Positions 1-64,000 of a stretch of 64,000 bases of DNA are shown here, piece by piece (position 1 is the first letter of the stretch; the number at the start of each line of letters is the position of its first letter). Made by a program: the position numbers and the translations under genes. Origin of the DNA: an uncultured Cryomorphaceae bacterium (lineage in GTDB: Bacteria; Bacteroidota; Bacteroidia; Flavobacteriales; Schleiferiaceae). The stretch covers positions 372,001 through 436,000 of the forward strand of contig CAKZJV010000007.1 in NCBI GenBank assembly GCA_937120475.1. The letters run 5' to 3'. The notes beneath the pieces were generated by a model. It saw only the letters and a program-made list of their open reading frames with translations, was not told where the DNA came from and made no database searches.

Positions 1-232
1 TATAGAACATAAGATCAAAACGCCCGGTTTTATGTGTTTTTGCAGTTTGGTACCAGTTGTTGTTCAACCCGGTAGCGAGAGAATTGCCAAAAGGCTCCAG
101 GTAACCTTCGGCTAAATAGTTAATATCACTTTGAGCACCCTTGATAAGCTCAGTTGGGTCAATTTGTCCAATGGCGGGTTTGAATAAGGATAAACCAAAG
201 ACTAATAGTAGGGCAGAGTGAAAATAACGCAT
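1..232 (-). CDS. DUF6588-like secreted protein, N-terminal part (partial)
   Basis: The reading frame starts at an ATG (complement of 230-232) and runs off the left edge of the window. The visible 77 residues begin with a cleavable signal peptide (MRYFHSALLLVFGLSLF, then ...AIGQ) and continue with a segment containing 'INYLAEGYLEPFGNSLATGL' and 'NWYQTAKTHKTGRFD'. This pattern is typical of the N-terminus of the DUF6588 family, secreted or outer-membrane proteins of unknown function that are common in Bacteroidota. The family call rests on remembered sequence resemblance. The rest of the gene is outside the window. Confidence 0.6.
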   Translation of the reverse strand, partial: MRYFHSALLLVFGLSLFKPAIGQIDPTELIKGAQSDINYLAEGYLEPFGNSLATGLNNNWYQTAKTHKTGRFDLMFY

Positions 233-267
233 GGAGCTTTGAAATTAGTTGGACACTTGAATGCTAT

Positions 268-275
268 CAAATATA
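268..275 (-). promoter_or_regulatory. Bacteroidota-type -7 box TATATTTG for the DUF6588-like gene
   Basis: On the minus strand the octamer reads TATATTTG, a perfect match to the Bacteroidota sigma-ABfr consensus TAnnTTTG, 36 bases ahead of the ATG at 232. A TTG 16 bases upstream (complement of 292-294) could be the -33 element, although its spacing is short. Confidence 0.5.
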
Positions 276-314
276 GTTTTTTGCAAGGTTTCAATGAAAA
301 AAAGCCGCTTTCCA

Positions 315-2219
315 CTAGGGTAGTAAAAGTCTCCCGTCTTTTTCCCCAATCAGCTCTTCGTCCAACATAAACCGGATTATCTCCGTAATGTGCTCTACCG
401 GATGAGCCAGGTCATGAACCAACTGAGCTGGTTCTGTTGCGCCTTTTGACTTCAGGTATTCTATAATGGATCGTTGGATTTTATCCATTTGCTGGTCTCC
501 AATGGTATCCCGTTGTCTTTTCCGGCAAACATCGCAATGGCCACAATCTTCAGTGCTCCGTTCCCCAAAATACTCCAATAAGGTGCGGCTGCGGCAATGT
601 GCATCATTTTCAATAAAGTAAATAACAGATTCTACTCTTTTACGGAGATCCTCGTAGCGGTGACTTAAGTTTTCATCGGAAATGGACAGGTACTCCACCG
701 CCTGACGTGATTGTACAAGGGTAATGGATGATTCATCGGTTTTAGGAAGATAATCCAACAATCCCTGCTTTTTCAACTGTAACAGCACCGTTTCCACCTT
801 TTGTGGAGAAGTGCCCAGGCGCGAGGCCAAAAGATTTTCGTTAATGCTGATGTATTCCACGTCCAGTCCACCATAAGAACGTACCAGTGTTTTGATAAGC
901 GGATCGAGGCCCGGGTTGCGCAACTGAAAATCGTACAGAGTGGTACGGTCAGCCAACAAGAGCAGGCGGGAGGGCTGCCGGAAACCCTCACTCAGGAGGA
1001 TGAGCCCCTCCTTTTCCATAATTTTTAAGCTTTGATAGGTTTTTAATAAGGCCAGACCGTAGTTTTTACAAAAGTCCTGTATATCAAAAGCAAAGTTTTG
1101 ATTTTCACCGGCTCCAATGGCCAATTGCAAATGATTGCTCAAAGCCCGGTACACCTTACGGATGTACTGGATATCCGGAAAACTATCCAGTGAACGGCTT
1201 TTCAGGTCGTGGACATCAGCCGGGCCACATACCACTACCGAATAGGAGGTTTGGCCATCGCGCCCGCCACGTCCCGCTTCCTGGAAGTAGGCCTCCAGGG
1301 AGTCCGGCAGTTCCATGTGTATTACCAGGCGGACATCCGGCTTATCGATACCCATCCCAAACGCATTTGTACAAACCATAATCCGGCTTTCCCCAGCCAA
1401 CCATTTTTGCTGTTTTTGCTGGCGGATGCCATGTTCCAAACCGGCATGGTAATAATCGGCTGAAAAGCCATTTTGTATCAGCCAATGGGCGATTTCAACG
1501 GTGTGTTTACGGTTGCGCGCGTAAATAATAGCAGTACCCGCTATGCGCTTGAGTATTTGCAGGGTACGGCTCCACTTACTTTCGGTCTTCAGTACGTTAT
1601 AGTGCAGGTTGGGCCGGTAAAAGCTTCGCTTAAAAACGTTTTTTTCCCTGAAGTCCAGTTTATCCTGAATATCATCCACCACGGCCGGGGTAGCGGTGGC
1701 GGTAAGGGCCAGTATGGGTGCATCGGGCATTAGCTTACGTATCTCCGCAATTTGCAGGTAAGGCGGCCGGAAATCATAACCCCACTGTGAAATACAATGC
1801 GCCTCATCTACCGCCAGCAGGCTTACTTTCATCCTTTTTAGCCGTTCTTGTACTAAATCAGATTGTAGTCGCTCAGGGGATAGATACAGAAACTTGTAAA
1901 GACCGTTAACGGCATTCTCAAGGGCCAGATCTATTTCGCGGTACGAGAGGTTACTATTAAGGGCAATAGCCGAAATACCGCGCTTTTTAAGATTTTGAAC
2001 CTGGTCATCCATTAAGGCAATAAGGGGAGAGATAACTATAGCGATACCTTCAACCGCCATAACCGGTACCTGGAAACAGATGGACTTCCCACCCCCGGTG
2101 GGCAGCAGGGCCAGCGTATCCTTTCCGTTTAATACCGAATGAATAATGTCTTCCTGCAAAGGCCGGAAGGAGGAATAACCCCAGTATTGTTCTAATATTT
2201 CATGAATTTTGTTCCTCAA
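315..2219 (-). CDS. recQ: ATP-dependent DNA helicase RecQ
   Basis: A 634-residue superfamily 2 DNA helicase acting in recombination and replication-fork repair. Visible motifs are the RecQ motif 0 region (YWGYSSFRPLQEDII), Walker A (LLPTGGGKS), the DEAH box with aromatic-rich loop (AVDEAHCISQWGYDFRP), motif III (ALTATATP) and motif VI (QEAGRGGRDGQ). A four-cysteine zinc-binding cluster follows (C-x16-C-x2-C-x2-C near residue 550). After the zinc domain comes only a short winged-helix-like tail, so the HRDC domain of E. coli RecQ is absent. The most likely start is a TTG, since the next in-frame ATG lies beyond Walker A. The frame overlaps the upstream NTPase gene by 20 bases, suggesting translational coupling. 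Confidence 0.93.
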   Translation of the reverse strand: MRNKIHEILEQYWGYSSFRPLQEDIIHSVLNGKDTLALLPTGGGKSICFQVPVMAVEGIAIVISPLIALMDDQVQNLKKRGISAIALNSNLSYREIDLALENAVNGLYKFLYLSPERLQSDLVQERLKRMKVSLLAVDEAHCISQWGYDFRPPYLQIAEIRKLMPDAPILALTATATPAVVDDIQDKLDFREKNVFKRSFYRPNLHYNVLKTESKWSRTLQILKRIAGTAIIYARNRKHTVEIAHWLIQNGFSADYYHAGLEHGIRQQKQQKWLAGESRIMVCTNAFGMGIDKPDVRLVIHMELPDSLEAYFQEAGRGGRDGQTSYSVVVCGPADVHDLKSRSLDSFPDIQYIRKVYRALSNHLQLAIGAGENQNFAFDIQDFCKNYGLALLKTYQSLKIMEKEGLILLSEGFRQPSRLLLLADRTTLYDFQLRNPGLDPLIKTLVRSYGGLDVEYISINENLLASRLGTSPQKVETVLLQLKKQGLLDYLPKTDESSITLVQSRQAVEYLSISDENLSHRYEDLRKRVESVIYFIENDAHCRSRTLLEYFGERSTEDCGHCDVCRKRQRDTIGDQQMDKIQRSIIEYLKSKGATEPAQLVHDLAHPVEHITEIIRFMLDEELIGEKDGRLLLP

Positions 2220-2754
2220 GTATGCCCAGCTTATGCAGTATCAGGTGTATTCTTTCTTCGGGGTCAATCCTGGGCATTTCCACTACTTCGTAATTCAAGT
2301 CGGTGTAAACCTGAACCAGGTTTTCATGGATGGCCTCCATTTCCTTTAAATTTTCACGCCTCTCATTGTCCACCGAGTAAATTTCGGGCCAGGGAGGGGT
2401 AAGAAACACGCAGGGATGGTAGGGATAAGCTTTTACTCCTTCCTCCAGGCTTTGTTCGTAAATATTCATTTTCCGCAGATAGGCCAATACATCCGGCATG
2501 CCGCGGTCGTAAAAGTTCCACTCACCGGCCACGGCATTTTTATATTGTTCAAGCTGTCCACTGAAAACGAGGTGGCTGAAAGCGGTCAGGTCATCCCAGG
2601 GTAATAAGCGGCTCCCCAGTTCCAGTTGTCGCTTAATAACGGCCCTGGAAACTTCGCTATGGCAGGGGAAGTTTCTTTTTTGTAAAAGATCAATGAGGGT
2701 GGACTTACCGGTTCCCGGTCCACCGGTTATTATCACCCGCCTGGTTTCGGTCAT
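2200..2754 (-). CDS. AAA_28-type NTPase / nucleoside-kinase-like P-loop protein
   Basis: A 184-residue P-loop protein with Walker A near the N-terminus (ITGGPGTGKSTL) and a 'FYDRGMPDVLAYL' segment, the arrangement of the AAA_28 family of predicted NTPases/small kinases. No other domain is visible. The real substrate is not known for this family. It starts at ATG (complement of 2752-2754), lies 4 bases downstream of the Mpo1-like gene, and its 3' end overlaps the start of recQ by 20 bases, so the three genes probably form one transcript. The association with recQ may be only positional. Confidence 0.8.
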   Translation of the reverse strand: MTETRRVIITGGPGTGKSTLIDLLQKRNFPCHSEVSRAVIKRQLELGSRLLPWDDLTAFSHLVFSGQLEQYKNAVAGEWNFYDRGMPDVLAYLRKMNIYEQSLEEGVKAYPYHPCVFLTPPWPEIYSVDNERRENLKEMEAIHENLVQVYTDLNYEVVEMPRIDPEERIHLILHKLGILEEQNS

Positions 2755-2758
2755 AAAA

Positions 2759-3238
2759 TCAATAAGGGATATTCAGTTTTCGATAAATAAAGCCCAGGAG
2801 CCAGGCCGGTCCGATCAATAAAAATTGAAGATCCTCCAAAAAAGAGGGCTTTTTTCCTTCAATACGGTGACCGATAAACTGACCAATCCAGGCGGCCACA
2901 AATATAAGCAGTGAAGTAAGCCAAAGTGAAATTCCGGAGGCCTGAATCCAGGCTATCACTTGCAAACACAGAAAACTGAACAGTGAAATACCAATAGCCA
3001 TACTAAACGACAGGCGGAAATAAAAAAGCAATACCAACAAAAGAATGGGTGTGCCCCAATGAATATAGGGCTGTACAGCAGGAGTAAACCATTCTTTTAA
3101 GCCCGCGGCTGGTATGGAGGCTACCAGGCCAACTATCGAAAAAAAGATAAGTGGAACGCAAATCCAGTGGATGAGCTTATTCGTGGTATTTTGGTGGCTT
3201 ACACCATATTCGTTGAACCAAATGTGTACGGATTTCAT
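2759..3238 (-). CDS. DUF962 / Mpo1-like membrane protein
   Basis: A 159-residue integral membrane protein with about four hydrophobic segments. The N-terminal 'WFNEYGVSHQNTTNKLIHW' block and the later 'GQFIGHRIEGKKPS' histidine-containing block match the DUF962 family, whose yeast member Mpo1 is an iron-dependent dioxygenase in fatty-acid alpha-oxidation. The conserved histidines are present, so a related lipid-oxidising role is possible but inferred. It starts at ATG (complement of 3236-3238), divergent from the DUF493 gene, and heads the likely operon DUF962-NTPase-recQ. Confidence 0.85.
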   Translation of the reverse strand: MKSVHIWFNEYGVSHQNTTNKLIHWICVPLIFFSIVGLVASIPAAGLKEWFTPAVQPYIHWGTPILLLVLLFYFRLSFSMAIGISLFSFLCLQVIAWIQASGISLWLTSLLIFVAAWIGQFIGHRIEGKKPSFLEDLQFLLIGPAWLLGFIYRKLNIPY

Positions 3239-3248
3239 CGTTTAAGGA

Positions 3249-3276
3249 TTGGACTATCGAAGTTAATGTATTTTCG
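3249..3276 (+). promoter_or_regulatory. Bacteroidota-type promoter (TTG ... TATTTTCG)
   Basis: TTG at 3249-3251 and TATTTTCG at 3269-3276, spaced 17 bases, lie 19 bases before the DUF493 ATG in a 56-base divergent intergenic region. The -7 box fits TAnnTTTG with one substitution. Confidence 0.45.
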
Positions 3277-3294
3277 TGTTTTGATAATTTTACT

Positions 3295-3582
3295 ATGACT
3301 GACCCAAGGAAAGAGGAGAAGTATCGCAAGCTTAAAGCGGCACTGGATGAAACTACCAACTGGCCCAGTGTATATATGTTCAAGTTTATTATTCCGGCCA
3401 ATAACCGCACCCTGGCCCAGGTTGAAAACCTCTTTAATTCGCGGGAATCTGAAATTACCGTTCGGGAGTCACGTAAGGGTAATTTTCTAAGTGTAACGGT
3501 AAAGGAAATGATGATGAGCCCGGAAAAGGTGATCGAAAGGTATCGCATGGCCGAGGGTATAGAGGGGCTGATGAGCCTTTAA
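3295..3582 (+). CDS. DUF493 (YbeD-like) protein
   Basis: A 95-residue soluble protein. The core 'WPSVYMFKFIIPANN...' followed by a beta-strand region ('GNFLSVTVKEMMMSPEKVIERYR') matches the small ferredoxin-like DUF493/YbeD fold. In E. coli YbeD sits beside lipB, but no lipoate genes are near here, so no pathway can be assigned from context. The start ATG at 3295 is preceded by a plausible promoter. The gene is convergent with the small cysteine-rich gene downstream, with only 3 bases between stops. Confidence 0.85.
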   Translation: MTDPRKEEKYRKLKAALDETTNWPSVYMFKFIIPANNRTLAQVENLFNSRESEITVRESRKGNFLSVTVKEMMMSPEKVIERYRMAEGIEGLMSL

Positions 3583-3585
3583 GGT

Positions 3586-3771
3586 TTATTGCCCGATGGG
3601 CTCGGCACTAAAGGCTTCTATTTCCTGGTTTCCGTTTACTTGTATTGAAAACTGTATAGGGTTGCAGCAACGCTCACAGTCTTCTATATACTCTTGCTCA
3701 CTCACCGAAAGATCTACCAACAGGGATACTTCCGTAAAGCAGTAAGGGCAGTGGTAAAAATACTCTTCCAT
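3586..3771 (-). CDS. CPXCG-type cysteine-rich small zinc-ribbon protein
   Basis: A 61-residue protein beginning MEEYFYHCPYC, with a second 'CERCCNPIQ' knuckle about 30 residues later. The two CxxC pairs suggest a zinc ribbon, and the layout matches the Cys_rich_CPXG family of unknown function. I use the ATG at complement 3769-3771, since family members begin just before the first CxxC and the preceding 11 codons look like leader sequence. A longer frame back to 3804 is open. Confidence 0.75.
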   Translation of the reverse strand: MEEYFYHCPYCFTEVSLLVDLSVSEQEYIEDCERCCNPIQFSIQVNGNQEIEAFSAEPIGQ

Positions 3772-3847
3772 AAAAACCTTAACACATTGCCAGGGATTTA
3801 ACACGCTTTTAACTTTTTAATTAACTATTAATTAGGGCTTTACCGAC

Positions 3848-3855
3848 TAATTTTG
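3848..3855 (+). promoter_or_regulatory. Bacteroidota -7 box TAATTTTG for the PDZ-protein gene
   Basis: TAATTTTG fits TAnnTTTG exactly. Transcription would begin around 3860, so the GTG at 3858 cannot be the practical start and the ATG at 3879 is preferred. No clear TTG is seen at the -33 position. Confidence 0.5.
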
Positions 3856-3878
3856 ATGTGAACCAAAAAACGATCATA

Positions 3879-5252
3879 ATGAAAAGGCCTTATCTTATTG
3901 TTTTAGCGCTGGCTTGGCTAAGTAGCTTTTCCCTGCCCGTACAAGCACAGTCAGAAGATGAATCCCAAAAAGGTGATACGCGCATTGATATAACCATTAC
4001 TAAGGATGGCGAAACCCGTTCCCTGGAAATACAATCGGATGAAACCGGAAACCTCTCGGAATTATTGCAGCAGGTGGAAGAACTGGAGGGTATAGAAATC
4101 AATGATATAGACGGTGACATCGAAGTAATTGTAAGATCGGCCAACGAACCTGTTTTCAACTTTAACAGTCGTAACTTTTTAAGGGATAAGCAACACTTTT
4201 TTGAGAGTATTGAAAATGGGGAGCCTAAAGCCTTTTTAGGGATAGTAGGGAATTACCGCGAGAACGGTATTCACCTGGATGAGATTATTGAGGGCAGTGG
4301 TGCCGAAAAGGCCGGCTTACAAACCGGAGACGTGATCGTGGAAGTTGGGGGCAAAAATGTAGAGAGCTACAAAGACCTTACGGACGCTATCGGAGCCCAA
4401 AAACCGGGTGATGCTTTGCAAATAAAGATTGACAGGGATGGAAAGAAAATGGACAAGACGGCTACCCTGGGTGAAAGAAAAATGAATCATTCTATCCGTT
4501 TTTACTCCAGCGAAGACGGTGAGGATTCGCCCTTTGCGGTCAGAAAACTGGAAAAGAATTTCAGCACCAACTTTAATAAAGGTTACCTGGGTGTAGAGTT
4601 CTCCATGAAAGAGGAGGACGGTGTTTTGCTAAAAAAGGTAATTGAAAATAGTCCGGCTGCTGAAGCGGGACTTATGGCAGGAGATCGTATAACGGCTCTC
4701 AACGGAATTCCGGTGGCCAATGGCCAAGAATTTATGGAAGCCATGAAGGATACTGAAGCAGGCGATGAGGTAAAAGTAGATTTGGAACGGGAAGGCCAGA
4801 AGGTTCAAAAGAAGGTTAAGCTGGATAGCTGGAAGGATCGCATTTTTAAAATGGGTGATGGCAAACTGAATAAGGGTTTCCGCTTTCACAGCGATGATGA
4901 CGTAAAGATCAAGGTGCTGATTAAAAAATCCACCATTTCTGAAAAGGAAGAAGATTTGGTTAACAAAGCCCTTGGAATGTCGAATAAAACCGGCTTTAAT
5001 TCCATTGACCTGGAATTGTATCCCAATCCTGGTAAGGGTCGCTATACGGTTAACGTACAAATACCGGGTATTGAAAAACTGGATATGCTGGTGTTAGACC
5101 AGGCTGGCAGAACAGTTTTTGAAGATCAATTACAGGATGGTGCCGGTAATTTTAAAAAGGTGATAGACCTTACCGGTGAGGCGGTGGGTACTTATTTCCT
5201 GGTGCTGAAAAATGAAAACCAGGTAAAAATTGAAAAACTGATTAAAGAGTAA
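3879..5252 (+). CDS. Secreted double-PDZ protein with T9SS type A sorting domain
   Basis: A 457-residue exported protein: signal peptide 1-24 (…SLPVQAQ), an acidic region, PDZ domain 1 at about 118-197 (FLGIVGNY...GLQTGDVIVEVGG), PDZ domain 2 at about 236-315 (YLGVEFSM...GLMAGDRITALNG), and a C-terminal T9SS type A sorting domain from about 378 (LELYPNPGKGRYTVNV ... GTYFLVLKNENQVKIEKLIKE). The PDZ carboxylate-binding loops are recognisable (YLGV/FLGI type). No protease domain is present, so it is likely a surface or secreted scaffold that binds peptide C-termini, rather than a HtrA-like protease. The start is set by the promoter at 3848-3855 and the signal peptide. It is a single-gene unit ending in a strong terminator. 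Confidence 0.85.
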   Translation: MKRPYLIVLALAWLSSFSLPVQAQSEDESQKGDTRIDITITKDGETRSLEIQSDETGNLSELLQQVEELEGIEINDIDGDIEVIVRSANEPVFNFNSRNFLRDKQHFFESIENGEPKAFLGIVGNYRENGIHLDEIIEGSGAEKAGLQTGDVIVEVGGKNVESYKDLTDAIGAQKPGDALQIKIDRDGKKMDKTATLGERKMNHSIRFYSSEDGEDSPFAVRKLEKNFSTNFNKGYLGVEFSMKEEDGVLLKKVIENSPAAEAGLMAGDRITALNGIPVANGQEFMEAMKDTEAGDEVKVDLEREGQKVQKKVKLDSWKDRIFKMGDGKLNKGFRFHSDDDVKIKVLIKKSTISEKEEDLVNKALGMSNKTGFNSIDLELYPNPGKGRYTVNVQIPGIEKLDMLVLDQAGRTVFEDQLQDGAGNFKKVIDLTGEAVGTYFLVLKNENQVKIEKLIKE

Positions 5253-5277
5253 ATTAATTTAGTGCTTTTCCAAAAAA

Positions 5278-6477
5278 TCAGGGCGCCCCTTGGGGTGCCC
5301 TTTTTGTTTGGAGCTTATTCCTTACTATGTACACGGCAATTGTAGCGGTGAGTAACATAAGCAGGGCAGCCGTAATGTAGGGCACGTAGTAGTAATAACC
5401 ATATAAGGCACCGCCTAAAAAGGGACCCACCACCCGCGATAATGATCCTACTGATTGCAAGAGCCCCATTATTTTTCCTTGTTCATGCTTACCGGCCGTT
5501 TCGGCCAGCAGGGAGGAAAGGGTAGGTGTGAAAAAAGCACTGCCGAAAGCAATGGCCAGTAAAGAAAGCAGCTCAACCGGCACAAACCAGTTGACCGGCA
5601 CAAATGGCATACTCAATAGGCCCGCAAACATAAAGAAGTGTCCGGCTATAAACAGTTTTTGCTCACCAAAAACCCGTGTTAACCGGCCGATCAGGGTTCC
5701 CTGGATGAGGGCCACGGAAACACCTACAAAGGCAAAAACATAACCGATCTCGGCTTCGGTAAGGTCGTAATGCTCCTCCCACATCAGTGAGGCGGTAATC
5801 TGCATCATGGAGAAAGCGGCCACAAAAATGAACTGTATGAGCATAAAACTCCGGATGTTGGTACGCGGAAATATGGAGAGTATCTCCTTAAAAGGATTGG
5901 GGAAAAGAGGGCCGTTTTTGTTTTTTTCACTCAGGGACTCAGGTAAAAGGAAAAAGGCCATAATGAGGTTAAGGCCCGCCAGTAAAGCCGCCACGTAACC
6001 GACCCATTCGATACCGTAATGTGTTTTAAGGAAGCCACCTAGGGGTGGTCCGAAAATAAAGCCCAGCCCGAAGGCTGCACCTACAATCCCAAAGTTTTTA
6101 GCCCGATTGTCAGGATTGGAAATGTCGCTGATAAAGGCATTGGCCGTACTCACATTGGCCGAGCCTACTCCAGCTAACATCCGGGAGACAAACAGTAAGG
6201 CTAACGTAAAGGCATTAGCAAAAATGAGATAGGAGAGCGCCACCAACAATATACTATAGAGCAAAACCGGCCTGCGCCCGATCCGGTCACTCAAACCTCC
6301 CCAAAAAGGGGCGAAAAGAAATTGCATAAAGGAAAAGCTAGCCGCAATAAGCCCGATCAACCAGCTGGGAGCCCCCAGTTCATCCGCATAAATCGGTAAA
6401 ATGGGGATTATGATTCCAAACCCTAACAGATCAATAAAAATGGTAACAAACAGAACCAGTAGTGGCTTATTTCTCAT
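5278..6477 (-). CDS. TetA-like MFS drug exporter (12 TM)
   Basis: A 399-residue major facilitator with the DHA1/TetA signature. The N-terminus ([23 protein letters not shown]) matches the Tet family, motif A between TM2 and TM3 reads [14 protein letters not shown], and motif C-type glycines appear in TM5 ([16 protein letters not shown]). It should act as a proton-coupled efflux pump in the inner membrane. The substrate cannot be read from sequence, and many Bacteroidota carry such genes without tetracycline resistance. It starts at ATG (complement of 6475-6477), 13 bases after rnz, and is probably cotranscribed with it. Confidence 0.88.
5281..5305. terminator. Bidirectional intrinsic terminator overlapping the MFS gene 3' end
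   Basis: Nine-base arms GGGCGCCCC (5281-5289) and GGGTGCCC-type (5292-5300), pairing with one wobble, are followed by TTTTT on the plus strand and, on the minus strand, by TGATTTTTT. The hairpin serves the plus-strand PDZ gene and lies in the last codons (…APQGAP) and stop of the convergent MFS gene. Confidence 0.8.
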
Positions 6478-6490
6478 TCAGGGTGCTTGG

Positions 6491-7441
6491 CTAACGTTCT
6501 ATAAGCTTTAATTTTTTCCGGGAAGGGTGTAGGGCATAAGTGGTGCCTTCTCCGGCTAAAAGGGTATTGGGAAATACCGAACGGGCCTCTTCAAGCAATG
6601 GGTCGAGATCATGATAGCGCACCGAAAAATGTCCGATCATCAATTGCTTGGCGTTTACATTCAATGCCATTTGAGCCGCATCCCTGGCGGTGGAATGGTT
6701 GGTTTGTACCGCTCTTTTGCGATGCTCCTCCATAAAGGTAGCTTCATGGTATAAAAGATCGGGAGCGTGCAGGTAGTCCTGCAACTCATCAATGGGTGCC
6801 GTATCGGTGCAATAAGCGTAGCTCAAGGGGCTCGAAGGGTCGGTAGTTAGCTCTTGGTTGGGGATGATGTTACCATCTTCATCCGTCCAGTCCTTTCCAT
6901 TCTTGATCTGCCGGATTTCTGCCGGGGGAATATTGTATTTTTCGATGGCTGACTTCAGCATTTTACGGGGCTTTTCTTTTTCCCTGAACCAGAATCCGAA
7001 ACAATCAATACTGTGTTTCAGTGGGAAGGAGTGTACCGTTACCCGTTCATCTTCATATATATTCTGAAAAGAATCGGTTTGCAGATTGTGAAAAATAACG
7101 GGGTATTTCAGCCAGCTTCCTTGTAGTTTCATCTGTTGCTGTATAGCTTCCTTCAAGCCTTTAGGCGAGTAGATGTGCAATTCTTTTTGGCGGTCTAAAA
7201 GGTGTAAAGTACTGAGGAGCGGAGCCAGCCCAAAAAAATGATCGCCATGCAGGTGACTGATAAAAATGCGGTCGATACGCGAAAAACCAATGTTGTTGGC
7301 CCGCAATCTTACCTGGGTGCCTTCACCACAGTCGATAAGAAAGTGCCGGCTGGCCAGGGTTAAAAATTGGGAGCTTGGATACCGGTTGGTTAGTGGAATA
7401 GCCGAACTTGCCCCTAGGATGGTAAGTTCCAGGTGTTCCAT
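6491..7441 (-). CDS. rnz: Ribonuclease Z (tRNA 3' endonuclease)
   Basis: A 316-residue metallo-beta-lactamase-fold nuclease that cuts tRNA precursors 3' of the discriminator base. The zinc-binding signature ISHLHGDHFFGL is present, the N-terminus 'LTILGASSAIPLTNRYPSS' is the tRNase Z version of the fold, and later metal ligands are visible in 'YCTDTAP' and 'MIGHFSVRYHD'. Length fits the short bacterial form. Its ATG overlaps the stop of the upstream T9SS-sorted protein by one base (TAATG), so the two are translationally coupled although functionally unrelated. Confidence 0.93.
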   Translation of the reverse strand: MEHLELTILGASSAIPLTNRYPSSQFLTLASRHFLIDCGEGTQVRLRANNIGFSRIDRIFISHLHGDHFFGLAPLLSTLHLLDRQKELHIYSPKGLKEAIQQQMKLQGSWLKYPVIFHNLQTDSFQNIYEDERVTVHSFPLKHSIDCFGFWFREKEKPRKMLKSAIEKYNIPPAEIRQIKNGKDWTDEDGNIIPNQELTTDPSSPLSYAYCTDTAPIDELQDYLHAPDLLYHEATFMEEHRKRAVQTNHSTARDAAQMALNVNAKQLMIGHFSVRYHDLDPLLEEARSVFPNTLLAGEGTTYALHPSRKKLKLIER

Positions 7442-8211
7442 TAACGGGTAATGATAAATCGGCCGGAGCGGGTTTCAGCCCCGTTTTTAACGGAATACAG
7501 GTAAATACCGGCTGAAAGATTGCTGAGGTTTAATTTGATTCTATTCTCACCGCTGGCGGCTTCGTAAGTTCTTTTGAAAACGTTGTTTCCGATTACGTTG
7601 GTAATTTTAACTTCTGTATTACCACCTGCAGAAGTAGTGTAGGTTAAAAACCCGATGTCGTCAGCCGGGTTGGGATAAAAACGAATCTTCAGGCCGTCAT
7701 CTATCACCGGCTTCTCCAAACCGATGGTTCCGTTAACCACCAGGTAAATGTTGCGCAAAGTATCGTTGGTAACAACGGTGTTGGATCCATTAGTGAACTT
7801 CAGCTCAACGGCCACCGGAATTTGCAATGAATCTGCAGAACCTGGTAATCCCTGAAGACGGGCACAACCGTATGAGCCACCCGGGAATGTACAATTGGAG
7901 GGATTACAGGTGGTAGAAAGATTACCCGGCAGGTTGAGTACCGCTATTACCTTGATATAATCAATGGTGGCATTTAAACCACCAAAAGAAGTATCCTTTG
8001 GCACCCTGAACTGTAGCGTTTGATCGTAGTTGACACCGGCCGTAGCATGGGGTAGTACCACGATTTCTTCGCCATTCACATTGTAGGTAGCGCTTCCCGC
8101 AGGGGGAAATATGATATCCGGCCCCGATAGAGTGGTGTCCGGAGTACATTGCCCGGAGGAATGCAGGTTAATACTTAAAGAAAGAAAGAGAAAGTATAGT
8201 AATTTTTTCAT
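7441..8211 (-). CDS. Secreted protein with T9SS type A sorting domain
   Basis: A 256-residue exported protein. A signal peptide (MKKLLYFLFLSLSINLHSSGQ) leads into a beta-rich domain of about 140 residues with several cysteines (CNPSNCTFPGG...YGCARL) that I do not recognise. The C-terminal sorting domain starts near residue 178 (IRFYPNPADDIGFL) and ends 'AGIYLYSVKNGAETRSGRFIITR'. It should be secreted by the type IX system and anchored or released at the cell surface. It is cotranscribed with rnz (one-base overlap). Confidence 0.82.
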   Translation of the reverse strand: MKKLLYFLFLSLSINLHSSGQCTPDTTLSGPDIIFPPAGSATYNVNGEEIVVLPHATAGVNYDQTLQFRVPKDTSFGGLNATIDYIKVIAVLNLPGNLSTTCNPSNCTFPGGSYGCARLQGLPGSADSLQIPVAVELKFTNGSNTVVTNDTLRNIYLVVNGTIGLEKPVIDDGLKIRFYPNPADDIGFLTYTTSAGGNTEVKITNVIGNNVFKRTYEAASGENRIKLNLSNLSAGIYLYSVKNGAETRSGRFIITR

Positions 8212-8296
8212 ATCAGCTTAGTAAGGTTATGAAGATAAACACTTTTTAGTTAAACAAGAATTTAACCAAAGATGTTTGAAGCTATCTTGTATGGCC

Positions 8297-9244
8297 TCAG
8301 GTCTGGGCAAAATTCATTTCTTTTTTAGAAGCCAGTAAGTACAACACCGCCATACGGATGGCCACCCCGTTTTCTACCTGGTTGAGAATAATGGACTGAT
8401 CGCTGTCCGCCACTTCACTGCTTATCTCCACCCCCCGGTTGATAGGGCCCGGGTGCATAATGGTGATGGGTTTACTGAGCCGGTTTAACAAACGCATCGT
8501 TACTCCATACTGCTGCACATATTCCCTTACACTGGGAAAGTATTGCAGTTCCTGCCGCTCGTGTTGTACCCGAAGCATATTGGCGATGTCACACCATTCC
8601 AAAGCCTCCATGAGGTTATGGCTTACTTTAATACCCAAAGAGTGAATATACTTGGGTATTAAGGTGGTGGGGCCGCATACCATCACCTCAGCCCCCAATT
8701 TGCGGAGGCAAAATATATTGGATAAAGCTACGCGTGAATGCAATATGTCGCCCACAATAACCACTTTTTTACCTTCTATGTCCTGGTATTTTTCGCGGAT
8801 GCTATAGGCATCCAGCAAAGCCTGCGTGGGGTGTTCATGGGCTCCGTCACCGGCATTTACTATAATGCTGTTTACATTTTGAGACAGGAATATAGCAGCA
8901 CCCGGTTTGGCGTGACGCATCACCACCATATCCACCTTCATAGAGAGTATGTTATTCACCGTATCCACCAGGGTTTCGCCCTTGGTTACCGATGACCCTG
9001 CGGCCGAAAAGTTGATTACATCGGCTGAAAGGCGTTTTTCCGCCAGTTCAAAGGAAAGTTTGGTGCGAGTACTATTCTCAAAAAAAAGGTTGGCAATGGT
9101 TATATCGCGCAGGGAAGGCACTTTGCGGATTGGGCGGTTAATCACCTCCTTAAACTGATCGGCTGTTTTGAAGATGAGTTCAAGGTCATCGCGGTTCAGG
9201 TATTTGATACCTAAAAGGTGGTTTACGCTCAACTCATTGCTCAT
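8297..9244 (-). CDS. pyrB: Aspartate carbamoyltransferase catalytic subunit
   Basis: A 315-residue transcarbamylase catalysing carbamoyl phosphate + L-aspartate to N-carbamoyl-aspartate, the committed step of pyrimidine synthesis. The carbamoyl-phosphate loop is FFENSTRTKLSFELAEKRL, the mobile lysine loop SSVTKGETLVDT, the substrate site HPTQALLDAYSI, and the aspartate loop 'MHPGPINRGVEI'. No regulatory subunit pyrI follows. Its start overlaps the end of pyrR by 11 bases, the usual pyrR-pyrB layout. Confidence 0.96.
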   Translation of the reverse strand: MSNELSVNHLLGIKYLNRDDLELIFKTADQFKEVINRPIRKVPSLRDITIANLFFENSTRTKLSFELAEKRLSADVINFSAAGSSVTKGETLVDTVNNILSMKVDMVVMRHAKPGAAIFLSQNVNSIIVNAGDGAHEHPTQALLDAYSIREKYQDIEGKKVVIVGDILHSRVALSNIFCLRKLGAEVMVCGPTTLIPKYIHSLGIKVSHNLMEALEWCDIANMLRVQHERQELQYFPSVREYVQQYGVTMRLLNRLSKPITIMHPGPINRGVEISSEVADSDQSIILNQVENGVAIRMAVLYLLASKKEMNFAQT

Positions 9245-9782
9245 CCTGAGGTCTTATTAAGTACACTATATTATGTCCTTCTTCTTCCTTCCACTTTACC
9301 AAAACCCTTTCACTGGCTATGGAGTCCACTCTTTTACCAGTATAGTCCGGTTGAATGGGCAATTCCCTTGAAAATCTGCGATCTATCAGCACCAACAACT
9401 CTATGTCTTTCGGTCGCCCAAAGGAATGTATGGCATCCAGGGCTGCCCGAACACTGCGGCCGGTAAAGAGTACATCATCCACAAAAACCACTCGCTTGTT
9501 TTCAAGGAGCACGTCAATACGGGTTCTATTCGGTTCCAGGGGCGAATCGCGCCTTCGGAAGTCATCGCGGTAAAAAGTAATGTCCAGCAAGCCCTGCCTG
9601 ATATTGGCAATGCCTTGCTTTTCCAATAACTCTACCAGACGCCTGAGTACGGGAACTCCGCGTGGCTGAAGGCCAATGAGTACAGTTTCGGAAAAATCAC
9701 CATGATTTTCAACCAACTGGCAGGCCAGGCGATTGAGGATGATCGAAATTTGTTCTTCGCTGAGAAGTTCGCGTTTAATCAT
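9234..9782 (-). CDS. pyrR: Bifunctional pyr operon regulator / uracil phosphoribosyltransferase
   Basis: A PyrR-type phosphoribosyltransferase, 182 residues from ATG (complement of 9780-9782). The frame can be extended to a GTG at 9797, but family proteins begin near MIKRELLS. The PRPP-binding motif is VVFVDDVLFTGRSVRAAL, and the RNA-binding/UPRT features include 'LIGLQPRGVPVLRRL' and 'DITFYRDDF'. In Gram-positives PyrR attenuates pyr mRNA. I see no pyr anti-terminator structure in the 12-base gap upstream, so here it may mainly act in uracil salvage. It overlaps pyrB. Confidence 0.92.
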   Translation of the reverse strand: MIKRELLSEEQISIILNRLACQLVENHGDFSETVLIGLQPRGVPVLRRLVELLEKQGIANIRQGLLDITFYRDDFRRRDSPLEPNRTRIDVLLENKRVVFVDDVLFTGRSVRAALDAIHSFGRPKDIELLVLIDRRFSRELPIQPDYTGKRVDSIASERVLVKWKEEEGHNIVYLIRPQDEQ

Positions 9783-9809
9783 GGTCGGGAATTGCACAAA
9801 AATAGTGTT

Positions 9810-11171
9810 TCAATTGCTAACTTCCATTAGCTCTTTCTTCCAGTTTATACCGTCAAAACTTCCGGAACTCATTATCAGTACCACGCAGGGTTTTTTATGG
9901 GCTTCTTTTATCCTTTTTAAAAGTTCCTTATTATTCTGGAAAACGCTGAGATGCGAGGGGTTCCCAAAGGCCAGTGTGACTTTAGTGGCGTCCAGTGGCG
10001 TCAGCTTTTTATGGGCCACCACTTCAGGATTAAAGTAAACCAGTGCCTCATCAGCAGCTTGCAGGCTGCCCTGGTATTGATCGATAAAACGGATGTTCAG
10101 GCTGCTGAACGTATGCAGCTCCAGGCAAGCCAGAACATGATGATCGGGGTAGGCCTCTTTCACTGCTTCTACGGTAGCTTTTACCTTAGATGGCGCGTGG
10201 GCAAAGTCGCGAAAGGCTATTAGGCCTTCTCTTTCCAGTAATGGCTCCAACCTGCGACTGGCTCCTTTAAAGCTGGCAATAGCTTCGTAAAAATCGGTGT
10301 CGGTCACACCCATCTGATTGCAAATCCAACGGGCTCCTTCCAGGTTGTTCATGTTGTGCTTACCGAAAATTTCAAGTGGTATTTCACCTTCCGGGGTTTC
10401 CAGTAAAGTGACGTTATTTTCCACCCGGTATTCCGGCAGGGAATAGGGGAATTTTTTCACCTCGTTCTTAGTTCGATCTACAACCTTCACCACTTCAGGG
10501 TCGGTTTCGTTGTAAATAACCACGCCACCGTGTTCAATAACTTCCAGCAAGAGATCAAACTGCTCCAGGTAATTCTCGTAAGTAGAGAATACGTTGATGT
10601 GATCCCAGGCAATGCCTGATATCAAGGCAATATTCGGGCGGTAATGCACAAATTTAGGACGTGGATCGAGAGGAGAGGAGAGGTATTCATCGCCTTCCAG
10701 CAGCATAAACTCATTATGCTCAGTGAGCTTTACCATGGTTTCAAAACCTTCCAACTGTGCGCCTACCATAAAATCACAATCCCGTTCCAGGTAATGCAAT
10801 ACATGGAGTATCATAGCCGTAATGGTGGTTTTGCCGTGGCTTCCGGCTATAACCACCCGCGTTTTGTACTTACTCTGCTCGTATAAAAAGCCGGGGTAGG
10901 AAAGTACTTTAAGGCCCAGCTCCTGTGCTTTGAGTAATTCAGGATTATCCTTTCGGGCGTGCATACCCAATACCACAAAATCCAGATTCTGGTTTATTTT
11001 TTCAGGATACCAACCATTTTCCTCCGGCAGTAGTCCATACTTGTTGAGGCGACCACGGGAGGGTTCAAAAACTTCGTCATCACTACCACTAACCTGGTAA
11101 CCTTTTAAGTGGAGGGCAATGGCCAGGTTATGCATGGCACTGCCGCCAATGGCAATAAAGTGTACTTTCAT
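9810..11171 (-). CDS. mpl: Mpl-type UDP-N-acetylmuramate:tripeptide ligase (Mur ligase family)
   Basis: A 453-residue Mur ligase: N-terminal Rossmann domain (MKVHFIAIGGSAMHNLAIALHLKGYQ...), ATP-binding P-loop VIAGSHGKTTITAMIL near residue 110, central domain with 'LLEGDEYLSSPLD', and C-terminal domain with 'FRDFAHAPSKVKATVEAVK'. The 'DFAHAP' motif and short length separate Mpl, which reattaches recycled L-Ala-D-Glu-mDAP to UDP-MurNAc, from MurC. Biosynthetic MurC cannot be fully excluded, but MurC normally sits in the dcw cluster, which is absent here. It has its own -7 box and lies 12 bases upstream of pyrR. Confidence 0.85.
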   Translation of the reverse strand: MKVHFIAIGGSAMHNLAIALHLKGYQVSGSDDEVFEPSRGRLNKYGLLPEENGWYPEKINQNLDFVVLGMHARKDNPELLKAQELGLKVLSYPGFLYEQSKYKTRVVIAGSHGKTTITAMILHVLHYLERDCDFMVGAQLEGFETMVKLTEHNEFMLLEGDEYLSSPLDPRPKFVHYRPNIALISGIAWDHINVFSTYENYLEQFDLLLEVIEHGGVVIYNETDPEVVKVVDRTKNEVKKFPYSLPEYRVENNVTLLETPEGEIPLEIFGKHNMNNLEGARWICNQMGVTDTDFYEAIASFKGASRRLEPLLEREGLIAFRDFAHAPSKVKATVEAVKEAYPDHHVLACLELHTFSSLNIRFIDQYQGSLQAADEALVYFNPEVVAHKKLTPLDATKVTLAFGNPSHLSVFQNNKELLKRIKEAHKKPCVVLIMSSGSFDGINWKKELMEVSN

Positions 11172-11190
11172 AAAATGCGCTTAGCTAGCG

Positions 11191-11198
11191 CAAATCTA
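11191..11198 (-). promoter_or_regulatory. -7 box TAGATTTG for mpl-pyrR-pyrB
   Basis: On the minus strand the octamer TAGATTTG matches TAnnTTTG exactly, 19 bases before the mpl ATG. No clear -33 TTG is seen. Confidence 0.5.
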
Positions 11199-11222
11199 AA
11201 AAAAGGAAGGGCGATCTGACTA

Positions 11223-11984
11223 TTACTCTACGCTGAGGGAAACCTTAAGTTTATCCATGAACTTGGCCGCCAACGCAATGTCAGAAGGCATACTGTGTGT
11301 ACTGCTCTCGGTAGAAAAGTCAAAGGCATTAGTGCCGGCAAATAAGGCGTTTAAATCCAACTCAAGGGATATGGTATTGGACTGACCAGCCTGTACGTTG
11401 TTGTTAATCAGTACTTCATCGGTACGATATAAATCATCGGTACCCGGGTGAAAAGCTACCAATATGTCGGAAGAGGAGCCTAACTGACCGGTGACATTGG
11501 CGAGGCCTTCAAACTTGGCGAAGCGGTATTTGAGCATGGTCCAATACATGGCCTGGTACGTAGAAAGGGGGTGATTCTGATTAAAAGTGCTGGGATCGGA
11601 ATTATTCATGGTAGCATCTAACCCAAGCCCGTAGCGCAGAGCCGTATAATTACCAACATTTACATTGGCCGTAAATTGCCTATCGGTTATTTGGGTACTA
11701 CCGGGATCTACAATAACCACATCTTTCAGCATTACCCAGTTACCCGCACTGTTCTTAATCTCGATACCGGAAAGAAACATACGGAACAAGGAAATCTTAA
11801 GATCATATCCATTTTGCAGGCTAACGGTTTCCCCATCATACACCTGGTTTTCTCCATCTGTCATCACCACATTGAAGGTAACGTCTGCGGTTGTTGTGTT
11901 TTCAGAGGAATCATCTTTGTTGCATTGGCTAAGCACCAGGGCTGTTCCTACAATCAGGGTCGATAAAAGCGTTTTACGTATCAT
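11223..11984 (-). CDS. MbnP-like lipoprotein (second of pair)
   Basis: A 253-residue lipoprotein with signal peptide and lipobox (TALVLSQCNKDD). The body carries MbnP family features: 'DLKISLFRMFLSGIEIKNSAGNWVMLKDVVIVD', a 'YTALRYGLGLDATMNN' segment, and 'QAMYWTMLKYRFAKFEGL' with the tryptophan region that MbnP uses in copper-binding chemistry. MbnP proteins were described as periplasmic partners of MbnH di-heme enzymes. No mbnH is nearby. The start is the ATG at complement 11982-11984, since the longer frame begins with TTG. It follows a paralogue by 11 bases. Confidence 0.8.
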   Translation of the reverse strand: MIRKTLLSTLIVGTALVLSQCNKDDSSENTTTADVTFNVVMTDGENQVYDGETVSLQNGYDLKISLFRMFLSGIEIKNSAGNWVMLKDVVIVDPGSTQITDRQFTANVNVGNYTALRYGLGLDATMNNSDPSTFNQNHPLSTYQAMYWTMLKYRFAKFEGLANVTGQLGSSSDILVAFHPGTDDLYRTDEVLINNNVQAGQSNTISLELDLNALFAGTNAFDFSTESSTHSMPSDIALAAKFMDKLKVSLSVE

Positions 11985-11995
11985 AATCAAGTTTT

Positions 11996-12748
11996 TTAAA
12001 ATAATCCGACTTCCAGTGAATCCAGCATTCTTTCGGCAATTTCAAAATCTACCGGGTCTGTGGGGTCAGAAAGAATGGCCTCGTTGGCCAAAATATCAAA
12101 GTTGTTCAGGATAGGCTCAATGTCAACGGTAATAATAAAGTTAGCGGTAGTAGTGTTGCTTACTGAAAAATTGAGCCTGTCACTTATATAGTTTTTATAG
12201 ATGTAATATCCCCCAACGTGGTACTGGAAGGGAATACTTCCCGTAGTGTCTGTGGTATCGGTAGGGTCTAAGGCTAATCCTTCAATTACGAGGGCATTGT
12301 AGCCATAATCATCATTGCGCGCCACGTGAACGTTGGTAAGCCCGTTACCTCTTGCCGTTTCCGGATTGGCTTTTAAGGTTTGCAAGGAGTCAAGCCCCAG
12401 GCGAAATCCATAACGTCCGGAATAACCACCGCCTTCAATAAAAGCTACGAATTGGGTAGGAGTTTTCCGGTCAAAAGCATAATAACCGGAATCCAGCAGC
12501 ATACTATCCTGGGTACTTTTAAAGTATAAATTGGTTATCAGAAGCTTTAGGTTGGTAACGTAGAACTTCTGACCCAGTTTGTTTTCTAAAAGACTGTCGC
12601 TGGTATAAATTTTCCCATCGTACAGAAAGGATATTTTCAACTGGAGGTTTTCATTGGGCAGGGCAGGGTTGTTTCCAGAGAGGTCTTTCTCTTTACAGGA
12701 CACTGCTGTTATAAGGGCCAAACAAAAAAGAAGGGCAAATTGCTTCAT
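11996..12748 (-). CDS. MbnP-like lipoprotein (first of pair)
   Basis: A 250-residue lipoprotein (lipobox LITAVSCKEK). It shares the family layout with its downstream neighbour: 'YVTNLKLLITNLYFKS...' then 'GGYSGRYGFRLGLDSLQTLKAN', then a long beta-strand-rich part (YHVGGYYIYKNYISDRLNFSV) and a helical C-terminus. The 'W' motif region of the second copy is replaced here by 'DDYGYNALVIEGL', so the two have diverged and may bind different ligands. It is first in a two-gene operon and is preceded by a well-spaced promoter. Confidence 0.75.
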   Translation of the reverse strand: MKQFALLFCLALITAVSCKEKDLSGNNPALPNENLQLKISFLYDGKIYTSDSLLENKLGQKFYVTNLKLLITNLYFKSTQDSMLLDSGYYAFDRKTPTQFVAFIEGGGYSGRYGFRLGLDSLQTLKANPETARGNGLTNVHVARNDDYGYNALVIEGLALDPTDTTDTTGSIPFQYHVGGYYIYKNYISDRLNFSVSNTTTANFIITVDIEPILNNFDILANEAILSDPTDPVDFEIAERMLDSLEVGLF

Positions 12749-12765
12749 TTAAGCTTATTTTAATT

Positions 12766-12795
12766 CAAAATTAGTTTTAGTTAGGTTCAAGTCAA
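12766..12795 (-). promoter_or_regulatory. Promoter of the MbnP-like lipoprotein pair
   Basis: On the minus strand a TTG (complement of 12793-12795) and TAATTTTG (complement of 12766-12773) are spaced 19 bases, a full match to the Bacteroidota -33/-7 consensus, 17 bases before the ATG. Confidence 0.6.
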
Positions 12796-12838
12796 GAATG
12801 TTTTCTTTTCCTGTAGCTTTCATTTATTTAACGAAAAA

Positions 12839-13618
12839 TCAGGGCTTCAGGTTGGGCTCAGCCGTGTTTTCCAATTTTTTCATGGTGTTGAAATCCTCGG
12901 TCTGCTCAATACTCTGCATAATTTGTTGCAGTATTTGTATTGATGGTTTCGAATAATCAATATCTAAAGGTTCTTTGAACTGCAGCGACAACTTTACCCC
13001 TCGCTTTTTCACAAAGAGCCCTTTTTTATCAAAAGCCCGCCTGAAGCCGTTTACCACCACGGGTATTACAACGGGCTTTTTCTCTTTAATAATATGTGCG
13101 GTCCCTCTGCGGCCCTGTACATAGGGGCGGGTAGTTCCCTGCGGAAAGGTAATGACCCAACCGTCATCCAACGCCTTGTAAATGTTATCAATATCGCGGG
13201 GGTCCACACCACGGTCTATTTCTTTACCCGCTTCACGCCAACTCCTCTTGATAGAAACCGAACCTACATAGGCAAAGAGTTTGGGTAATATGCCGGACAT
13301 CATGGTTTCCTTTGCAGCTACAAAGTAGATGTTAATCTTAGGGTTGAGTAAATACCAGGGAAAATTAATACGGTCGTAAACACCCCATTTGGCACAACAA
13401 AAAACCTGATACATACCCGTAACATCGGCAAAATAGGTTTGGTGGTTGCTTACAAAAAGAACGTTGCTGTTTTGCAACCCCTTAAGAACTTTACTTCCCT
13501 TAACCCTGGTTTTATTGATAATGTTAAATCGGTAATAGGCAATAATACCGATCACGAAGATCAAAATCCGCTTGATAAACAGGGAATTACCGAAGGCATC
13601 GAAGAAGCGTATTTTCAT
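12839..13618 (-). CDS. PlsC-like lysophospholipid acyltransferase
   Basis: A 259-residue acyltransferase of the 1-acylglycerol-3-phosphate family, with an N-terminal membrane segment (IKRILIFVIGIIAYYRFNII), the acyl-acceptor block VSNHQTYFADVTG, and a later glycerophosphate-binding block 'ITFPQGTTRP' (usually FPEGTRS). Two departures from textbook motifs are visible: five rather than four residues lie between His and Asp (H-QTYFA-D), and Q replaces the usual E in the second block. Related Bacteroidota proteins seem to share this, so it may be a clade trait. I use ATG at complement 13616-13618. A TTG start at 13675 would overlap the Nudix gene. Confidence 0.82.
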   Translation of the reverse strand: MKIRFFDAFGNSLFIKRILIFVIGIIAYYRFNIINKTRVKGSKVLKGLQNSNVLFVSNHQTYFADVTGMYQVFCCAKWGVYDRINFPWYLLNPKINIYFVAAKETMMSGILPKLFAYVGSVSIKRSWREAGKEIDRGVDPRDIDNIYKALDDGWVITFPQGTTRPYVQGRRGTAHIIKEKKPVVIPVVVNGFRRAFDKKGLFVKKRGVKLSLQFKEPLDIDYSKPSIQILQQIMQSIEQTEDFNTMKKLENTAEPNLKP

Positions 13619-13655
13619 AGGCTGGCGTATCCGGTCAAATATAATTGAATTCCTA

Positions 13656-14291
13656 TCAGGGCGAAGAGGGCTCAAACATTGCCCTAAGTTCGCTGATCAT
13701 CATGGCGGTAGCTCCCCAAACGGTTTCACCCATAATATGGAAGGAAGGTACCTTAATGCTGTAAGTACTGGTTTTTATGGTGCTGTTGCGAAGATTGGAA
13801 GGGTCCAGAAAGCCGTTGAAATCAGGTGTAAGAATTTCGTCCACTTCACTCTGCTGACGGGTAAAGTCTGGTTTTGATTTCAGCAGGCCCACAAAGGGAT
13901 AAACGTAAAAGTTGCTGGGTGGAATGTAAAGGGCGGTTAAGGAGCCCAGCAGACTTATCTGATCGGGTTCTATGCCGATCTCCTCCCTGGTTTCCCGCAA
14001 CGCGGTTTCACTAAAATCCCGATCCCCGGGTTCCTTTCGTCCACCCGGAAAGCTGATTTGTCCCGAGTGTACTCCGGGATATTCCACCCGTCTGGTGAGG
14101 ATAAGGTGCGGCCGCCCGTTCTGCTCAAAAAAAAGGGCGGCCGTAGCCGCCTGCTTTACGTTATTCTGATTGATTTTTTCCAGATTCACCCTTTCACGAC
14201 CGGCCGGAGTCATTTGATACTGCGCGTCCTGGCCAGGAAGAGGTCGGGAAAAAGCGGCTTCCAGTTGTTGTTTGAACCGCGGGAAATCCAA
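13656..14291 (-). CDS. Nudix hydrolase, CoA pyrophosphatase type
   Basis: A 211-residue Nudix enzyme. The Nudix box runs GGRKEPGDRDFSETALRE then TREEIG, and the segment just before it, HSGQISFPGG, is the UPF0035/CoA-binding signature of CoA diphosphatases (NudL/YeaB, PCD1), which hydrolyse CoA to phosphopantetheine and 3',5'-ADP. The only start giving a full N-terminus is TTG (complement of 14289-14291), 2 bases after the stop of the DUF6263 gene, consistent with coupling. The acyltransferase lies downstream, so the trio may form an operon. Confidence 0.87.
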   Translation of the reverse strand: MDFPRFKQQLEAAFSRPLPGQDAQYQMTPAGRERVNLEKINQNNVKQAATAALFFEQNGRPHLILTRRVEYPGVHSGQISFPGGRKEPGDRDFSETALRETREEIGIEPDQISLLGSLTALYIPPSNFYVYPFVGLLKSKPDFTRQQSEVDEILTPDFNGFLDPSNLRNSTIKTSTYSIKVPSFHIMGETVWGATAMMISELRAMFEPSSP

Positions 14292-14293
14292 TC

Positions 14294-15112
14294 TTAGTTA
14301 GTACTTTGTTTAAGCGTGGATACGGTAAAGAATTCCCCTTGTTCGGGACTGGAACCACTCATAGTTTGAGAAAGGTTGTTGGAAACCAGCTTACCGGTTT
14401 TGCGGTTAAATATTACTTTACCTCCCATTTCCAGCTTAATATCTTCACCTTGTGCTTCCTCATCTAATTTGAGGTCATCTGAGTCGGCAGTGTAGGAGAG
14501 GGTGATCTCGTTCTTGGAAATTTCCTCCACCTTAAAGCTCATGGTCATACTGGCTCCCATTCCTGAAGACTGGGTATCTTCCCAGGTATCTCCTTTTGAT
14601 ACTTCCTGCTCGGGCATTTTCATGAAAAGATTGTCAATCATATTCTGAAGGATCATGGTGCCGTTATCTTCACTGGCTTCGGGTTTTTCCACTACCTCAC
14701 CCAGGTTATTTACCTTAAAGGTTACCGGCTTATTTAAAATAGGGGCAAATTGTTGAGCAATCATGGCACCCATACCCTGAGCGGTTTCCGGATCTTCCGA
14801 GTCATAGTTGATTTCCATACCCTGGGCACTGGTATTGGCTTTTATAGCCATAATGGTAGCTTTTACCGTATGTACGCCTTCGGCACTTTTTTCAAGGATT
14901 TCGTAAGAACTTTTAATGGAAGTGTTCACCTTGGCAACTTCCTCACTTAAGGAGGCATCGGTAAAATTGGTGATCATCATGTCCGTAGTAATCTCGTGCT
15001 TGGAGCCTACCGGTAAATCCAGACGGATTTTGGTTCCTTTGGGGCTAAGCTCTTCCGCAAAAACGGAACTTACAAACATTGAGCTTAATAGTATCAGAGC
15101 GACTTTTTTCAT
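14294..15112 (-). CDS. DUF6263-like exported protein
   Basis: A 272-residue protein with a cleavable signal peptide (MKKVALILLSSMFVSSVFAEE). The body is soluble, acidic, and beta-rich, with 'GDTWEDTQSSGMGASMTMSF' and a C-terminal 'GGKVIFNRKTGKLVSNNLSQTM' segment typical of the DUF6263 family of periplasmic proteins of unknown function. No catalytic motif is visible. It is first in a possible operon with the Nudix and acyltransferase genes and is divergent from oxyR, which shares its upstream region. Confidence 0.7.
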   Translation of the reverse strand: MKKVALILLSSMFVSSVFAEELSPKGTKIRLDLPVGSKHEITTDMMITNFTDASLSEEVAKVNTSIKSSYEILEKSAEGVHTVKATIMAIKANTSAQGMEINYDSEDPETAQGMGAMIAQQFAPILNKPVTFKVNNLGEVVEKPEASEDNGTMILQNMIDNLFMKMPEQEVSKGDTWEDTQSSGMGASMTMSFKVEEISKNEITLSYTADSDDLKLDEEAQGEDIKLEMGGKVIFNRKTGKLVSNNLSQTMSGSSPEQGEFFTVSTLKQSTN

Positions 15113-15132
15113 TTCTTAGATTTAAGTTTTCG

Positions 15133-15140
15133 CGAAGATA
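15133..15140 (-). promoter_or_regulatory. -7 box TATCTTCG for the DUF6263-like gene
   Basis: Minus-strand TATCTTCG, one change from TAnnTTTG, 20 bases before the ATG in the 118-base region shared with oxyR. Confidence 0.4.
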
Positions 15141-15192
15141 AGGATAAGGCGTAATTTATTTAATGTTTAACCATTATATCATTTTGATTGAT

Positions 15193-15200
15193 TATATTTG
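15193..15200 (+). promoter_or_regulatory. -7 box TATATTTG for oxyR
   Basis: TATATTTG matches TAnnTTTG exactly, 30 bases before the oxyR ATG. Since OxyR proteins often bind between divergent genes, this region is a candidate OxyR operator, although no clear ATAG-type repeat is seen. Confidence 0.5.
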
Positions 15201-15230
15201 CCAAACAATTAGACGAAAGCTATATTTCAT

Positions 15231-16172
15231 ATGACACTTACTCAGTTACAATACCTGATAGCGGTGGACAATCATCGCCATTTTGCCAAAGCCGCTGAGG
15301 CTAGTTTTGTTACCCAGCCTACCTTGAGTATGCAAATTCAAAAGCTTGAAGAGGAGCTGGGCGTTTTACTTTTTGACCGCAGCAAACATCCGGTTCGCCC
15401 TACCACCATAGGTGAGCGGATTATTAAGCAGGCTCGTACCGTGGTGAATGAATCACACCGGATATCCGAAATATTACAGGAGTCCAAGAATCAGTTGGAA
15501 GGTCCGTTCAAATTAGGGGTGATCCCAACCATTGCTCCTTCCTTGATTCCCCGCTTTATCAGTAAGTTCCACCAAAAGTTTCCCAATATTCAGTTACAAA
15601 TCCAGGAGCTTCGCACCGATGTGATTATTGAAAAACTGCGTATTGATGAACTGGATGCTGCCCTGCTGGCTACTCCTTTAGGAGAAAAAGGCATTATTGA
15701 GAGGCCCCTGTACTATGAGCCCTTTATGGCTTTTGTACCGGAAAACCACCGCCTTTCCAAAGAGGCGTTTATTACCAATTCGGAACTCGATATTAACGAC
15801 ATACTGTTACTGAATGAGGGGCACTGTTTCCGGAACAGCGTACTGAATATATGCAAGCAACGTAACTCCAGTGATAATAAGCCTATCGACCTGGAGAGCG
15901 GTAATTTTGAAACGCTGATCCGTTTGAGTAAAAAAGGATTTGGAATGACCCTCATTCCTTATTTACATGCTTTAGACCTGGCTAAGGAAGACCAGAAATT
16001 TGTGAAACCAGTAGCTGACCCTAAGCCATCACGTGAGGTAAGCATTGTTTACACACGGGCGGAGTTGAAGATCAAGGTGATCGAGGAATTGATGAAAATT
16101 ATTCAGAATAGCATCCCCGAAAAACTCCTGGATGATCGCGATGAGGTGGTAAGCCCCTTACGTTCAGCTTAA
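15231..16172 (+). CDS. oxyR: Peroxide-sensing LysR-type regulator OxyR
   Basis: A 313-residue LysR regulator: winged helix-turn-helix at 1-60 (LTQLQYLIAVDNHRHFAKAAEA...TQPTLSMQIQKLEEELGVLLFDR) and substrate-binding-like domain at 90-300. The peroxide-sensing cysteines fall at residues 199 and 208 in 'NEGHCFRNSVLNIC', the same numbers and nine-residue spacing as E. coli OxyR Cys199/Cys208. It should switch antioxidant genes (catalase, peroxiredoxin, Dps) by disulphide formation. None of those targets is adjacent. Confidence 0.93.
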   Translation: MTLTQLQYLIAVDNHRHFAKAAEASFVTQPTLSMQIQKLEEELGVLLFDRSKHPVRPTTIGERIIKQARTVVNESHRISEILQESKNQLEGPFKLGVIPTIAPSLIPRFISKFHQKFPNIQLQIQELRTDVIIEKLRIDELDAALLATPLGEKGIIERPLYYEPFMAFVPENHRLSKEAFITNSELDINDILLLNEGHCFRNSVLNICKQRNSSDNKPIDLESGNFETLIRLSKKGFGMTLIPYLHALDLAKEDQKFVKPVADPKPSREVSIVYTRAELKIKVIEELMKIIQNSIPEKLLDDRDEVVSPLRSA

Positions 16173-16215
16173 GAGTTGCGAACCAAGTAGCCCCGGAATA
16201 CGTTAATAAAGGGAA

Positions 16216-16821
16216 GTGCAGTTTAAAGAGTCACATATAGCCCTGTTTCCTTTGAACCTCTTTTTACTACCTGGAGACTATACCCAGTTGTATATTTTTG
16301 AAGATCGGTACAAGCAATTGATTAAAGATTGCTTAACCGAAAAAATGAACTTTGGTATTGCCTTCTCCAATCGTAGTAATCTCAAGAGTTTAGGCAGTCT
16401 TGTGGAAGTTACCGAAGTTATCCGGGAATATCCGGGTGGCGAAATGGATATTATGATTAAGGCAGTTTCCATCTTCCAACTGGAAAAGTTTTATTTTCAG
16501 AAAGAGGGAAAGCTTTACCCGGAGGGTAAAATCAGGCATTTTGATGTAGCCCAAAATCATACGGCCAGTCCGGCTTTGATCCGTTCTTTCAAGGATTACC
16601 TGATTCGCAATAGTTTATATGACTCTCAGTTGTTGAATATCTCTGAACTGGGTATTTTCGGAATTGCCAATGAAATGCACATGAGTGACCAGGAAAAGAT
16701 GGAGTTGGTAAACCTGGGCCTCAGGGAGGATATGGAACATTACCTGAAAAACTATATTCGTTACCTCGAACTATTACAACTACAGGAAAAGAATGTCTTT
16801 CAAAACATCTACCTCAATTAA
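16216..16821 (+). CDS. LON substrate-binding (N-terminal) domain protein
   Basis: A 201-residue protein made only of the Lon N-terminal/PUA-like fold, without the ATPase or protease domains. It opens 'IALFPLNLFLLPGDYTQLYIFEDRYKQLI' (usual form: 'LPLFPLxxVLLPGxxLPLHIFExRYRxM') and ends with a helical tail. Function is unknown. A peptide- or protein-binding role is inferred from the Lon domain. The start is a GTG at 16216, as no ATG lies before the conserved opening. It overlaps the cyclophilin gene by 29 bases. Confidence 0.8.
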   Translation: MQFKESHIALFPLNLFLLPGDYTQLYIFEDRYKQLIKDCLTEKMNFGIAFSNRSNLKSLGSLVEVTEVIREYPGGEMDIMIKAVSIFQLEKFYFQKEGKLYPEGKIRHFDVAQNHTASPALIRSFKDYLIRNSLYDSQLLNISELGIFGIANEMHMSDQEKMELVNLGLREDMEHYLKNYIRYLELLQLQEKNVFQNIYLN

Positions 16822-17605
16822 AATTTCACCCTATTACTTTTTAGCCTTTACCTTTTTGTTTCTCACCCATTGCCAGCCTACAGAAACTGAGGGGTCCGGA
16901 GAAGTGGCCGGGAAGCAACAGCAGGAAGAACCTGCTGCGGAGCGGCCTCCGAAAAAGGAATCTGCGGTAACCAGTATTACGGATGACAATGTGAAAGACT
17001 TTCTCAGCAGCTATGCCAAAGAGCATTCACAAAATTCTGCGGTTATACGAACCGATTTCGGGGAAATTATTATCCAGCTTTACAATAATACACCCCTTCA
17101 TCGTGCTAATTTCCTATACCTTACCGATCAGGATTACTTCAATAATACCTGGTTTTACCGGGTTTCTAAAAATCATGTTATACAGGCAGGTAACAGTGAT
17201 AATCCCGAAACCATTCAAAAACGGGACCGCCTGGGAGATTATACTATACCGGCCGAAATAGGCTCAGGGAATATTCACCGGGCAGGAGCGGTGGCTGCCG
17301 CACGCAGCTATAACAACAATCCCTATAAACGGTCAGATCCTTACGAATTCTACATCTGCCTTGGTAAAAGCTATACCTATAACCAATTAAAGGCCATGGA
17401 AGAAGAATATAACATGACGCTGAACAGTCAGCAGATGAAAGTTTATGCTTCGGAAGGGGGAGCTCCGCACCTGGATGGTGAGCATACGGTTTTTGGCCAG
17501 GTAATAAGTGGTATGGAGGTGGTGGAAAAGATTGCCCGCGTTCAAACCGATGAAGGAGAGTGGCCGTTGGATAATATTCCCATTAGCGTGGAGATCATCA
17601 ATTAG
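16793..17605 (+). CDS. Cyclophilin-type peptidyl-prolyl isomerase lipoprotein
   Basis: A 270-residue lipoprotein (LTHCQP lipobox near residue 27) with a linker of charged residues to about 65, then a cyclophilin domain: 'AVIRTDFGEIIIQLYNNTPLHRANFLYL', 'WFYRVSKNHVIQAGN', 'GAVAAARS', and C-terminal 'HTVFGQVISGMEVVEKIA'. The catalytic Arg of 'FYRV' is kept, though the usual FHR is altered. It should accelerate proline isomerisation of envelope proteins. It overlaps the LON-domain gene by 29 bases, so they are coupled. Confidence 0.87.
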   Translation: MSFKTSTSIKISPYYFLAFTFLFLTHCQPTETEGSGEVAGKQQQEEPAAERPPKKESAVTSITDDNVKDFLSSYAKEHSQNSAVIRTDFGEIIIQLYNNTPLHRANFLYLTDQDYFNNTWFYRVSKNHVIQAGNSDNPETIQKRDRLGDYTIPAEIGSGNIHRAGAVAAARSYNNNPYKRSDPYEFYICLGKSYTYNQLKAMEEEYNMTLNSQQMKVYASEGGAPHLDGEHTVFGQVISGMEVVEKIARVQTDEGEWPLDNIPISVEIIN

Positions 17606-17904
17606 AGAAGAGGTTTGAATTGTTGCGGTTAAACCAGGCGTGAAGTAAAAAGGATCGATTAACCGCGAGCCTTTAAACTAAAGGTGGTGGTTATATTTAC
17701 TTTATAACAGGTTTTTTTTGAGCACTACCAAAGCAGATGATTTAAAAACCTGGAAGAGCTGAACATTGATGCCGATCAACAAGGGTAAGTGCTAGCAGAG
17801 CACCAAGCCCCTGGATGGAGCTAATTTGTAAGGCCAAAAGCACGGTAAAAAGGGAATAACCCTTATTTTCGCCACAATATTTAAAAACAAAATCACACTC
17901 TCCA
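17606..17904 (+). other. Intergenic region before sucD; no gene seen
   Basis: Almost 300 bases without a supported gene. A short inverted repeat GCGGTTAA / TTAACCGC lies in the first 60 bases. Around 17735-17815 short codon-like readings exist but are broken by stops, so at most a decayed remnant. The last 45 bases contain the sucD -7 box and a small AAGGG/CCCTT dyad at about 17860-17874. Confidence 0.5.
17874..17881 (+). promoter_or_regulatory. -7 box TATTTTCG for sucD
   Basis: TATTTTCG is one change from TAnnTTTG and lies 23 bases before the sucD ATG. No good -33 TTG is visible. Confidence 0.4.
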
Positions 17905-18786
17905 ATGAGCGTATTAGTCAATAAGAATTCAAAGATTATAGTTCAAGGCTTTACCGGTAGCGAAGGATCTTTCCATGCCGGGCAAATGATAGAATACGGT
18001 ACCAACGTAGTGGGCGGTGTTACGCCCGGTAAAGGTGGACAAACCCATCTTGACCGGCCGGTTTTTAACACCGTGGCAGACGCTGTTAAAGAAACCGGTG
18101 CTGATGTATCAATCATTTTTGTGCCACCGGCATTTGCGGCCGATGCCATTATGGAAGCTGCGGAAGCCGGAATTGGAGTAATTGTTACCATCACCGAAGG
18201 TATTCCGGTAAAGGACATGGTAGTGGTAAAGGAATATTTGAAAGACAAAAATTGCCGAATGATCGGGCCTAACTGCCCCGGGGTAATGACGGCTGGCGAG
18301 GCTAAGGTGGGTATTATGCCCGGCTTTATCTTTAAGCCCGGACGTATTGGTATTATATCTAAATCAGGAACCCTTACCTACGAAGCGGTGGATCAGATCA
18401 CCAAAGCTGGTATGGGCCAGTCCACGGCCATCGGAATTGGTGGAGACCCCATCATAGGGACTTCCATGAAAGATGCCGTAGAGTTATTGATGAATGATCC
18501 CGAAACCGATGGTATTGTAATGATTGGTGAAATAGGTGGGCAGATGGAACCCGATGCGGCACGCTGGGTCAAAGAATTCGGAAATGGCAAACCCGTAGTT
18601 GGTTTTATTGCCGGTGAAACGGCTCCTAAAGGCCGTACCATGGGCCATGCCGGAGCTATCGTAGGGGGTAGTGAAGATACGGCTCAGGCTAAAAAAGCTA
18701 TTCTAAAAGAGTGCGGGATTCACGTAGTGGACTCTCCGGCAAACATCGGTTCTAAAATGGCGGAACTGATGGGTGTAACTGCCTGA
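17905..18786 (+). CDS. sucD: Succinate-CoA ligase, alpha subunit
   Basis: A 293-residue alpha subunit of succinyl-CoA synthetase (TCA cycle; succinyl-CoA + NDP + Pi to succinate + NTP + CoA). The CoA-binding Rossmann start '[26 protein letters not shown]', '[20 protein letters not shown]', and the phosphohistidine loop '[13 protein letters not shown]' are intact. The beta subunit sucC is not adjacent, a common split in Bacteroidota. It has its own promoter and a terminator directly after, so it is monocistronic. Confidence 0.97.
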
Positions 18787-18810
18787 AATTAGCACTAAAA
18801 TCGTATATCA

Positions 18811-18839
18811 AGCCCTGTTTTTTTTGCAGGGCTTTTTTT
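18811..18839 (+). terminator. Intrinsic terminator of sucD
   Basis: AGCCCTG (18811-18817) pairs with CAGGGCT (18827-18833) across a T-rich nine-base loop, followed by a T run to 18839. Confidence 0.85.
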
Positions 18840-18906
18840 ATGGCATTAATTCTTTAAAAGTTTGGTTATTTTCTTACTTTCCGGCTCGGGGAAGAAAAAC
18901 GTATAA

Positions 18907-20058
18907 ATGCTTAATAAACCGCCTTCTGATTTTTCCAAACTTGGAAAATTAGTACACAATCAGTTGGGAGAATTGATCTGCCTGCACTCTTTGCGGGGAG
19001 ATATACGCTATGTAAGCCCTTCATCGGAAAAAATATTGGGTTATTCGCCTTCCGAGTTAGCAGGTAGAGAATTAAGAGAGTTTATTCATCCCGATGATTA
19101 CATTCAACTGAATATTTTTACTGAAAATACCGTTTCCCAAGCTGTTCCGTTGGAGTTAAGAGTTTTAGCACAATGGGGCGACTACGTTTTGTTACAAACA
19201 TTTGCTCATTCTTTTCAAGACGAATCCACCGGTGAATTAATGTGGTATTCTTCCTCACGTGACATCAGTACGCTCAAAAAGGCCCAACCGGAGTTGGATA
19301 AGATGATGAAAGACCTGGGTGCTATGTCGGCCGGTTTAGGGCGCCAGCATCAACAGTTACTGGACTTTAGTTATATCATTTCTCACAATTTACGCGGGCC
19401 GGTAAGCAACGTAATTACGCTGGCCAACTTTTTACAGGAGGCTGATAACGAGGAGGAAAAATCCATGATTATCGAAAGTATCAATGAATCATCGCGCCAG
19501 TTAAACAGTGTTTTTGAAGAACTGATGGAAGTTTTAAAGGTGAGGAACTTTGATAGTTTAAGGATGGAGAGTATCAGGCTGGGCCCGGTGGTTAAGGCTG
19601 CCACAAAACTCTTTGAAGCTTCCGTTCATAAAGAGGGTGGTGAAATATCGATCGATATTCCGGATCATATCAGGGTACGGTCATCCTATGAATACCTGAA
19701 GAGCATACTGGCCAATTTGTTTTCTAATGCCTTAAAATTCAGGGATACTCAAAAAGATAAGCTCCGGATAGATATTCGTTATTCAGTAAATGAGCTGGGT
19801 GAAAAAAAGCTGTGCTTTACCGATAATGGCTTGGGTATAGATATGAAAAAATACCAGGACAAAGTTTTTAAACTGCATCAAACTTTTCACAGACACCCGC
19901 AAGCCAGGGGTTTTGGCTTGTTTATGTCGAAAAACCAAATGGAGGCTATGGGGGGTGAAATACGACTTCACAGCGAGGTAGGGAAGGGCTGTACCTTTAG
20001 CCTTATATTTAATCCCGTTATTAAACCTTTCAAAGTACAAATGCCTGAATTCTTTTAA
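18907..20058 (+). CDS. Soluble PAS-domain sensor histidine kinase
   Basis: A 383-residue kinase without membrane segments. A PAS domain spans about 20-125 (YVSPSSEKILGYSPSELAGRELREFIHPDDY, then 'SSSRDIS'). The dimerisation/phosphoacceptor helix has His160 in 'SYIISHNLRGPVSNV', the form typical of Bacteroidota. The ATPase domain shows N-box 'LANLFSNALKF', G1 'DNGLGID', and G2 'RGFGLFMSKNQMEAMGG'. It should sense an intracellular signal and phosphorylate an unlinked response regulator, as none is adjacent. The DUF1499 gene begins at the very next base after its stop. Confidence 0.88.
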   Translation: MLNKPPSDFSKLGKLVHNQLGELICLHSLRGDIRYVSPSSEKILGYSPSELAGRELREFIHPDDYIQLNIFTENTVSQAVPLELRVLAQWGDYVLLQTFAHSFQDESTGELMWYSSSRDISTLKKAQPELDKMMKDLGAMSAGLGRQHQQLLDFSYIISHNLRGPVSNVITLANFLQEADNEEEKSMIIESINESSRQLNSVFEELMEVLKVRNFDSLRMESIRLGPVVKAATKLFEASVHKEGGEISIDIPDHIRVRSSYEYLKSILANLFSNALKFRDTQKDKLRIDIRYSVNELGEKKLCFTDNGLGIDMKKYQDKVFKLHQTFHRHPQARGFGLFMSKNQMEAMGGEIRLHSEVGKGCTFSLIFNPVIKPFKVQMPEFF

Positions 20059-20472
20059 ATGGTTTTAAAGAGGAAGCAGCACATGGATATCGGTATTGTT
20101 CGCGGGCGACTCAAGCCTTGCCGGGATAGTCCCAACTGTGTGGGCAGCATGTATCCGCAAGATGAAAAGCATTATATGAAACCCTGGTTTTACCACCTGG
20201 AAAGGTCGGAGGTCATTGAGCATCTGCTGGATATGATCAGGTCGGAACGTGGAACGGAAATAAAGGAGGTAAAGGAAAACTATATTCATGCGGTTTATAC
20301 CATTCCTTTTTTCGGGTATAAAGACGACCTGGAGTTTTACATGCCCGATTCTGGAAATGTAATTCACTTCCGTTCGGCTTCGAGAGTGGGATATTATGAC
20401 TTCGGGGTTAATAAGCGAAGGATTAATCGCCTACGTAAAAAGCTCGCCAACCTTAGTATTGTTACTATTTAG
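20059..20472 (+). CDS. DUF1499 protein
   Basis: A 137-residue protein with the DUF1499 features 'CRDSPNCVGSM', 'YIHAVYTIPFFGYKDDLEFYMP' and 'VIHFRSASRVGYYDFGVNKRRINRLR'. The family is of unknown function. The N-terminus has no signal peptide. The ATG at 20059 immediately follows the kinase stop. An alternative ATG at 20083 (MDIGIVRG) is also possible. The end overlaps the convergent histidine kinase by 8 bases. Confidence 0.85.
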   Translation: MVLKRKQHMDIGIVRGRLKPCRDSPNCVGSMYPQDEKHYMKPWFYHLERSEVIEHLLDMIRSERGTEIKEVKENYIHAVYTIPFFGYKDDLEFYMPDSGNVIHFRSASRVGYYDFGVNKRRINRLRKKLANLSIVTI

Positions 20473-22489
20473 CCAGGGGCAGGGTAACTGAAAAACAACT
20501 TCCCTGGCCCTTGGCACTCTCAATATTTAGAGTACCGTGGTTGGCCTCCAGAAATTCCTGTACTATTAAAAGCCCCAGGCCGGTACCTTTTTCATTAAGT
20601 GTGCCCGGTGTACTTAGATTTTCGTTTAAATCCAGCATTTTATCAATCTGCTCCTGGGTCATTCCTGCACCCTGGTCGCGGACCGTTATCGTTACATTTT
20701 TCTCCGTAGTAGAGCTTCCGATGTGAATTTTCTGCCCGGTAAGTGAAAATTTGATGGCGTTTACCAGAAGGTTACGGAATATAATTTCGGTTTGATCGGG
20801 ATCTGAATACGACTTAAGGCTACGGTCAACCTCTATTTCAAGTTCCAGGCTTTTTTGTTGCAAGGCACTTTCCAGCTGTTTTTTAAGAGTATCGAAAATA
20901 CGTACAAATGGTACTTCCTGCAGGTTAACACTCATTCCGGTAAACTGGTTTTTACTCCATATTAATAGGTTCTCAACGGAAGAACGGGTATGGCTTACGG
21001 AGTCTTTAAGCCCCATGAGCAGCTCATCCTTGTCCTCTTTATCGATGTGATCGTATTCCAGTAATTCCAATATACCCAATAGCTGATTAAAGGGTTGCTT
21101 AAGGTCGTGCGTTAATATGGAGAATAGCTTGTTTTTGGTATGGTTCAGGTTTTCGAGCTCCAGGTTTTTTTTGATGAGCAGTTTGCTTTGGTAATCAATT
21201 TCCTTTTGCTTTTTCTGAATCATGTCGGTTTTCTCCATCAGTAATCTGTTGTATTCCTTACGCTTACGAATATTGAGGATGAGGGTAAGGATAAAGGCAA
21301 TAGAAGCTACCAGAAATACAGTTACGATTATCAACAGCAATTTATTACGGGCTATTACTTTATCCTGTAGCTTATTGCGTGAACTAAGCATTTCATTTTC
21401 CTTTTGGCGCAGTTCATTCTTCTGTTGGAGTAACCTTTCCTGTATGTTTAGTTTGATCAGTGTGTCGTTGTAAGCCTTGTATTCACGGTAAAGCTGCAGG
21501 GCTTTCTCAAACTGTCCGGCTTTTTCACAGGCCTTGGATAAAATAAGTGCGGATTCGCGGGTAAGATAGCGGGAGTTTTGCTCCTTGGCCAGGTCATAGG
21601 ATTCCTGCGCCTGGAGAAGACTTTGTTCGTGAAAGTTCCCCGCAAAGAGGATTCTGGCCAGATGAGTTTTGTACAACGAAATAGAGTAGGGGTCGCCATA
21701 ATCCTGCATTACTTCTACCGCCTTACCACAAAGTTCGATGGCCTTATCATGTTCCCCTCTTTTAGAAGCTACCATGCCCAGATTACAATGGGCAGAAGCC
21801 AGGCTGAACTGATCCTGGAATTCCTCAGCAATATCCAGGGCTATCCTACTTAAACTGTCAGCATGGTCAATCTCTCCTTGTTGCAATAAGAGTTCTGCCT
21901 TCAAGTTAAAGGCACTGGCCATGGTCTGTTCCAGTTCAAACTCCTTACTAAGTTGTATGGAACGGTCAATGTAGTCCATCGCCAGGTTGTAATTTTCCTG
22001 GGCTTGAAATATCATGGCAATATTCAAGGTGGTGGTGGCTTCCCCTTCCGGGTAGTCAATCATTTTATCGTATTCGATAGACTTCAGGTAATGATCAATA
22101 GCGCGGAGGTAATAACCCTGATCATTATAAACATTGCCCAGGCTTAGGTGAGTAACGCTGAGGCCCGAGTAATCGTTATGGCGCTTAAAAATTTTATGAG
22201 CGGCAATATGATTTTCAAGGGCCGGCTTTATTTTATTTTGATAGTAATAAGCTGCTCCAATTAAATCCAGAGCGGTGGCCATTTCCAAACTATCGTTTAT
22301 AGATTTGCTGTATTCCAGATATTGCTTGGCGTAATGCAAGGAAGAATCAGCGTCCACCACCAGGTAGTCGAACGCTAAAGAGTAGTGCCTAAAAAGTTCA
22401 TCTTCAACTTCTTCTGAGTGCTGGCCTTTTAAAAGAAATGAAGAAAAAATTAGAATGTAAAAGGTATATCTTAAAGAATTAACTATCAA
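20465..22489 (-). CDS. TPR-repeat membrane sensor histidine kinase
   Basis: A 674-residue kinase: N-terminal signal sequence, periplasmic TPR array at about 35-345 (repeats such as 'LGNVYNDQGYYLRAIDHYLKSIEY'), coiled coil, single TM at about 384-406, second coiled coil, then HisKA with His461 in 'LFSILTHDLKQPFNQLLG' and an ATPase domain with 'NLLVNAIKF', 'DQGAGM' and 'GTGLGLLIVQEFLEANHG'. The TPRs would sense a periplasmic protein or peptide. No response regulator is adjacent. No ATG exists at the 5' end, so the start is likely the TTG at complement 22487-22489, directly before the signal peptide. Confidence 0.86.
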   Translation of the reverse strand: MIVNSLRYTFYILIFSSFLLKGQHSEEVEDELFRHYSLAFDYLVVDADSSLHYAKQYLEYSKSINDSLEMATALDLIGAAYYYQNKIKPALENHIAAHKIFKRHNDYSGLSVTHLSLGNVYNDQGYYLRAIDHYLKSIEYDKMIDYPEGEATTTLNIAMIFQAQENYNLAMDYIDRSIQLSKEFELEQTMASAFNLKAELLLQQGEIDHADSLSRIALDIAEEFQDQFSLASAHCNLGMVASKRGEHDKAIELCGKAVEVMQDYGDPYSISLYKTHLARILFAGNFHEQSLLQAQESYDLAKEQNSRYLTRESALILSKACEKAGQFEKALQLYREYKAYNDTLIKLNIQERLLQQKNELRQKENEMLSSRNKLQDKVIARNKLLLIIVTVFLVASIAFILTLILNIRKRKEYNRLLMEKTDMIQKKQKEIDYQSKLLIKKNLELENLNHTKNKLFSILTHDLKQPFNQLLGILELLEYDHIDKEDKDELLMGLKDSVSHTRSSVENLLIWSKNQFTGMSVNLQEVPFVRIFDTLKKQLESALQQKSLELEIEVDRSLKSYSDPDQTEIIFRNLLVNAIKFSLTGQKIHIGSSTTEKNVTITVRDQGAGMTQEQIDKMLDLNENLSTPGTLNEKGTGLGLLIVQEFLEANHGTLNIESAKGQGSCFSVTLPLAK

Positions 22490-22564
22490 AAAAGGCTTGA
22501 TTTATTTTAATTTGCCAATATAAGAAGTTAAAGCCCGTAACGTGGAGTTATAGAAAATAAAATT

Positions 22565-22816
22565 ATGGAACTAGAGGTGCAATGTCCTAAATGTAATTGG
22601 GAGCCCGATGGTGAAGCTTATTGGAGCTGTCATGCGTGTAGCCTTGAATGGGATGTGTTCAGCACAGGAGGGCGTTGTCCGCGTTGCGGGCTCGAACATC
22701 AGTACACCGAATGCATCGGTTGGGCCGGGGGGTGCGATGAGCTGAGCCCCCACCTGGATTGGTACAATGGGCTGGACGCAAGCTTACAGGAAATCAATAT
22801 TGAGCGAACTAACTGA
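22565..22816 (+). CDS. Small multi-zinc-ribbon protein
   Basis: An 83-residue protein with four Cys pairs: CPKC (7-10), CHAC (22-25), CPRC (38-41), and later C50/C57. 'STGGRCPRCGLEHQYTEC' and 'SPHLDWY' recur in unnamed Bacteroidota proteins as far as I recall. It probably binds two zinc ions. Function is unknown. Its 3' end overlaps the convergent AlbA-domain gene by 8 bases. Confidence 0.7.
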   Translation: MELEVQCPKCNWEPDGEAYWSCHACSLEWDVFSTGGRCPRCGLEHQYTECIGWAGGCDELSPHLDWYNGLDASLQEINIERTN

Positions 22817-23495
22817 GCAGGTAAAAGCGAATACCTTTTTCCGTAGCACGGTAACCTATAATTTTCCATTGCAGAAAAAGCACCAATATTCTTTCCGCTA
22901 CACGAATATCCTCAATACCCGCTTCTTTTTTAAATCGGCTGATGGAGGTTTCCCGAGTCCGGCTCAATAACTCAAAGAGAGCTCTTTCTTCAGGCCCGTA
23001 AGCCACCATATTCTTTCGTTTGGAAACCGGTTGTTTGTTTTTAAGATAATCCACAATAACTCCGTTAGCGGCAAAATTTTCATCACCCTGCCGTATAAAA
23101 ACCTTCCACTGGCCTGATTCTGTTTTGGCGGAGTGTGGTGAATCCTGCGAAGCGGGAACTTCTACCTCCAATACCTTTTTACCTTCTTCATTCTCATACA
23201 CCATGGTTTTGAAGTGTACCACCGGCTGGCAGTACAGGGTAGCGGCCCCTTCAATCATGTAGAACTCTTCCTCGGGGTCCACACCGGTAATACGCCCGTT
23301 ATCCTTAACTCCTATAAGTAGTTTTCCACCATCGGTATTGGCAAAGGAAACCAGTGTTACCGCTATTTTCTGGGCACTGTCAATTCTGAATTTGAAATCC
23401 TGTTTTTGATGCTCTCCTTCATCAATGGCTTTAAACAGCTCTGTAATTTCTCCACTTACATGATCCAGCCAACGATTGCTTTCTCCAAACTCCAT
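22809..23495 (-). CDS. AlbA_2/Schlafen-like putative DNA-binding protein
   Basis: A 228-residue protein. Residues about 30-130 form an AlbA_2 (divergent AAA-4/Schlafen) domain: 'QDFKFRIDSAQKIAVTLVSFANTDGGKLLIGVKDNGRITGV' with the family's key E/D-F-K and 'ANTDGG' signature. The C-terminal 70 residues look like a winged helix ('ERALFELLSRTRETSISRFKKEAGI'). Such proteins are predicted nucleic-acid-binding regulators. It starts at ATG (complement of 23493-23495), divergent from the lipoprotein gene. Confidence 0.82.
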   Translation of the reverse strand: MEFGESNRWLDHVSGEITELFKAIDEGEHQKQDFKFRIDSAQKIAVTLVSFANTDGGKLLIGVKDNGRITGVDPEEEFYMIEGAATLYCQPVVHFKTMVYENEEGKKVLEVEVPASQDSPHSAKTESGQWKVFIRQGDENFAANGVIVDYLKNKQPVSKRKNMVAYGPEERALFELLSRTRETSISRFKKEAGIEDIRVAERILVLFLQWKIIGYRATEKGIRFYLLS

Positions 23496-23541
23496 AACCG
23501 TAAAAATAAACCGCGCGGTGCCATTAGAAAAAGGATTCGGA

Positions 23542-23549
23542 TATATTTG
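23542..23549 (+). promoter_or_regulatory. -7 box TATATTTG just before the next ATG
   Basis: A perfect TAnnTTTG ends only four bases before the ATG at 23554, so transcription could begin at or very near the start codon. Confidence 0.4.
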
Positions 23550-23553
23550 TTTG

Positions 23554-24480
23554 ATGTACCGTCAAATAAGTTTCTTTTGGATATTGGCAGTATGCATGGC
23601 CTGCACCCGAACCAACCCCACCCACAGCAATTCCGGGCCGGGTATGGATGAGCCTTTTGCGCCAACCTATACCTTAAGTGAGCTCGATAGTAGTGCCCGT
23701 TTTACCAAGGGCTCGCGCGCAGTAGGCGAAGTGGACTCCGTACCCGAAGTATCGGGAATGGTGAATAGCTTTTGGAACCCGTCCTGCTTATGGGTGCATA
23801 ATGACGGTGGAGACGGTCCTTACCTTTTTCTCATCCACCAGGATTCAGCACAGTTAAAGGCCACCTTTCAAGTTAATACGATCAATTACGACTGGGAAGA
23901 TATAGCCCTTAACGTGAGCCCCGGAGGTGATAAATCCTTCCTTTGGATTGCCGATATTGGTGATAACCTGGGTGGCCGACCGGATTATAGGCTCATACAA
24001 TTAGCGGAACCGCTCACCAAGCCTGAAATGGGTATTCCCATGATCAATCCCATCCGTGAAATCAACTTTGTATATCCTGATGGTAACCATAATGCAGAAT
24101 GCCTGCTGGTTGATCCTTTCCAGGGCGAACTGATTATTATTACCCGTGACAACCCGGCCCGGGTGTACTCGCTAATGCCATCATCCGGTAATAACCTGCG
24201 CACCTTGACTTTTCGCGGAGTGCTTCCTATTCCCGGTATTACCGGTGGTGACGTTAGCCGTAACGGAAATCATATTTTGTTGAGAACCTACCATGAACTG
24301 CTGCTTATCGATCGGCTGGCCGGACAAACCGTAGCCGAGGCACTGGCCAATATGCCAACTCTATTGCCTTATACCCCCGAACCCCAGGGAGAGGCTATTT
24401 GCTGGGGAAATGGCGGGTACTATACCCTTAGTGAAAGGGTGGGACAAGCTTTACCTGTGTTATACCATTATGCGGAATAG
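23554..24480 (+). CDS. Putative lipoprotein with beta-propeller-like features
   Basis: A 308-residue lipoprotein from the ATG at 23554, with signal peptide and lipobox (FFWILAVCMACTRT). An upstream in-frame ATG at 23476 would lie inside the divergent gene and ahead of the promoter, so it is rejected. The body has repeated strand blocks ('VSGMVNSFWNPSCLWVHNDGGDGPYLFLI', 'WIADIGDNLGGRPDYRLIQ', 'LLVDPFQGELIIITRD'), suggesting a beta-propeller such as SdiA-regulated or phytase-like folds. I do not recognise a catalytic motif. Confidence 0.72.
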   Translation: MYRQISFFWILAVCMACTRTNPTHSNSGPGMDEPFAPTYTLSELDSSARFTKGSRAVGEVDSVPEVSGMVNSFWNPSCLWVHNDGGDGPYLFLIHQDSAQLKATFQVNTINYDWEDIALNVSPGGDKSFLWIADIGDNLGGRPDYRLIQLAEPLTKPEMGIPMINPIREINFVYPDGNHNAECLLVDPFQGELIIITRDNPARVYSLMPSSGNNLRTLTFRGVLPIPGITGGDVSRNGNHILLRTYHELLLIDRLAGQTVAEALANMPTLLPYTPEPQGEAICWGNGGYYTLSERVGQALPVLYHYAE

Positions 24481-25791
24481 CTATTGCAGCTGTACACGAA
24501 ACCGGCCGCTGATAATTTGCAATTGAAGTTCGGCTAAACGTGCGTTAAAAGAAGCGTTATAACGTTCCGAGCGGGCTCTTAAAAGTTCCAGTTGAATAGT
24601 TCTGAAGTCCACACTGCTTATAGCCCCTGCCTCCAATTGTTTTAAACCGGTTTCCACAATTTTGGTGGCCTGCCTTTCATTGCTTTCACGCAAACTCAAT
24701 ATCCTTAACTGGTAGTCGTAATTATTGTAAGCCTTGTTCAGGTTGCGCTCTGCCTGTTGCTGGGCATCCTTTTGCTGTATTTCAGCATTGGCCAATCCCA
24801 GTTGTTCGTTTTGGAGGTTGCGCAAATCGTTAAAACCATTGAATAAATTGAAACGTACACGAACCCCGAAAGTGGGGCCAAAACGGCTCAATTGCTGAAC
24901 CTGACCGGCTTCGTTTTGCGAAAAGTTGTACTCCAGGTTACCAAACAGGCTAACCTCCGGGTAAAAATTAGAGCGCGCCTGTGAAACCAGGGCATCCTGT
25001 ATTTTAACCTGGCTGCGTGCCAGCAAAAGAGCGGAATTCATTTGTTGTAAACTATCTCTTAAATCAGCTAACCGCAGGGTAGTATCCACCGCCAGTTCAT
25101 CGTTAATGGTGAGTTGATCGCCCGGTTCATTCAATATGTAAAGAAGGTCTTCTTTGAGATTGCGGATGCGGTTTTGTTGTTCCAGCAAACTTATGCTATC
25201 ATTACTGGCATCCAGGGCAGCTTGCCGTGCATCCAGGCCCGATGCAGAGCCCAATGACAGGGCATTATCTATAATCTTTTGCCTCTCTTTGCTGATGCGC
25301 AGATTTTCCTTCAGTACCGGCAGTAGTTCCTGCTCAAAAAGCAATTGGTAATAGACTCCTGCCAAATCCAGTATGGTAACTTCTATTTGCGAGCGCAGGT
25401 TGTAATAAGCCAATTCTTCACCGGCCTCCAGTTCCTTTTTACGGGCCCACATCCTGAAACCGTCAAAAACCGTCCAGTTAAGAGCCAGTGCCACGTTCAG
25501 GTTCTGACTGCGGGCTCCATCACGATTGATAGTGCTTCCATCAAAAAAGGTAATATCGGTATTACTGGAACCAAAATTCTGCTCCCCCTCCAGGTCCAGG
25601 GTTGGTAAAAAGCCCGCATTACCAACGGTATTGTCGTTTTCAGCTACGCGTTGCACATTACGACTAAGGCTGATCCCGTAATTCTGGCGCAGCACTTTTT
25701 CAAGCGCCTGCGAAAAAGTAATACCCTGTCCGCTGGCTGAAAGAGCGGATATTAACCATAAGCCGATGATCCCTATTCTACTCGTCCTCAT
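24481..25791 (-). CDS. TolC-family outer-membrane efflux channel
   Basis: A 436-residue outer-membrane factor with a signal peptide (…ISALSASGQGITF) and two long alpha-helical OEP repeats ('QGITFSQALEKVLRQNYGISLSRN', 'LNVALALNWTVFDGFR', 'FGVRVRFNLFNGFNDL', 'AGAISSVDFRTIQLELLRAR'). It forms the exit duct of the RND pump encoded upstream, overlapping the pump gene by 14 bases. Confidence 0.92.
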   Translation of the reverse strand: MRTSRIGIIGLWLISALSASGQGITFSQALEKVLRQNYGISLSRNVQRVAENDNTVGNAGFLPTLDLEGEQNFGSSNTDITFFDGSTINRDGARSQNLNVALALNWTVFDGFRMWARKKELEAGEELAYYNLRSQIEVTILDLAGVYYQLLFEQELLPVLKENLRISKERQKIIDNALSLGSASGLDARQAALDASNDSISLLEQQNRIRNLKEDLLYILNEPGDQLTINDELAVDTTLRLADLRDSLQQMNSALLLARSQVKIQDALVSQARSNFYPEVSLFGNLEYNFSQNEAGQVQQLSRFGPTFGVRVRFNLFNGFNDLRNLQNEQLGLANAEIQQKDAQQQAERNLNKAYNNYDYQLRILSLRESNERQATKIVETGLKQLEAGAISSVDFRTIQLELLRARSERYNASFNARLAELQLQIISGRFRVQLQ

Positions 25792-28700
25792 CCTTTTGCT
25801 TTAAGGGTTGAGTAATATAGGTGTACAGGGCGGGGATTACATACAATGTAAGCACCAGCGAAAAGGCCAGACCTCCTATAATAGCCAGCCCCATCGGGAT
25901 ACGGCTGGTGGATGAATCACCAAGCGCTAGTGCAATGGGCAGGGCACCTAAAATGGTAGCCAGGCTGGTCATTAAAATAGGTCGCATGCGGGCTTCGGCC
26001 GCACCGCGCACCGCTTCGTAAATCTCCATTCCGGCATTTTTACGCTGTTTGGCAAATTCAATAATGAGGATACCGTTTTTGGTAACAATACCGATGAGTA
26101 CTATAATCCCAATTTGGCTGAAGATGTTGAAGGTTTGCCCGAAAAGGAAAAGCGTTAAAACCGCTCCGGCCACGGCCAAGGGTACGGTAAACATAATAAC
26201 CAAGGGGTCACGAAAGCTCTCGAATTGAGCCGAGAGGGTCAGGTAAATAAGGAGAAGAGCTAAACCGAAAGCAAACAGCAAACTATTGGAACTTTCCAAA
26301 AACTCTTTAGAGGTGCCGGCCAGGCTGGTACTGAAGGACTCATCCAGCAACTGCTTGGCAATCGCGTCCATCTCATCGATAGCTTCCCCCAGGGAAACAC
26401 CCGGTGCCGGAGCAGCCGAAATAGTGGCCGAAGAGTAGCGGTTATAATGGTAAATCTGCGGTGGACTGCTTTGATCTTTGATGGTAACCAGGTTGTCCGC
26501 AGTAATGAGCTGACCATTGGCCGCCCGGATGTTTATCTTTTTAAGGTCCAGCGGCTCGTCACGATTATTACGGGTAGCCTCCCCAATTACCTGGTATTGT
26601 TTTCCCTGCATAATAAAAAAGCCAAATCTTTGTCCTGAAAAAAGCAGTTGAAGGGTTTCGGCTACGTCCCGTACCGAAATACCCAACTCACGGGCTTTAT
26701 TACGGTCTATCTCCACCAATAATTCCGGTTTATTGAATTTGAGATCACGATCTACCACTGAAAATTTAGGGCTGTTGCGAGCAGCCTCCATAAAAGCAGG
26801 AATGATCTGGCGCAGCTTTTCAACACTTTGAGTTTGCAGTACGTACTGTACCGGCAAGCGTCCACGGTTATTGCCAATGGTTTGTTCCTGTGAAACATAT
26901 ACCTGGGCAAAGTTATAGGGGCGGAGGTAGGCAGAAAGCTCATCGGCCAGCTCCATTTGGGTGGTTTCCCGCTCAGCTGAAGGTACCAGCGTAACCCTTA
27001 CAAAACCACTGTTAATGGAGTTGGAGGCTCCAAAACCGGGAGAGGTAACCGAAAGCACCGACTCGGTTTCGGGCATGGTATCTACCACAGCAATCAGGTT
27101 GAGCAGAAACTCGTCCATACGCTCAAATGAAGTGCCTTCCGGTGCGGTGGTAAATACCCGCAAACGGCCTTTATCTTCCAGAGGGGCAAGCTCGGAGGGA
27201 ATTAAAGCACCGATGCCGAATATCATGGCAAGGGAAATGGCAATGAGTACCAGTGCCAGCCAGCGCCTTTGCATAAAGTTTTTGAGGCTGCGCCCGTAGG
27301 ATTCAGACATGCGCTTAAAAAAGCGCTCACTATTGCGGTAAAACTTAGACTTGCGCTCCTTCTTCTTCAGGATGCGGCTACTTAGCATGGGGGTTAAGCT
27401 GAGGGACACAAAAGAGGAAATGACCACCGCACCGGAAAGGACCAGGCCAAACTCCTGGAATAAACGGCCGGTAAGGCCTTGTAAAAAAATGATTGGTAAG
27501 AAAACCGCAATCAGGGTGATGGTGGTGGAAATAATGGCAAACAGAATTTCCTTGCTGCCTTCATGGGCGGCCTTGCGGGGCTTTTCACCTTTTTCAATGC
27601 GGGAGTAAATATTCTCCATCATCACAATGGCATCGTCCACCACCAAACCAGTAGCCAGCACAATTCCCAGCAGGGTAAGGATGTTGATGGAAAAATCGAG
27701 GATGTACATCACAAAAAAGCTCCCGATGAGCGAGATAGGGATCGCAAGAATGGGAATAAGGGTGGTGCGCCAGTCCCGGAGAAAGGCAAAGATCACCAGT
27801 ACCACCAGTAAAAAAGCAATAAAAATGGTTTCCTGTACTTCGCTGATACCCTTGCGAATGCTTTTGGTGGTGTCCAGTGCCACCCCGAGGCGGATATCCT
27901 CGGGCATATCCTTTTTGATTTTCTCGAGCCGTTCAAAAGCGGCATCTACAATCTCTATGTAATTGGAGCCGGGTTGTGGCTTCAAGGCCACCCCAATCAT
28001 GGGTACCGCACCGTTACCCCGCAATAAGGTCCTTAGATTTTCAGGGGCCAGTTCCGCATTTCCGATGTCCCGGAAACGGATGAGCTGACCAGCCTTTTCG
28101 GCAATGATCATGTCGTTGAAATCTTCCTCGGTGGTCAGTCGCCCGAAGGTGCGGATGGTGAGCTCGGTATTGCGCCCTTCAATGCGGCCGGAGGGAAGCT
28201 CCACATTTTGTTCCTGCAGAGCCTGCCTTACGTCTAACGGGCTCAAATCGAAAGCGGCCAGTTTGTTTGGATCAATGCGCAGGCGCATCGCATATTTTTT
28301 CTCTCCCCAAATCTGAACTTCGCTTACCCCGTTTATAGTTTGCAGTCGTTCTTTAAAGAAGTTAATGCCCAGGTCCGTTAATTCCAGAAGGCTGCGCCTG
28401 TCGCTTTGAACGGTAATAGCTAATATAGTTTCGGCATCGGCATCGGCCTTATTCACCACGGGCGGGTCCGCATCGGGGGGCAGGTTACGCACCGCTCCTG
28501 AAACTTTGGCCCGGACATCATTGGCGGCATTGTTCAAATCGATGCTCAGGTCGAACTCCACCACTACCGTACTACGCCCATCGGTGGAAATGGAGCTGAG
28601 CGTATTAATTCCGGCAATGCTATTGATGGATTCTTCCAAAGGCTCGGTAATCTGCGATTCGATTACATCGGCATTGGCCCCTACGTAATTGGTGGTAACG

Positions 28701-28837
28701 GTAACGATGGGCGGATCTACACTAGGGTATTCCCGTACACCCAAATAATTGAAGCCAATAAAACCGAATAACAGTATTACAATGGCGAAAACGGTGGAGA
28801 GCACCGGCCTTTCTATGCTGAGCGAAGAAAGGTTCAT
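25778..28837 (-). CDS. RND (HAE1-type) efflux pump inner-membrane subunit
   Basis: A 1019-residue AcrB/MexB-like proton antiporter with twelve TM segments. It opens 'MNLSSLSIERPVLSTVFAIVILLFGFIGFNYLGVREYPSVDPP'-type sequence, with TM4 proton relay aspartates in 'GLVVDDAIVMMENI' and a TM10 region 'IGIVTKNGILIIEFA'. It exports hydrophobic drugs or metabolites. The substrate cannot be read from sequence. It is the middle gene of an adaptor-pump-channel operon, overlapping the adaptor by 4 bases (ATGA). Confidence 0.95.
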   Translation of the reverse strand: MNLSSLSIERPVLSTVFAIVILLFGFIGFNYLGVREYPSVDPPIVTVTTNYVGANADVIESQITEPLEESINSIAGINTLSSISTDGRSTVVVEFDLSIDLNNAANDVRAKVSGAVRNLPPDADPPVVNKADADAETILAITVQSDRRSLLELTDLGINFFKERLQTINGVSEVQIWGEKKYAMRLRIDPNKLAAFDLSPLDVRQALQEQNVELPSGRIEGRNTELTIRTFGRLTTEEDFNDMIIAEKAGQLIRFRDIGNAELAPENLRTLLRGNGAVPMIGVALKPQPGSNYIEIVDAAFERLEKIKKDMPEDIRLGVALDTTKSIRKGISEVQETIFIAFLLVVLVIFAFLRDWRTTLIPILAIPISLIGSFFVMYILDFSINILTLLGIVLATGLVVDDAIVMMENIYSRIEKGEKPRKAAHEGSKEILFAIISTTITLIAVFLPIIFLQGLTGRLFQEFGLVLSGAVVISSFVSLSLTPMLSSRILKKKERKSKFYRNSERFFKRMSESYGRSLKNFMQRRWLALVLIAISLAMIFGIGALIPSELAPLEDKGRLRVFTTAPEGTSFERMDEFLLNLIAVVDTMPETESVLSVTSPGFGASNSINSGFVRVTLVPSAERETTQMELADELSAYLRPYNFAQVYVSQEQTIGNNRGRLPVQYVLQTQSVEKLRQIIPAFMEAARNSPKFSVVDRDLKFNKPELLVEIDRNKARELGISVRDVAETLQLLFSGQRFGFFIMQGKQYQVIGEATRNNRDEPLDLKKINIRAANGQLITADNLVTIKDQSSPPQIYHYNRYSSATISAAPAPGVSLGEAIDEMDAIAKQLLDESFSTSLAGTSKEFLESSNSLLFAFGLALLLIYLTLSAQFESFRDPLVIMFTVPLAVAGAVLTLFLFGQTFNIFSQIGIIVLIGIVTKNGILIIEFAKQRKNAGMEIYEAVRGAAEARMRPILMTSLATILGALPIALALGDSSTSRIPMGLAIIGGLAFSLVLTLYVIPALYTYITQPLKQKDEDE

Positions 28838-29898
28838 GGTTGCAGGCTTTTGGAACCCGGTTGGCTGATCAATTTGGAAATATTAACCTCCGCGCTGTCT
28901 TTTAAACCTAAAAGCCCGGTGAGGATAACGGTATCACCGGCTGACAGGCCGTTGAGCACCTCAAGGTCGGCAGCGGTGCGTATACCGGTGGTAATTTCTT
29001 TTCGATAAGCACGACCCCGGTTGTATATAAATATACTCTTACCGTTGATCTCGGTGTTTACAGCGGAAGTAGGCACAAGCAAGGCATCTTTGCGGCTCCC
29101 GAGGTTAACCTTTATTTCGGCAAAAGCTCCGGGAAGGAGGTTACGGTTCTCATTAGAAGCGCGTGCCCTTACGGCCAGGCTACGGCTGGTGGTATTAATG
29201 CGTGGCTCTATGGCATAAACGGTGGCACTCATGGTATCGGCAATACCGTTAACCGTAAATTCAATAGTGGTGTTTTCATTCAATTGAGAGGCGTACACTT
29301 CCGGTACCGAAAAATCGATCTTTATGGGGTCGGTCTGTACCAGGTTGGCAATATTGTCACCCGGTGATACATAGCCTCCCTCACTGATGGAGCGCAGGCC
29401 GATGGTTCCGTTAAAGGGTGCCCGAATGGTAGTATTGTTGAGGCGTGCCTGCAACTCGGCCTTTTCGGCCTTTAGTTGCGCTACCTGTAATTGCGACTGC
29501 TCATACACCTCTTCGCTGATGCCTTCGGCTTGCAGCAGTTGCTGCTGGCGTTTTTCATTGCGCAGAGCTTGTTGTAACTGAACGTTGGTACGCTCCATCT
29601 GTGCCTTTATCTCTTCATTATCAATCGTTACCAGCAATTGCCCCTTTTTAACCTGCTCTCCTTCACTAAAAAGTATGCGGGCTACCCTTCCGGCCACTTC
29701 GCTACGCAGTTGAACCTCTTCATTGGGACGAATAGAGCCGGTGGTTTCTACCCGGTTTTCGAGCCTATTTGGCTTTACTTCCATAGCTTCTACGGCCAGT
29801 TGACGACTTTTTGAATTGCCGGAATTCTCTCTTTCCGAACATGAGATTAAGCCCAGCAGGCCCAGGGGAGCAATCAAAAACCAACGACATGCGGCCAT
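28834..29898 (-). CDS. RND efflux periplasmic adaptor lipoprotein (MFP)
   Basis: A 354-residue membrane fusion protein: lipobox (LGLLGLISCSERE), barrel-sandwich half motif 'VQLRSEVAGRVARILFSEGEQVKKGQLL', a helical hairpin of about 60 residues, the second half 'RAPFNGTIGLRSISEGGYVSPGD', and a C-terminal beta-barrel domain. It links the pump to the TolC channel. Start is ATG at complement 29896-29898, which places the signal peptide correctly. The longer frame begins with TTG at 29913. It is the first gene of the operon. Confidence 0.92.
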   Translation of the reverse strand: MAACRWFLIAPLGLLGLISCSERENSGNSKSRQLAVEAMEVKPNRLENRVETTGSIRPNEEVQLRSEVAGRVARILFSEGEQVKKGQLLVTIDNEEIKAQMERTNVQLQQALRNEKRQQQLLQAEGISEEVYEQSQLQVAQLKAEKAELQARLNNTTIRAPFNGTIGLRSISEGGYVSPGDNIANLVQTDPIKIDFSVPEVYASQLNENTTIEFTVNGIADTMSATVYAIEPRINTTSRSLAVRARASNENRNLLPGAFAEIKVNLGSRKDALLVPTSAVNTEINGKSIFIYNRGRAYRKEITTGIRTAADLEVLNGLSAGDTVILTGLLGLKDSAEVNISKLISQPGSKSLQP

Positions 29899-29938
29899 AA
29901 AGTGTGTATTCAAAGCGGACTGTACTTTTTCTGTAAGG

Positions 29939-29946
29939 CGAAAGTA
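29939..29946 (-). promoter_or_regulatory. -7 box TACTTTCG for the RND operon
   Basis: Minus-strand TACTTTCG, one change from TAnnTTTG, 40 bases before the adaptor ATG. A TTG lies 23 bases upstream. No dedicated regulator is adjacent. Confidence 0.4.
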
Positions 29947-29985
29947 AATGAACCGTAGGATTAGGAAGACAAAATATAATTGGTG

Positions 29986-30016
29986 TTGTTCGCTTGATCA
30001 AGTAATTCTATTTTCG
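29986..30016 (+). promoter_or_regulatory. Promoter (TTG-N20-TATTTTCG) of the S1/P1 nuclease gene
   Basis: TTG at 29986-29988 and TATTTTCG at 30009-30016 are spaced 20 bases, close to the Bacteroidota optimum, 22 bases before the ATG at 30039. Confidence 0.55.
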
Positions 30017-30038
30017 TGACCTAAATATCGATGTGCTG

Positions 30039-30809
30039 ATGAAGACTGTACTTTCTCTTCTGGTTATATTCACTGCAGGCCTGTTTCACCAAGCATGGGC
30101 CTGGGGACAAACGGGTCACCGGGCTATTGGTCATATTGCTGAAAACCATTTGAGCAGCAAGGCCAAAAAGGCTATTAACGAACTTTTAGGCTCAGAAAGC
30201 CTGGCGGTAGCTTCTACCTGGATGGATGAAGTGCGCTCAGACGATGCGTATAATCATACACACGACTGGCATTGGGTGACTATTTACAATGGCCGTACTT
30301 ACGCAGAAATGGAAAAGAACCCGAACGGTGATGTTATAGAAGCCATCGGCCGCATGAAAAGTATTTTAAAAAGTGATACAGCCACCAAGGAACAACGCGT
30401 AATAGCCTTGCGCTTTTTGGTACACCTGGTGGGTGATTTGCATCAACCGCTTCACGTAGGAACCGGAAAAGACCGGGGTGGCAATGATGTAAAGGTGAAA
30501 TGGTTTTACGAGTCATCCAACCTGCACCGGGTTTGGGATAGTGAGATTATCGATTCCAAGCAACTGAGCTACACGGAACTGGCGGAAAGCATTGATCATG
30601 CTTCACAAGACCAGATAGGCCAGTGGCAGAGGGGTACTGTTGAAGACTGGGCCCATGAAACCATGGCTTACCGCTCACAGATTTACGATACCGGTGATAC
30701 CGAACGCATGGGTTACCAATACATGTATAAAAACTGGGAATTGATGCAAGAGCAACTGGAAAAAGGTGGCATTCGCCTGGCCGGTATGCTGAATGACATT
30801 TTCGGCTAA
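30039..30809 (+). CDS. Secreted S1/P1-type nuclease
   Basis: A 256-residue zinc nuclease of the S1/P1 family, degrading single-stranded DNA and RNA outside the cytoplasm. The signal peptide ends '…FHQAWA', so the mature protein begins WGQTGHRAIGHIAE, providing the N-terminal Trp and His zinc ligands. Further ligands occur in 'ASTWMDEVRS', 'HDWHWV', 'LRFLVHLVGDLHQPLHVG', and 'DRGGNDVKV...NLHRVWDSEII'. ATG at 30039 is chosen over the GTG at 30033 because of the promoter and signal peptide. It overlaps the convergent MFS gene by 4 bases. Confidence 0.93.
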   Translation: MKTVLSLLVIFTAGLFHQAWAWGQTGHRAIGHIAENHLSSKAKKAINELLGSESLAVASTWMDEVRSDDAYNHTHDWHWVTIYNGRTYAEMEKNPNGDVIEAIGRMKSILKSDTATKEQRVIALRFLVHLVGDLHQPLHVGTGKDRGGNDVKVKWFYESSNLHRVWDSEIIDSKQLSYTELAESIDHASQDQIGQWQRGTVEDWAHETMAYRSQIYDTGDTERMGYQYMYKNWELMQEQLEKGGIRLAGMLNDIFG

Positions 30810-32038
30810 GCCTTTTCTGATCCGGAAAGGGAATAGCTTTCCGCCCGGCCCTGCCACAGAATCAAAAGGTAAACTCCCAGCGATGAGACAACCATTATCC
30901 ACACCATAGGCCCGGCCGTATCATTGTGTAAAATCCCGATGAGGCCAGAGGCAATAGCACCGGCAAACATCCGGAAGCTGCCGATAAGGGCCGAGGCCAC
31001 CCCGGCATTTTTTTCAAAAGGCTCCAGGGCCAAAGCCGTAGAGTTGGGGTTGATAAAACCACTCAGAAACAGGAAGATAAAGAGCAGGGGCAGGAGCAAC
31101 CATTCCGTTAAAAAACCGGCTATAAAGGCCACACCCATTATTACACCCACTACCAATAACAAAAGAGCCGTTACCCGTGTAACCTTTACGCTATCGCGTT
31201 TTTTGAGTAAAATGCGGTTGATCTGGCTGCCCGCAATAAAACCCATGGCATTAAGCCCGAATAACCAACCGAAGGTCTGTTCACTGAACCCGAACAATTC
31301 CATTAAAACAAAAGGAGAACCGGCTATATAGGTAAACAAACCCGCCATTGCCAGGCTACCGGCCATACCAAACCTGAAAAAGTCAGGGTTTCGTAAAACC
31401 GCCCAGTAGCCCACACTTACCCGGTCAATACGCAAGGATACTTCCGGATCTTTATCACGACTTTCCGAAAGAGTAAAGAATACCAATACGAGCATGAGCA
31501 GGGATAGAACGGTTAAAACCATGAAAATAACCCTCCAGCCATAGTGATCAGCGATAAAACCACCCACCGTAGGGGCAATAATTGGGGCAGCTCCCATAAC
31601 CAATATCAAGGCAGAAAATACGCGTGCTACCTCGTTTACCGGAAACCGGTCGCGTACAATAGCGCGGCTGGCCACCATACCTACGCAGCCCCCTAAGGCC
31701 TGCAAAAGGCGTAAACCAATCAAAAAGCCAACGTCCGGAGCAAGGGCGCAGCCAACCGAAGCCACAACGTAGATTGCCAAACCCACCAGCAAAGGTTTTT
31801 TACGGCCGTAACGGTCCAGCAAGGGGCCGTAAATAAGCTGGCCTACTGAAATACCAATAAAATAACTGGTGAGAGTGAGGGAAATGTTGGAGATATCGGT
31901 ACCCAGATCATCGGCAATAGCGGGGAAACCCGGCAGATACATGTCGATGGAAAAAGGCCCCAGGGCCGCAATAAAGCCAAGCAGCAAAATGAGTCTCAGG
32001 CGATGCCTGGGATCGTAAATAATGGAAGTTTTGGGCAT
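30806..32038 (-). CDS. Bcr/CflA-family MFS drug exporter
   Basis: A 410-residue transporter with 12 TM segments and the DHA1 Bcr/CflA pattern: 'LGFIAALGPFSIDMYLPGFPAIADDLGT', motif A 'YGPLLDRYGRKKPLLVGL', and 'GGCVGMVASRAIVRDRFP'. It should export drugs or cysteine/peptide-like metabolites. The ATG at complement 32036-32038 is preferred over a TTG nine bases upstream. Monocistronic in appearance. Confidence 0.9.
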   Translation of the reverse strand: MPKTSIIYDPRHRLRLILLLGFIAALGPFSIDMYLPGFPAIADDLGTDISNISLTLTSYFIGISVGQLIYGPLLDRYGRKKPLLVGLAIYVVASVGCALAPDVGFLIGLRLLQALGGCVGMVASRAIVRDRFPVNEVARVFSALILVMGAAPIIAPTVGGFIADHYGWRVIFMVLTVLSLLMLVLVFFTLSESRDKDPEVSLRIDRVSVGYWAVLRNPDFFRFGMAGSLAMAGLFTYIAGSPFVLMELFGFSEQTFGWLFGLNAMGFIAGSQINRILLKKRDSVKVTRVTALLLLVVGVIMGVAFIAGFLTEWLLLPLLFIFLFLSGFINPNSTALALEPFEKNAGVASALIGSFRMFAGAIASGLIGILHNDTAGPMVWIMVVSSLGVYLLILWQGRAESYSLSGSEKA

Positions 32039-32131
32039 GAAGCGCAAAAGTACGAGGCTTAGCAGAGTAGTTTAGTGCAGAGCCATCATAAATTTATGAG
32101 TAACGATAAGAAAGTTTGATAAACTTTTCTC

Positions 32132-32917
32132 CTAAAGGTAAAAGTAACCTTCTACCAGAGTATTAAACATTCCGTTTAGTCGCACAGAATTTTCTTTGTA
32201 TTCGCAATGGAATAATCCGCCCCGTGGGCTCAATTGCCAGGCATCCAGTTTTAACTTACCCAACTTATTTGCCCAAAAAGGAACCAAAGCGGCATGGGAG
32301 GAACCCGTAGCATGATCTTCCAATTGCTGAACGTGGGGTACCAACGTACGGCTTACGAAATCCACTGTATCACCGGGGGCGGTTACCGAATAACCGAATA
32401 CGGGTGATTTACGGAGTTCCGCAAAATCAGGTTTCATGCTGCGAACCAGTTCTTCGGATTCCACCTGTATGATATGCTTGTTATCCGTAGTAAAGTAAGC
32501 TTGTACCGGTATGCCCAGTCCGCGCTCTACCGCTTCAGGAATAGCTTCACTACCCTTTACGGGGATGGGGGCAATGGTAAAACCGGCCCGATAGCCTGAG
32601 GTACAATTACCCTCTAGTGTACCCTTGCTGTAATGTAAGGTAAGCGTTTCCTTTCTTCTTAAAAAGGCAATTGCGGCAAGGGTACCATGGCCGCAAAGCT
32701 CTATTTCACTATCAGGCGCAAACCAGCGAACGTGATACTCATTCGAAGCTGCGGCAGGCCACAGAAAAGTAGTGGCCGGTTGTTGCAGGTCGGTAGCAAT
32801 GGATTGCATCTGACCGGCATCCATCTCACGATCCAGGTTGATCACTGCGGCTGTATTGCCCTTAAAACCCAGTTTAGGTTCGGTAAAAACCTCTATAATA
32901 GAAAGGGGTAGTCTCAT
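32132..32917 (-). CDS. PhzF-family isomerase/epimerase-like protein
   Basis: A 261-residue protein with the two-lobed DAP-epimerase-like PhzF fold. The first lobe has 'FTEPKLGFKGNTAAVINL' and 'WFAPDSEIELCGHGTLAAI', the second has 'LEDHATGSSHAALVPFWA'. The catalytic Glu is conserved in these enzymes within the 'GN(T/P)A.V' lobe. Here the position reads differently and I could not confirm it. No other phenazine genes are near, so it is likely a general metabolite isomerase. Confidence 0.88.
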   Translation of the reverse strand: MRLPLSIIEVFTEPKLGFKGNTAAVINLDREMDAGQMQSIATDLQQPATTFLWPAAASNEYHVRWFAPDSEIELCGHGTLAAIAFLRRKETLTLHYSKGTLEGNCTSGYRAGFTIAPIPVKGSEAIPEAVERGLGIPVQAYFTTDNKHIIQVESEELVRSMKPDFAELRKSPVFGYSVTAPGDTVDFVSRTLVPHVQQLEDHATGSSHAALVPFWANKLGKLKLDAWQLSPRGGLFHCEYKENSVRLNGMFNTLVEGYFYL

Positions 32918-32943
32918 CGGGAAGTGAAACTAATCAAATCCGC

Positions 32944-33129
32944 TTACTTGCGCCCCATCAGCAGGTAGAAAATGACGCCCAGTATTGGGAAGAAGATAAC
33001 TATTATCAGCCAAAGTACTTTAGAGCCCTGCCCTTCGAGGGAGCCCCTTAAAATATCAGCAATGGCATAAATCCAGAGGGCTACGGTGAGTATGCCCAGA
33101 ATTAGAAGTGTCCAACCTAAAGCTTCCAT
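32944..33129 (-). CDS. Small PLDc_N membrane protein
   Basis: A 61-residue protein with two TM helices (LGWTLLILGILTVALWIYAIADIL and VLWLIIVIFFPILGVIFYLLMG). The 'FPILGVIFYLLMGRK' ending is the hallmark of the PLDc_N (phospholipase D-nuclease N-terminal) domain, found alone in many small membrane proteins of unknown role. Confidence 0.8.
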   Translation of the reverse strand: MEALGWTLLILGILTVALWIYAIADILRGSLEGQGSKVLWLIIVIFFPILGVIFYLLMGRK

Positions 33130-33162
33130 GTTTCAAGTATTAATACGTTAAAATTATTATAA

Positions 33163-34020
33163 TCAAAGGTTCCAGTGTCCCATTTTTCCGGATTGATAAT
33201 CCTCAAAAGCCTGCATAAGTTCCTTGTAACTGTTTACCACAAAAGGCCCTTGAGCTACAATGGGCTCATTAAGTGGTTTACCATGCCCAAAAATAAGGTA
33301 GGCCGCTTCGTGGCATTCAATATCCAGGCTTTGCCCGCGAAAATCAAATTCTATCAACTGGTGGGTTTTTACATTACGCCCGTTTACGGTAAGCTCACCG
33401 TGCACCACATAGAACAATATCTGGTTTTCCTCAGGTACTTCCAGGGTTATAGAAGTACCTTCTTGCATTTCCACACCGCTCATGGTCAGGTTTTCCAGCG
33501 AATTGACGGGTCCCCGGTAACCGGCCCATTCACCGGATATCAGGTGTACTTTTACCCGCCCGTCATCCAGGTGAAAATGCGTAATATCTTCTTGGTGCAA
33601 ACCGTGATAAGCGGGTTCGGTCATTTTGTGCCTGGCCGATAAATTCAACCACAGTTGGATCACCTCTTCATCACCCCCTTTTTCCATAAACTCCTCGGAC
33701 GATACCTCGGAGTGGATAAGCCCGCTACCGGCTGTCATCCACTGCGCTCCCCCTGCATTTATACGACTTTTATGGCCGTTGGAATCCCAATGCACGATGT
33801 CACCTTTTAATATGTAGGTGAGGGTTTCAAAGCCACGATGGGGGTGAGGGCCAAAGGGTAAACCCCGATTGTTGGGCGAGAAGTGTTGCGGGCCATGATG
33901 GTTTAGAAAAAGAAAGGGGTCCAGGTGTTCCAGCATACGCGTAGGCAAAGGCCGGAAGGTGGAAAGATTATCAATAGGCGCTGAAACAGCAGTATGTATA
34001 TGTTTGATACTTCGGTTCAT
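33163..34020 (-). CDS. Pirin-family bicupin
   Basis: A 285-residue pirin: N-terminal cupin with metal ligands in 'FGPHPHRGFETLTYIL' and 'MTAGSGLIHSE', and a C-terminal cupin with 'NQILFYVVHGELTVNG'. Pirins act as quercetin dioxygenases or as redox-linked regulators; which applies here is not visible. It starts at ATG (complement of 34018-34020). Confidence 0.92.
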   Translation of the reverse strand: MNRSIKHIHTAVSAPIDNLSTFRPLPTRMLEHLDPFLFLNHHGPQHFSPNNRGLPFGPHPHRGFETLTYILKGDIVHWDSNGHKSRINAGGAQWMTAGSGLIHSEVSSEEFMEKGGDEEVIQLWLNLSARHKMTEPAYHGLHQEDITHFHLDDGRVKVHLISGEWAGYRGPVNSLENLTMSGVEMQEGTSITLEVPEENQILFYVVHGELTVNGRNVKTHQLIEFDFRGQSLDIECHEAAYLIFGHGKPLNEPIVAQGPFVVNSYKELMQAFEDYQSGKMGHWNL

Positions 34021-34064
34021 GAAATGTAGAACCGCCAGAAGGTATTAAAGTTGAACTACGAGCA

Positions 34065-34090
34065 TAAAAAAGCCGGGGTTTAGCCCGGCT
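34065..34090 (-). terminator. Intrinsic terminator of the dienelactone hydrolase gene
   Basis: Arms AGCCGGG (34071-34077) and CCCGGCT (34084-34090). On the minus strand the hairpin is followed by TTTTTT. It lies 9 bases after the hydrolase stop. Confidence 0.8.
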
Positions 34091-34098
34091 TTATATTT

Positions 34099-34974
34099 TC
34101 AGGAGTTCGGTTGCTTAAAGCTTTCATCCAGAAAGGTCAGGGTCATTTCCCAGCTTTCTTCATCAGCCCCTTCATCGTATTCAAGGGGCAGATCATATTC
34201 GTTGCCCAATTTGGTGGCCTGGGGGTTGGTAAAGCCGTGTTTGGCCCCGGGGAAGTTTACGAACTCATAATCTGCATTGGCAGCATCCATCTCCGCTTTA
34301 AAGGCTTCGATTTGTTGCTGTGGTACAAAGGGGTCATCGGCCCCGTTTAGTACTAATATGCGGGCCTGTACCTTTCCATCCTTGGCCTTTTCAATGGCGG
34401 AAAGACTACCGTGCAGACTAACTACTGCATCTAGGTCTGTACCCTGGCGGGCCATGTTTAAAACCACGCCCCCACCAAAACAATAACCGATGGCCGCCAT
34501 ATTTTCGGGCCTGGTCATTTCATGGTTTTCCAATATTTGCCGTGCTTGTGTAAACCTTTGTTTGGATTTCGAGAAGTTGCTCATTACTTCCGATGAAAAT
34601 TCCTGCGCCTCCTCGGGATGGGAAGCCTCCTTTCCGTCACCGTACATGTCCACTGCCATGGCAATGTACCCGGCTTTAGCCAGCGCCCGCGCACTATTCC
34701 GGGTATGATCATTTTGCCCCCACCATTCGTGCACTACTAAAATACCCGGCCTTTTGCCGGTAAAGCGTTTATCATAAACTATGTAGCCTACCATGGAAAT
34801 CCCATCGGCTTCATAAACCACTTCATCCTCCACCAGGGTAGATCCCGGTTTATTGTTTTGTACTTCTTTCTTCTTGTTTTGCTCAGCCGTTTTCCCATCC
34901 TTGTTTTCAGAAGTTCCCGAGTTGCAGGAAACGGTAACCAGGACCAGGAGTAGGCCGAAAAATTTAAATTTCAT
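34099..34974 (-). CDS. Dienelactone hydrolase-family lipoprotein
   Basis: A 291-residue alpha/beta hydrolase lipoprotein (lipobox LVTVSCNSG). The nucleophile is cysteine in 'AAIGYCFGGGVVLNMA', with Asp in 'VLNGADDPFVP' and His in 'FPGAKHGFTNP', the Cys-Asp-His triad of dienelactone hydrolases. It is anchored to the envelope, unlike classical cytoplasmic members, so probably cleaves small esters or lactones in the periplasm. Start ATG at complement 34972-34974 positions the signal peptide; an earlier in-frame start at 35028 only adds a leader. Confidence 0.87.
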   Translation of the reverse strand: MKFKFFGLLLVLVTVSCNSGTSENKDGKTAEQNKKKEVQNNKPGSTLVEDEVVYEADGISMVGYIVYDKRFTGKRPGILVVHEWWGQNDHTRNSARALAKAGYIAMAVDMYGDGKEASHPEEAQEFSSEVMSNFSKSKQRFTQARQILENHEMTRPENMAAIGYCFGGGVVLNMARQGTDLDAVVSLHGSLSAIEKAKDGKVQARILVLNGADDPFVPQQQIEAFKAEMDAANADYEFVNFPGAKHGFTNPQATKLGNEYDLPLEYDEGADEESWEMTLTFLDESFKQPNS

Positions 34975-35037
34975 AACAGAGATTTTGATAATTCCCGTAA
35001 TAATACGGAGTTCCCTGAAAAGTTCCACCAGCCAGGT

Positions 35038-35706
35038 TTAGTCTTTTTGCAAGGCTGATAGTATTAGTTCCGATATATGGGCCGCCTGGTTAAAGACCAT
35101 TAAATGAGTACCACCCGGTACCATCTGCACCGGTTCCTTTATCTTATGAATGGGGAAGGAGCGGTCGCGGGTGCCGTGCAAATGCGTAATGTTGGCGCGA
35201 TGAGCAGGTGCCCCTTTCCAGCTGGAAACTTGCCGCAAAGCCCAACGCAGGTAGTGGTTGGAGTGCTCCATAGGCATTATTCGCAATAGTTGCTCCGCTT
35301 CGGGAAAAGACTCGCCATAAACTTTCCCCCACACCGGAAAGGTAGCTCGTATAATGGGTTTGCGAAAGAATAGCGTGAGCCCGGAAGGAGATAGCATTTT
35401 AAAATACCAGGGGTTTTCATCCGGGTGTTTAATGCTGGAAATAAGAATAATGTGATCTACCTTTTTCCAGGCTGCCATTTCCTGGGCCATTATTCCTCCA
35501 AAAGAGTGCCCTATTAAAACACCAGGTGCCCCAGTATCGATGTTCCCGCTCATCCTGCGGGCATAGGATGAGATGGACTCCTTAGCTTTGGGCTCTATCC
35601 AGTTTAAATAGTGAACCTTGTAAGGGTGGAGCTGCAAACGCTGAAAAATGCGATTGTCAAAACCCAGACCCGGCAGGAGGTATAAGTGAGTGGTTTCAGT
35701 GCTCAA
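35038..35706 (-). CDS. Alpha/beta hydrolase
   Basis: A 222-residue hydrolase opening 'LYLLPGLGFDNRIFQRL', with the nucleophile elbow 'VLIGHSFGGIMAQEMA', acidic residue in 'LHGTRDRSFP' and terminal His in 'PGGTHLMVF', a full Ser-Asp-His triad. Substrate is unknown. The best start is TTG (complement of 35704-35706), as no ATG lies before the conserved opening. Confidence 0.83.
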   Translation of the reverse strand: MSTETTHLYLLPGLGFDNRIFQRLQLHPYKVHYLNWIEPKAKESISSYARRMSGNIDTGAPGVLIGHSFGGIMAQEMAAWKKVDHIILISSIKHPDENPWYFKMLSPSGLTLFFRKPIIRATFPVWGKVYGESFPEAEQLLRIMPMEHSNHYLRWALRQVSSWKGAPAHRANITHLHGTRDRSFPIHKIKEPVQMVPGGTHLMVFNQAAHISELILSALQKD

Positions 35707-35803
35707 AATTCAGTTAAACGAACTATGCACCGCAAAGATAAGGGGCTCCCTATAAATAGGAAACAGCGTACGGGGACAGTTTAAGGAAGTGTTGAGAGTA
35801 AAC

Positions 35804-35835
35804 TTGTTTATAAAATAAACTTTTTTGTAACTTTG
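35804..35835 (+). promoter_or_regulatory. Promoter (TTG-N21-TAACTTTG)
   Basis: TTG at 35804-35806 and an exact TAnnTTTG (TAACTTTG, 35828-35835), spaced 21 bases and 14 bases before the ATG at 35850. Confidence 0.6.
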
Positions 35836-35849
35836 ACCAAAACACAATT

Positions 35850-36473
35850 ATGAAAAACAGGAATACACTCTTCGGCATTTTACTTTTATGGACGGCTACC
35901 ACTTTTGCCCAGGATGAAGGTGGAATGCAAACCCTTTTTAAAGGAGGAAAAACAATTGGCGGTATGGGAGGGGTTTTCACCCAGGTAGCCGCCTTTAATG
36001 GTGAACCCGGCTTTTACCTTGGCGGTGGCGGAGGGGCTTTGATTAACGGTAAATTGATGATCGGGGGCTACGGCATGGGGCTTATCTCCAGCCACTCCGT
36101 AAACATTACTTCTCAAACTCCGGAAGGAGCGGTTACCGAAAGTTTTAACGTGGACATGGGGCAGGGTGGCCTTTGGTTGAATTACTCACACCGCCCGGAG
36201 CGTTTGGTGCATTTGAACTATGGGCTTATGCTGGGGGCAGGCGGACTTTCGTATTATCGTACGAATGACCCGAGCCGTTCTTTTTATTCCAGTGGATATT
36301 TTGCCGTAACGCCCAGCCTGGGAGTAGAAGTCAACTTGTTTGAGTTTATGAAACTACGGGCCAGTGGAGCTTATCAGCTAAGTACAGCCTTTGAAAGAGG
36401 TCCCTTGCAAAACACAGATATCAATTCACCCATGTTTCGCATAGGGCTATTTGTTGGTTATTTTGGGAATTAA
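35850..36473 (+). CDS. Glycine-rich exported protein, probable outer-membrane barrel
   Basis: A 207-residue protein with a signal peptide (…LWTATTFAQDEG). It is rich in glycine and has alternating strand patterns ('GGFYLGGGGGALINGKLMIGGYGMG'-like region; 'GLWLNYSHRPERLVHLNYGLMLGAGG') ending 'MFRIGLFVGYFGN', consistent with a small outer-membrane beta-barrel. No known family recognised. Confidence 0.7.
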   Translation: MKNRNTLFGILLLWTATTFAQDEGGMQTLFKGGKTIGGMGGVFTQVAAFNGEPGFYLGGGGGALINGKLMIGGYGMGLISSHSVNITSQTPEGAVTESFNVDMGQGGLWLNYSHRPERLVHLNYGLMLGAGGLSYYRTNDPSRSFYSSGYFAVTPSLGVEVNLFEFMKLRASGAYQLSTAFERGPLQNTDINSPMFRIGLFVGYFGN

Positions 36474-36502
36474 GTCTTTTAAAATTTTACCGGTTCATGG
36501 AA

Positions 36503-36533
36503 TAGCTCGCTAAAATTTTATTTTAGCGAGCTA
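36503..36533. repeat. Perfect 14-bp inverted repeat with 3-base loop
   Basis: Arms TAGCTCGCTAAAAT (36503-36516) and ATTTTAGCGAGCTA (36520-36533) with loop TTT. It sits 29 bases after one gene and 14 bases before the next on the same strand. It could be a terminator whose U tract is part of the stem, or an operator/5'-UTR hairpin of the TPR-methyltransferase gene. Confidence 0.8.
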
Positions 36534-36547
36534 CCAATTGATCCAAT

Positions 36548-38305
36548 ATGCAAATCATAAACCCCCGTTTGCAGTCGGCTATACAACTGCATCAAAACGG
36601 GCACTACCACGAAGCCGAGAAAATATACCGCTCCTTATTGGGAGCTGGTGATAACGAGCCCTCCTTTTACGCCTATTTTTCCGATGCCCTCAACCGGCAG
36701 GGTAAATTCAACGATAGCCTGGAAATACTGGTTCAGGCTGAACGGGATTTCCCCAATCAGGTAGGTTTAAAAATCACCATAGGTCAAACTCTTCTGAGTG
36801 CCGGTAATTTTGGTAAAGCCCGTAAGCTGGCTAAAGACTTAGCCCGTAAGCATCCCAAAAACGGGGAGGTCCATTATTTCTGTGGAAACCTGGCTATGCA
36901 AGACCAGCGGCCCGATGAAGCCCTGGCAGCTTTTGAAAAAGCAGTGACTTTTATACCTCAACTGGCCGAGGCTCATTACAACTGCGGCCTTATTCTTTAC
37001 CAGCAGGGAAATGTACCGGCTGCCCGGCAAAAATGGGAAGATTGTCTTCGCCAGCAACCTGCTTTTGTCCCGGCCCTGCTCAATTTAGGGAACGTTTCCC
37101 TGGAGCAAAATCATCACGAAGAGGCAATAGGGTATCTTGAGAAAGTTTTTCAATACGATGCTGAAAATCCATTTGCGCATCGCTTAATTGGTATGGCGCG
37201 GCATTACCTGGGCCAGGAGGAAGATGCCCTGGAGCATTATAAAAAGGTTTTAAAAAGCGAAGGTCCTTCAGAGGAGATATACACGCTGCTCGCCAACGTT
37301 TACCGCGATCTCAACCGTATGGAAGAGGCTACCGATTTTTACCAGAAGGTGATCGCAATGAACCCCAAAAACCGGATTGCCAATGAAAACCTGGACAAGA
37401 TGGGGAGCAGCCGGATAGAGGCCTGGCATTTCGATATGCTGGGTGACCTCAGGCGCAATGAAGCTTATGAACAAGCCATTAACCGGCAAATCACAGATGG
37501 AGATACAGTATTGGATATTGGTACCGGTTCGGGTTTACTCTCCATGATGTGCGCCAGGGCGGGAGCCGGAAAAGTTTACACCTGTGAAACTGTACCGGCC
37601 ATTGCCAAAGCCGCGGAGCAGGTGATTTCCGATAACGGTTATTCCGATCAAATACAGGTGATTGGCAAACGCTCCACCGGCTTAAAACCGGGTGCGGAGT
37701 TATCCGAAAAAGTAGATGTGCTGGTATCTGAAATTCTGGATTCAGGATTATTGGGGGAAGGGGTTTTACCCTCGGTACGCCATGCTAAAGCCAATTTACT
37801 GAAGGAGGGTGGTAAGATTATTCCAGCGGCCGCCACGGTAAAAGGGGTTCTCCTGCAATCGGAACATTTACATTCCATTGCTCCCCTGAAAACCATTTCG
37901 GGTTTCGACCTGAGCAGTTTCGGGCGTTTCCAGGTAAAGGAAGTGTACCGCAGGGAAACCCTTAACAATGTACCCCATCGTAATTTGAGCGAAGAGTTTG
38001 AAATACTGCCGGTTGACTTTTACCAATTGCCGAAGGAAGCAGGAGTGGATAATCCTAATATTCACCACCTGGAAATACCGGTAACCGAAAGTGGTAGCTT
38101 GCACGGAGTTGGCTTTTGGTTTAGCCTGCACCTGGATGATAAAGTCAGTCTTTCTTCAGGACCAAACGGTGAAATGATCCATTGGGGGCAGGCCGTTTTT
38201 TCCTTACCTCCCTTCCCCGAGGTAAAGGCGGGTGATACCATCCGCTTGCGGGTAGAACAAAGCGAAATGAAAATAGCCTTCTACCTGGAAGATCAGGGTT
38301 TATAA
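36548..38305 (+). CDS. TPR-PRMT: TPR repeats fused to a protein arginine methyltransferase-like domain
   Basis: A 585-residue cytoplasmic protein. Residues 1-285 are about seven TPRs (e.g. 'AHYNCGLILYQQGNVPAARQKW', 'YTLLANVYRDLNRMEEATDFY'). From 293 a class I methyltransferase follows: 'WHFDMLGDLRRNEAYEQAI', SAM motif I 'VLDIGTGSGLLSM' (321-333), ribose-binding Glu347 (YTCE), and the double-E loop SEILDSGLLGE with E395 and E404 at the same eight-residue spacing as in PRMTs. An 'IHW' at 544-546 corresponds to the PRMT THW loop. The combination of TPRs and a PRMT7/PRMT9-like domain is mainly known from eukaryotes (PRMT9). I infer arginine methylation of TPR-bound proteins. Substrates are unknown. 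Confidence 0.8.
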   Translation: MQIINPRLQSAIQLHQNGHYHEAEKIYRSLLGAGDNEPSFYAYFSDALNRQGKFNDSLEILVQAERDFPNQVGLKITIGQTLLSAGNFGKARKLAKDLARKHPKNGEVHYFCGNLAMQDQRPDEALAAFEKAVTFIPQLAEAHYNCGLILYQQGNVPAARQKWEDCLRQQPAFVPALLNLGNVSLEQNHHEEAIGYLEKVFQYDAENPFAHRLIGMARHYLGQEEDALEHYKKVLKSEGPSEEIYTLLANVYRDLNRMEEATDFYQKVIAMNPKNRIANENLDKMGSSRIEAWHFDMLGDLRRNEAYEQAINRQITDGDTVLDIGTGSGLLSMMCARAGAGKVYTCETVPAIAKAAEQVISDNGYSDQIQVIGKRSTGLKPGAELSEKVDVLVSEILDSGLLGEGVLPSVRHAKANLLKEGGKIIPAAATVKGVLLQSEHLHSIAPLKTISGFDLSSFGRFQVKEVYRRETLNNVPHRNLSEEFEILPVDFYQLPKEAGVDNPNIHHLEIPVTESGSLHGVGFWFSLHLDDKVSLSSGPNGEMIHWGQAVFSLPPFPEVKAGDTIRLRVEQSEMKIAFYLEDQGL

Positions 38306-38610
38306 AGCCACTCCTTCAACCGGAGCAGGCTTTTGTGGTAAATCCGGTTCGCCCATCATTTCCTTGAGGTTTTCCTCAATGGTGTAGCTGATGGCTGTTA
38401 ATTGGGGTATCGTCCATACGGTTTTCAAAGGGGTCTTCGGTGCATTCGCCTACCAGGTCAAGCGCCAGGAATACAAAGTTGATAATCAGGCTTAAAGGGA
38501 TGTTTATCCAACCTAATTCTTCAATAAAGGCAAAGGGCACCAGGGTACCGTGTAAATACCCAAAAACAGGAGGAGTAAGCGGGTAGAAACTTAGCTAACT
38601 TCATGAGGGT
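38300..38610 (-). pseudogene. Bestrophin-family channel, C-terminal remnant with frameshifts
   Basis: Reading the minus strand gives the C-terminal region of a bestrophin (UPF0187): 'YLHGTLVPFAFIEELGWINI', 'PLSLIINFVFLALDLVGE', 'CTEDPFENRMDDTPI', then after a one-base shift (extra A near 38404) 'TAISYTIEENLKEMMGEPDL' and a stop at 38300. Further upstream near 38555 a second shift breaks the frame ('LLLLFLG' in another frame), and the N-terminal two thirds of the gene are missing. No intact reading frame remains. The end overlaps the convergent TPR-PRMT gene by 6 bases. Confidence 0.8.
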
Positions 38611-38725
38611 ATGATGACACCGGTAAAGTTATCATTATCTTTAGCGTCTATATATTTAGTAGATATTTATTTTTAATAAACTTATAAAGTTAATTCCGCA
38701 GAAGGTAAGGAACGGGTAGGAGAGC

Positions 38726-40015
38726 TCAAAAACTCCTGCCGGCCACCCCTGAGTAAGGCACCCCAGCCATTCGGGCCATATCGTAATTAAAGGTGGCAAT
38801 ATCCCTTAGGTTAAACTCATTAAGATGCTCATGTCCGCAGGCGGCCGCCATACGGCACATTTGGTTCACCGAATTCTGAAAGAAAGTATGCAGTGCTTCA
38901 ATGGCAGCCTCCTTTCGACTCCATAGTTTATCAGTACGGTCAGGGTCTTGCGTGGCGATGCCTACCGGACATTCGTTACTGTAACACCTGCGGGTAGCTA
39001 CACAACCAATGGCCTGCAAAGCACTATTGGAAAGAGCCACGGCATCGGCACCCAGGGCCAGTGCCTTAATAAAGTCAGTGGGCACTCGTAAACCACCGGT
39101 AATTATCAGTTTAACATCACCACCTTTCTGATGACCCTTACTGTCAAGGTACTGCCGTGCCCGTGCCAGGGCAGGAATGGTAGGTACCGATATATGGTCC
39201 CTGAAAAGCACGGGTGCTGCCCCGGTAGCTCCGCCCCGTCCATCGAGGATAATGTAGTCCACCCCAATATCAAGGGCAAACTGTATATCGGACTCAATGT
39301 GGTTGGCACTGAGTTTATAACCCACCGGAATACGTCTTCCTACAATTCGTTCCCGAACTTCACGAATCAGTCCTTTAAAGTCTTCCACGGTACTGTAATT
39401 TTTAAAAGTGGCCGGGGAGTGAACGTCTTCATTATGATTTTCGGGCAAGCCACGTGCTCTTCTTATTTCCGGGGTAAGTTTTTCCTTGGGTAGCAAACCC
39501 CCGGTACCGGTTTTGGCGGCTTGTCCTCCTTTCAAATGAATGGCTTTAATCTGTTGGCGGAACTGGCTGAAGTTTTTAAATCCAAACATGGCGGTACCCA
39601 ATTGCACCATAAACCGCTTATTGGCCAATGCCTCATCTTCCAGTATGCCACCTTCTCCTGAACATATAGCCGTGCCTGATTTTTCAGCCCCGGCTGCCAG
39701 TACAATTTTAGCTTCAGCCGAAAGGGAGCCAAAACTCATATCGGATACCAGCAAAGGAATACTGAGCCTGAGGGCATCGGAACCTTTACCAATGGTAACC
39801 TCGGTTTTTACACGCTCACGTTCTCGGCCATATTCCACTATCAGGGGCTTTTTAGGAGCGAGCTGAGCGGGGATGATTTGTATATCGTCCCAGGCAGGTA
39901 AGCGGTAGGAGGGAACTCCCATAGATACCACATCGGGGAAATAATTATTAGCATCTTTATACCCGGCCAGGTGACGGATGTACTGATGATGGGGTTCAAG
40001 TGTATTATGTGACAT
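38726..40015 (-). CDS. FMN-binding glutamate synthase-family protein
   Basis: A 429-residue stand-alone glutamate synthase central/FMN domain. The FMN/2-oxoglutarate barrel is visible in 'SIPLLVSDMSFGSLS', 'GEGGILED', 'IHLKGGQAAKTGTGGLLPKEK', 'VDYIILDGRGGATGAAP' and 'VKLIITGGLRV', and the 3Fe-4S cluster cysteines in 'GCVATRRCYSNECPVGIATQ'. The glutamine amidotransferase domain is absent, so it would need free ammonia or act on another substrate (members include methylglutamate/glutamate-like synthases). It lies 46 bases downstream of the cytochrome gene on the same strand. Confidence 0.9.
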   Translation of the reverse strand: MSHNTLEPHHQYIRHLAGYKDANNYFPDVVSMGVPSYRLPAWDDIQIIPAQLAPKKPLIVEYGRERERVKTEVTIGKGSDALRLSIPLLVSDMSFGSLSAEAKIVLAAGAEKSGTAICSGEGGILEDEALANKRFMVQLGTAMFGFKNFSQFRQQIKAIHLKGGQAAKTGTGGLLPKEKLTPEIRRARGLPENHNEDVHSPATFKNYSTVEDFKGLIREVRERIVGRRIPVGYKLSANHIESDIQFALDIGVDYIILDGRGGATGAAPVLFRDHISVPTIPALARARQYLDSKGHQKGGDVKLIITGGLRVPTDFIKALALGADAVALSNSALQAIGCVATRRCYSNECPVGIATQDPDRTDKLWSRKEAAIEALHTFFQNSVNQMCRMAAACGHEHLNEFNLRDIATFNYDMARMAGVPYSGVAGRSF

Positions 40016-40061
40016 GTGGTTAAACTGTTTGGTATTTGGATAATGAATGATAACTGTTTTA

Positions 40062-41810
40062 CTAAAGGTTTTGGATGTACTCTATCACCAATTCCCGGGT
40101 GGACTCCTGCAACAGCCCACTGGGCGGCATAGGGTTTTCAGGACTACTTAGCCGTTCTTCAAACACATGTTCTTTACCGGGCTTACGTTTGTAGTTTCTG
40201 AAGTCCTGTTGAGTAGTGAGCATTATGGTACTAAAACCCTTGTTGCTACTACCGTTATGACAATCAGAACATACCTCTTTTATGTAGGACCAGGTGTCGG
40301 CTTGTACCCTCGGAAGCGTCCAATGGGGTTGCCAATTGCCTTTAGAGGGATCTTTAGCGATGGCTGCAACCATTTCGAGGGCTTGGTGGTAGTTAGCACT
40401 ATCCTGCGGTATGAAATCGTTGAGCTGGTTACCCATAGCCACCTTCCGGTTGTGAAAACCGGCCATGGTAAAATACGTGGGCCGGGGATTTCGCCCGCTG
40501 GTTCGGTTAGGTTTGTTTTTCAGTGTTTCGCTCAGGTTGGCAAAATAAAGCAGGCTTCGCTCATGAGTGGCAGGGGGTAAGCCTTTCCATGAAAAGGCTG
40601 CCTCGGGAAAGCGTTCCAGGTAATTGTTGTTTCCCAACTCGTGGCAACCCAGGCAGGCGGAAACTTCTTTATTTCGTAAGCGCCTTACTTTAGGCCGCTC
40701 TGCGCGGTTAATTTCATTCATAATATCCTTGTAAAAAGCATCCTCCGGATCTTTGGGCCGATATTGCCTCATAAAGGCAATAAACTCTTCATTATCCTGG
40801 AAAATAAGAGGTTCGTACAGTAAGCCACGGCTACGCATGGGCACTACATTGTTACCGAATTTACCACCCAGGTTTCTCCGTCCGTTTTGCTGCGATTCGG
40901 GTTGGGTGTAATAAATCGGTTCACCTGCATCGGTGTAACCTTTATAATCGCTAAAGGGGTAGCTTACAAAGGGGCCTGCGGAGTGACAACTGATACAACC
41001 TTGCCCATTGGGGATACGCCAGTGTTTTACACTGGCCGGGTTATTGGCATTGGGTGGTGGAATGTTTTTACCGGCTAATACTCCCAGGGTGGCAGTAGCT
41101 GAATCAACATCCTGACGTGGACCACGTGAGTGTTTCCATGGGCCTTTGTGGGTAAATTCCCATGATTCTGCTCCGGCAAAATAAGCTGTTTTGCCATTAG
41201 TGCGATTATAGGCGATTAACCCTATTTCTTCCAACAAATTGGGATCGGTAAAAAACTTGGTGGTTTTACGGAATACATAAACCCAATCTGTACTTTCAGA
41301 GCTGACCCTTATAATCCGGCAACCCGGCATACAACCGGCATTTTCCATATCGCGGAAAATTGCACTGGGCTTGTCGCATTGGGTAACACCCCGTTCAGCC
41401 GCATAAAGAACTTCGGTAGAGTTGCGAAAGCGCGGGACACTTTTGGCCGTAATATCCTCAAGTGTGAGAGTTTGTACGGTGCCATCGGGAAGTGTACGTA
41501 ATACAGGCATGGGTTGAGCAGCCGAAGCATCTATTACTGCAAGCGGAAAATTTCCTACCCAACCCAGGGCAATTTCATAGTATTTAAGCGTAATGGCGAT
41601 TTCATCGGGGCTGGGTTGACGTTCTGTATAGGAGATCACCTCGGCTTCGCCCTTCCTAAAATCATAGTTCGGATCATCGGGGTAATTGGAAGTTATTGGT
41701 TTTGGGTCAGGAGAATCGGAGGAGCCCTGGTCACAGGCCTGAGCGAGATACAATACGGTAAGGAAAGAGGCAATAACGGTGATTGCCAAGGTTTTGGGTT
41801 TGGTGGTCAT
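40062..41810 (-). CDS. Triheme c-type cytochrome lipoprotein
   Basis: A 582-residue periplasmic lipoprotein (lipobox YLAQAC26) with three CxxCH haem sites: CISCH (272-276), CLGCH (386-390) and CSDCH (514-518). The last is near a 'ENPMPPSG' segment usual in cytochrome c domains of the PSD/DHC type. The first 260 residues have no haem site and contain four extra cysteines (C145, C160, C164). I do not recognise a named family; an electron-transfer or oxidase role is inferred. It may be cotranscribed with the glutamate-synthase-like gene. Confidence 0.82.
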   Translation of the reverse strand: MTTKPKTLAITVIASFLTVLYLAQACDQGSSDSPDPKPITSNYPDDPNYDFRKGEAEVISYTERQPSPDEIAITLKYYEIALGWVGNFPLAVIDASAAQPMPVLRTLPDGTVQTLTLEDITAKSVPRFRNSTEVLYAAERGVTQCDKPSAIFRDMENAGCMPGCRIIRVSSESTDWVYVFRKTTKFFTDPNLLEEIGLIAYNRTNGKTAYFAGAESWEFTHKGPWKHSRGPRQDVDSATATLGVLAGKNIPPPNANNPASVKHWRIPNGQGCISCHSAGPFVSYPFSDYKGYTDAGEPIYYTQPESQQNGRRNLGGKFGNNVVPMRSRGLLYEPLIFQDNEEFIAFMRQYRPKDPEDAFYKDIMNEINRAERPKVRRLRNKEVSACLGCHELGNNNYLERFPEAAFSWKGLPPATHERSLLYFANLSETLKNKPNRTSGRNPRPTYFTMAGFHNRKVAMGNQLNDFIPQDSANYHQALEMVAAIAKDPSKGNWQPHWTLPRVQADTWSYIKEVCSDCHNGSSNKGFSTIMLTTQQDFRNYKRKPGKEHVFEERLSSPENPMPPSGLLQESTRELVIEYIQNL

Positions 41811-42024
41811 GTTGAACAGGCAATAAATTAGTATTAAATCGTCCTAAATTGTATTGCACATTTCCCCCGGATACAAACCGTATCCTATTCCCCTGTTGTG
41901 ATTAAGTGAATTTTTTTAAAGTTTGAATACCGAATTTAGCAATTAATCCCTTGCAAAAGAGAAAAATCCAAATAAGATTGCCTGGGTAAAGAGGATTGAA
42001 GCGCCTGGCTCATAGCCAAGCATT

Positions 42025-42663
42025 TCATTTCCCGGTTTTGGCTCCTGCCGGAATCTTTCTCCGGCTAAAAACCATAAAGAGTAAGGCCAGTGCCAATACA
42101 ATTACAAACGACCAAACATTAGCGGCCAACGAGGCTGCATAATGGCCCACAATAGCATATAGAATACAGATAGGTGCCAGCCCCAGTGCCGAAGCTATCA
42201 ATACCCTCAACAAAGGCATTTTTTCCACCCCCGCGATTATGACCACACTTTCTGATAATATCGGAATCGGGCGGGTAAGAATGAGGGCAAAACCACCCCA
42301 TTGATCCATTATTTTACGGGCGCGTTTATAGCTGCTACTCTTTTCATTTACCCATATACTACCGGAAATATAACCGATGTAATAGCCCAGAATATTGGAA
42401 ATCATCATTCCGGTAAAGGAAACCAAAGCGCCTATTGCGACCCCGAAGAGGTGCCCGCAGGCGATCATGATAACACTGCTGGGTACCGGTAAAAAAATAT
42501 CCAGGACCAGCAGGCAGGCAGCTACGGTAGCCGTAAGAAAGCTGCTTTTTTCCAAAAGGGGGCTGGGATCTACCAGGAAGGGTATATCCAAAATGGCTAC
42601 CAGCCCTAAGGTGAGTAGTATGATGAAAACCACAATACCCAGTATTTTTCCGATAAGCTTCAT
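42025..42663 (-). CDS. VTT-domain (DedA/TVP38) membrane protein
   Basis: A 212-residue membrane protein with the VTT/SNARE-associated domain: 'LLVLDIFLPVPSSVIMIACGHLFG' with re-entrant Pro motif, 'YYIGYISGS', and 'LTRPIPILSESVVIIAG' (the conserved R-P block). DedA/VTT proteins affect lipid flipping and proton-dependent membrane integrity. ATG at complement 42661-42663 overlaps the upstream stop by one base (TGATG); an earlier start at 42690 would only read out-of-frame through the previous gene. Confidence 0.85.
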   Translation of the reverse strand: MKLIGKILGIVVFIILLTLGLVAILDIPFLVDPSPLLEKSSFLTATVAACLLVLDIFLPVPSSVIMIACGHLFGVAIGALVSFTGMMISNILGYYIGYISGSIWVNEKSSSYKRARKIMDQWGGFALILTRPIPILSESVVIIAGVEKMPLLRVLIASALGLAPICILYAIVGHYAASLAANVWSFVIVLALALLFMVFSRRKIPAGAKTGK

Positions 42664-44093
42664 CAGTTGGCCCCCGGCCAGTTTAACCATACTTCGTAGA
42701 GCACTTTGCTGGCCGAGGTAGGATTAAATTCATCACTTTGTGGAGCGGTTGCTTCAATGCCTCCGAATATCCAGCCTACCATCACTGCTTGGCTGTGGTC
42801 CAGACTGTTCAGGTCAATAATGGTTTTTTCAGTGTTGGCGTAGGAAAGTTTGGGGTTAGGTATAAAAGCAGCATCGGAGCCCATCAGTTTGGGAAGTGAC
42901 TGTGACTCAGGCTGTGGAAATTCCTGCATTCCGGCTGCGTTTTGAACTATGGTAGTTATACTGGAGGTAAAAGGAAGCCAATTGTTGATGGTACCGGGTT
43001 TTAGTTCACCATTTTCATAAAAATAGGCACTGATACCACCCATCAGCGTATGGAACATCGTTTTGTTTTCAGCGTCCCAAAAGGAAACCAGGGAGCACTC
43101 GTACTGGCTTAACTTCTGAGAAAGGCCGGTATTGATTGTAACATTGGTGGTACTATTATGGTCCACCAATATAGGGTGTACCCAACCTCCGTCATCCTGG
43201 GTAAAAACCCCGCCTAAAACGGTAATCGCTTCCCTGCCATCAGGGCGTATAGCCGCACATACGTTTAAATCCCTGCGATGGTACTGGGAAGCCGTTCCGG
43301 TGTTGCCACTGGGATCTTTAAACACCTGATAATCGGAAATTTGAATGGTACCACCGCTGATGTTCATTTTAAATTGCCGTACCTCTTCGGTGTATTTACC
43401 GCTAATACCGCCTATGTAAATGGTATCATAATTCTGCCCGAAAACCAAAAAATAGCTATCCCCGATTTTTTCCAGGCCTCCTCCGGTAACGCGAAAACGC
43501 TCGTCTTCAAGAGTAATAATGCTGCTTTTTAAAGCGGCTGCGTCCTGGTTTTCAATGGCGGTAACCGCACCGTTAAAGTCAATGGCCGAAATGCGGGGGA
43601 AGGTTTGGAAACGCTCGGGGTTGGTGTAATCTCCGTAAGCCCCGTAACCACCAACGCAAATCAGGAATTCACCGTCAAAGAAATATTCCATATTAGTGGC
43701 ACTGAGAAAGTCTTTGTAATCCTCCGGAACCGGCATATTCTTAAAATCACCGGTAAGCGGGTTTAAAATGGTGATCTGATCATTGGAATATTTGGACTCA
43801 AAAACACCCTGTGCATTGGCGGTACCGTGAAATCCCTGGATGCGCCCACCTACCATCATGAGGTAAGTACCATTGTAACCGTGAGCGGCAGACTGTATGC
43901 CGAAGGCCCCCTTAGGTTGTTTATCGGCTTTTTTTACCGAAATGGAATAGGGCATTGCCGTTAGCGGTTGGGCTGCCGGTTCTTCGGTGGCCAAACTGTC
44001 GTTATTGGCTTTGGCGGGTTGTGGGGAGTTGCAGGCCATAACACTTAAAGTAAACAAGCCTGAAAACAGAAGGAGTATATATTTTTTCATCAT
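42663..44093 (-). CDS. Beta-propeller (kelch-like) lipoprotein
   Basis: A 476-residue lipoprotein (lipobox SVMACNSP). The body shows repeated blades: 'YLMMVGGRIQGFHG', 'FLICVGGYGAYGD', 'RFRVTGGGLEKIGDSYFLVFGQ', 'REAITVLGGVFTQDDG', 'FHTLMGGISAYFYENG', 'AVMVGWIFGGIEA', each with the kelch-type GG after a beta-strand. No catalytic residues recognised; likely a binding protein. It is coupled to the VTT gene by one base and follows the VioB-like gene by 24 bases. Confidence 0.75.
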   Translation of the reverse strand: MMKKYILLLFSGLFTLSVMACNSPQPAKANNDSLATEEPAAQPLTAMPYSISVKKADKQPKGAFGIQSAAHGYNGTYLMMVGGRIQGFHGTANAQGVFESKYSNDQITILNPLTGDFKNMPVPEDYKDFLSATNMEYFFDGEFLICVGGYGAYGDYTNPERFQTFPRISAIDFNGAVTAIENQDAAALKSSIITLEDERFRVTGGGLEKIGDSYFLVFGQNYDTIYIGGISGKYTEEVRQFKMNISGGTIQISDYQVFKDPSGNTGTASQYHRRDLNVCAAIRPDGREAITVLGGVFTQDDGGWVHPILVDHNSTTNVTINTGLSQKLSQYECSLVSFWDAENKTMFHTLMGGISAYFYENGELKPGTINNWLPFTSSITTIVQNAAGMQEFPQPESQSLPKLMGSDAAFIPNPKLSYANTEKTIIDLNSLDHSQAVMVGWIFGGIEATAPQSDEFNPTSASKVLYEVWLNWPGAN

Positions 44094-44117
44094 AGTAAAG
44101 GTTTGGAGGTGATTAAA

Positions 44118-46112
44118 CTAGCCCTGCATTACTCTTAAACACCAGGCTTGCAATAGTTTTCTGCGACTTTCGGAAAGGTCGCGCGTACGTGGCATATATT
44201 GAGTTTCGGGCCACATGCTTCGCTGTATCCGCTGGTACATCCTGCGGGCCATGTCCGGACCATTCCAATACGCCTCGTTATTAAGAGGCACGTGTTTGCT
44301 CATGGCCGGGTAGAGGAGGTAATAGTTTTGCAGTACCTTTTGGTAGAGGATGTCAAACGTAAGGGAATTGTTGGCCACCGGCTGCTCTGCGGAAGGATAT
44401 ACATAATACTGATCGTAATCTTCAGTGGGCAGTACCCGCATGGTGATCATGGGGAAGGTCATAAGGTTCACATCGTTATAAGATGTTACCGTTTGACCGG
44501 GCAGGGCGCAGTAAAATAAACGGTTGCCGGGTGTAGGCAGGGCCACACTCAAGGGATCTCCCGGGGTATAGGCAAAACTGCTTACCGGACCGTGAGCCGT
44601 TTGATTGGGAGTGGTATCGAATACCTGTATGGTAAGGCCGCCCGGTACACTTTGTACTTGTGAACCACGGTAGTAAACCGCAAAGGAGCAGGCCACATCA
44701 ACCCCGTTAAAATTGAAGCGATTCTGTACAGTGCCATCGGCCTCCTGCTCAGCATAAACCGTAGAGGTATCACTGGCTATCATGTAATCCACCTCGCGCG
44801 ATAGCACCCGGTTGGCATCGGGCTGATAGAGTTCAGCGTACAACTCCAGTATTACCGGAAAGCCTGAACCGGAGCTGTTTTCAGTGGTTTTGTCCACCAT
44901 TTGGTCGGCTACCGCTGTAAGGTCAACGTCAATCAGTCCACCGCGCTTCATATAATTTTCAGTGCTGTAGTCAATGGGGCCTAAGTCCAGGAAGGGCACA
45001 TAGTCCGACCCCTGCTTACTCACAATCCGGAGGCTTACCGTGCCAAGACTGTATTTCGGGTTGGTTTTGTTGGTGCTATTGTATTGTTCGGGGAATGTAT
45101 TGATGAGATCCAGGCTCATAAAAGGGTTTTCCGAACCGCGATACTCCATAAGTATGGGAGCCAATACAAAAGAGCTACCGTTGCCGCCCGGTGATGGAAA
45201 AGACTGTTCCGGCATCATTTGGCGGCACATGGTAATGGATGAAAATTCTCCCTCATACCAGGGTGAAATAGTACCGGTAATCTGTAATTCGGCCGCGTTC
45301 AGCCCTCCGTCCTGGTAAAGTTTTACCAATTGGTCCAGCACATCGGTACTGTAATCAAAACCATTGATGGGCGGTATGGAGCGGTATAAACTGTAACGAA
45401 TCATTACCCCTTTAAAATCAGCCCGCCCGGTTACGGCCATACCCAGTACCTTCAGTATTTCCTGGTCAGCCAGCTCTTCTTTGGGTATAGTATGGAACAC
45501 CACCGTTGAGGCTCCGGCCGATGCGGTAAGGGCCACGTTTCTTTGAAAATTAATGTAGCGCGTAGAACCTTTGGAGGGCGTTCCGCTCATCAGGGCTTCA
45601 TCATTTTTTTCCAACAGTACATTACTGGCAATAAACTGTGAGCTGGGCACCGACTCAGGGTTAACATCGCAGATAACTCCGGTAGAGGCCATATTTCCCC
45701 CGGGGCGCATATTGAACGAAAGTTCGGCCCCTAATACATTGCTGGTGGTATCAAAATCATTGGGGCTGGTTTGTACACTTTGTACTTCAACTCCTTTCAT
45801 GGTGAGACCCATCCCTCCGTAATAGTTCCATTCGGCCGGAATTAGCTGGGCTTCATTACCATTGCTATCGTGAAACTTTTGAATGTTTTGAGCCCATGCC
45901 AGCCATTCTTCATCCGTCATTCCAAGTGTATCGGGCTGCACCTGAACGGAATCGGCTAAACGTAAAGGTTTACCGGTCCATTCGGGTTTGGGAGGATTAA
46001 AGCTCTCATCACAGAAGGTATAGCCCAGGGCATAGTCGTCATTGTTGGCGGTACCCACGTTCACATCAATAAGGCCATTGAAGTGAATTCGCGGAAAATC
46101 GAATTGACTCAT
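44118..46112 (-). CDS. VioB/RebD N-terminal-domain-like protein
   Basis: A 664-residue cytoplasmic protein without signal peptide. It opens 'MSQFDFPRIHFNGLIDVNVG' then 'TANNDDY', closely like VioB of violacein synthesis (FPRIHFRG...VNAPTANRD). Further correspondences are 'NVLGAELSFNMRPGG', 'FHTIPKEELADQEI' with 'VMIRYSLYRSIPPINGF', and 'LQITGTISPWYEGEFSSIT'. VioB, RebD and StaD couple indole-pyruvate imines and have about 1000 residues with a C-terminal haem/ferritin-like half. That half is missing here and no VioA/RebO tryptophan oxidase is adjacent, so bisindole synthesis is not implied. It is the first gene of an operon with the propeller lipoprotein and VTT protein. Confidence 0.7.
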   Translation of the reverse strand: MSQFDFPRIHFNGLIDVNVGTANNDDYALGYTFCDESFNPPKPEWTGKPLRLADSVQVQPDTLGMTDEEWLAWAQNIQKFHDSNGNEAQLIPAEWNYYGGMGLTMKGVEVQSVQTSPNDFDTTSNVLGAELSFNMRPGGNMASTGVICDVNPESVPSSQFIASNVLLEKNDEALMSGTPSKGSTRYINFQRNVALTASAGASTVVFHTIPKEELADQEILKVLGMAVTGRADFKGVMIRYSLYRSIPPINGFDYSTDVLDQLVKLYQDGGLNAAELQITGTISPWYEGEFSSITMCRQMMPEQSFPSPGGNGSSFVLAPILMEYRGSENPFMSLDLINTFPEQYNSTNKTNPKYSLGTVSLRIVSKQGSDYVPFLDLGPIDYSTENYMKRGGLIDVDLTAVADQMVDKTTENSSGSGFPVILELYAELYQPDANRVLSREVDYMIASDTSTVYAEQEADGTVQNRFNFNGVDVACSFAVYYRGSQVQSVPGGLTIQVFDTTPNQTAHGPVSSFAYTPGDPLSVALPTPGNRLFYCALPGQTVTSYNDVNLMTFPMITMRVLPTEDYDQYYVYPSAEQPVANNSLTFDILYQKVLQNYYLLYPAMSKHVPLNNEAYWNGPDMARRMYQRIQRSMWPETQYMPRTRDLSESRRKLLQAWCLRVMQG

Positions 46113-46350
46113 ATAGAGTAGGTTTGCTTGGTTAACTTAAAATAGAAAGAGCTATATTAAGAAAATTCAGGAAGAACCCACCGTTGAATTGAGTGACCAG
46201 AAGTAATATTTGAGTGGGCTGCTCAAATGGCAAAGGCTATTGCTGGCTTTGGCCACTAATCGGAGACCAGGCACTTTGCTAAATGGTTAAGCCCAAACCA
46301 TCCCACGGCCAATTTTAATTGCCGGGCAATTTCCTGGTAGAAACAAACCT

Positions 46351-47607
46351 TTAGAATAGGGAATAGCCCAAAATTAAGCTGACCTTATTGTAGGAAGAAG
46401 CCCAATCTCGGTAATTCCCTAAAACCTCACGATCGGTATGATACCTCACCTCCACACTCATACGTTTCCCGTATTTATACCCCAAACCAAAGGCTCCGTT
46501 TCCGGAAGAATCCATTTCAAGCCTGGAGGTGGGGGTACCATTATCCCAGGTGAACCCAATGAATGAATTCATCGGAATGTCGGCCACGTAAAAAACGTTT
46601 ACGAACAGCTTGGATTGATTATTCAGGAAAACGTAATAGCGAAGGCCCAACGGTAATTCTATAGACTGGTAATCCACCTTGGTGGTGATGTTGCCGCCCA
46701 GTACGATTCTACCGGTTTCCCGGGTATTTTCAGCCTTATAGTATTGATAGGTGGGCTCCAGTACAATGCTCCATTTATTTTTGTTGAAAGGCAGAATACA
46801 TTCGGCTTCAACCCCCAATCTGAAACTCAGTTTATTGTCAAAATCATTGTCGCGCTGATTGCCAGAAGAGTTTTGAATTTCCAGGCTCGCCAAACTTACG
46901 CCTGCCCTTACAGCCATGTGGAATATATCATCTCTACCAGGAGTATCGAGGTAAGTGGTGTATTCCGAGTTTACACATTTGTTGTAGCTTATAAAAATGG
47001 CTTCCAGGTCTTTTTGGGCGTACCTTAGCTTTTCTATGTCTTCAAATTGAACTCCCGAGCATATCAAATTCATGATTAGTTGCTGCTTGAAGTAGTTGTT
47101 ATAACCTATGTTGGTATTGTCGATCAGGTAGGCTTTATAAACTAACTGGGTGGTTTGGGTGTCTGCTTCCATTTTATAAAAGAAGCGGGTGAGGTTACCA
47201 TCCACATAGGCAAACAGGGACGCTTTACCTTCTATGAGTACTTTAAGGAATAATACCTCTTCCTTAAATTCGGGCTCCTTTACCGGGCTCATTTTGCGCA
47301 CCTTGTCGCTGGAACGATCGATCAGGGTGCGGGCCCGTACAAATTTGGAACCATCATCAATACCGAACTCCTTGACGTTTTGCAGGCTTGCCTCTTTTAC
47401 AGCACTGCTGTCATTGAGTTTATACTTGAATTCAGTTGGGTTGTCTTTCCAGTCTACATTTTTGATGAGGCAGTCAATCCTTTGGTCAGACTCATCAATG
47501 AAATAACCGCTTTCAAAAATAATCTGCCCTTTGGAGGCAATGGATAAAAAAAGGAGTAAGGTTAGAAGGAATGCACGTTGGAAGACTGGTCTGGTTAAAG
47601 AGTACAT
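46351..47607 (-). CDS. Probable outer-membrane beta-barrel protein
   Basis: A 418-residue exported protein. ATG at complement 47605-47607 gives a signal peptide (FQRAFLLTLLLFLSIASKGQ); 25 extra in-frame codons upstream have no such role. Residues about 25-210 form a soluble domain with 'IIFESGYFIDESDQRIDCLIKN', followed by a strand-rich C-terminal half ('MAVRAGVSLASLEIQ', 'WSIVLEPTYQYYKAEN', 'IELPLGLRYYVFL') ending 'NKVSLILGYSLF', the layout of Bacteroidota porin-family barrels with an N-terminal domain. Function is unknown. Confidence 0.75.
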   Translation of the reverse strand: MYSLTRPVFQRAFLLTLLLFLSIASKGQIIFESGYFIDESDQRIDCLIKNVDWKDNPTEFKYKLNDSSAVKEASLQNVKEFGIDDGSKFVRARTLIDRSSDKVRKMSPVKEPEFKEEVLFLKVLIEGKASLFAYVDGNLTRFFYKMEADTQTTQLVYKAYLIDNTNIGYNNYFKQQLIMNLICSGVQFEDIEKLRYAQKDLEAIFISYNKCVNSEYTTYLDTPGRDDIFHMAVRAGVSLASLEIQNSSGNQRDNDFDNKLSFRLGVEAECILPFNKNKWSIVLEPTYQYYKAENTRETGRIVLGGNITTKVDYQSIELPLGLRYYVFLNNQSKLFVNVFYVADIPMNSFIGFTWDNGTPTSRLEMDSSGNGAFGLGYKYGKRMSVEVRYHTDREVLGNYRDWASSYNKVSLILGYSLF

Positions 47608-47802
47608 GATCAGCGTTTTTGAAGTAGGGGAGTAGTTAAGTTTGGGAATATAATAGGTTAAGGTCTTGGTGGACGGCCTCAAAAATAGCAGATTTTTTCA
47701 AAGCGAATACTTGTGCTTAGGGTATGGGCAGACTTTATTTTCATGCTGCTACTCTGCAGATGCTTAGCGCGGAACGGGTGATGTTGTAAGGAGCCTTAGT
47801 GA

Positions 47803-48165
47803 TTACACATCTTCTACTATGAATATGGCGTTTTTATTCAGGTCGTAAAATCCGAACTCATGCGTGTTCCAGGGGGTGTTTAAACGGAGTTTTTCCGGCT
47901 TCACGGTACCTCGTTCTAAAAATTCCTGGAAAATGGGATGAATCCCTTCTACAAAGATCTTGATCACGGCACCTCCCAATAGGGGATCATCTTCCGTATC
48001 TGCATGCCATTGCAGGTGCAGGCAAAGGTTTTCCCTTCTCATAACCGCGTACATTTTATCCTTATGTAAAAGTTTAAAGCCAACGTACTTTTCGTACCAG
48101 CTCACGTCACGGTCAATGTCCTGGCTGGGTAGTACCGGAGATATTTCCAATAGTTTAGTTTTCAT
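47803..48165 (-). CDS. Glyoxalase/bleomycin-resistance (VOC) superfamily protein
   Basis: A 120-residue single VOC module: 'LLEISPVLPSQDIDRDVSWYEKYVGFKLL' and 'LHLQWHADT ... AVIKIFVEGIHPIFQEFLERG', ending 'HEFGFYDLNKNAIFIVEDV'. Such dimers bind metal and antibiotics or act as lyases/dioxygenases. ATG at complement 48163-48165 is the proper start. It lies 4 bases downstream of the DUF1428 gene. Confidence 0.85.
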   Translation of the reverse strand: MKTKLLEISPVLPSQDIDRDVSWYEKYVGFKLLHKDKMYAVMRRENLCLHLQWHADTEDDPLLGGAVIKIFVEGIHPIFQEFLERGTVKPEKLRLNTPWNTHEFGFYDLNKNAIFIVEDV

Positions 48166-48169
48166 AGCT

Positions 48170-48574
48170 TTATTTCCGGGTTTGTTCCGTTGGGTTGGCA
48201 GGAGATTGGACCAGCGGCTTAAAACCGCTATATACCATCCGGCTGGCGTCAAAAATGAGCTTTTCGGAATTGGTTAAAGGGGCTACCAGTTGGTTCATTC
48301 TCGGATCAGCAGGAACTTTTTGGTTGGCTTTATCGCGCACCTCTTTGGAGGGAAATAATGCCCAACCGAATACCACCGCTTCATCGTCCTTTAAATCCAC
48401 CATCTCTCCGAAAGAGCGGATTCCTTCCAGCTTTAAATCATCCCCTACGTATTCAAAGTAGGCTAGGGCTCCGTATTCTTTCCAGATTTCGGCTACCTGT
48501 TCAGCTACCTTCCGGTATTCGTCCAGGTGAATTCGAGGTATGGGCAATACAAAACCGTCTATATAATCAGTCAT
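48170..48574 (-). CDS. DUF1428 (YbaA-like) protein
   Basis: A 134-residue protein with the DUF1428 pattern: 'YIDGFVLPIPRIHLDEYRKVAEQVAEIWKEYGALAYFE', 'VVFGWALFPSKEVRDKANQKV' and 'FDASRMVYSGFKPLV'. The family is dimeric ferredoxin-like, of unknown function. Cotranscribed with the VOC protein. Confidence 0.88.
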   Translation of the reverse strand: MTDYIDGFVLPIPRIHLDEYRKVAEQVAEIWKEYGALAYFEYVGDDLKLEGIRSFGEMVDLKDDEAVVFGWALFPSKEVRDKANQKVPADPRMNQLVAPLTNSEKLIFDASRMVYSGFKPLVQSPANPTEQTRK

Positions 48575-48699
48575 GGATTTGGGTTTAGTGCAAGGCTAAA
48601 TATAAAGGTTTACTTATGAGCTACCTTAAGTTTCCTACTTAAACCCACATGGAGCCATAAGCCGGTCGATACGCTTTATCCTTGGTAGGAGGCCGGCAT

Positions 48700-49161
48700 T
48701 TACTTTGTTCTTATGGTAAATGATGCTGTCAAACCAACGCAAAAATTTCTGGGCAACTTATCCACTCCAAAAATTGCCCGGGAGTGCTGGCCTTTATCTT
48801 CTAAAATTTTGACGAATAAATCAGATGCTCCATTCACAACTTTTGGCGAATCATCCCAATTTTCCCCGGATTGAAAGTAAGCGTCAATATGATTCAGTCC
48901 AACCAGTTTGTTGAAGCCGATCTTGTTTTCAATCTGAGAGAGAACATTTAAAGCGCAAAGCTCCATTGCCTTATACCCATCTTCGGTACTTAGATCGTCA
49001 CCCAGTCGTCCCAGGTAAAGGAACCGTTCGTTTAAAATTGGAAATTGAATGGCGATGTAAGCAATATTTTCGCGAATATTTACGGATAGATAACTGCCAC
49101 CCGGAGTTGATACGTTGGGCAGCTGATAGCCATATTTTACTAAATTCTCAAGGGGTGTCAT
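48700..49161 (-). CDS. RidA-family (YjgF) protein
   Basis: A 153-residue RidA-fold protein of the longer subgroup. Conserved elements: 'RFLYLGRLGDDLSTEDGYKAMELCALNVLSQIE' and 'VVNGASDLFVKILEDKGQHSRAIFGVDKLPRN'. RidA proteins deaminate reactive enamine/imine intermediates. The usual catalytic Arg of archetypal RidA (in 'R..V.v..LP') is shifted here, as in this subgroup, so deaminase activity is uncertain. Confidence 0.85.
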   Translation of the reverse strand: MTPLENLVKYGYQLPNVSTPGGSYLSVNIRENIAYIAIQFPILNERFLYLGRLGDDLSTEDGYKAMELCALNVLSQIENKIGFNKLVGLNHIDAYFQSGENWDDSPKVVNGASDLFVKILEDKGQHSRAIFGVDKLPRNFCVGLTASFTIRTK

Positions 49162-49325
49162 GGTTTCTTTAAATACCTTAAGCGACCGGAGGAGCTGATG
49201 AACTCTACATTATAGTTGTAACAGGTTATTCCTTTACCCGGTACCGGTCCTTCTGGTCAAATAAGGTCAAATCTTTATAACCGGCCTTGATTTTTGCAGA
49301 ATGTACTTCATCTTTTTCAAATTGG

Positions 49326-49481
49326 GTTCAACGGCTAGACTAAGCTTTTGAGAGGATTTCAAAAACACTAAAAGTGTTGAGCGTAAGCAAAGATAGCCGA
49401 TAAGCGAGAGCCCTGCCTGCCTGCAGGCAAGGCTTGCGGCCAGCCGTCCGCCCTCCTGAAACTCAGTTTTTGTTGGCCACA
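49326..49481 (-). repeat. attC-like element a (degenerate, distal end)
   Basis: Left end 'GGTTCAACGGC' and right core GTTGGCCACA (49472-49481), which falls in the last codons of the neighbouring lipoprotein gene. A self-complementary TGCCTGCAGGCA lies in the loop at 49418-49429. Arms pair poorly. The stretch 49162-49325 shows nothing else. Confidence 0.4.
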
Positions 49482-50200
49482 GTTCTTACTTTATAAAATG
49501 TTTGTTCAATTTCAGTTTCGATTAACATCAAGCCAATGGGTTCAAGTTTCGAGTTTATTTTATTGAAGTCACTGCCTATCACAAATTCAAAAGAGTAACA
49601 GTTTTGATTTGGAACATGGAAGCTAATGTAACTTTCTGAATATTGATCCACAATTTTAGTAAATCCCAATAAGCGTGAGGCCGTTGCCGTCCACGCTCCA
49701 TCTTGATACTTAATGACCCCACCTTCACAGGCGGATTGATTTTGTTTCAACTTTTCATCATCAATCACAATTAGTTGATAACCGTTCAAAACGGTGTCTA
49801 TTGGAGTAACTTGAAGGTTGAAAGCCTTGGAAATATCAGATGCCAGTATAGAGTCGTAATTCAGTTTAGTGTCGGTATAGTTTTCAATTTGTATGTCCAG
49901 GTATTTGCTTTTTAGGGTGTCGAAAGGCAATGCACCGATATATTTTGGTGTAGTTCTAAATGCCATGGCTATTACATTTTTAAGTTGTAGTCCATAGCTG
50001 GTGTAGGTAGTATCACTTACGGTTGTACTTGCATATTTCGAGCATTGTGCAATTCCTGCATCGTTAATTTTAGTGTCGATAATGGAAATCGTTATTCGGT
50101 AATCATCATTTTCTTGAGAATATACCAGTGTTGAACCTTCCCTTGACTTACATGAAGTCATCAACACTATTAGAATCAAGAAGCTGAATTTTTCTTTCAT
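49463..50200 (-). CDS. Orphan lipoprotein in cassette array
   Basis: A 245-residue lipoprotein: ATG at complement 50198-50200, signal peptide with lipobox (LIVLMTSCKS). The body is a mixed alpha/beta soluble domain with 'YRITISIIDTKINDAG' and 'TPIDTVLNGYQLIVIDDEK'. No family recognised. Its last codons overlap the element core, as is common for cassette genes. It lies 32 bases downstream of the serine hydrolase in the same cassette. Confidence 0.7.
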   Translation of the reverse strand: MKEKFSFLILIVLMTSCKSREGSTLVYSQENDDYRITISIIDTKINDAGIAQCSKYASTTVSDTTYTSYGLQLKNVIAMAFRTTPKYIGALPFDTLKSKYLDIQIENYTDTKLNYDSILASDISKAFNLQVTPIDTVLNGYQLIVIDDEKLKQNQSACEGGVIKYQDGAWTATASRLLGFTKIVDQYSESYISFHVPNQNCYSFEFVIGSDFNKINSKLEPIGLMLIETEIEQTFYKVRTVANKN

Positions 50201-50232
50201 GAAATTGTCTATCTCTATTGTTGCCAAAGGTC

Positions 50233-51627
50233 TTATTCTACGGACCTCAATATGTATTTCGGTATCATTTCATTGGGCGGTGTGCTCTTTCCATACAGTT
50301 CGTACGAGTTATAATTCCCACCGGTGAATACGGTAATCATATCAAGTTCTGGCCAAATGTTTATTTTCTGTCCACCGTTTCCTGAAGCCAAATAGGAATT
50401 GTAACGCTTCCCCTCAACGACATAATACTTGTGCTTCCATAGATAGCCATAGTCACCCGCTTCCATATCAAAGGTTTTATTTATCCACTCTTTTGATATC
50501 ACCTGTTTGCCATTCCACTTACCTCCGTCTTTGTACATTTTTGCCAACCGTACCAGATCCCTTGGCGTAATATACATTTGACTAAATGTGGTTCCACTAG
50601 AAGGATTAGGTTCAAAAGTCCATTCATAATCTTTGATTTCCATGGGTTCATAGAAATGTCTTTTGGCGAAGTCTTCTATTTTTTCATTTGTTGCAACTTC
50701 TACCAAACTACCCAGAGCAAGTGCGCAGCCTGTACAATAAGATGAATATTCTCCTGGCGTTGCTACCATAGGTAAATCAAGCGTGTATTTTACCCAGTCT
50801 TCATCTTCCATCATTGACATTTCGTTTCCTTTACTATTTGGGTTGTTATTTTCACAGTCCATTCCGTGACGATAGGTCAGGAAATTCTCTATGGTGATTT
50901 CTTTTTTTCGGTCATCCATATTTTGGATGTTTGGATACTTTACCTCAAAAAATGGCAAGAGTTTTTCCTTTTCGCTTTTGATAAATCCCTTGTCAATGGC
51001 AATTCCGACCAGGCCACCTATTAAAGGTTTGCCCGCAGACCTTAATTGATGAGGTGTATAGGCATCGTAGCCATAAAAATATTCTTCAAGTACTAATTTT
51101 TCGTTTTTAAAGATCAGGATGCTGTGTACTTCGGGGAAGTTGCCCCTGATGGTTTCCTTAACCATGTTTATTATGGGTTCAGGATTGGAAAATTCCTGGA
51201 ATAAATCTCCCGTGATCAGCCCATCTTTTTTCTGTTCCGGCACTTCATAAGAGTAGTTTTCAACATTGTGGAACAGTTCTCTGCGCGGAAACATTTCTAT
51301 TTTTTCAAATGCCCGGTTTAAGAGCTTGAAATTCTGACCGCCCGATTTATAACTTATAACATTTTCATTTTCATCTCTTTGAAACACAACGGGCTTGTTT
51401 CTGACGTTAACAAAACTATCTTTAGCAATATGGGTCAACGGATATTTGGAATTGTCCAATATGGCATAAAGGGTGGTGTCAAAATCTGATGCCACGAGGT
51501 CTAAAGTGGTTTCTCCCACGTATTCATAATGGCCTTCGTATTCCGTTAATTTTTGATATTCATTTTTTTCTTTTGATGGTGAGCATGCAATGGCCAGAAG
51601 GGTAATCGAAAGAAGTATTTTTCTCAT
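50233..51627 (-). CDS. Beta-lactamase-family serine hydrolase lipoprotein
   Basis: A 464-residue lipoprotein (lipobox LLAIACSPS) with a 130-residue N-terminal region and a class C-like serine hydrolase domain. The nucleophile motif is S197-A-G-K200 ('QLRSAGKPLIGG'), the Tyr motif 'GEYSSYC', and the KTG-equivalent 'GNGGQKINIWPELDM'. Such proteins are esterases or D-amino-acid peptidases more often than beta-lactamases. Orphan cassette cargo. Confidence 0.85.
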   Translation of the reverse strand: MRKILLSITLLAIACSPSKEKNEYQKLTEYEGHYEYVGETTLDLVASDFDTTLYAILDNSKYPLTHIAKDSFVNVRNKPVVFQRDENENVISYKSGGQNFKLLNRAFEKIEMFPRRELFHNVENYSYEVPEQKKDGLITGDLFQEFSNPEPIINMVKETIRGNFPEVHSILIFKNEKLVLEEYFYGYDAYTPHQLRSAGKPLIGGLVGIAIDKGFIKSEKEKLLPFFEVKYPNIQNMDDRKKEITIENFLTYRHGMDCENNNPNSKGNEMSMMEDEDWVKYTLDLPMVATPGEYSSYCTGCALALGSLVEVATNEKIEDFAKRHFYEPMEIKDYEWTFEPNPSSGTTFSQMYITPRDLVRLAKMYKDGGKWNGKQVISKEWINKTFDMEAGDYGYLWKHKYYVVEGKRYNSYLASGNGGQKINIWPELDMITVFTGGNYNSYELYGKSTPPNEMIPKYILRSVE

Positions 51628-51684
51628 TTAGCAGGTTCGTATAAAAGCGATTTTTTAATTGAGGTGCTGCAGTTGGTTCAGCTT

Positions 51685-51756
51685 GGGCCTAAAGGTTTTG
51701 CATAGGCTTGCTGGGAGCCATTCCACCGGCATGAGCTATATGTGTTGTTGTAGAGC
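51685..51756 (-). repeat. attC-like element b
   Basis: 72-base imperfect palindrome. 'GCATAGGCTTGCTGG' on the left pairs with 'CGGCATGAGCTATATG' on the right, matching elements h and j. Right core is GTTGTAGAGC (51747-51756), four bases before the next gene's stop. Confidence 0.6.
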
Positions 51757-51760
51757 GTTT

Positions 51761-52174
51761 TTATTTTTTCCATCCGGTCAAAAAGTCAAGTTCTCCTTTG
51801 TCAATTCTCTTGGAGTATTGCTTCGGGTTACCTTCTTTGTCGATAAATGCAATGACAACTCCGTTTGAACCTTTTGTGTGGATTAGTCTGAAGTCGCCTT
51901 GTGAAATGTAAATGTCTCCAATGTAGGAAGCTGGACGTGACTGCCAACCGTCCAAATTGTTTTTCGCAAAGTCAACAAGCTTAATCCACTTTTCGGAATT
52001 CACCTTAATTTCTTCAGTTTCATTCGTACTAAGTCCTGTTTCAGGGTTAACTGTACTAATTGACAAGGTGAACGGAGATTTTTGGTCAATAACTTCATTT
52101 AGTTCCAAGTCGGTTTGGCAACTTGTTATTGTTAAACTTAAAATCGAGGTTATTATTGGTATTATCTGTTTCAT
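51761..52174 (-). CDS. Small orphan lipoprotein in cassette array
   Basis: A 137-residue lipoprotein starting at ATG complement 52172-52174 (signal peptide MKQIIPIITSILSLTITSCQ). Short soluble domain with 'PFTLSISTVNPETGLS' and 'WIKLVDFAKNNLDGWQSRPASY' and 'FRLIHTKGSNGVVIAF'. No family recognised. An ATG five codons upstream is also open. Confidence 0.65.
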   Translation of the reverse strand: MKQIIPIITSILSLTITSCQTDLELNEVIDQKSPFTLSISTVNPETGLSTNETEEIKVNSEKWIKLVDFAKNNLDGWQSRPASYIGDIYISQGDFRLIHTKGSNGVVIAFIDKEGNPKQYSKRIDKGELDFLTGWKK

Positions 52175-52186
52175 TGTTTTTTCTTG

Positions 52187-52265
52187 CATGATGCAAAACG
52201 GTCTCCGGTATGAATAGTAGTGGATTTAATGCCTGCTTTTCGATTCATATATACCTGACAAAATG
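52187..52265 (-). repeat. attC-like element c1 (no gene before the next element)
   Basis: Left 'GATGCAAAACGG', pairing arms 'GGTATGAATAG' and 'GATTCATATATACC', immediately followed by element c2 with no gene between. Possibly an emptied or deleted cassette. Confidence 0.4.
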
Positions 52266-52323
52266 CAAAAACGGTTCAAGTTTATAGCCAAAGCGCTATT
52301 GCTTACAAACAATGTTGTGCATA
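52264..52323 (-). repeat. attC-like element c2
   Basis: Left 'AAAAACGG', arms 'GTTTATAGC' and 'GCTATTGCTTACAAAC', right core GTTGTGCATA (52314-52323), five bases before the esterase stop. Confidence 0.5.
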
Positions 52324-52328
52324 GTTTT

Positions 52329-53825
52329 TTATTCCCACTCCAGCTTTTTTAAGTATCCCTGTGTGATTTGATATACCTCCTGGGCATTTTTACCGAACCA
52401 GATAAAATGGTTCGCATCTTTTATTTTATATAATTCAATGTTATTGCCCACCGTCTTCATCTTCTCGAAAAAGAATTCTGCTGATGAGAAAGTACATCTT
52501 CTGTCGTTTTCTCCGTGGATTAAGAGAAATTTTGTGGATGATGGTTTGACCAGGCTATTGGGCGAGATTTCTTTCACAATGCTTTTGTTCGGTTGATTTT
52601 CAACGATCCATTTGGAGTTTTCAACCGTTAAATCATAAACTGCGGAATTCACAATAACTACATTTGGTTTTGCATCGATTGCAATGTCATCACTCTCTTC
52701 ATTCCAATTCTCAACTAAGGCAGTTGCTATGGCCAGGTGCCCGCCAGCCGAGTTTCCTGTTGCAACAATTTTATTGGCGTCAATTCTGTATTGGTCACTG
52801 TTTTTACGTAACCAACGGATAGCAGTTTTAGCATCCTTAACGGATTCAAACGGGTAATTGCCGTGCCTTCCTTTTATTCGATACTCTACCGCAACTGCAA
52901 CCCATCCTTTTTTGGCGTATTCCTTACCCGTTTCAAAGAACCAATCTGGTTTGCCTTCAGACCAACTTCCACCGTGAAAATAGGCAATAGTGGGTCTCAG
53001 TCCCTCAAAGTCTTCCTGGTCTGGAAGAAAAACATGCATTTCTAAATTGTAGGTACCTACCTGTTTGTAAATTTCAGTCAGATGCCCTCCTCGTCTCTTT
53101 AAATGTGCGTTATAGTTAGCACATACTTTTGACGTGTCCTCCAGCTCACCACAAGAAGAAAGAAACTCTTTATAAAGCGGACCAATGTTTTTTATTCCAA
53201 AATTCTCAATGTGACTATTCAGGTATTCATTTTTCCAAAAACAGTTTACTCTTTGATTTGAGAACAGAGAATCTATTATTGCCCAATCTGCAATTAACTG
53301 CTGGTTATCCCATCCGATATAGGTGCCTCTGTTCAATTTTTCATTAGACTTAATTGAAATGAAAGCCTTTACATAACTTCTGAAATCTCTGTTCTTTAGA
53401 AAAACCGGTTGATTGAATTTTTCAAAATACTCCTCCAGTAGTTTTTGGTTGTCTGTGGATAATTCAACTTCCTCACCAGTTATGTACTTGTGGTGCTGAG
53501 GATATTCAAGTAAATACTTGTCAAAGGCGGTGCTTATACCCCAGTATTCATCTTGGTAGGTTTCCCGGTCTAACTTACCCTTATACTTAGCCAGATGAAT
53601 GAGATAAATATTTTTTAAGGAGTCAATTACATCAGCAAATTTTGTTTCTTCCAAAGAATGAAGTGCCGTGAAATGAGTATTTAGGTACTGCCAAACTGGT
53701 TTGCCAAATTCCTCTTGCTCCTCCAAAAATGTACTCTTCCAGTCTTCAGAACTCAACTTATCTTGAGAAAAGCAACCCTGGTAAAACAGGGTTAATAGAA
53801 TTGAGAACACAAAACTTAATTTCAT
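52329..53825 (-). CDS. BD-FAE-like alpha/beta hydrolase with long N-terminal extension
   Basis: A 498-residue exported protein. A signal peptide (…LTLFYQGCFS) leads an alpha-helical N-terminal region of about 240 residues with no match I recognise, then a carboxylesterase domain of the BD-FAE type: oxyanion 'AYFHGGSWSEGKP' (281-293), nucleophile S359 in 'VATGNSAGGHLAIA', Asp in 'LIHGENDRRC', and His in 'DANHFIWFG'. Its natural esters are unknown. It heads the 3' end of a three-gene cassette. Confidence 0.85.
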   Translation of the reverse strand: MKLSFVFSILLTLFYQGCFSQDKLSSEDWKSTFLEEQEEFGKPVWQYLNTHFTALHSLEETKFADVIDSLKNIYLIHLAKYKGKLDRETYQDEYWGISTAFDKYLLEYPQHHKYITGEEVELSTDNQKLLEEYFEKFNQPVFLKNRDFRSYVKAFISIKSNEKLNRGTYIGWDNQQLIADWAIIDSLFSNQRVNCFWKNEYLNSHIENFGIKNIGPLYKEFLSSCGELEDTSKVCANYNAHLKRRGGHLTEIYKQVGTYNLEMHVFLPDQEDFEGLRPTIAYFHGGSWSEGKPDWFFETGKEYAKKGWVAVAVEYRIKGRHGNYPFESVKDAKTAIRWLRKNSDQYRIDANKIVATGNSAGGHLAIATALVENWNEESDDIAIDAKPNVVIVNSAVYDLTVENSKWIVENQPNKSIVKEISPNSLVKPSSTKFLLIHGENDRRCTFSSAEFFFEKMKTVGNNIELYKIKDANHFIWFGKNAQEVYQITQGYLKKLEWE

Positions 53826-53855
53826 GGTACGGGCTTAACTTAGAGTTTGGTTCTT

Positions 53856-54908
53856 TTAAGGCTTAATGATTGTTTGGCCATTATACATGCAAAGTCCGGT
53901 ATTCCTTGTCCCTATCCATATATTCTGATTCTTATCCTCAAAAATGCTCCAAACGCCATTATGGGGTAGTCCGTCTTTTGCTGTGAAATGAGTAAATGAC
54001 TTTCCATTATAGCGGCAAAGCCCTTCACCACCTCCAAACCAAATATTTCCCTGGTTGTCTTCCATAATTCGTGTAATGGTTTGACTGCATAAACCATCCT
54101 CTTTTGTAAAACTCGTGAAAGATGTACCATCGTATCGGTAGGTTCCACCCCAGTTGCTGAACCAGATATTCCCTTTTCTATCTTGCAAAGCAGGCCAGGC
54201 CCATTTATGACCGTCTAATTCTTCCAATTTGAAATTAACGATTGATTCTCCATCGTAACGATACACTCCATCATTCACTCTAGAGCCAAACCATATGTTT
54301 CCCTGGGTATCTTGCAGCATATATTCAGTATTATGCCCCTTGCTCATGAAGCCTTTTTGATCTTTATCAACAATAAATAACTCGAAGGACTTTCCGTCAT
54401 AAACAAATATTCCCTCTACCGTTGCAAACCAGAACTTTCCAGCGGTATCCTCTAAAATGCTGAACACCGAGAACTTATTATGCAAACTATTAGTGGGGCT
54501 GGTAATATAAACATCTTCAAAGGTAGCCGTGCTTTCATTTAGAGCATAAAGACCATCATCAGTGCCTAACCAAATTTTCCCCTTGCTACTTTCAAAAAGA
54601 CAATAAGTCTTGTTGCTCCTGAGTCCATCGGACGTTGTGTGCTGTGTAAGTACCTCACCGTCAAAATTATAAACCCCTTCACCCGTAGTTCCAAACCAAA
54701 GATTTCCTGTTTTATCTTCTAAAATTGAATTCACATTATCGCTTGGGGTTGAGTTTTGAGTTTTTAGGAGCTTGGGAACTTTTACCGCTTCAGCAATAGG
54801 AACATTGGCATGTTCAACTGTTGATTTTTTCCCGGTTTGTCCATTACAGCTTAAAAGGATAATGGAGAGAGAGAAAAAGAACAGCCATCTAGTATATCTT
54901 TTAGTCAT
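53856..54908 (-). CDS. Lipoprotein beta-propeller of the two-component-regulator type, without kinase
   Basis: A 350-residue lipoprotein (lipobox SIILLSCNG) made of about seven Reg_prop blades, each with the 'ED..GNLWFGT..GV..YDG.SF' signature (e.g. 'SILEDKTGNLWFGTTGEGVYNF', 'IMEDNQGNIWFGGGEGLCRYNG'). In hybrid two-component systems these blades form the sensor. Here no TM, kinase or regulator follows, so it is a free-standing binding propeller. It lies 30 bases upstream of the esterase, in the same cassette. Confidence 0.87.
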   Translation of the reverse strand: MTKRYTRWLFFFSLSIILLSCNGQTGKKSTVEHANVPIAEAVKVPKLLKTQNSTPSDNVNSILEDKTGNLWFGTTGEGVYNFDGEVLTQHTTSDGLRSNKTYCLFESSKGKIWLGTDDGLYALNESTATFEDVYITSPTNSLHNKFSVFSILEDTAGKFWFATVEGIFVYDGKSFELFIVDKDQKGFMSKGHNTEYMLQDTQGNIWFGSRVNDGVYRYDGESIVNFKLEELDGHKWAWPALQDRKGNIWFSNWGGTYRYDGTSFTSFTKEDGLCSQTITRIMEDNQGNIWFGGGEGLCRYNGKSFTHFTAKDGLPHNGVWSIFEDKNQNIWIGTRNTGLCMYNGQTIIKP

Positions 54909-54931
54909 TTAACTTTTATAGGGGTTAAGAA

Positions 54932-55018
54932 TCAGTTCTTGTTTTTTTTATTGAAACCTCCCGCGAAGTATACAATGAAAGAAATTACAGCACTCCCGAT
55001 GATTACATAGCCAATCAT
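54932..55018 (-). CDS. Possible 28-residue single-span membrane protein
   Basis: ATG (complement of 55016-55018) to TGA (complement of 54932-54934) encodes MIGYVIIGSAVISFIVY then FAGGFNKKNKN, one hydrophobic helix followed by a positively charged tail. It ends 23 bases before the propeller gene start. Small size makes chance occurrence possible. The rest of 54909-55253 holds element e and nothing else that I see. Confidence 0.4.
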   Translation of the reverse strand: MIGYVIIGSAVISFIVYFAGGFNKKNKN

Positions 55019-55082
55019 ATTACGTGTTTCTTATTAATAATTTCTAATATCCTTATTATTGGTTAAACAATTCTCTTCAATG

Positions 55083-55240
55083 AGATACAATGGTTTGAAT
55101 AAACTCAGTGCGGCTTCGCCTGTGGTGGTGAAAAGATACGAGATGTTTCTCTGTCAACCCTGCTTGCCGGCCGGCAGGCGTAAAGCCTCAACCGGAGCGG
55201 GACTAAAGCCAACTTGCTTTTATTTTGTGGGGTGCTGCGT
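55083..55240 (-). repeat. attC-like element e (long type)
   Basis: About 158 bases, clearly homologous to element f along its length ('GAATAAAC', 'CGGCTTCG', 'GTTTCTCTGTCAAC', 'ACCGGAGCGG', 'TAAAGCC', 'ACTTGC'). A self-complementary TGCCGGCCGGCA lies in the loop (55165-55176). Cores are degenerate: left 'ATACAATGG', right 'GGGGTGCTGCG'. Confidence 0.6.
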
Positions 55241-55253
55241 TTCTGTCTCCTAA

Positions 55254-55685
55254 TTAAAAATCCTTAACTATCATTATTGGATCAGTGTTTTGAATCTCAC
55301 TGGAGTTTAGGAATGTCCTGGTAGATTTTGGTTTAAAGCCACAACAGTCTTTACTTTTTTGCTGGGAAACATTAAATTCCAATGTATCAATGGTTGAGTT
55401 TGGCAAAATGAAAATATACTTCTCGTAATTTTCACTTAGAAAAAACGAAAATGAACCTTTATTGATATTCTGTGCAGCGGGCATTGGTTCTGAGTCGTTT
55501 AATTGGAAATAAACGCTATCAGGGTTTAAAACCGCACGGTCACCAAAGAAAATATTATTACCTAGAGAGTCGGTGTAAACTACATTTTTGGTTGTCAGAT
55601 CCCCGCAGTCATCGCATTTTTCCGTACAGCTTGACAACAGTAGGACAAGTATAATCAATGAATTTATTCTCAGGAATAGTTTCAT
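55254..55685 (-). CDS. Orphan lipoprotein in cassette array
   Basis: A 143-residue lipoprotein starting at ATG complement 55683-55685 (signal peptide …ILVLLLSSCTEKCDDCG), with two CxxC-like pairs near the N-terminus (C-DDC) and 'SKDCCGFKP' near the C-terminus. Small beta-rich body. No family recognised; a metal-binding role is possible but unsupported. Confidence 0.7.
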   Translation of the reverse strand: MKLFLRINSLIILVLLLSSCTEKCDDCGDLTTKNVVYTDSLGNNIFFGDRAVLNPDSVYFQLNDSEPMPAAQNINKGSFSFFLSENYEKYIFILPNSTIDTLEFNVSQQKSKDCCGFKPKSTRTFLNSSEIQNTDPIMIVKDF

Positions 55686-55724
55686 GTTTTTGGTCATAAT
55701 TATCTTGAATTTCGCTTTATTCAA

Positions 55725-55765
55725 ATGCAGTTCAACGGTTTGTGTAAAATGCGTTTTAGTGTAGT
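55725..55765 (-). repeat. attC-like element g (short, degenerate)
   Basis: 'GTTCAACGG' followed by 'TAAAATGCGTTTTA' and 'GTGTAG', about 40 bases. Its ends do not pair with neighbouring elements. Confidence 0.3.
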
Positions 55766-55766
55766 T

Positions 55767-56327
55767 TCAATTCACCCTATTCAACGGAATATCAACTCTC
55801 TTCTTATCCCAAAACGTTGGATAATCAGAAGTGGAAATGCTAATGTCCTCTACCATTAATTGCCCTGATTTATTGGAAACGATGAAACGAATCTCATAAG
55901 GCTGAAGGTTGGGACGCATTTCTAACCAGATTAAACCAGACACTTCAAAGTCATTTTGAGAATCTATCGTCAGGTTTTGACGATAGGTAGTGCTCTCTCG
56001 CGCAAATCTTCCTTGTTTGTCTGATAAGCTGTCGTATTCTTCCCGGGTCTCGGGATATTCGATCAACGCTCCAAGCAACAAAAGACTATCCGTATCTTCA
56101 ATGGAGAAGATCAAGCGTTGATGAAAACCTTCCGAATGAGGTGAAACGAAGTAATATCCGGAGTCTGGGGCGATCTTAAAAGTTAAAGTGGCTTCCTCAT
56201 TTTTTCCCTGGTCCAGGTCAAAGGTGATCTCAAAATGTTTACCTTCTTCTGAATGCTGGTATTCGGGTGAATAGCAAGTGGTAAGGCTAGCCAATACCAG
56301 AACGGATAGTAGGGGCTTTTTTATCAT
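55767..56327 (-). CDS. Orphan lipoprotein in cassette array
   Basis: A 186-residue lipoprotein (lipobox LTTCYS). The body is a beta-sandwich-like domain: 'FEITFDLDQGKNEEATLTFKIAPDSGYYFVSPHS', 'TTYRQNLTIDSQNDFEVSGLIWLEMRPNLQPYEIRFIVSN'. The 'GYYFVSPH' and 'QPYEIRF' features loosely recall DsbD N-terminal or thiol-system domains but the catalytic cysteines are absent. Confidence 0.7.
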   Translation of the reverse strand: MIKKPLLSVLVLASLTTCYSPEYQHSEEGKHFEITFDLDQGKNEEATLTFKIAPDSGYYFVSPHSEGFHQRLIFSIEDTDSLLLLGALIEYPETREEYDSLSDKQGRFARESTTYRQNLTIDSQNDFEVSGLIWLEMRPNLQPYEIRFIVSNKSGQLMVEDISISTSDYPTFWDKKRVDIPLNRVN

Positions 56328-56373
56328 TTGGGCGTAAAGATCATGAAAAACGATAGTTTTTGTAGTGCTAAGG

Positions 56374-56518
56374 GTACATCCGATGGATGGAATAAACGAG
56401 GGCGGCTTCGTCCGTGGTTTTGTAAAGTATCTAAAGGTTTCTCTGTCAACTGCACCTTCGCGAAGCCGCTACCGGAGCGGTGTTAAAGCCGACTTGCGTT
56501 TACTCGTTGTTGTGCTTA
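56374..56518 (-). repeat. attC-like element f (long type)
   Basis: About 145 bases, homologous to element e. Outer arms 'GAATAAACGAGGGCGGCTT' and 'AAGCCGACTTGCGTTTACTC', loop palindrome CTTCGCGAAG, right core GTTGTGCTTA (56509-56518), which pairs across its gene with TAAGCCCAAC at 57050-57059 (9 of 10). Confidence 0.65.
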
Positions 56519-56525
56519 GTTTTTT

Positions 56526-57044
56526 TTATCTTTTTAAAATCATCGACTTTATCATTTCAAAGTTTTTCCATTGTTCGTCAACTGGTTTCCAATTTCCCTC
56601 TGGTCGGTAGATGAGCCATTTGTCGTTTTCGAACTTCAAGTAAAATTCTAATTCGAAGTCTTCGTTAAAGATATCAACTCGAGCTGGTTGCCCATTTTTG
56701 AAAGTCACTTTGGATTCTATAAATCTTTCGTTGCTGAAATAGTAGGTTGTTATGATCTCGCCCTCGTCAAAAGTTGAGACTCTGTATCCTAGTTGAATAT
56801 AGTTTCTTTCATGAGATTTAATCTTATGATATTCAGGTTGTAAAGTAGTGTCATGTAGGTGGCGGTTTGAACTTGTTACAACAACACGGTCTTTATTAAC
56901 CTTGAAAAGTTCATGTTCAGCATAAACACTGTCAATTCCATTCTCCGTCTTCATCAAGGTTTCTAAAGTCTCTTGATAGGTCTTTGGTGTTTGTGAGAAA
57001 ACAACAAGCGGGAAGATCAATAGTATTACGATTGTCTGTTTCAT
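56526..57044 (-). CDS. Secreted orphan protein in cassette array
   Basis: A 172-residue exported protein (signal peptide …LIFPLVVFSQTPKT), mixed alpha/beta, with 'FKNGQPARVDIFNEDFELEFYLKFENDKWLIYRPEGNWKPV'. No family recognised. Its ATG is only five bases after the predicted cassette boundary at 57050, leaving no room for its own promoter. Confidence 0.7.
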   Translation of the reverse strand: MKQTIVILLIFPLVVFSQTPKTYQETLETLMKTENGIDSVYAEHELFKVNKDRVVVTSSNRHLHDTTLQPEYHKIKSHERNYIQLGYRVSTFDEGEIITTYYFSNERFIESKVTFKNGQPARVDIFNEDFELEFYLKFENDKWLIYRPEGNWKPVDEQWKNFEMIKSMILKR

Positions 57045-57049
57045 TATAT

Positions 57050-57148
57050 TAAGCCCAACGGTTTGCAGATGGCTTGTGGGGCCTGCCGGCAGGCAAGGCT
57101 TGCTGGTAACCGTTCACCCGCCATAAGCTATATGCTTTGTTGTGCAAC
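57050..57148 (-). repeat. attC-like element h
   Basis: 99 bases. Arms 'GCAGATGGCTTGTGG' and 'CCATAAGCTATATGC', loop palindrome CCTGCCGGCAGG (57082-57093), left core TAAGCCCAAC and right core GTTGTGCAAC. Shares the 'CATATAGCTTATGGCG' type with j and b. Confidence 0.7.
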
Positions 57149-57153
57149 GTTTT

Positions 57154-57516
57154 TTATTTCTTTTTCAGTTTATTCACTATTTCAAAAATCTCATTCGCAA
57201 TACTTTCTCCTTCTTTACCAACAAAATCGTCCCATTGACAAGTAGGGGCAAACCATACGTAAAAAAGGTCAAGTTTATTTTCGTCTCCATTTTTGTAATC
57301 AAGGATTGCGGCTTTTAAGTCTTTGTGAAATTCTTGAGCTGATAAATATTCGCCTGAGTATCCACCTTCATATTTGGAAACCATTTTTTCTGATTTGTCT
57401 AGGAGTTTTATAAGTCTATTCCTGCTAGGGGACAGCGATTTTGTCGTCAATTGTCGCCAAGCAAACAGAATAATTCCAAAGGCGATAAATATCAATAATG
57501 GATTAGTCCAAGTCAT
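57154..57516 (-). CDS. Small membrane-anchored orphan protein
   Basis: A 120-residue protein with one N-terminal TM helix (PLLIFIAFGIILFAWRQL) and a small soluble domain ('YSGEYLSAQEFHKDLKAAI...LFYVWFAPTCQWDDFVG'). No family recognised. It overlaps the CdiI-like gene by 4 bases and shares its cassette. Confidence 0.65.
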   Translation of the reverse strand: MTWTNPLLIFIAFGIILFAWRQLTTKSLSPSRNRLIKLLDKSEKMVSKYEGGYSGEYLSAQEFHKDLKAAILDYKNGDENKLDLFYVWFAPTCQWDDFVGKEGESIANEIFEIVNKLKKK

Positions 57517-57941
57517 TTAAAACTTGATTTAAGGCGATTAAATTCTCTCGTAAATTCTGCGTCAGTTTGGTCTAACAATTCTTGATTATGTTGAATCAAT
57601 TTGTCAAGTTCGTCAAGTAAATCAACTCTTTCTGTCCAAAAACTTACTTCACTTGTCAGAACAGCTTTTAGAAGGTCGCCTTCATAATAATCTCCTTCGG
57701 CAAGTATGTTCTCTTTCAATTCTTCAATAGCAATTGGAACTAAAAACTTCAGTCCGATATTTTGCCCAATCATTATTCTTAGGTCTTCTATTTCGAATTC
57801 TTTAAGTGGCTTTTTCCTGAGTTGGTGACAAGTCTTGACTAAATGGCTTTCATAACCTGGTTCGTCCCAATAGTCCTTTTCCAAGTTTTCTAAAGACTTC
57901 TCACACCAATTATTTTCATATTTCGCTTCTGTTATTTTCAA
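57513..57941 (-). CDS. CdiI_3-type immunity protein (contact-dependent inhibition)
   Basis: A 142-residue protein with the pattern of CDI immunity proteins: 'KDYWDEPGYESHLVKTCHQLRKKPLKEFEIEDLRIMIGQNIGLKFLVPIAIEELKENILAEGDYYEGDLLKAVL'. I recognise the 'LRKKPL.EF..EDLRIMIGQNIGL' and 'GDYYEGDLL' blocks. Family proteins neutralise toxins delivered by neighbouring cells; no toxin gene lies here, so it would protect against foreign strains. Start is TTG (complement of 57939-57941). Two-gene cassette with the membrane protein. Confidence 0.7.
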   Translation of the reverse strand: MKITEAKYENNWCEKSLENLEKDYWDEPGYESHLVKTCHQLRKKPLKEFEIEDLRIMIGQNIGLKFLVPIAIEELKENILAEGDYYEGDLLKAVLTSEVSFWTERVDLLDELDKLIQHNQELLDQTDAEFTREFNRLKSSFK

Positions 57942-57964
57942 AGGTTAATCTGTCTGTTTTAAAT

Positions 57965-58102
57965 GTTGCACAACGGCTCTGGCTAAGAAACGTGCGGGTT
58001 TTGGAACACGTTTCTGTCTGCCGAGAACCGAGTTTTGTTATGTGTTGTAATGTTCATTTTACCTTATCAGCCCGCATGTTTTCTTAGCCTTTGTTAGTGG
58101 CA
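57965..58102 (-). repeat. attC-like element i
   Basis: 138 bases. Arms 'GGCTAAGAAACGTGCGGG' and 'CCCGCATGTTTTCTTAGCC' (two mismatches). Left core GTTGCACAAC (57965-57974), exact partner of h's right core; right core GTTAGTGGCA (58093-58102) lies in the last codons of the nuclease gene. Confidence 0.75.
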
Positions 58103-58953
58103 GCCTTTCTTTTATTTTTTGTAGATGTCGGTGAACCATTCACAATTACAAGTTCCCAATTGTTTGGAAATTTTTTTGCTTTCCAAGTTTCTTCAATGCT
58201 CTCTGGTGTTGCAATAGAAGTATTTTGTATGTACATAACAGCAACAAAACTCTCATAACGATAATCATCCGTGTAGTTTGCCGCATCAACTCTTATTTGG
58301 TCTATAAATTCATCTATGTTATCAGAAATATTTTTGATGTATTTATACTCTATTGCTGTTTTTAATTCAGGAATCAAAATATCAGGATGGTAAGATTTGA
58401 ACTCCTGAATAAATGATGCTTTATTTCTCTGTCTGCATGTTGGATAGTAAAGCCCTAAAACCCATTTTACTTGTTTATATATATCTGCTTCATTGTTAAC
58501 TTCAGCATTGCAGTTTTTAAGAATAAAGTCGGTATTTTTAAGAATAGAAGTCAACTTTTTTGTTTCATCTTCTCTTGTTTGTCGATAGTCAAAGAATTTA
58601 AAAGGGTCTAAGAATTGTCTGAACTCCGTAATAACAACAAGTTCAGGCTCACCCTCTGGATGTGTTAACTCTGCTTTTAACAATTCTTTGTCATTGTCAA
58701 TGATTATGCTGAATTTTTCTTTAAAGGATGTTAGTAAATGAGTCATTGACTTTGCTTCCAAATAAGCTAATATGAGATAAAACAAATCCTTTGTCCTTGT
58801 TATTAACCACGATTCAGTCCAGCCGGGATACTCCTCTTCTTCCGGGCGAGTGGCATATTCGTGTCGCATTATCCATTGAAAATGGTTGTGCTCAATGGAT
58901 GAGATTGTTTTCTTTATTTGCTCACTTATATATTTTATTTCGTCTTTGTCCAC
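58084..58953 (-). CDS. PD-(D/E)XK nuclease-domain protein
   Basis: A 289-residue protein; helical first half, then a C-terminal PD-(D/E)XK core with D191 (SYHPDILIP), E202 and K204 (TAIEYKYI), the catalytic triad spacing, and 'DQIRVDAANY', a later basic helix. Such domains serve in restriction, DNA repair and defence. It starts at GTG (complement of 58951-58953), 9 bases after its partner gene, and its stop lies inside element i. Visually AT-rich. Confidence 0.72.
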   Translation of the reverse strand: MDKDEIKYISEQIKKTISSIEHNHFQWIMRHEYATRPEEEEYPGWTESWLITRTKDLFYLILAYLEAKSMTHLLTSFKEKFSIIIDNDKELLKAELTHPEGEPELVVITEFRQFLDPFKFFDYRQTREDETKKLTSILKNTDFILKNCNAEVNNEADIYKQVKWVLGLYYPTCRQRNKASFIQEFKSYHPDILIPELKTAIEYKYIKNISDNIDEFIDQIRVDAANYTDDYRYESFVAVMYIQNTSIATPESIEETWKAKKFPNNWELVIVNGSPTSTKNKRKAATNKG

Positions 58954-58962
58954 GGTGCGGAT

Positions 58963-59343
58963 TTAGCTATTCTCTTTGCTATTTATTTCTTCTCTAATTT
59001 CATTCAATAGGGCTACATAGTCAGTATCATCATTTTTCATTCTTTCCAGAATTAAGTCAGTTTCTTTGCTTGCTTCTTCTAATGCTAATTCAAAATTGGC
59101 AAAGTCTCCCTGAGTAAATTCGTATTCTTTTTTTGCTAGTAACTTGCCTAACAGTTCTTCTGCTCCTTTTAGTAAATTAATAACTTCTTCTTTCTTATAT
59201 ATTTTGCCATATTTTTCCTCATCAAGTCTCTCTTTTGCAAAAAGTAAAAATTGTTCAAGACTATGCCGTAAGGACTCCCGTCTACGGTTATATTTTAATC
59301 TAATTGACGTTTTAGGGTCTTTCGGGTCTTTGTAGAAACTCAT
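58963..59343 (-). CDS. Helical partner protein of the PD-(D/E)XK nuclease
   Basis: A 126-residue all-helical, highly charged protein ('SIRLKYNRRRESLRHSLEQFLLFAKERLDEEKYG', 'LLKGAEELLGKLLAKKEY'). No family recognised. It shares a cassette and operon with the nuclease, 9 bases apart, suggesting a two-component system (toxin-antitoxin- or defence-like). Confidence 0.65.
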   Translation of the reverse strand: MSFYKDPKDPKTSIRLKYNRRRESLRHSLEQFLLFAKERLDEEKYGKIYKKEEVINLLKGAEELLGKLLAKKEYEFTQGDFANFELALEEASKETDLILERMKNDDTDYVALLNEIREEINSKENS

Positions 59344-59363
59344 ATTTTTTACGTCTTTAAGGT

Positions 59364-59463
59364 TGCCACTAACGGTTTACATATGGCTTGTGGCGCCTGC
59401 CGGCAGGCAGGCAGGCTCGCTGGCAGCCGTTTTTCGCCATAAGCTATATGCTGTGTTATGGGC
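59364..59463 (-). repeat. attC-like element j
   Basis: 100 bases. Arms 'ACATATGGCTTGTGGCG' and 'CGCCATAAGCTATATGC' pair at 13 of 17 positions, loop palindrome CCTGCCGGCAGG (59396-59407). Left core TGCCACTAAC pairs exactly with i's right core; right core GTTATGGGC pairs exactly with k's left core. Confidence 0.75.
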
Positions 59464-59473
59464 CAGGAATTTT

Positions 59474-60043
59474 TTATTCTTTTGAGTCGATGATGAGTTT
59501 CCAAGTATCAATTTTGCTCTTGTCGAGATTTAGTGTCGTGCTATATTTTTCGTTTTCAAACTGAAACTCTTTCTCATTGTCAATTGCGGTTATCAAGTCT
59601 TTTGGCATGTCAATCGAGAGATCTCTAAATGTCTCTTCTGTCAAGTTCTTAAATTTGGTCAAGGCTTGGTCTTTTTCATTTTCATTTTCATTGTTGATGT
59701 TCAATACCAACTTGACTTTATCAACGAAGTCCTCGCTTTCACTTTCAAGATAATATGCAAGATTGTTTTTCATACCTGTCGAGTTGGTTCCAAATTCATG
59801 ATAACTGGTTATGCTCATGTATCCGCCCATTCCGTCACTTTTCCATGTCCCTAATTCACCAATTCCATTTTGAGACAGGGTCTGTCGGGTTTGATCGATA
59901 TCATTAAAGACCTCGATTTTAGCTGACATCTCATTTTTCTGAGATGACTGGTCATTTTGTTCTTTAGTTCCTGAAGTGCCGCAGCTTGACAGAATAATAG
60001 TCAGTCCAATGGTCAAAGTAGAGAATAACGAAGTTTTTTTCAT
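59474..60043 (-). CDS. Orphan lipoprotein, first cassette of the array
   Basis: A 189-residue lipoprotein (lipobox TIILSSCGTS). A polar linker precedes a small domain ('DQTRQTLSQNGIGELGTWKSDGMGGYMSITSYHEFG', 'FQFENEKYSTTLNLDKSKIDTWKLIID'). No family recognised. It starts at ATG 47 bases inside the cassette boundary and stops 10 bases before the next core. Confidence 0.7.
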   Translation of the reverse strand: MKKTSLFSTLTIGLTIILSSCGTSGTKEQNDQSSQKNEMSAKIEVFNDIDQTRQTLSQNGIGELGTWKSDGMGGYMSITSYHEFGTNSTGMKNNLAYYLESESEDFVDKVKLVLNINNENENEKDQALTKFKNLTEETFRDLSIDMPKDLITAIDNEKEFQFENEKYSTTLNLDKSKIDTWKLIIDSKE

Positions 60044-60090
60044 AGTAAAGTGTGTTTAGTTATTCTGATTGATTTTCTGGTTTTTTTCTT

Positions 60091-60200
60091 GCCCATAACG
60101 GCCAAGGTTAAGGCGAGTTTCGGCACGTCAAAGTACGAAGTAAATTTTCAACTTGTTGAAACCTTGAGCCTTTAAAAATTCGTTTTAACCGTTGTTATCA
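60091..60200 (-). repeat. attC-like element k (mnmE-proximal boundary)
   Basis: About 110 bases between the first cassette gene and mnmE. Left core GCCCATAAC (60091-60099) is the exact partner of j's right core; right end GTTGTTATCAG. Inner arms 'TTAAGGC' and 'GCCTTTAA' pair. No further cassette or gene lies between it and mnmE (60201-60272). Confidence 0.65.
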
Positions 60201-60272
60201 GAAGTTATGCTGTTGGTGGAGGGAGCAACTTTAAATCAGCAATCGGATTTAGAATTAAAATGGTTAAGCAAC

Positions 60273-61685
60273 CTACTTTCCGATACAAAACTTCCCAAAA
60301 ATATTTCCCAGTATGTCCCGGTCCGTTTCCACCTCACCAATGATGGAGCCCAGGTGTTTCAGGGCTTCGCGGATGTCCATGGCCAGGAAGTCGCCTGATA
60401 TTTGGTTTTCCAGGCCTTGCTCCACTTTTTGAATATCACTAAACGCTTTGTTGAGTGCCTCGTAGTGGCGCATATTGGTCACAATGGTTTGATTGCTGTT
60501 CAGAGCGTCCAGGTTTACTTCAGCGGTAAGGCGTTGAATGAGTTCTTCAATACCGGTTTTCTCCAGGGCGGAGATCAGGACCAGGTTATCCCCCAAACTC
60601 GCCAGGGCCGACTCAACGGAATGGATATCCACCAAATCCACTTTATTGGCTACAATCAACAGTGTTTTACCCTGGGCCTTGGCTTTAAGTTGCTCAATTT
60701 CTTTCCGGATCAGATCCAACTTTGAACCTGCCTGACCGGCAGGCAGGCCTTCAACATTGAACAAATACAGCACCACGCTACTTTGCTCAATCTTCTCAAA
60801 AGTTTTTTGAATACCGATGCTTTCCACCACGTCTTTGGTTTCGCGGATACCGGCCGTATCGATAAAACGGAATTTAATACCGCCCAGGTTGATTTCATCT
60901 TCAATGGCATCGCGGGTGGTACCGGCTACCTCGGTAACAATGGCCCGCTCTTCATTCAGCAAAGTGTTGAGCAGGGTAGATTTACCCGCATTGGGTGCGC
61001 CTACAATGGCTACGGGAACCCCGTTCTTGATCACGTTACCGGTAGCAAAGGAGTCGATGAGCCGCTTCAGTACTTTCTTGATTTTTTCCAAAAGGTCCAG
61101 CAACTGCTGACGGTCGGCAAACTCTACGTCTTCCTCCGCAAAATCCAGTTCCAGTTCCACCAATGAAGCAAAGTTGATCAGCTCTTCGCGCAGCACTTTG
61201 ATCTCTTCGGAAAAACCTCCACGCATTTGCTGCAGGGCTACCCGGTGGGCAGCGGCACTTTCGGAAGCTATGAGGTCGGCTACGGCCTCGGCCTGCGACA
61301 AGTCCATTTTACCGTTGGCAAAGGCCCGCATGGTATATTCACCGGGTTCGGCCAGGCGAGCCCCGTTTTCCATCAGCACTTTTAGTATTTGCTCCTGTAT
61401 GTAGGTAGAGCCGTGGCAACTGATTTCAATGGTGTCTTCACCGGTGTAGGAGTGGGGGTTACGGAAAATACCGGCCATTACTTCATCCACCGTTTTACCG
61501 TTTTCGGTTATTTTACCGAACAGCATACTGTAACCCGGAGCATCGCTAAGGCTCTGCTTCTTTTTAAAGGGGGTAAATACCTGGTTAAAAATGCTAAAAG
61601 CATCCGGCCCGGAGAGGCGGATCATGGCAATAGCCCCTATTCCCTGTGGGGTAGAAAGGGCACAGATGGTATCTTCCATTCGCAT
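60273..61685 (-). CDS. mnmE: tRNA modification GTPase MnmE
   Basis: A 470-residue GTPase which, with MnmG, makes the cmnm5 modification of wobble uridine in tRNAs. The N-terminal formyl-THF-binding domain (TICALSTPQGIGAIAMIRLSGP) and helical domain flank a G domain with P-loop 'VGAPNAGKSTLLN', G2/G3 'AGTTRDAIED' and 'DTAGIRET', and G4 'NKVD'. The catalytic C-terminal Cys is in 'FCIGK' (467-470). Residues 313-321 (GLPAGQAGS) come from an inserted palindrome at 60727-60747 that keeps the frame. It starts at ATG complement 61683-61685; a second ATG lies two codons later. Confidence 0.96.
   Translation of the reverse strand: MRMEDTICALSTPQGIGAIAMIRLSGPDAFSIFNQVFTPFKKKQSLSDAPGYSMLFGKITENGKTVDEVMAGIFRNPHSYTGEDTIEISCHGSTYIQEQILKVLMENGARLAEPGEYTMRAFANGKMDLSQAEAVADLIASESAAAHRVALQQMRGGFSEEIKVLREELINFASLVELELDFAEEDVEFADRQQLLDLLEKIKKVLKRLIDSFATGNVIKNGVPVAIVGAPNAGKSTLLNTLLNEERAIVTEVAGTTRDAIEDEINLGGIKFRFIDTAGIRETKDVVESIGIQKTFEKIEQSSVVLYLFNVEGLPAGQAGSKLDLIRKEIEQLKAKAQGKTLLIVANKVDLVDIHSVESALASLGDNLVLISALEKTGIEELIQRLTAEVNLDALNSNQTIVTNMRHYEALNKAFSDIQKVEQGLENQISGDFLAMDIREALKHLGSIIGEVETDRDILGNIFGKFCIGK
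60727..60747. repeat. Palindromic insertion inside mnmE
   Basis: Arms CCTGCCTG and CAGGCAGG around a five-base centre (ACCGG) encode LPAGQAG in frame. The CCTGCC/GGCAGG motif recurs in the loops of elements a, e, h and j. Confidence 0.75.
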
Positions 61686-61714
61686 GCTGCGAAGGTACTT
61701 CTAGTGTATGAAAT

Positions 61715-61738
61715 GAAAAAAGCCGCCCGGAGGCGGCT
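61715..61738 (-). terminator. Intrinsic terminator of the large T9SS-exported gene
   Basis: Arms AGCCGCC (61721-61727) and GGCGGCT (61732-61738), loop CGGA. On the minus strand a T run follows. It lies 28 bases after the stop at 61767. Confidence 0.82.
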
Positions 61739-61766
61739 AAATTGTAAACCGGGTAATAGGGCCTTT

Positions 61767-63794
61767 TTACTGGGTCAGGTTTACTTTTATTTTTTCATTC
61801 AAGCCATTGCCCATTAAGCTTATAAAATATAAACCCTGCGCCTGACCTGTGAGATCGATGGTATATTCACCCCTGTTCTCGTAAAAGGAAGTTTGGATCA
61901 ATTTACCAGTGGCATCCCTCACTACCAGGGTAATTCCATCTTCCGGCAGAATGAGTTGAATGATACCGTTGGTAGGGTTAGGATATAGCTCAACGGTGCT
62001 TTTCTCCTCTTCATTACCGTCTGCAATACCGTTTTTACGCAGCAAGATCATAACGTTAAAATATTTAGTGGTTACACACCCATTGGCATCAATCTGATCT
62101 ACTGAATACGCGGCCCAGCCGTCCACATACACCGAGATCGAGTTAGAGTGAACGGTACCATCAGACCACACATAATCGACATATCCAGGGTCTCCCGGCA
62201 GCATTACCCAGGCAGGAGTTTCACTACCTGCAATTATAGCATCCAGACAAGCGGATTGAGGACAGGTAGATTCGCAAAAAGTATTGGGATCGGGGCTCAT
62301 TGCAGCCATCATAGGGTCAAAGGGCTCTTCATTAAGTGGGTTGGATTTAAGGCCCACAGTACCTTCCTGGAAATTGTAGATGTCTTCTTCTTCGCAAAAG
62401 CTTTGGGTAAAGGTTATTTCTTCTTCTATGCAGCTTTGACTATTGAGCCTTAAGCGGGCGTGAGGAATATTATCCTGCGCCCAGCCGGAAGGTGGATTGG
62501 GGCAGGTAGATTCGGTTCCGGTAAGGTGAAGGGCCTTGGCACATTCCATGTCAAAATCCACATAAGGAAACAATCCCTGGGCGGTTACCTGGTGAATCTC
62601 TTTGCTGAAATACCAGTTGGTTCCGCTGGCGTTACCATTTACCAAATTGTCCCAACGGGTAATGGTGCCGTCAAAATCGTATTCTACCGTTTTAAAAGGG
62701 CGATGACTTGAACCAGAATATTCAAAAGTGCCCAAAAAGCCAAAAGCGGTAGCATTTACATCTAAAGGAAATCCATGCATGGAAGGTTGACCCCCCGAAA
62801 ACCTCCTATCCCAAAGTACTTGAAAACTACCGGTTAGCGATATGCGGGTGAGGTGGATTTTATCATATTCAGAACCGGAAGATCCAAAAAGAGCCATTTC
62901 TCCATTTTCGGCTTGATCAATGGATACAAAACGTGAGGGTTCCGAATGACAGTTGTAGAAAACATTCCCGAAATCCAGATCGTCCCATATATCACCATTG
63001 GGCAAACCAATACTAGCTACGTAGGCACGGCCATCAATTATTCCTGAAACTATAAAATTGGGCTCATAGTCGAAAAGTGCATTTACCACCCGATCCACTT
63101 TGGCTTTGTACTGAATTAATGAAGTGAACCGCAAAGAGTTACCTGGGCTTTTGTAGTAGTAAGACCAACCGCTACCGCTGGCTTGCCCGTTAAGGTCGGT
63201 GCGGATTATGAAAGCATCGTCTCCGGAGTAACCACTAACCGCATAGCCAATAGGATCAGGGTCGCTGCCTCCAGGTTGATTAATCACAATCATATCCGTA
63301 GGGGTACCGGGTCCATAAAGGTTCGCCCAAATTACACTTAAAGCGGAAGGATCAATACTAGCTATAAACACTTGGTTTTGTGAATTATGACGGGTTATTC
63401 CACTTACAATTATATGGCCTTCAGAGTCCTGAACCACCCGACTTACCACATCGCGGTTTCCCGTACCAAAACTTATGGCCCAATTATTCTGTCCTTCAAG
63501 GTCGTTATGCAGGATAACAACATCAGCTTTACCATGACCCCCATCACCTCCGCTCAATTCGTTTTCGGTGTAGCCCATGGTACCGTAAATCAATACCCCG
63601 TCTGCCGAGCCTTCACTATTAATGGTAACATGAGTTCCCCCTGGCCGATAGTCTGGTTTTTCGGTAATAGCCGAGCTCACATCAAAATCGTTAACAAACC
63701 ATTGTTGGGCCTGTAATGGAAATACCAATGGGAGTACCATTGCCAGAATGCAGATTTCGAGCCTGATAAAAGGCTTTTTTGTATTCGTTTTCAT
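61767..63794 (-). CDS. Large secreted propeller-like protein with T9SS type A sorting domain
   Basis: A 675-residue exported protein with a signal peptide (…LPLVFPLQAQQ). The first 430 residues hold repeated strand patterns ('GDVVSRVVQDSEGHIIVSGITRH'-like; 'YAVSGYSGDDAFIIRTDLNGQ'), suggesting a beta-propeller of the SBBP/delta-60 type. A cysteine-rich part follows ('CEEEDIYNF', 'CESTCPQSACLD'), and the sorting domain begins near 600 (VELYPNPTNGIIQLIL ... QGLYFISLMGNGLNEKIKV). Likely a surface or released adhesin/sensor. Its terminator lies directly after. Confidence 0.82.
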   Translation of the reverse strand: MKTNTKKPFIRLEICILAMVLPLVFPLQAQQWFVNDFDVSSAITEKPDYRPGGTHVTINSEGSADGVLIYGTMGYTENELSGGDGGHGKADVVILHNDLEGQNNWAISFGTGNRDVVSRVVQDSEGHIIVSGITRHNSQNQVFIASIDPSALSVIWANLYGPGTPTDMIVINQPGGSDPDPIGYAVSGYSGDDAFIIRTDLNGQASGSGWSYYYKSPGNSLRFTSLIQYKAKVDRVVNALFDYEPNFIVSGIIDGRAYVASIGLPNGDIWDDLDFGNVFYNCHSEPSRFVSIDQAENGEMALFGSSGSEYDKIHLTRISLTGSFQVLWDRRFSGGQPSMHGFPLDVNATAFGFLGTFEYSGSSHRPFKTVEYDFDGTITRWDNLVNGNASGTNWYFSKEIHQVTAQGLFPYVDFDMECAKALHLTGTESTCPNPPSGWAQDNIPHARLRLNSQSCIEEEITFTQSFCEEEDIYNFQEGTVGLKSNPLNEEPFDPMMAAMSPDPNTFCESTCPQSACLDAIIAGSETPAWVMLPGDPGYVDYVWSDGTVHSNSISVYVDGWAAYSVDQIDANGCVTTKYFNVMILLRKNGIADGNEEEKSTVELYPNPTNGIIQLILPEDGITLVVRDATGKLIQTSFYENRGEYTIDLTGQAQGLYFISLMGNGLNEKIKVNLTQ

Positions 63795-63912
63795 AAAATA
63801 GAGTTTAATAGATTACATGCTTAATGTAACTTGATTAAACCCTTGATAAAAACATGCTTTGAGCAAAGAGCTCGAAGGGCGCATGTATAGACTGTATGAT
63901 TTTACGAACGGG

Positions 63913-64000
63913 CTAACGGCTAACGGCTATTAAAAAATCCTCACGCCTGCGCTTGGATAGCTCTACCGAACTGTTATTACTCAAAATAATGGTACCACCT
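63913..64000 (-). CDS. LytTR-family regulator, C-terminal end (partial)
   Basis: The last 28 codons of a minus-strand gene entering from the right edge: 'IILSNNSSVELSKRRREDFL' then IAVSR and a TAG stop. The 'LSN...V.LSRRRR.EFL' ending is characteristic of LytTR DNA-binding domains of Bacteroidota response regulators. The rest is outside the window. Confidence 0.6.
   Translation of the reverse strand, partial: GGTIILSNNSSVELSKRRREDFLIAVSR

Follow-up and report, generated by a model that had tools for sequence, protein, structure and literature searches.

The window analysed here, a 64,000-nucleotide stretch from the genome of an uncultured Cryomorphaceae bacterium, contains on its forward strand an uninterrupted open reading frame in which tetratricopeptide repeats (TPRs) precede a core resembling protein arginine methyltransferases (PRMTs; Table 1). 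The single reverse-strand frame translated beneath it holds many stops, and the sole reverse ORF of at least 100 aa listed within its bounds encodes 106 aa. The gene is present once in the 3.65-Mb, 99.92%-complete genome, and its upstream neighbours resemble, by eye, those of the relative in Owenweeksia. Comparison with that relative gave pN 0.27 against pS 0.78 (dS is saturated) and thus points to purifying selection, which constrains the PRMT core (pN 0.21) more tightly than the TPRs (pN 0.33). The gene is neither a contaminant nor decayed. Ahead of the start codon, in the spacer that follows the preceding gene, lies a perfect inverted repeat, possibly a terminator, which is not among the calls of a consensus terminator scan.

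Table 1. Features of the TPR-PRMT gene, in window coordinates
Feature	Position	Strand	Basis
TPR-PRMT fusion ORF, 585 aa	36548..38305	+	ORF list and translation; single copy in genome
Perfect inverted repeat, 14-bp arms, 3-nt loop	36503..36533	none	Between upstream gene and start codon
TPR superhelix, residues 6-289, 17 helices	36563..37414	+	Pfam TPR families; AlphaFold2 model
One PRMT catalytic core, residues 290-581	37415..38290	+	phmmer to PRMT9/PRMT7; Foldseek, VIA-align
SAM-binding motif I VLDIGTGSG, residues 321-329	37508..37534	+	Translation, alignment
E395, first double-E Glu	37730..37732	+	50/50 aligned rows; Glu in 7/7 eukaryotic PRMT rows
E404, second double-E Glu	37757..37759	+	50/50 aligned rows; Glu in 7/7 eukaryotic rows
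PRMT beta-barrel/oligomerisation subdomain PF22528, residues 450-571	37895..38260	+	49 bits, cut-off 27
THW-loop equivalent I544-H545-W546	38177..38185	+	H545, W546 in 11/11 rows of window's group

Architecture, active site and closest structures

Both parts of the fusion are recognised by Pfam above cut-off, as TPR families (down to E 1.8e-29) and as PRMT_C, and AlphaFold2, run with a 50-row alignment, returned a mean pLDDT of 95.5 over the whole protein and a pTM of 0.82. In alignment A3, which comprises the window protein and the proteins of 49 of 80 loci, PRMT_C (PF22528) matches 39 of the 50 rows at E 1e-3 and TPR_16 matches 37, five of these rows (L052, L054, L059, L061 and L086) having entered without their N-terminal part. 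An earlier note, made from the letters alone, had proposed a TPR-fused PRMT-like enzyme with motif I, two double-E glutamates separated by eight residues and an IHW sequence in place of the THW loop. Sequence, predicted fold, catalytic residues and phylogeny all bear this out. The double-E loop reads EILDSGLLGE, the acidic residue after motif I is E347, and the THW loop retains His and Trp with Thr replaced; E395, E404 and W546 are invariant in the 50 aligned rows. Aligned with PRMT9, PRMT7 from three species, PRMT10, PRMT2 and PRMT8, the window protein retains D300, R303, G325/G327/G329, E347, E395, E404, H545 and W546, the H545 position being Cys in PRMT9, Gln in T. brucei PRMT7 and Gly in 13 of 34 other bacterial rows.

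A phmmer search of PDB sequences with residues 285-585 (best 60 of 94 matches) placed bovine PRMT9 first (E 9.1e-53), followed by human PRMT9, mouse PRMT7 (2.7e-41), T. brucei PRMT7 (3.1e-30) and type I PRMTs. Likewise, the top Foldseek match of the model is bovine PRMT9 (1.6e-24). VIA-align superposed the predicted model on human PRMT9 with Z 33.3 and an rmsd of 2.6 over 291 residues, and residues 166-585 on bovine PRMT9 (8rbk) with Z 31.9 and an rmsd of 6.6, which takes in some of the TPRs; as a whole, the TPR region was barely probed by the fold search. The best 50 rows listed of each fold search are all PRMTs; the closest structures are PRMT9 and then PRMT7, not small-molecule or rRNA methyltransferases.

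Animal PRMT9 (8rbk, 6pdm, 7rbq, 9ay9) is thus the best match in sequence and fold and also carries a TPR region before its core; its ETVDAGLFGE aligns with EILDSGLLGE, and its THW position reads TCW, whereas the window protein has IHW. PRMT7 (mouse 4c4a, C. elegans 3wst, T. brucei 4m36) has the clade, the double-E and the fold in common with the window protein, the T. brucei chain matched being of single-domain length (343 aa); PRMT7 is not known to have a TPR domain. Type I PRMTs (PRMT1/2/3/6/8/10, CARM1) share the fold (Z 27.0-28.4), the double-E and the THW His, and PRMT2, PRMT8 and PRMT10 have G where the window protein has D398. The resemblance to the PRMT9 layout proposed in the earlier note therefore holds for the best match and the order of the parts, but not for the number of domains: both PRMT7 and PRMT9 are described as two-domain enzymes with inactive C-terminal domains (PMC10578352), whereas the 585 aa of the window protein hold one core in place of tandem methyltransferase domains. 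It is therefore a single-domain relative and not PRMT9 itself.

The roles of single residues can presumably be carried over from PRMT1, as is assumed here for D300, R303, E347, E395/E404 and H545/W546. The C-terminal core would then bind SAM through motif I, E347 and R303, with E395 and E404 clamping the guanidinium and D300 acting together with H545 and W546 of the THW loop. Catalysis by the window protein is very likely. The inactive C-terminal domains of PRMT7/9 (PMC10578352) provide a precedent for a PRMT fold without catalysis, in which a TPR scaffold would retain a pseudo-methyltransferase domain comparable to the second one in PRMT9. In the case of the window protein this is improbable, considering that the catalytic positions examined are retained, that both glutamates and W546 are invariant, and that pN is lower in the core than in the TPRs.

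Some relatives are publicly annotated as ribosomal protein L11 methyltransferase (PrmA), and the Pfam PrmA profile indeed finds each of the 50 aligned rows with an E-value no worse than 1e-3, the window protein scoring 43.7 bits against a cut-off of 22. However, the match spans only profile positions 153-238 of 296, NCBIfam prmA TIGR00406 yields 38.7 bits against a cut-off of 183.15, and the fold matches are, as noted above, all PRMTs. Neither the double-E loop nor the PRMT_C domain is known as a feature of PrmA. The L11 methyltransferase identity, for which we would allow only the slightest chance, was rejected on the partial profile match, the sub-threshold TIGR00406 score and the fold matches.

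Distribution and phylogenetic position

A pattern search of named genomes gave 175 matching stretches; relatives are encoded in 85, and 80 loci were retained. The relatives occur in at least five bacterial phyla, the tree rows including Bacteroidota, Pseudomonadota, Thermodesulfobacteriota, Actinomycetota and Myxococcota. The gene is rare in the window's phylum: 76 of 395 genomes match at E 1e-3, but full-length scores are found only in the window genome and G320, most of the others matching with the SAM-binding part alone. Four of 60 relatives match at 1e-20. Two relatives (L076:1323-3167 and L078:1405-3279) carry an N-terminal zinc-finger-like stretch, GRNDPCHCGSGKKYKHC, which we take to be SEC-C-like. 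Viral or phage origin was rejected, as none of the 33 stretches of viral contigs fitting the pattern was confirmed as a relative and 50,697 phage records gave no match. A defence role was likewise discarded; PADLOC returned matches to two TPR models and, over part of its length, to mad2, which were ascribed to the TPRs and the SAM fold.

A 60-row tree (46 of the 80 loci and four of ten plasmid records besides L106, with a partial row for mouse PRMT7 and several long rows) places the bacterial family in one clade with PRMT7 and PRMT9, on one side of a branch supported at 100/99. On the opposite side lie PRMT2/8/10 and two bacterial PRMT-like proteins of the window's phylum, L004:973-2019 (-) and L005:1-858 (-), which thus fall on the PRMT1 side. 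L004 retains E-x8-E and THW; L005 is devoid of the glutamates and adjoins, by eye, an ABC-transporter-like gene. The window protein pairs with that of Owenweeksia (100/99). The pair lies outside a group of 42 rows (97/98), which contains alphaproteobacterial rows, metazoan PRMT7 and rows linked to SznF (see below). The window's group of 11 rows forms one side of a branch at 58/78. Addition of L171 and L172, present only in a quick tree, gave a 13-row window clade (SH-aLRT 97) made up of 12 carriers of this kind and L044. Constraining PRMT7 and PRMT9 to one clade came at almost no cost (p-AU 0.504), and a clade of all seven eukaryotic PRMT rows was weakly rejected (p-AU 0.031); these values do not place the root of PRMT7/9 inside bacteria. 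The gene encodes a genuine, conserved TPR-PRMT with one methyltransferase domain, of the PRMT7/9 type.

Ten plasmid records hold a relative, of which four are named 50S ribosomal protein L11 methyltransferase and one tetratricopeptide repeat protein. Moreover, the window's domain matches 16 NCBIfam families at E 1e-3, and no PRMT model is among them. In view of this gap in annotation, bacterial arginine methylation may be under-counted.

SznF-linked relatives and the free-arginine alternative

SznE/StzE is described as an arginine-guanidino methyltransferase that works with SznF in streptozotocin biosynthesis, the two making an N-nitrosourea derived from N-methylarginine (PMC11705231), and a methyltransferase 31% identical to SznE led to the saskemycin cluster (PMC12637814). 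BlsL (PMC5572114) and the LynB3 domain (PMC10127204) are reported as further bacterial guanidine or PRMT-like methyltransferases of natural products. Within the family of the window protein, SznF homologues adjoin the relatives at L059 (E 4.6e-147) and on a Pantoea plasmid (E 2e-103), and L052, L054 and L061 each have a protein similar to the SznF-like protein of L059 nearby; a Methylobacterium plasmid relative adjoins a gene annotated as 'iron-containing redox enzyme'. The SznF-adjoining relatives probably methylate free arginine. They share the bacterial-plus-PRMT7/9 clade with the window protein. In view of the bacterial relatives that adjoin SznF homologues, the window protein can only be presumed to methylate arginine in proteins. 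Nor do the TPRs constitute proof of a protein substrate, since TPR-like stretches also precede, by eye, the cores of L041 and the SznF-linked L061.

It is accordingly conceivable that the window protein is a methyltransferase of free arginine or another small-molecule guanidine, like SznE, with the TPRs docking other enzymes. We regard this as the less likely case, for several reasons. A PF14518 protein, the expected SznF-like partner, was not found in the window's genome; the SznF-linked rows belong to the 42-row group that excludes the window; and inspection by eye revealed no evident biosynthetic cluster around the gene in the window. Furthermore, T396 and C399 occur together in all six SznF-linked rows, whereas in the window's group T396 is found in none of 11 rows and C399 in one, and the window protein lacks the pair (the signature is post hoc, and cow PRMT9 likewise has T at 396). 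The missing PF14518 protein and T396/C399 pair thus make a free-arginine role less likely, and protein rather than free arginine is the likely substrate. The length of the TPR superhelix and the TPR_16 matches in 37 of the 50 aligned rows likewise speak for a protein.

The plasmid relatives are of separate interest. Pantoea dispersa plasmid pAHKW2b.3 (L119) and Methylobacterium indicum plasmid pVL1_1 (L123) group an SznF-like or iron-containing redox enzyme with the PRMT-like methyltransferase, a Rieske protein, an ATP-grasp protein and Ada, together with AlkA in L123. These are probable uncharacterised N-nitroso biosynthetic clusters, in which Ada (and AlkA in L123) possibly provides self-protection against DNA alkylation. 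A plasmid of Nostoc sp. ATCC 53789 (H10, 205459-206148) carries a PRMT-like stretch within a gene annotated as non-ribosomal peptide synthetase, reminiscent of lyngbyapeptin LynB3 as described in PMC10127204. The neighbours of the alphaproteobacterial relatives displayed no evident common functional theme.

Collar-domain proteins as candidate substrates

A phage-collar-domain protein (PF07484) was found in 12 of the 13 genomes of the window's clade, the exception being L044 (Desulfobacteraceae). In the window's own family, all four carriers of the PRMT gene encode a collar, compared with two of 33 non-carriers (Fisher 2.3e-4, a value that ignores kinship and genome size). A collar is also encoded by all eight other carriers of this kind, namely six named Bacteroidota, L034 (phylum unstated) and Oceanospirillum, whereas only two of 24 sampled carriers outside the 12 have a collar, L044 being among the misses. 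Collars are, moreover, common in the phylum at large, the background being 98 of 395 genomes at E 1e-3, a looser threshold. The binomial for 12 of 12 excludes L044 and assumes independence, and no conclusion rests on it.

Among the 12 loci (the window, L033/L173, L034-L040, L042, the 5-kb contig L171, and L172), a collar lies at most 8 kb from the PRMT gene in four: L039, L040, L042 and L172. In L039 (Oceanospirillum), a formyltransferase-like gene, the PRMT gene and a collar gene follow in series, no gap exceeding about 20 bp. In L172, which belongs to the window's family, the PRMT gene abuts a formyltransferase (PF00551/PF02911), and opposite the PRMT gene are two collars, an SprB-repeat protein, a periplasmic-binding-like protein and a 2OG oxygenase. 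The Roseivirga stretch L040 combines three collars and two 2OG oxygenases with a formyltransferase-like gene and a periplasmic-binding-like protein. L042, likewise from Roseivirga, encodes two Asp/Asn hydroxylases along with a collar and a periplasmic-binding-like protein, with no formyltransferase in the stretch; in L038 the only gene of the module is one for an Asp/Asn hydroxylase. As L040, L042 and L172 form one sub-clade, the adjacency amounts to about two lineages; the chance rate used for it (0.006 per locus) is a rough assumption on which no conclusion rests. The window gene itself has no collar, formyltransferase or oxygenase of the module next to it. Elsewhere in its genome, a collar and a formyltransferase share one strand at C7:2.42 Mb, 2.0 Mb from the PRMT gene, with a large protein whose secretion-tail match is weak, with a weaker second collar match at 0.59 Mb (0.18 Mb away) and a hydroxylase at 2.99 Mb (2.6 Mb away). 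Fifteen collar regions that lack a PRMT gene contain a formyltransferase-like gene in five cases, a binding-like protein in three and a hydroxylase in two.

In L154-L168, L172 and L116, collars again keep company with formyltransferase-like and periplasmic-binding-like proteins, Asp/Asn hydroxylases and large proteins that are probably secreted. A small family of 121-126 aa, alike by eye, is found near collars in L172:5020-5385, L158:5426-5806, L159:7999-8376 and L160:3925-4299; the L172 member has no Pfam match.

Collar sequences were collected as ORFs of at least 120 aa with phmmer E 1e-8 or better, identical copies being counted once. This gave 21 carrier collars, a set that excludes weak second matches in G000 (L114), G414, G452 and G454. 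The 21 were compared with 48 similar non-carrier collars from 30 genomes (28 picked as best matches to the window genome's collar, plus G411 and G444). In this post hoc contrast, the arginine of an LGxR[GS]G motif is present in 20 of 21 carrier collars, the exception being one of three in G454, as against nine of 48 non-carrier collars; by genome, at least one collar has it in 12/12 carriers and 8/30 non-carriers. The candidate site in the window genome's collar is arginine 80, in LGQRSG. In two alphaproteobacterial carriers, the single collar read lacks the LGxR arginine. Other arginines are also enriched in carriers (R50, 21/21 vs 25/48; R59, 21/21 vs 37/48; R19, 19/21 vs 31/48), and the non-arginine columns I40, G107 and S183 pass the same difference filter, as expected because a related subfamily would show the same. 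A phylogeny-controlled correlation between the LGxR arginine and the PRMT had one independent pair on supported branches and thus no power. The RGR motif of the collars was rejected as carrier-specific, R61 being present in all 48 non-carrier sequences as well. Structure prediction of the collar from five sequences gave a mean pLDDT of 29.8. The carrier collars inspected start, by eye, with no evident signal peptide.

The collar-domain protein may thus be a target of the window-clade PRMT, and as a substrate it represents a testable lead. The reading that we consider the best supported, and somewhat probable overall, is that the window protein is an enzyme of the PRMT7/PRMT9 type that uses SAM to N-methylate arginine at the guanidino group, in a protein substrate presented by the TPRs. 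The TPR superhelix would grip a protein partner and offer its arginine to the core, and a homodimer formed through the PRMT_C part is probable, in which two copies would do what the two fused domains of PRMT7/9 do. In the window's clade, the foremost candidate substrate would be the collar protein of the genome itself, whose gene adjoins one for a formyltransferase-like protein. The product would be mono- or dimethylarginine, with H545, where PRMT9 has Cys, predicting the monomethyl or the asymmetric dimethyl form. A more far-reaching proposal, which we put forward as speculative and on balance doubtful, is that Bacteroidota and an Oceanospirillum possess a dedicated protein-arginine methylation system, in which the TPR-PRMT homodimer would methylate the LGxR[GS]G arginine of cytoplasmic collars as part of a module that also includes a formyltransferase and either a 2OG oxygenase or an Asp/Asn hydroxylase, and that single-domain TPR-PRMTs would represent the bacterial lineage behind the tandem-domain eukaryotic PRMT7/PRMT9.

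Methylarginine is reported for the E. coli protein TamA, as is methylation of lysine and/or arginine for nine proteins of M. tuberculosis (PMC8466066); a literature search on bacterial PRMTs returned, judged by titles, nothing on topic beyond that source. PRMT7 and PRMT9 are described as being among the less understood PRMTs (PMC10578352). If it acts on proteins, the window enzyme would provide free-living bacteria with a genuine PRMT for which a tractable candidate substrate is at hand, and its family would offer bacterial relatives for studying the origin of PRMT7 and PRMT9.
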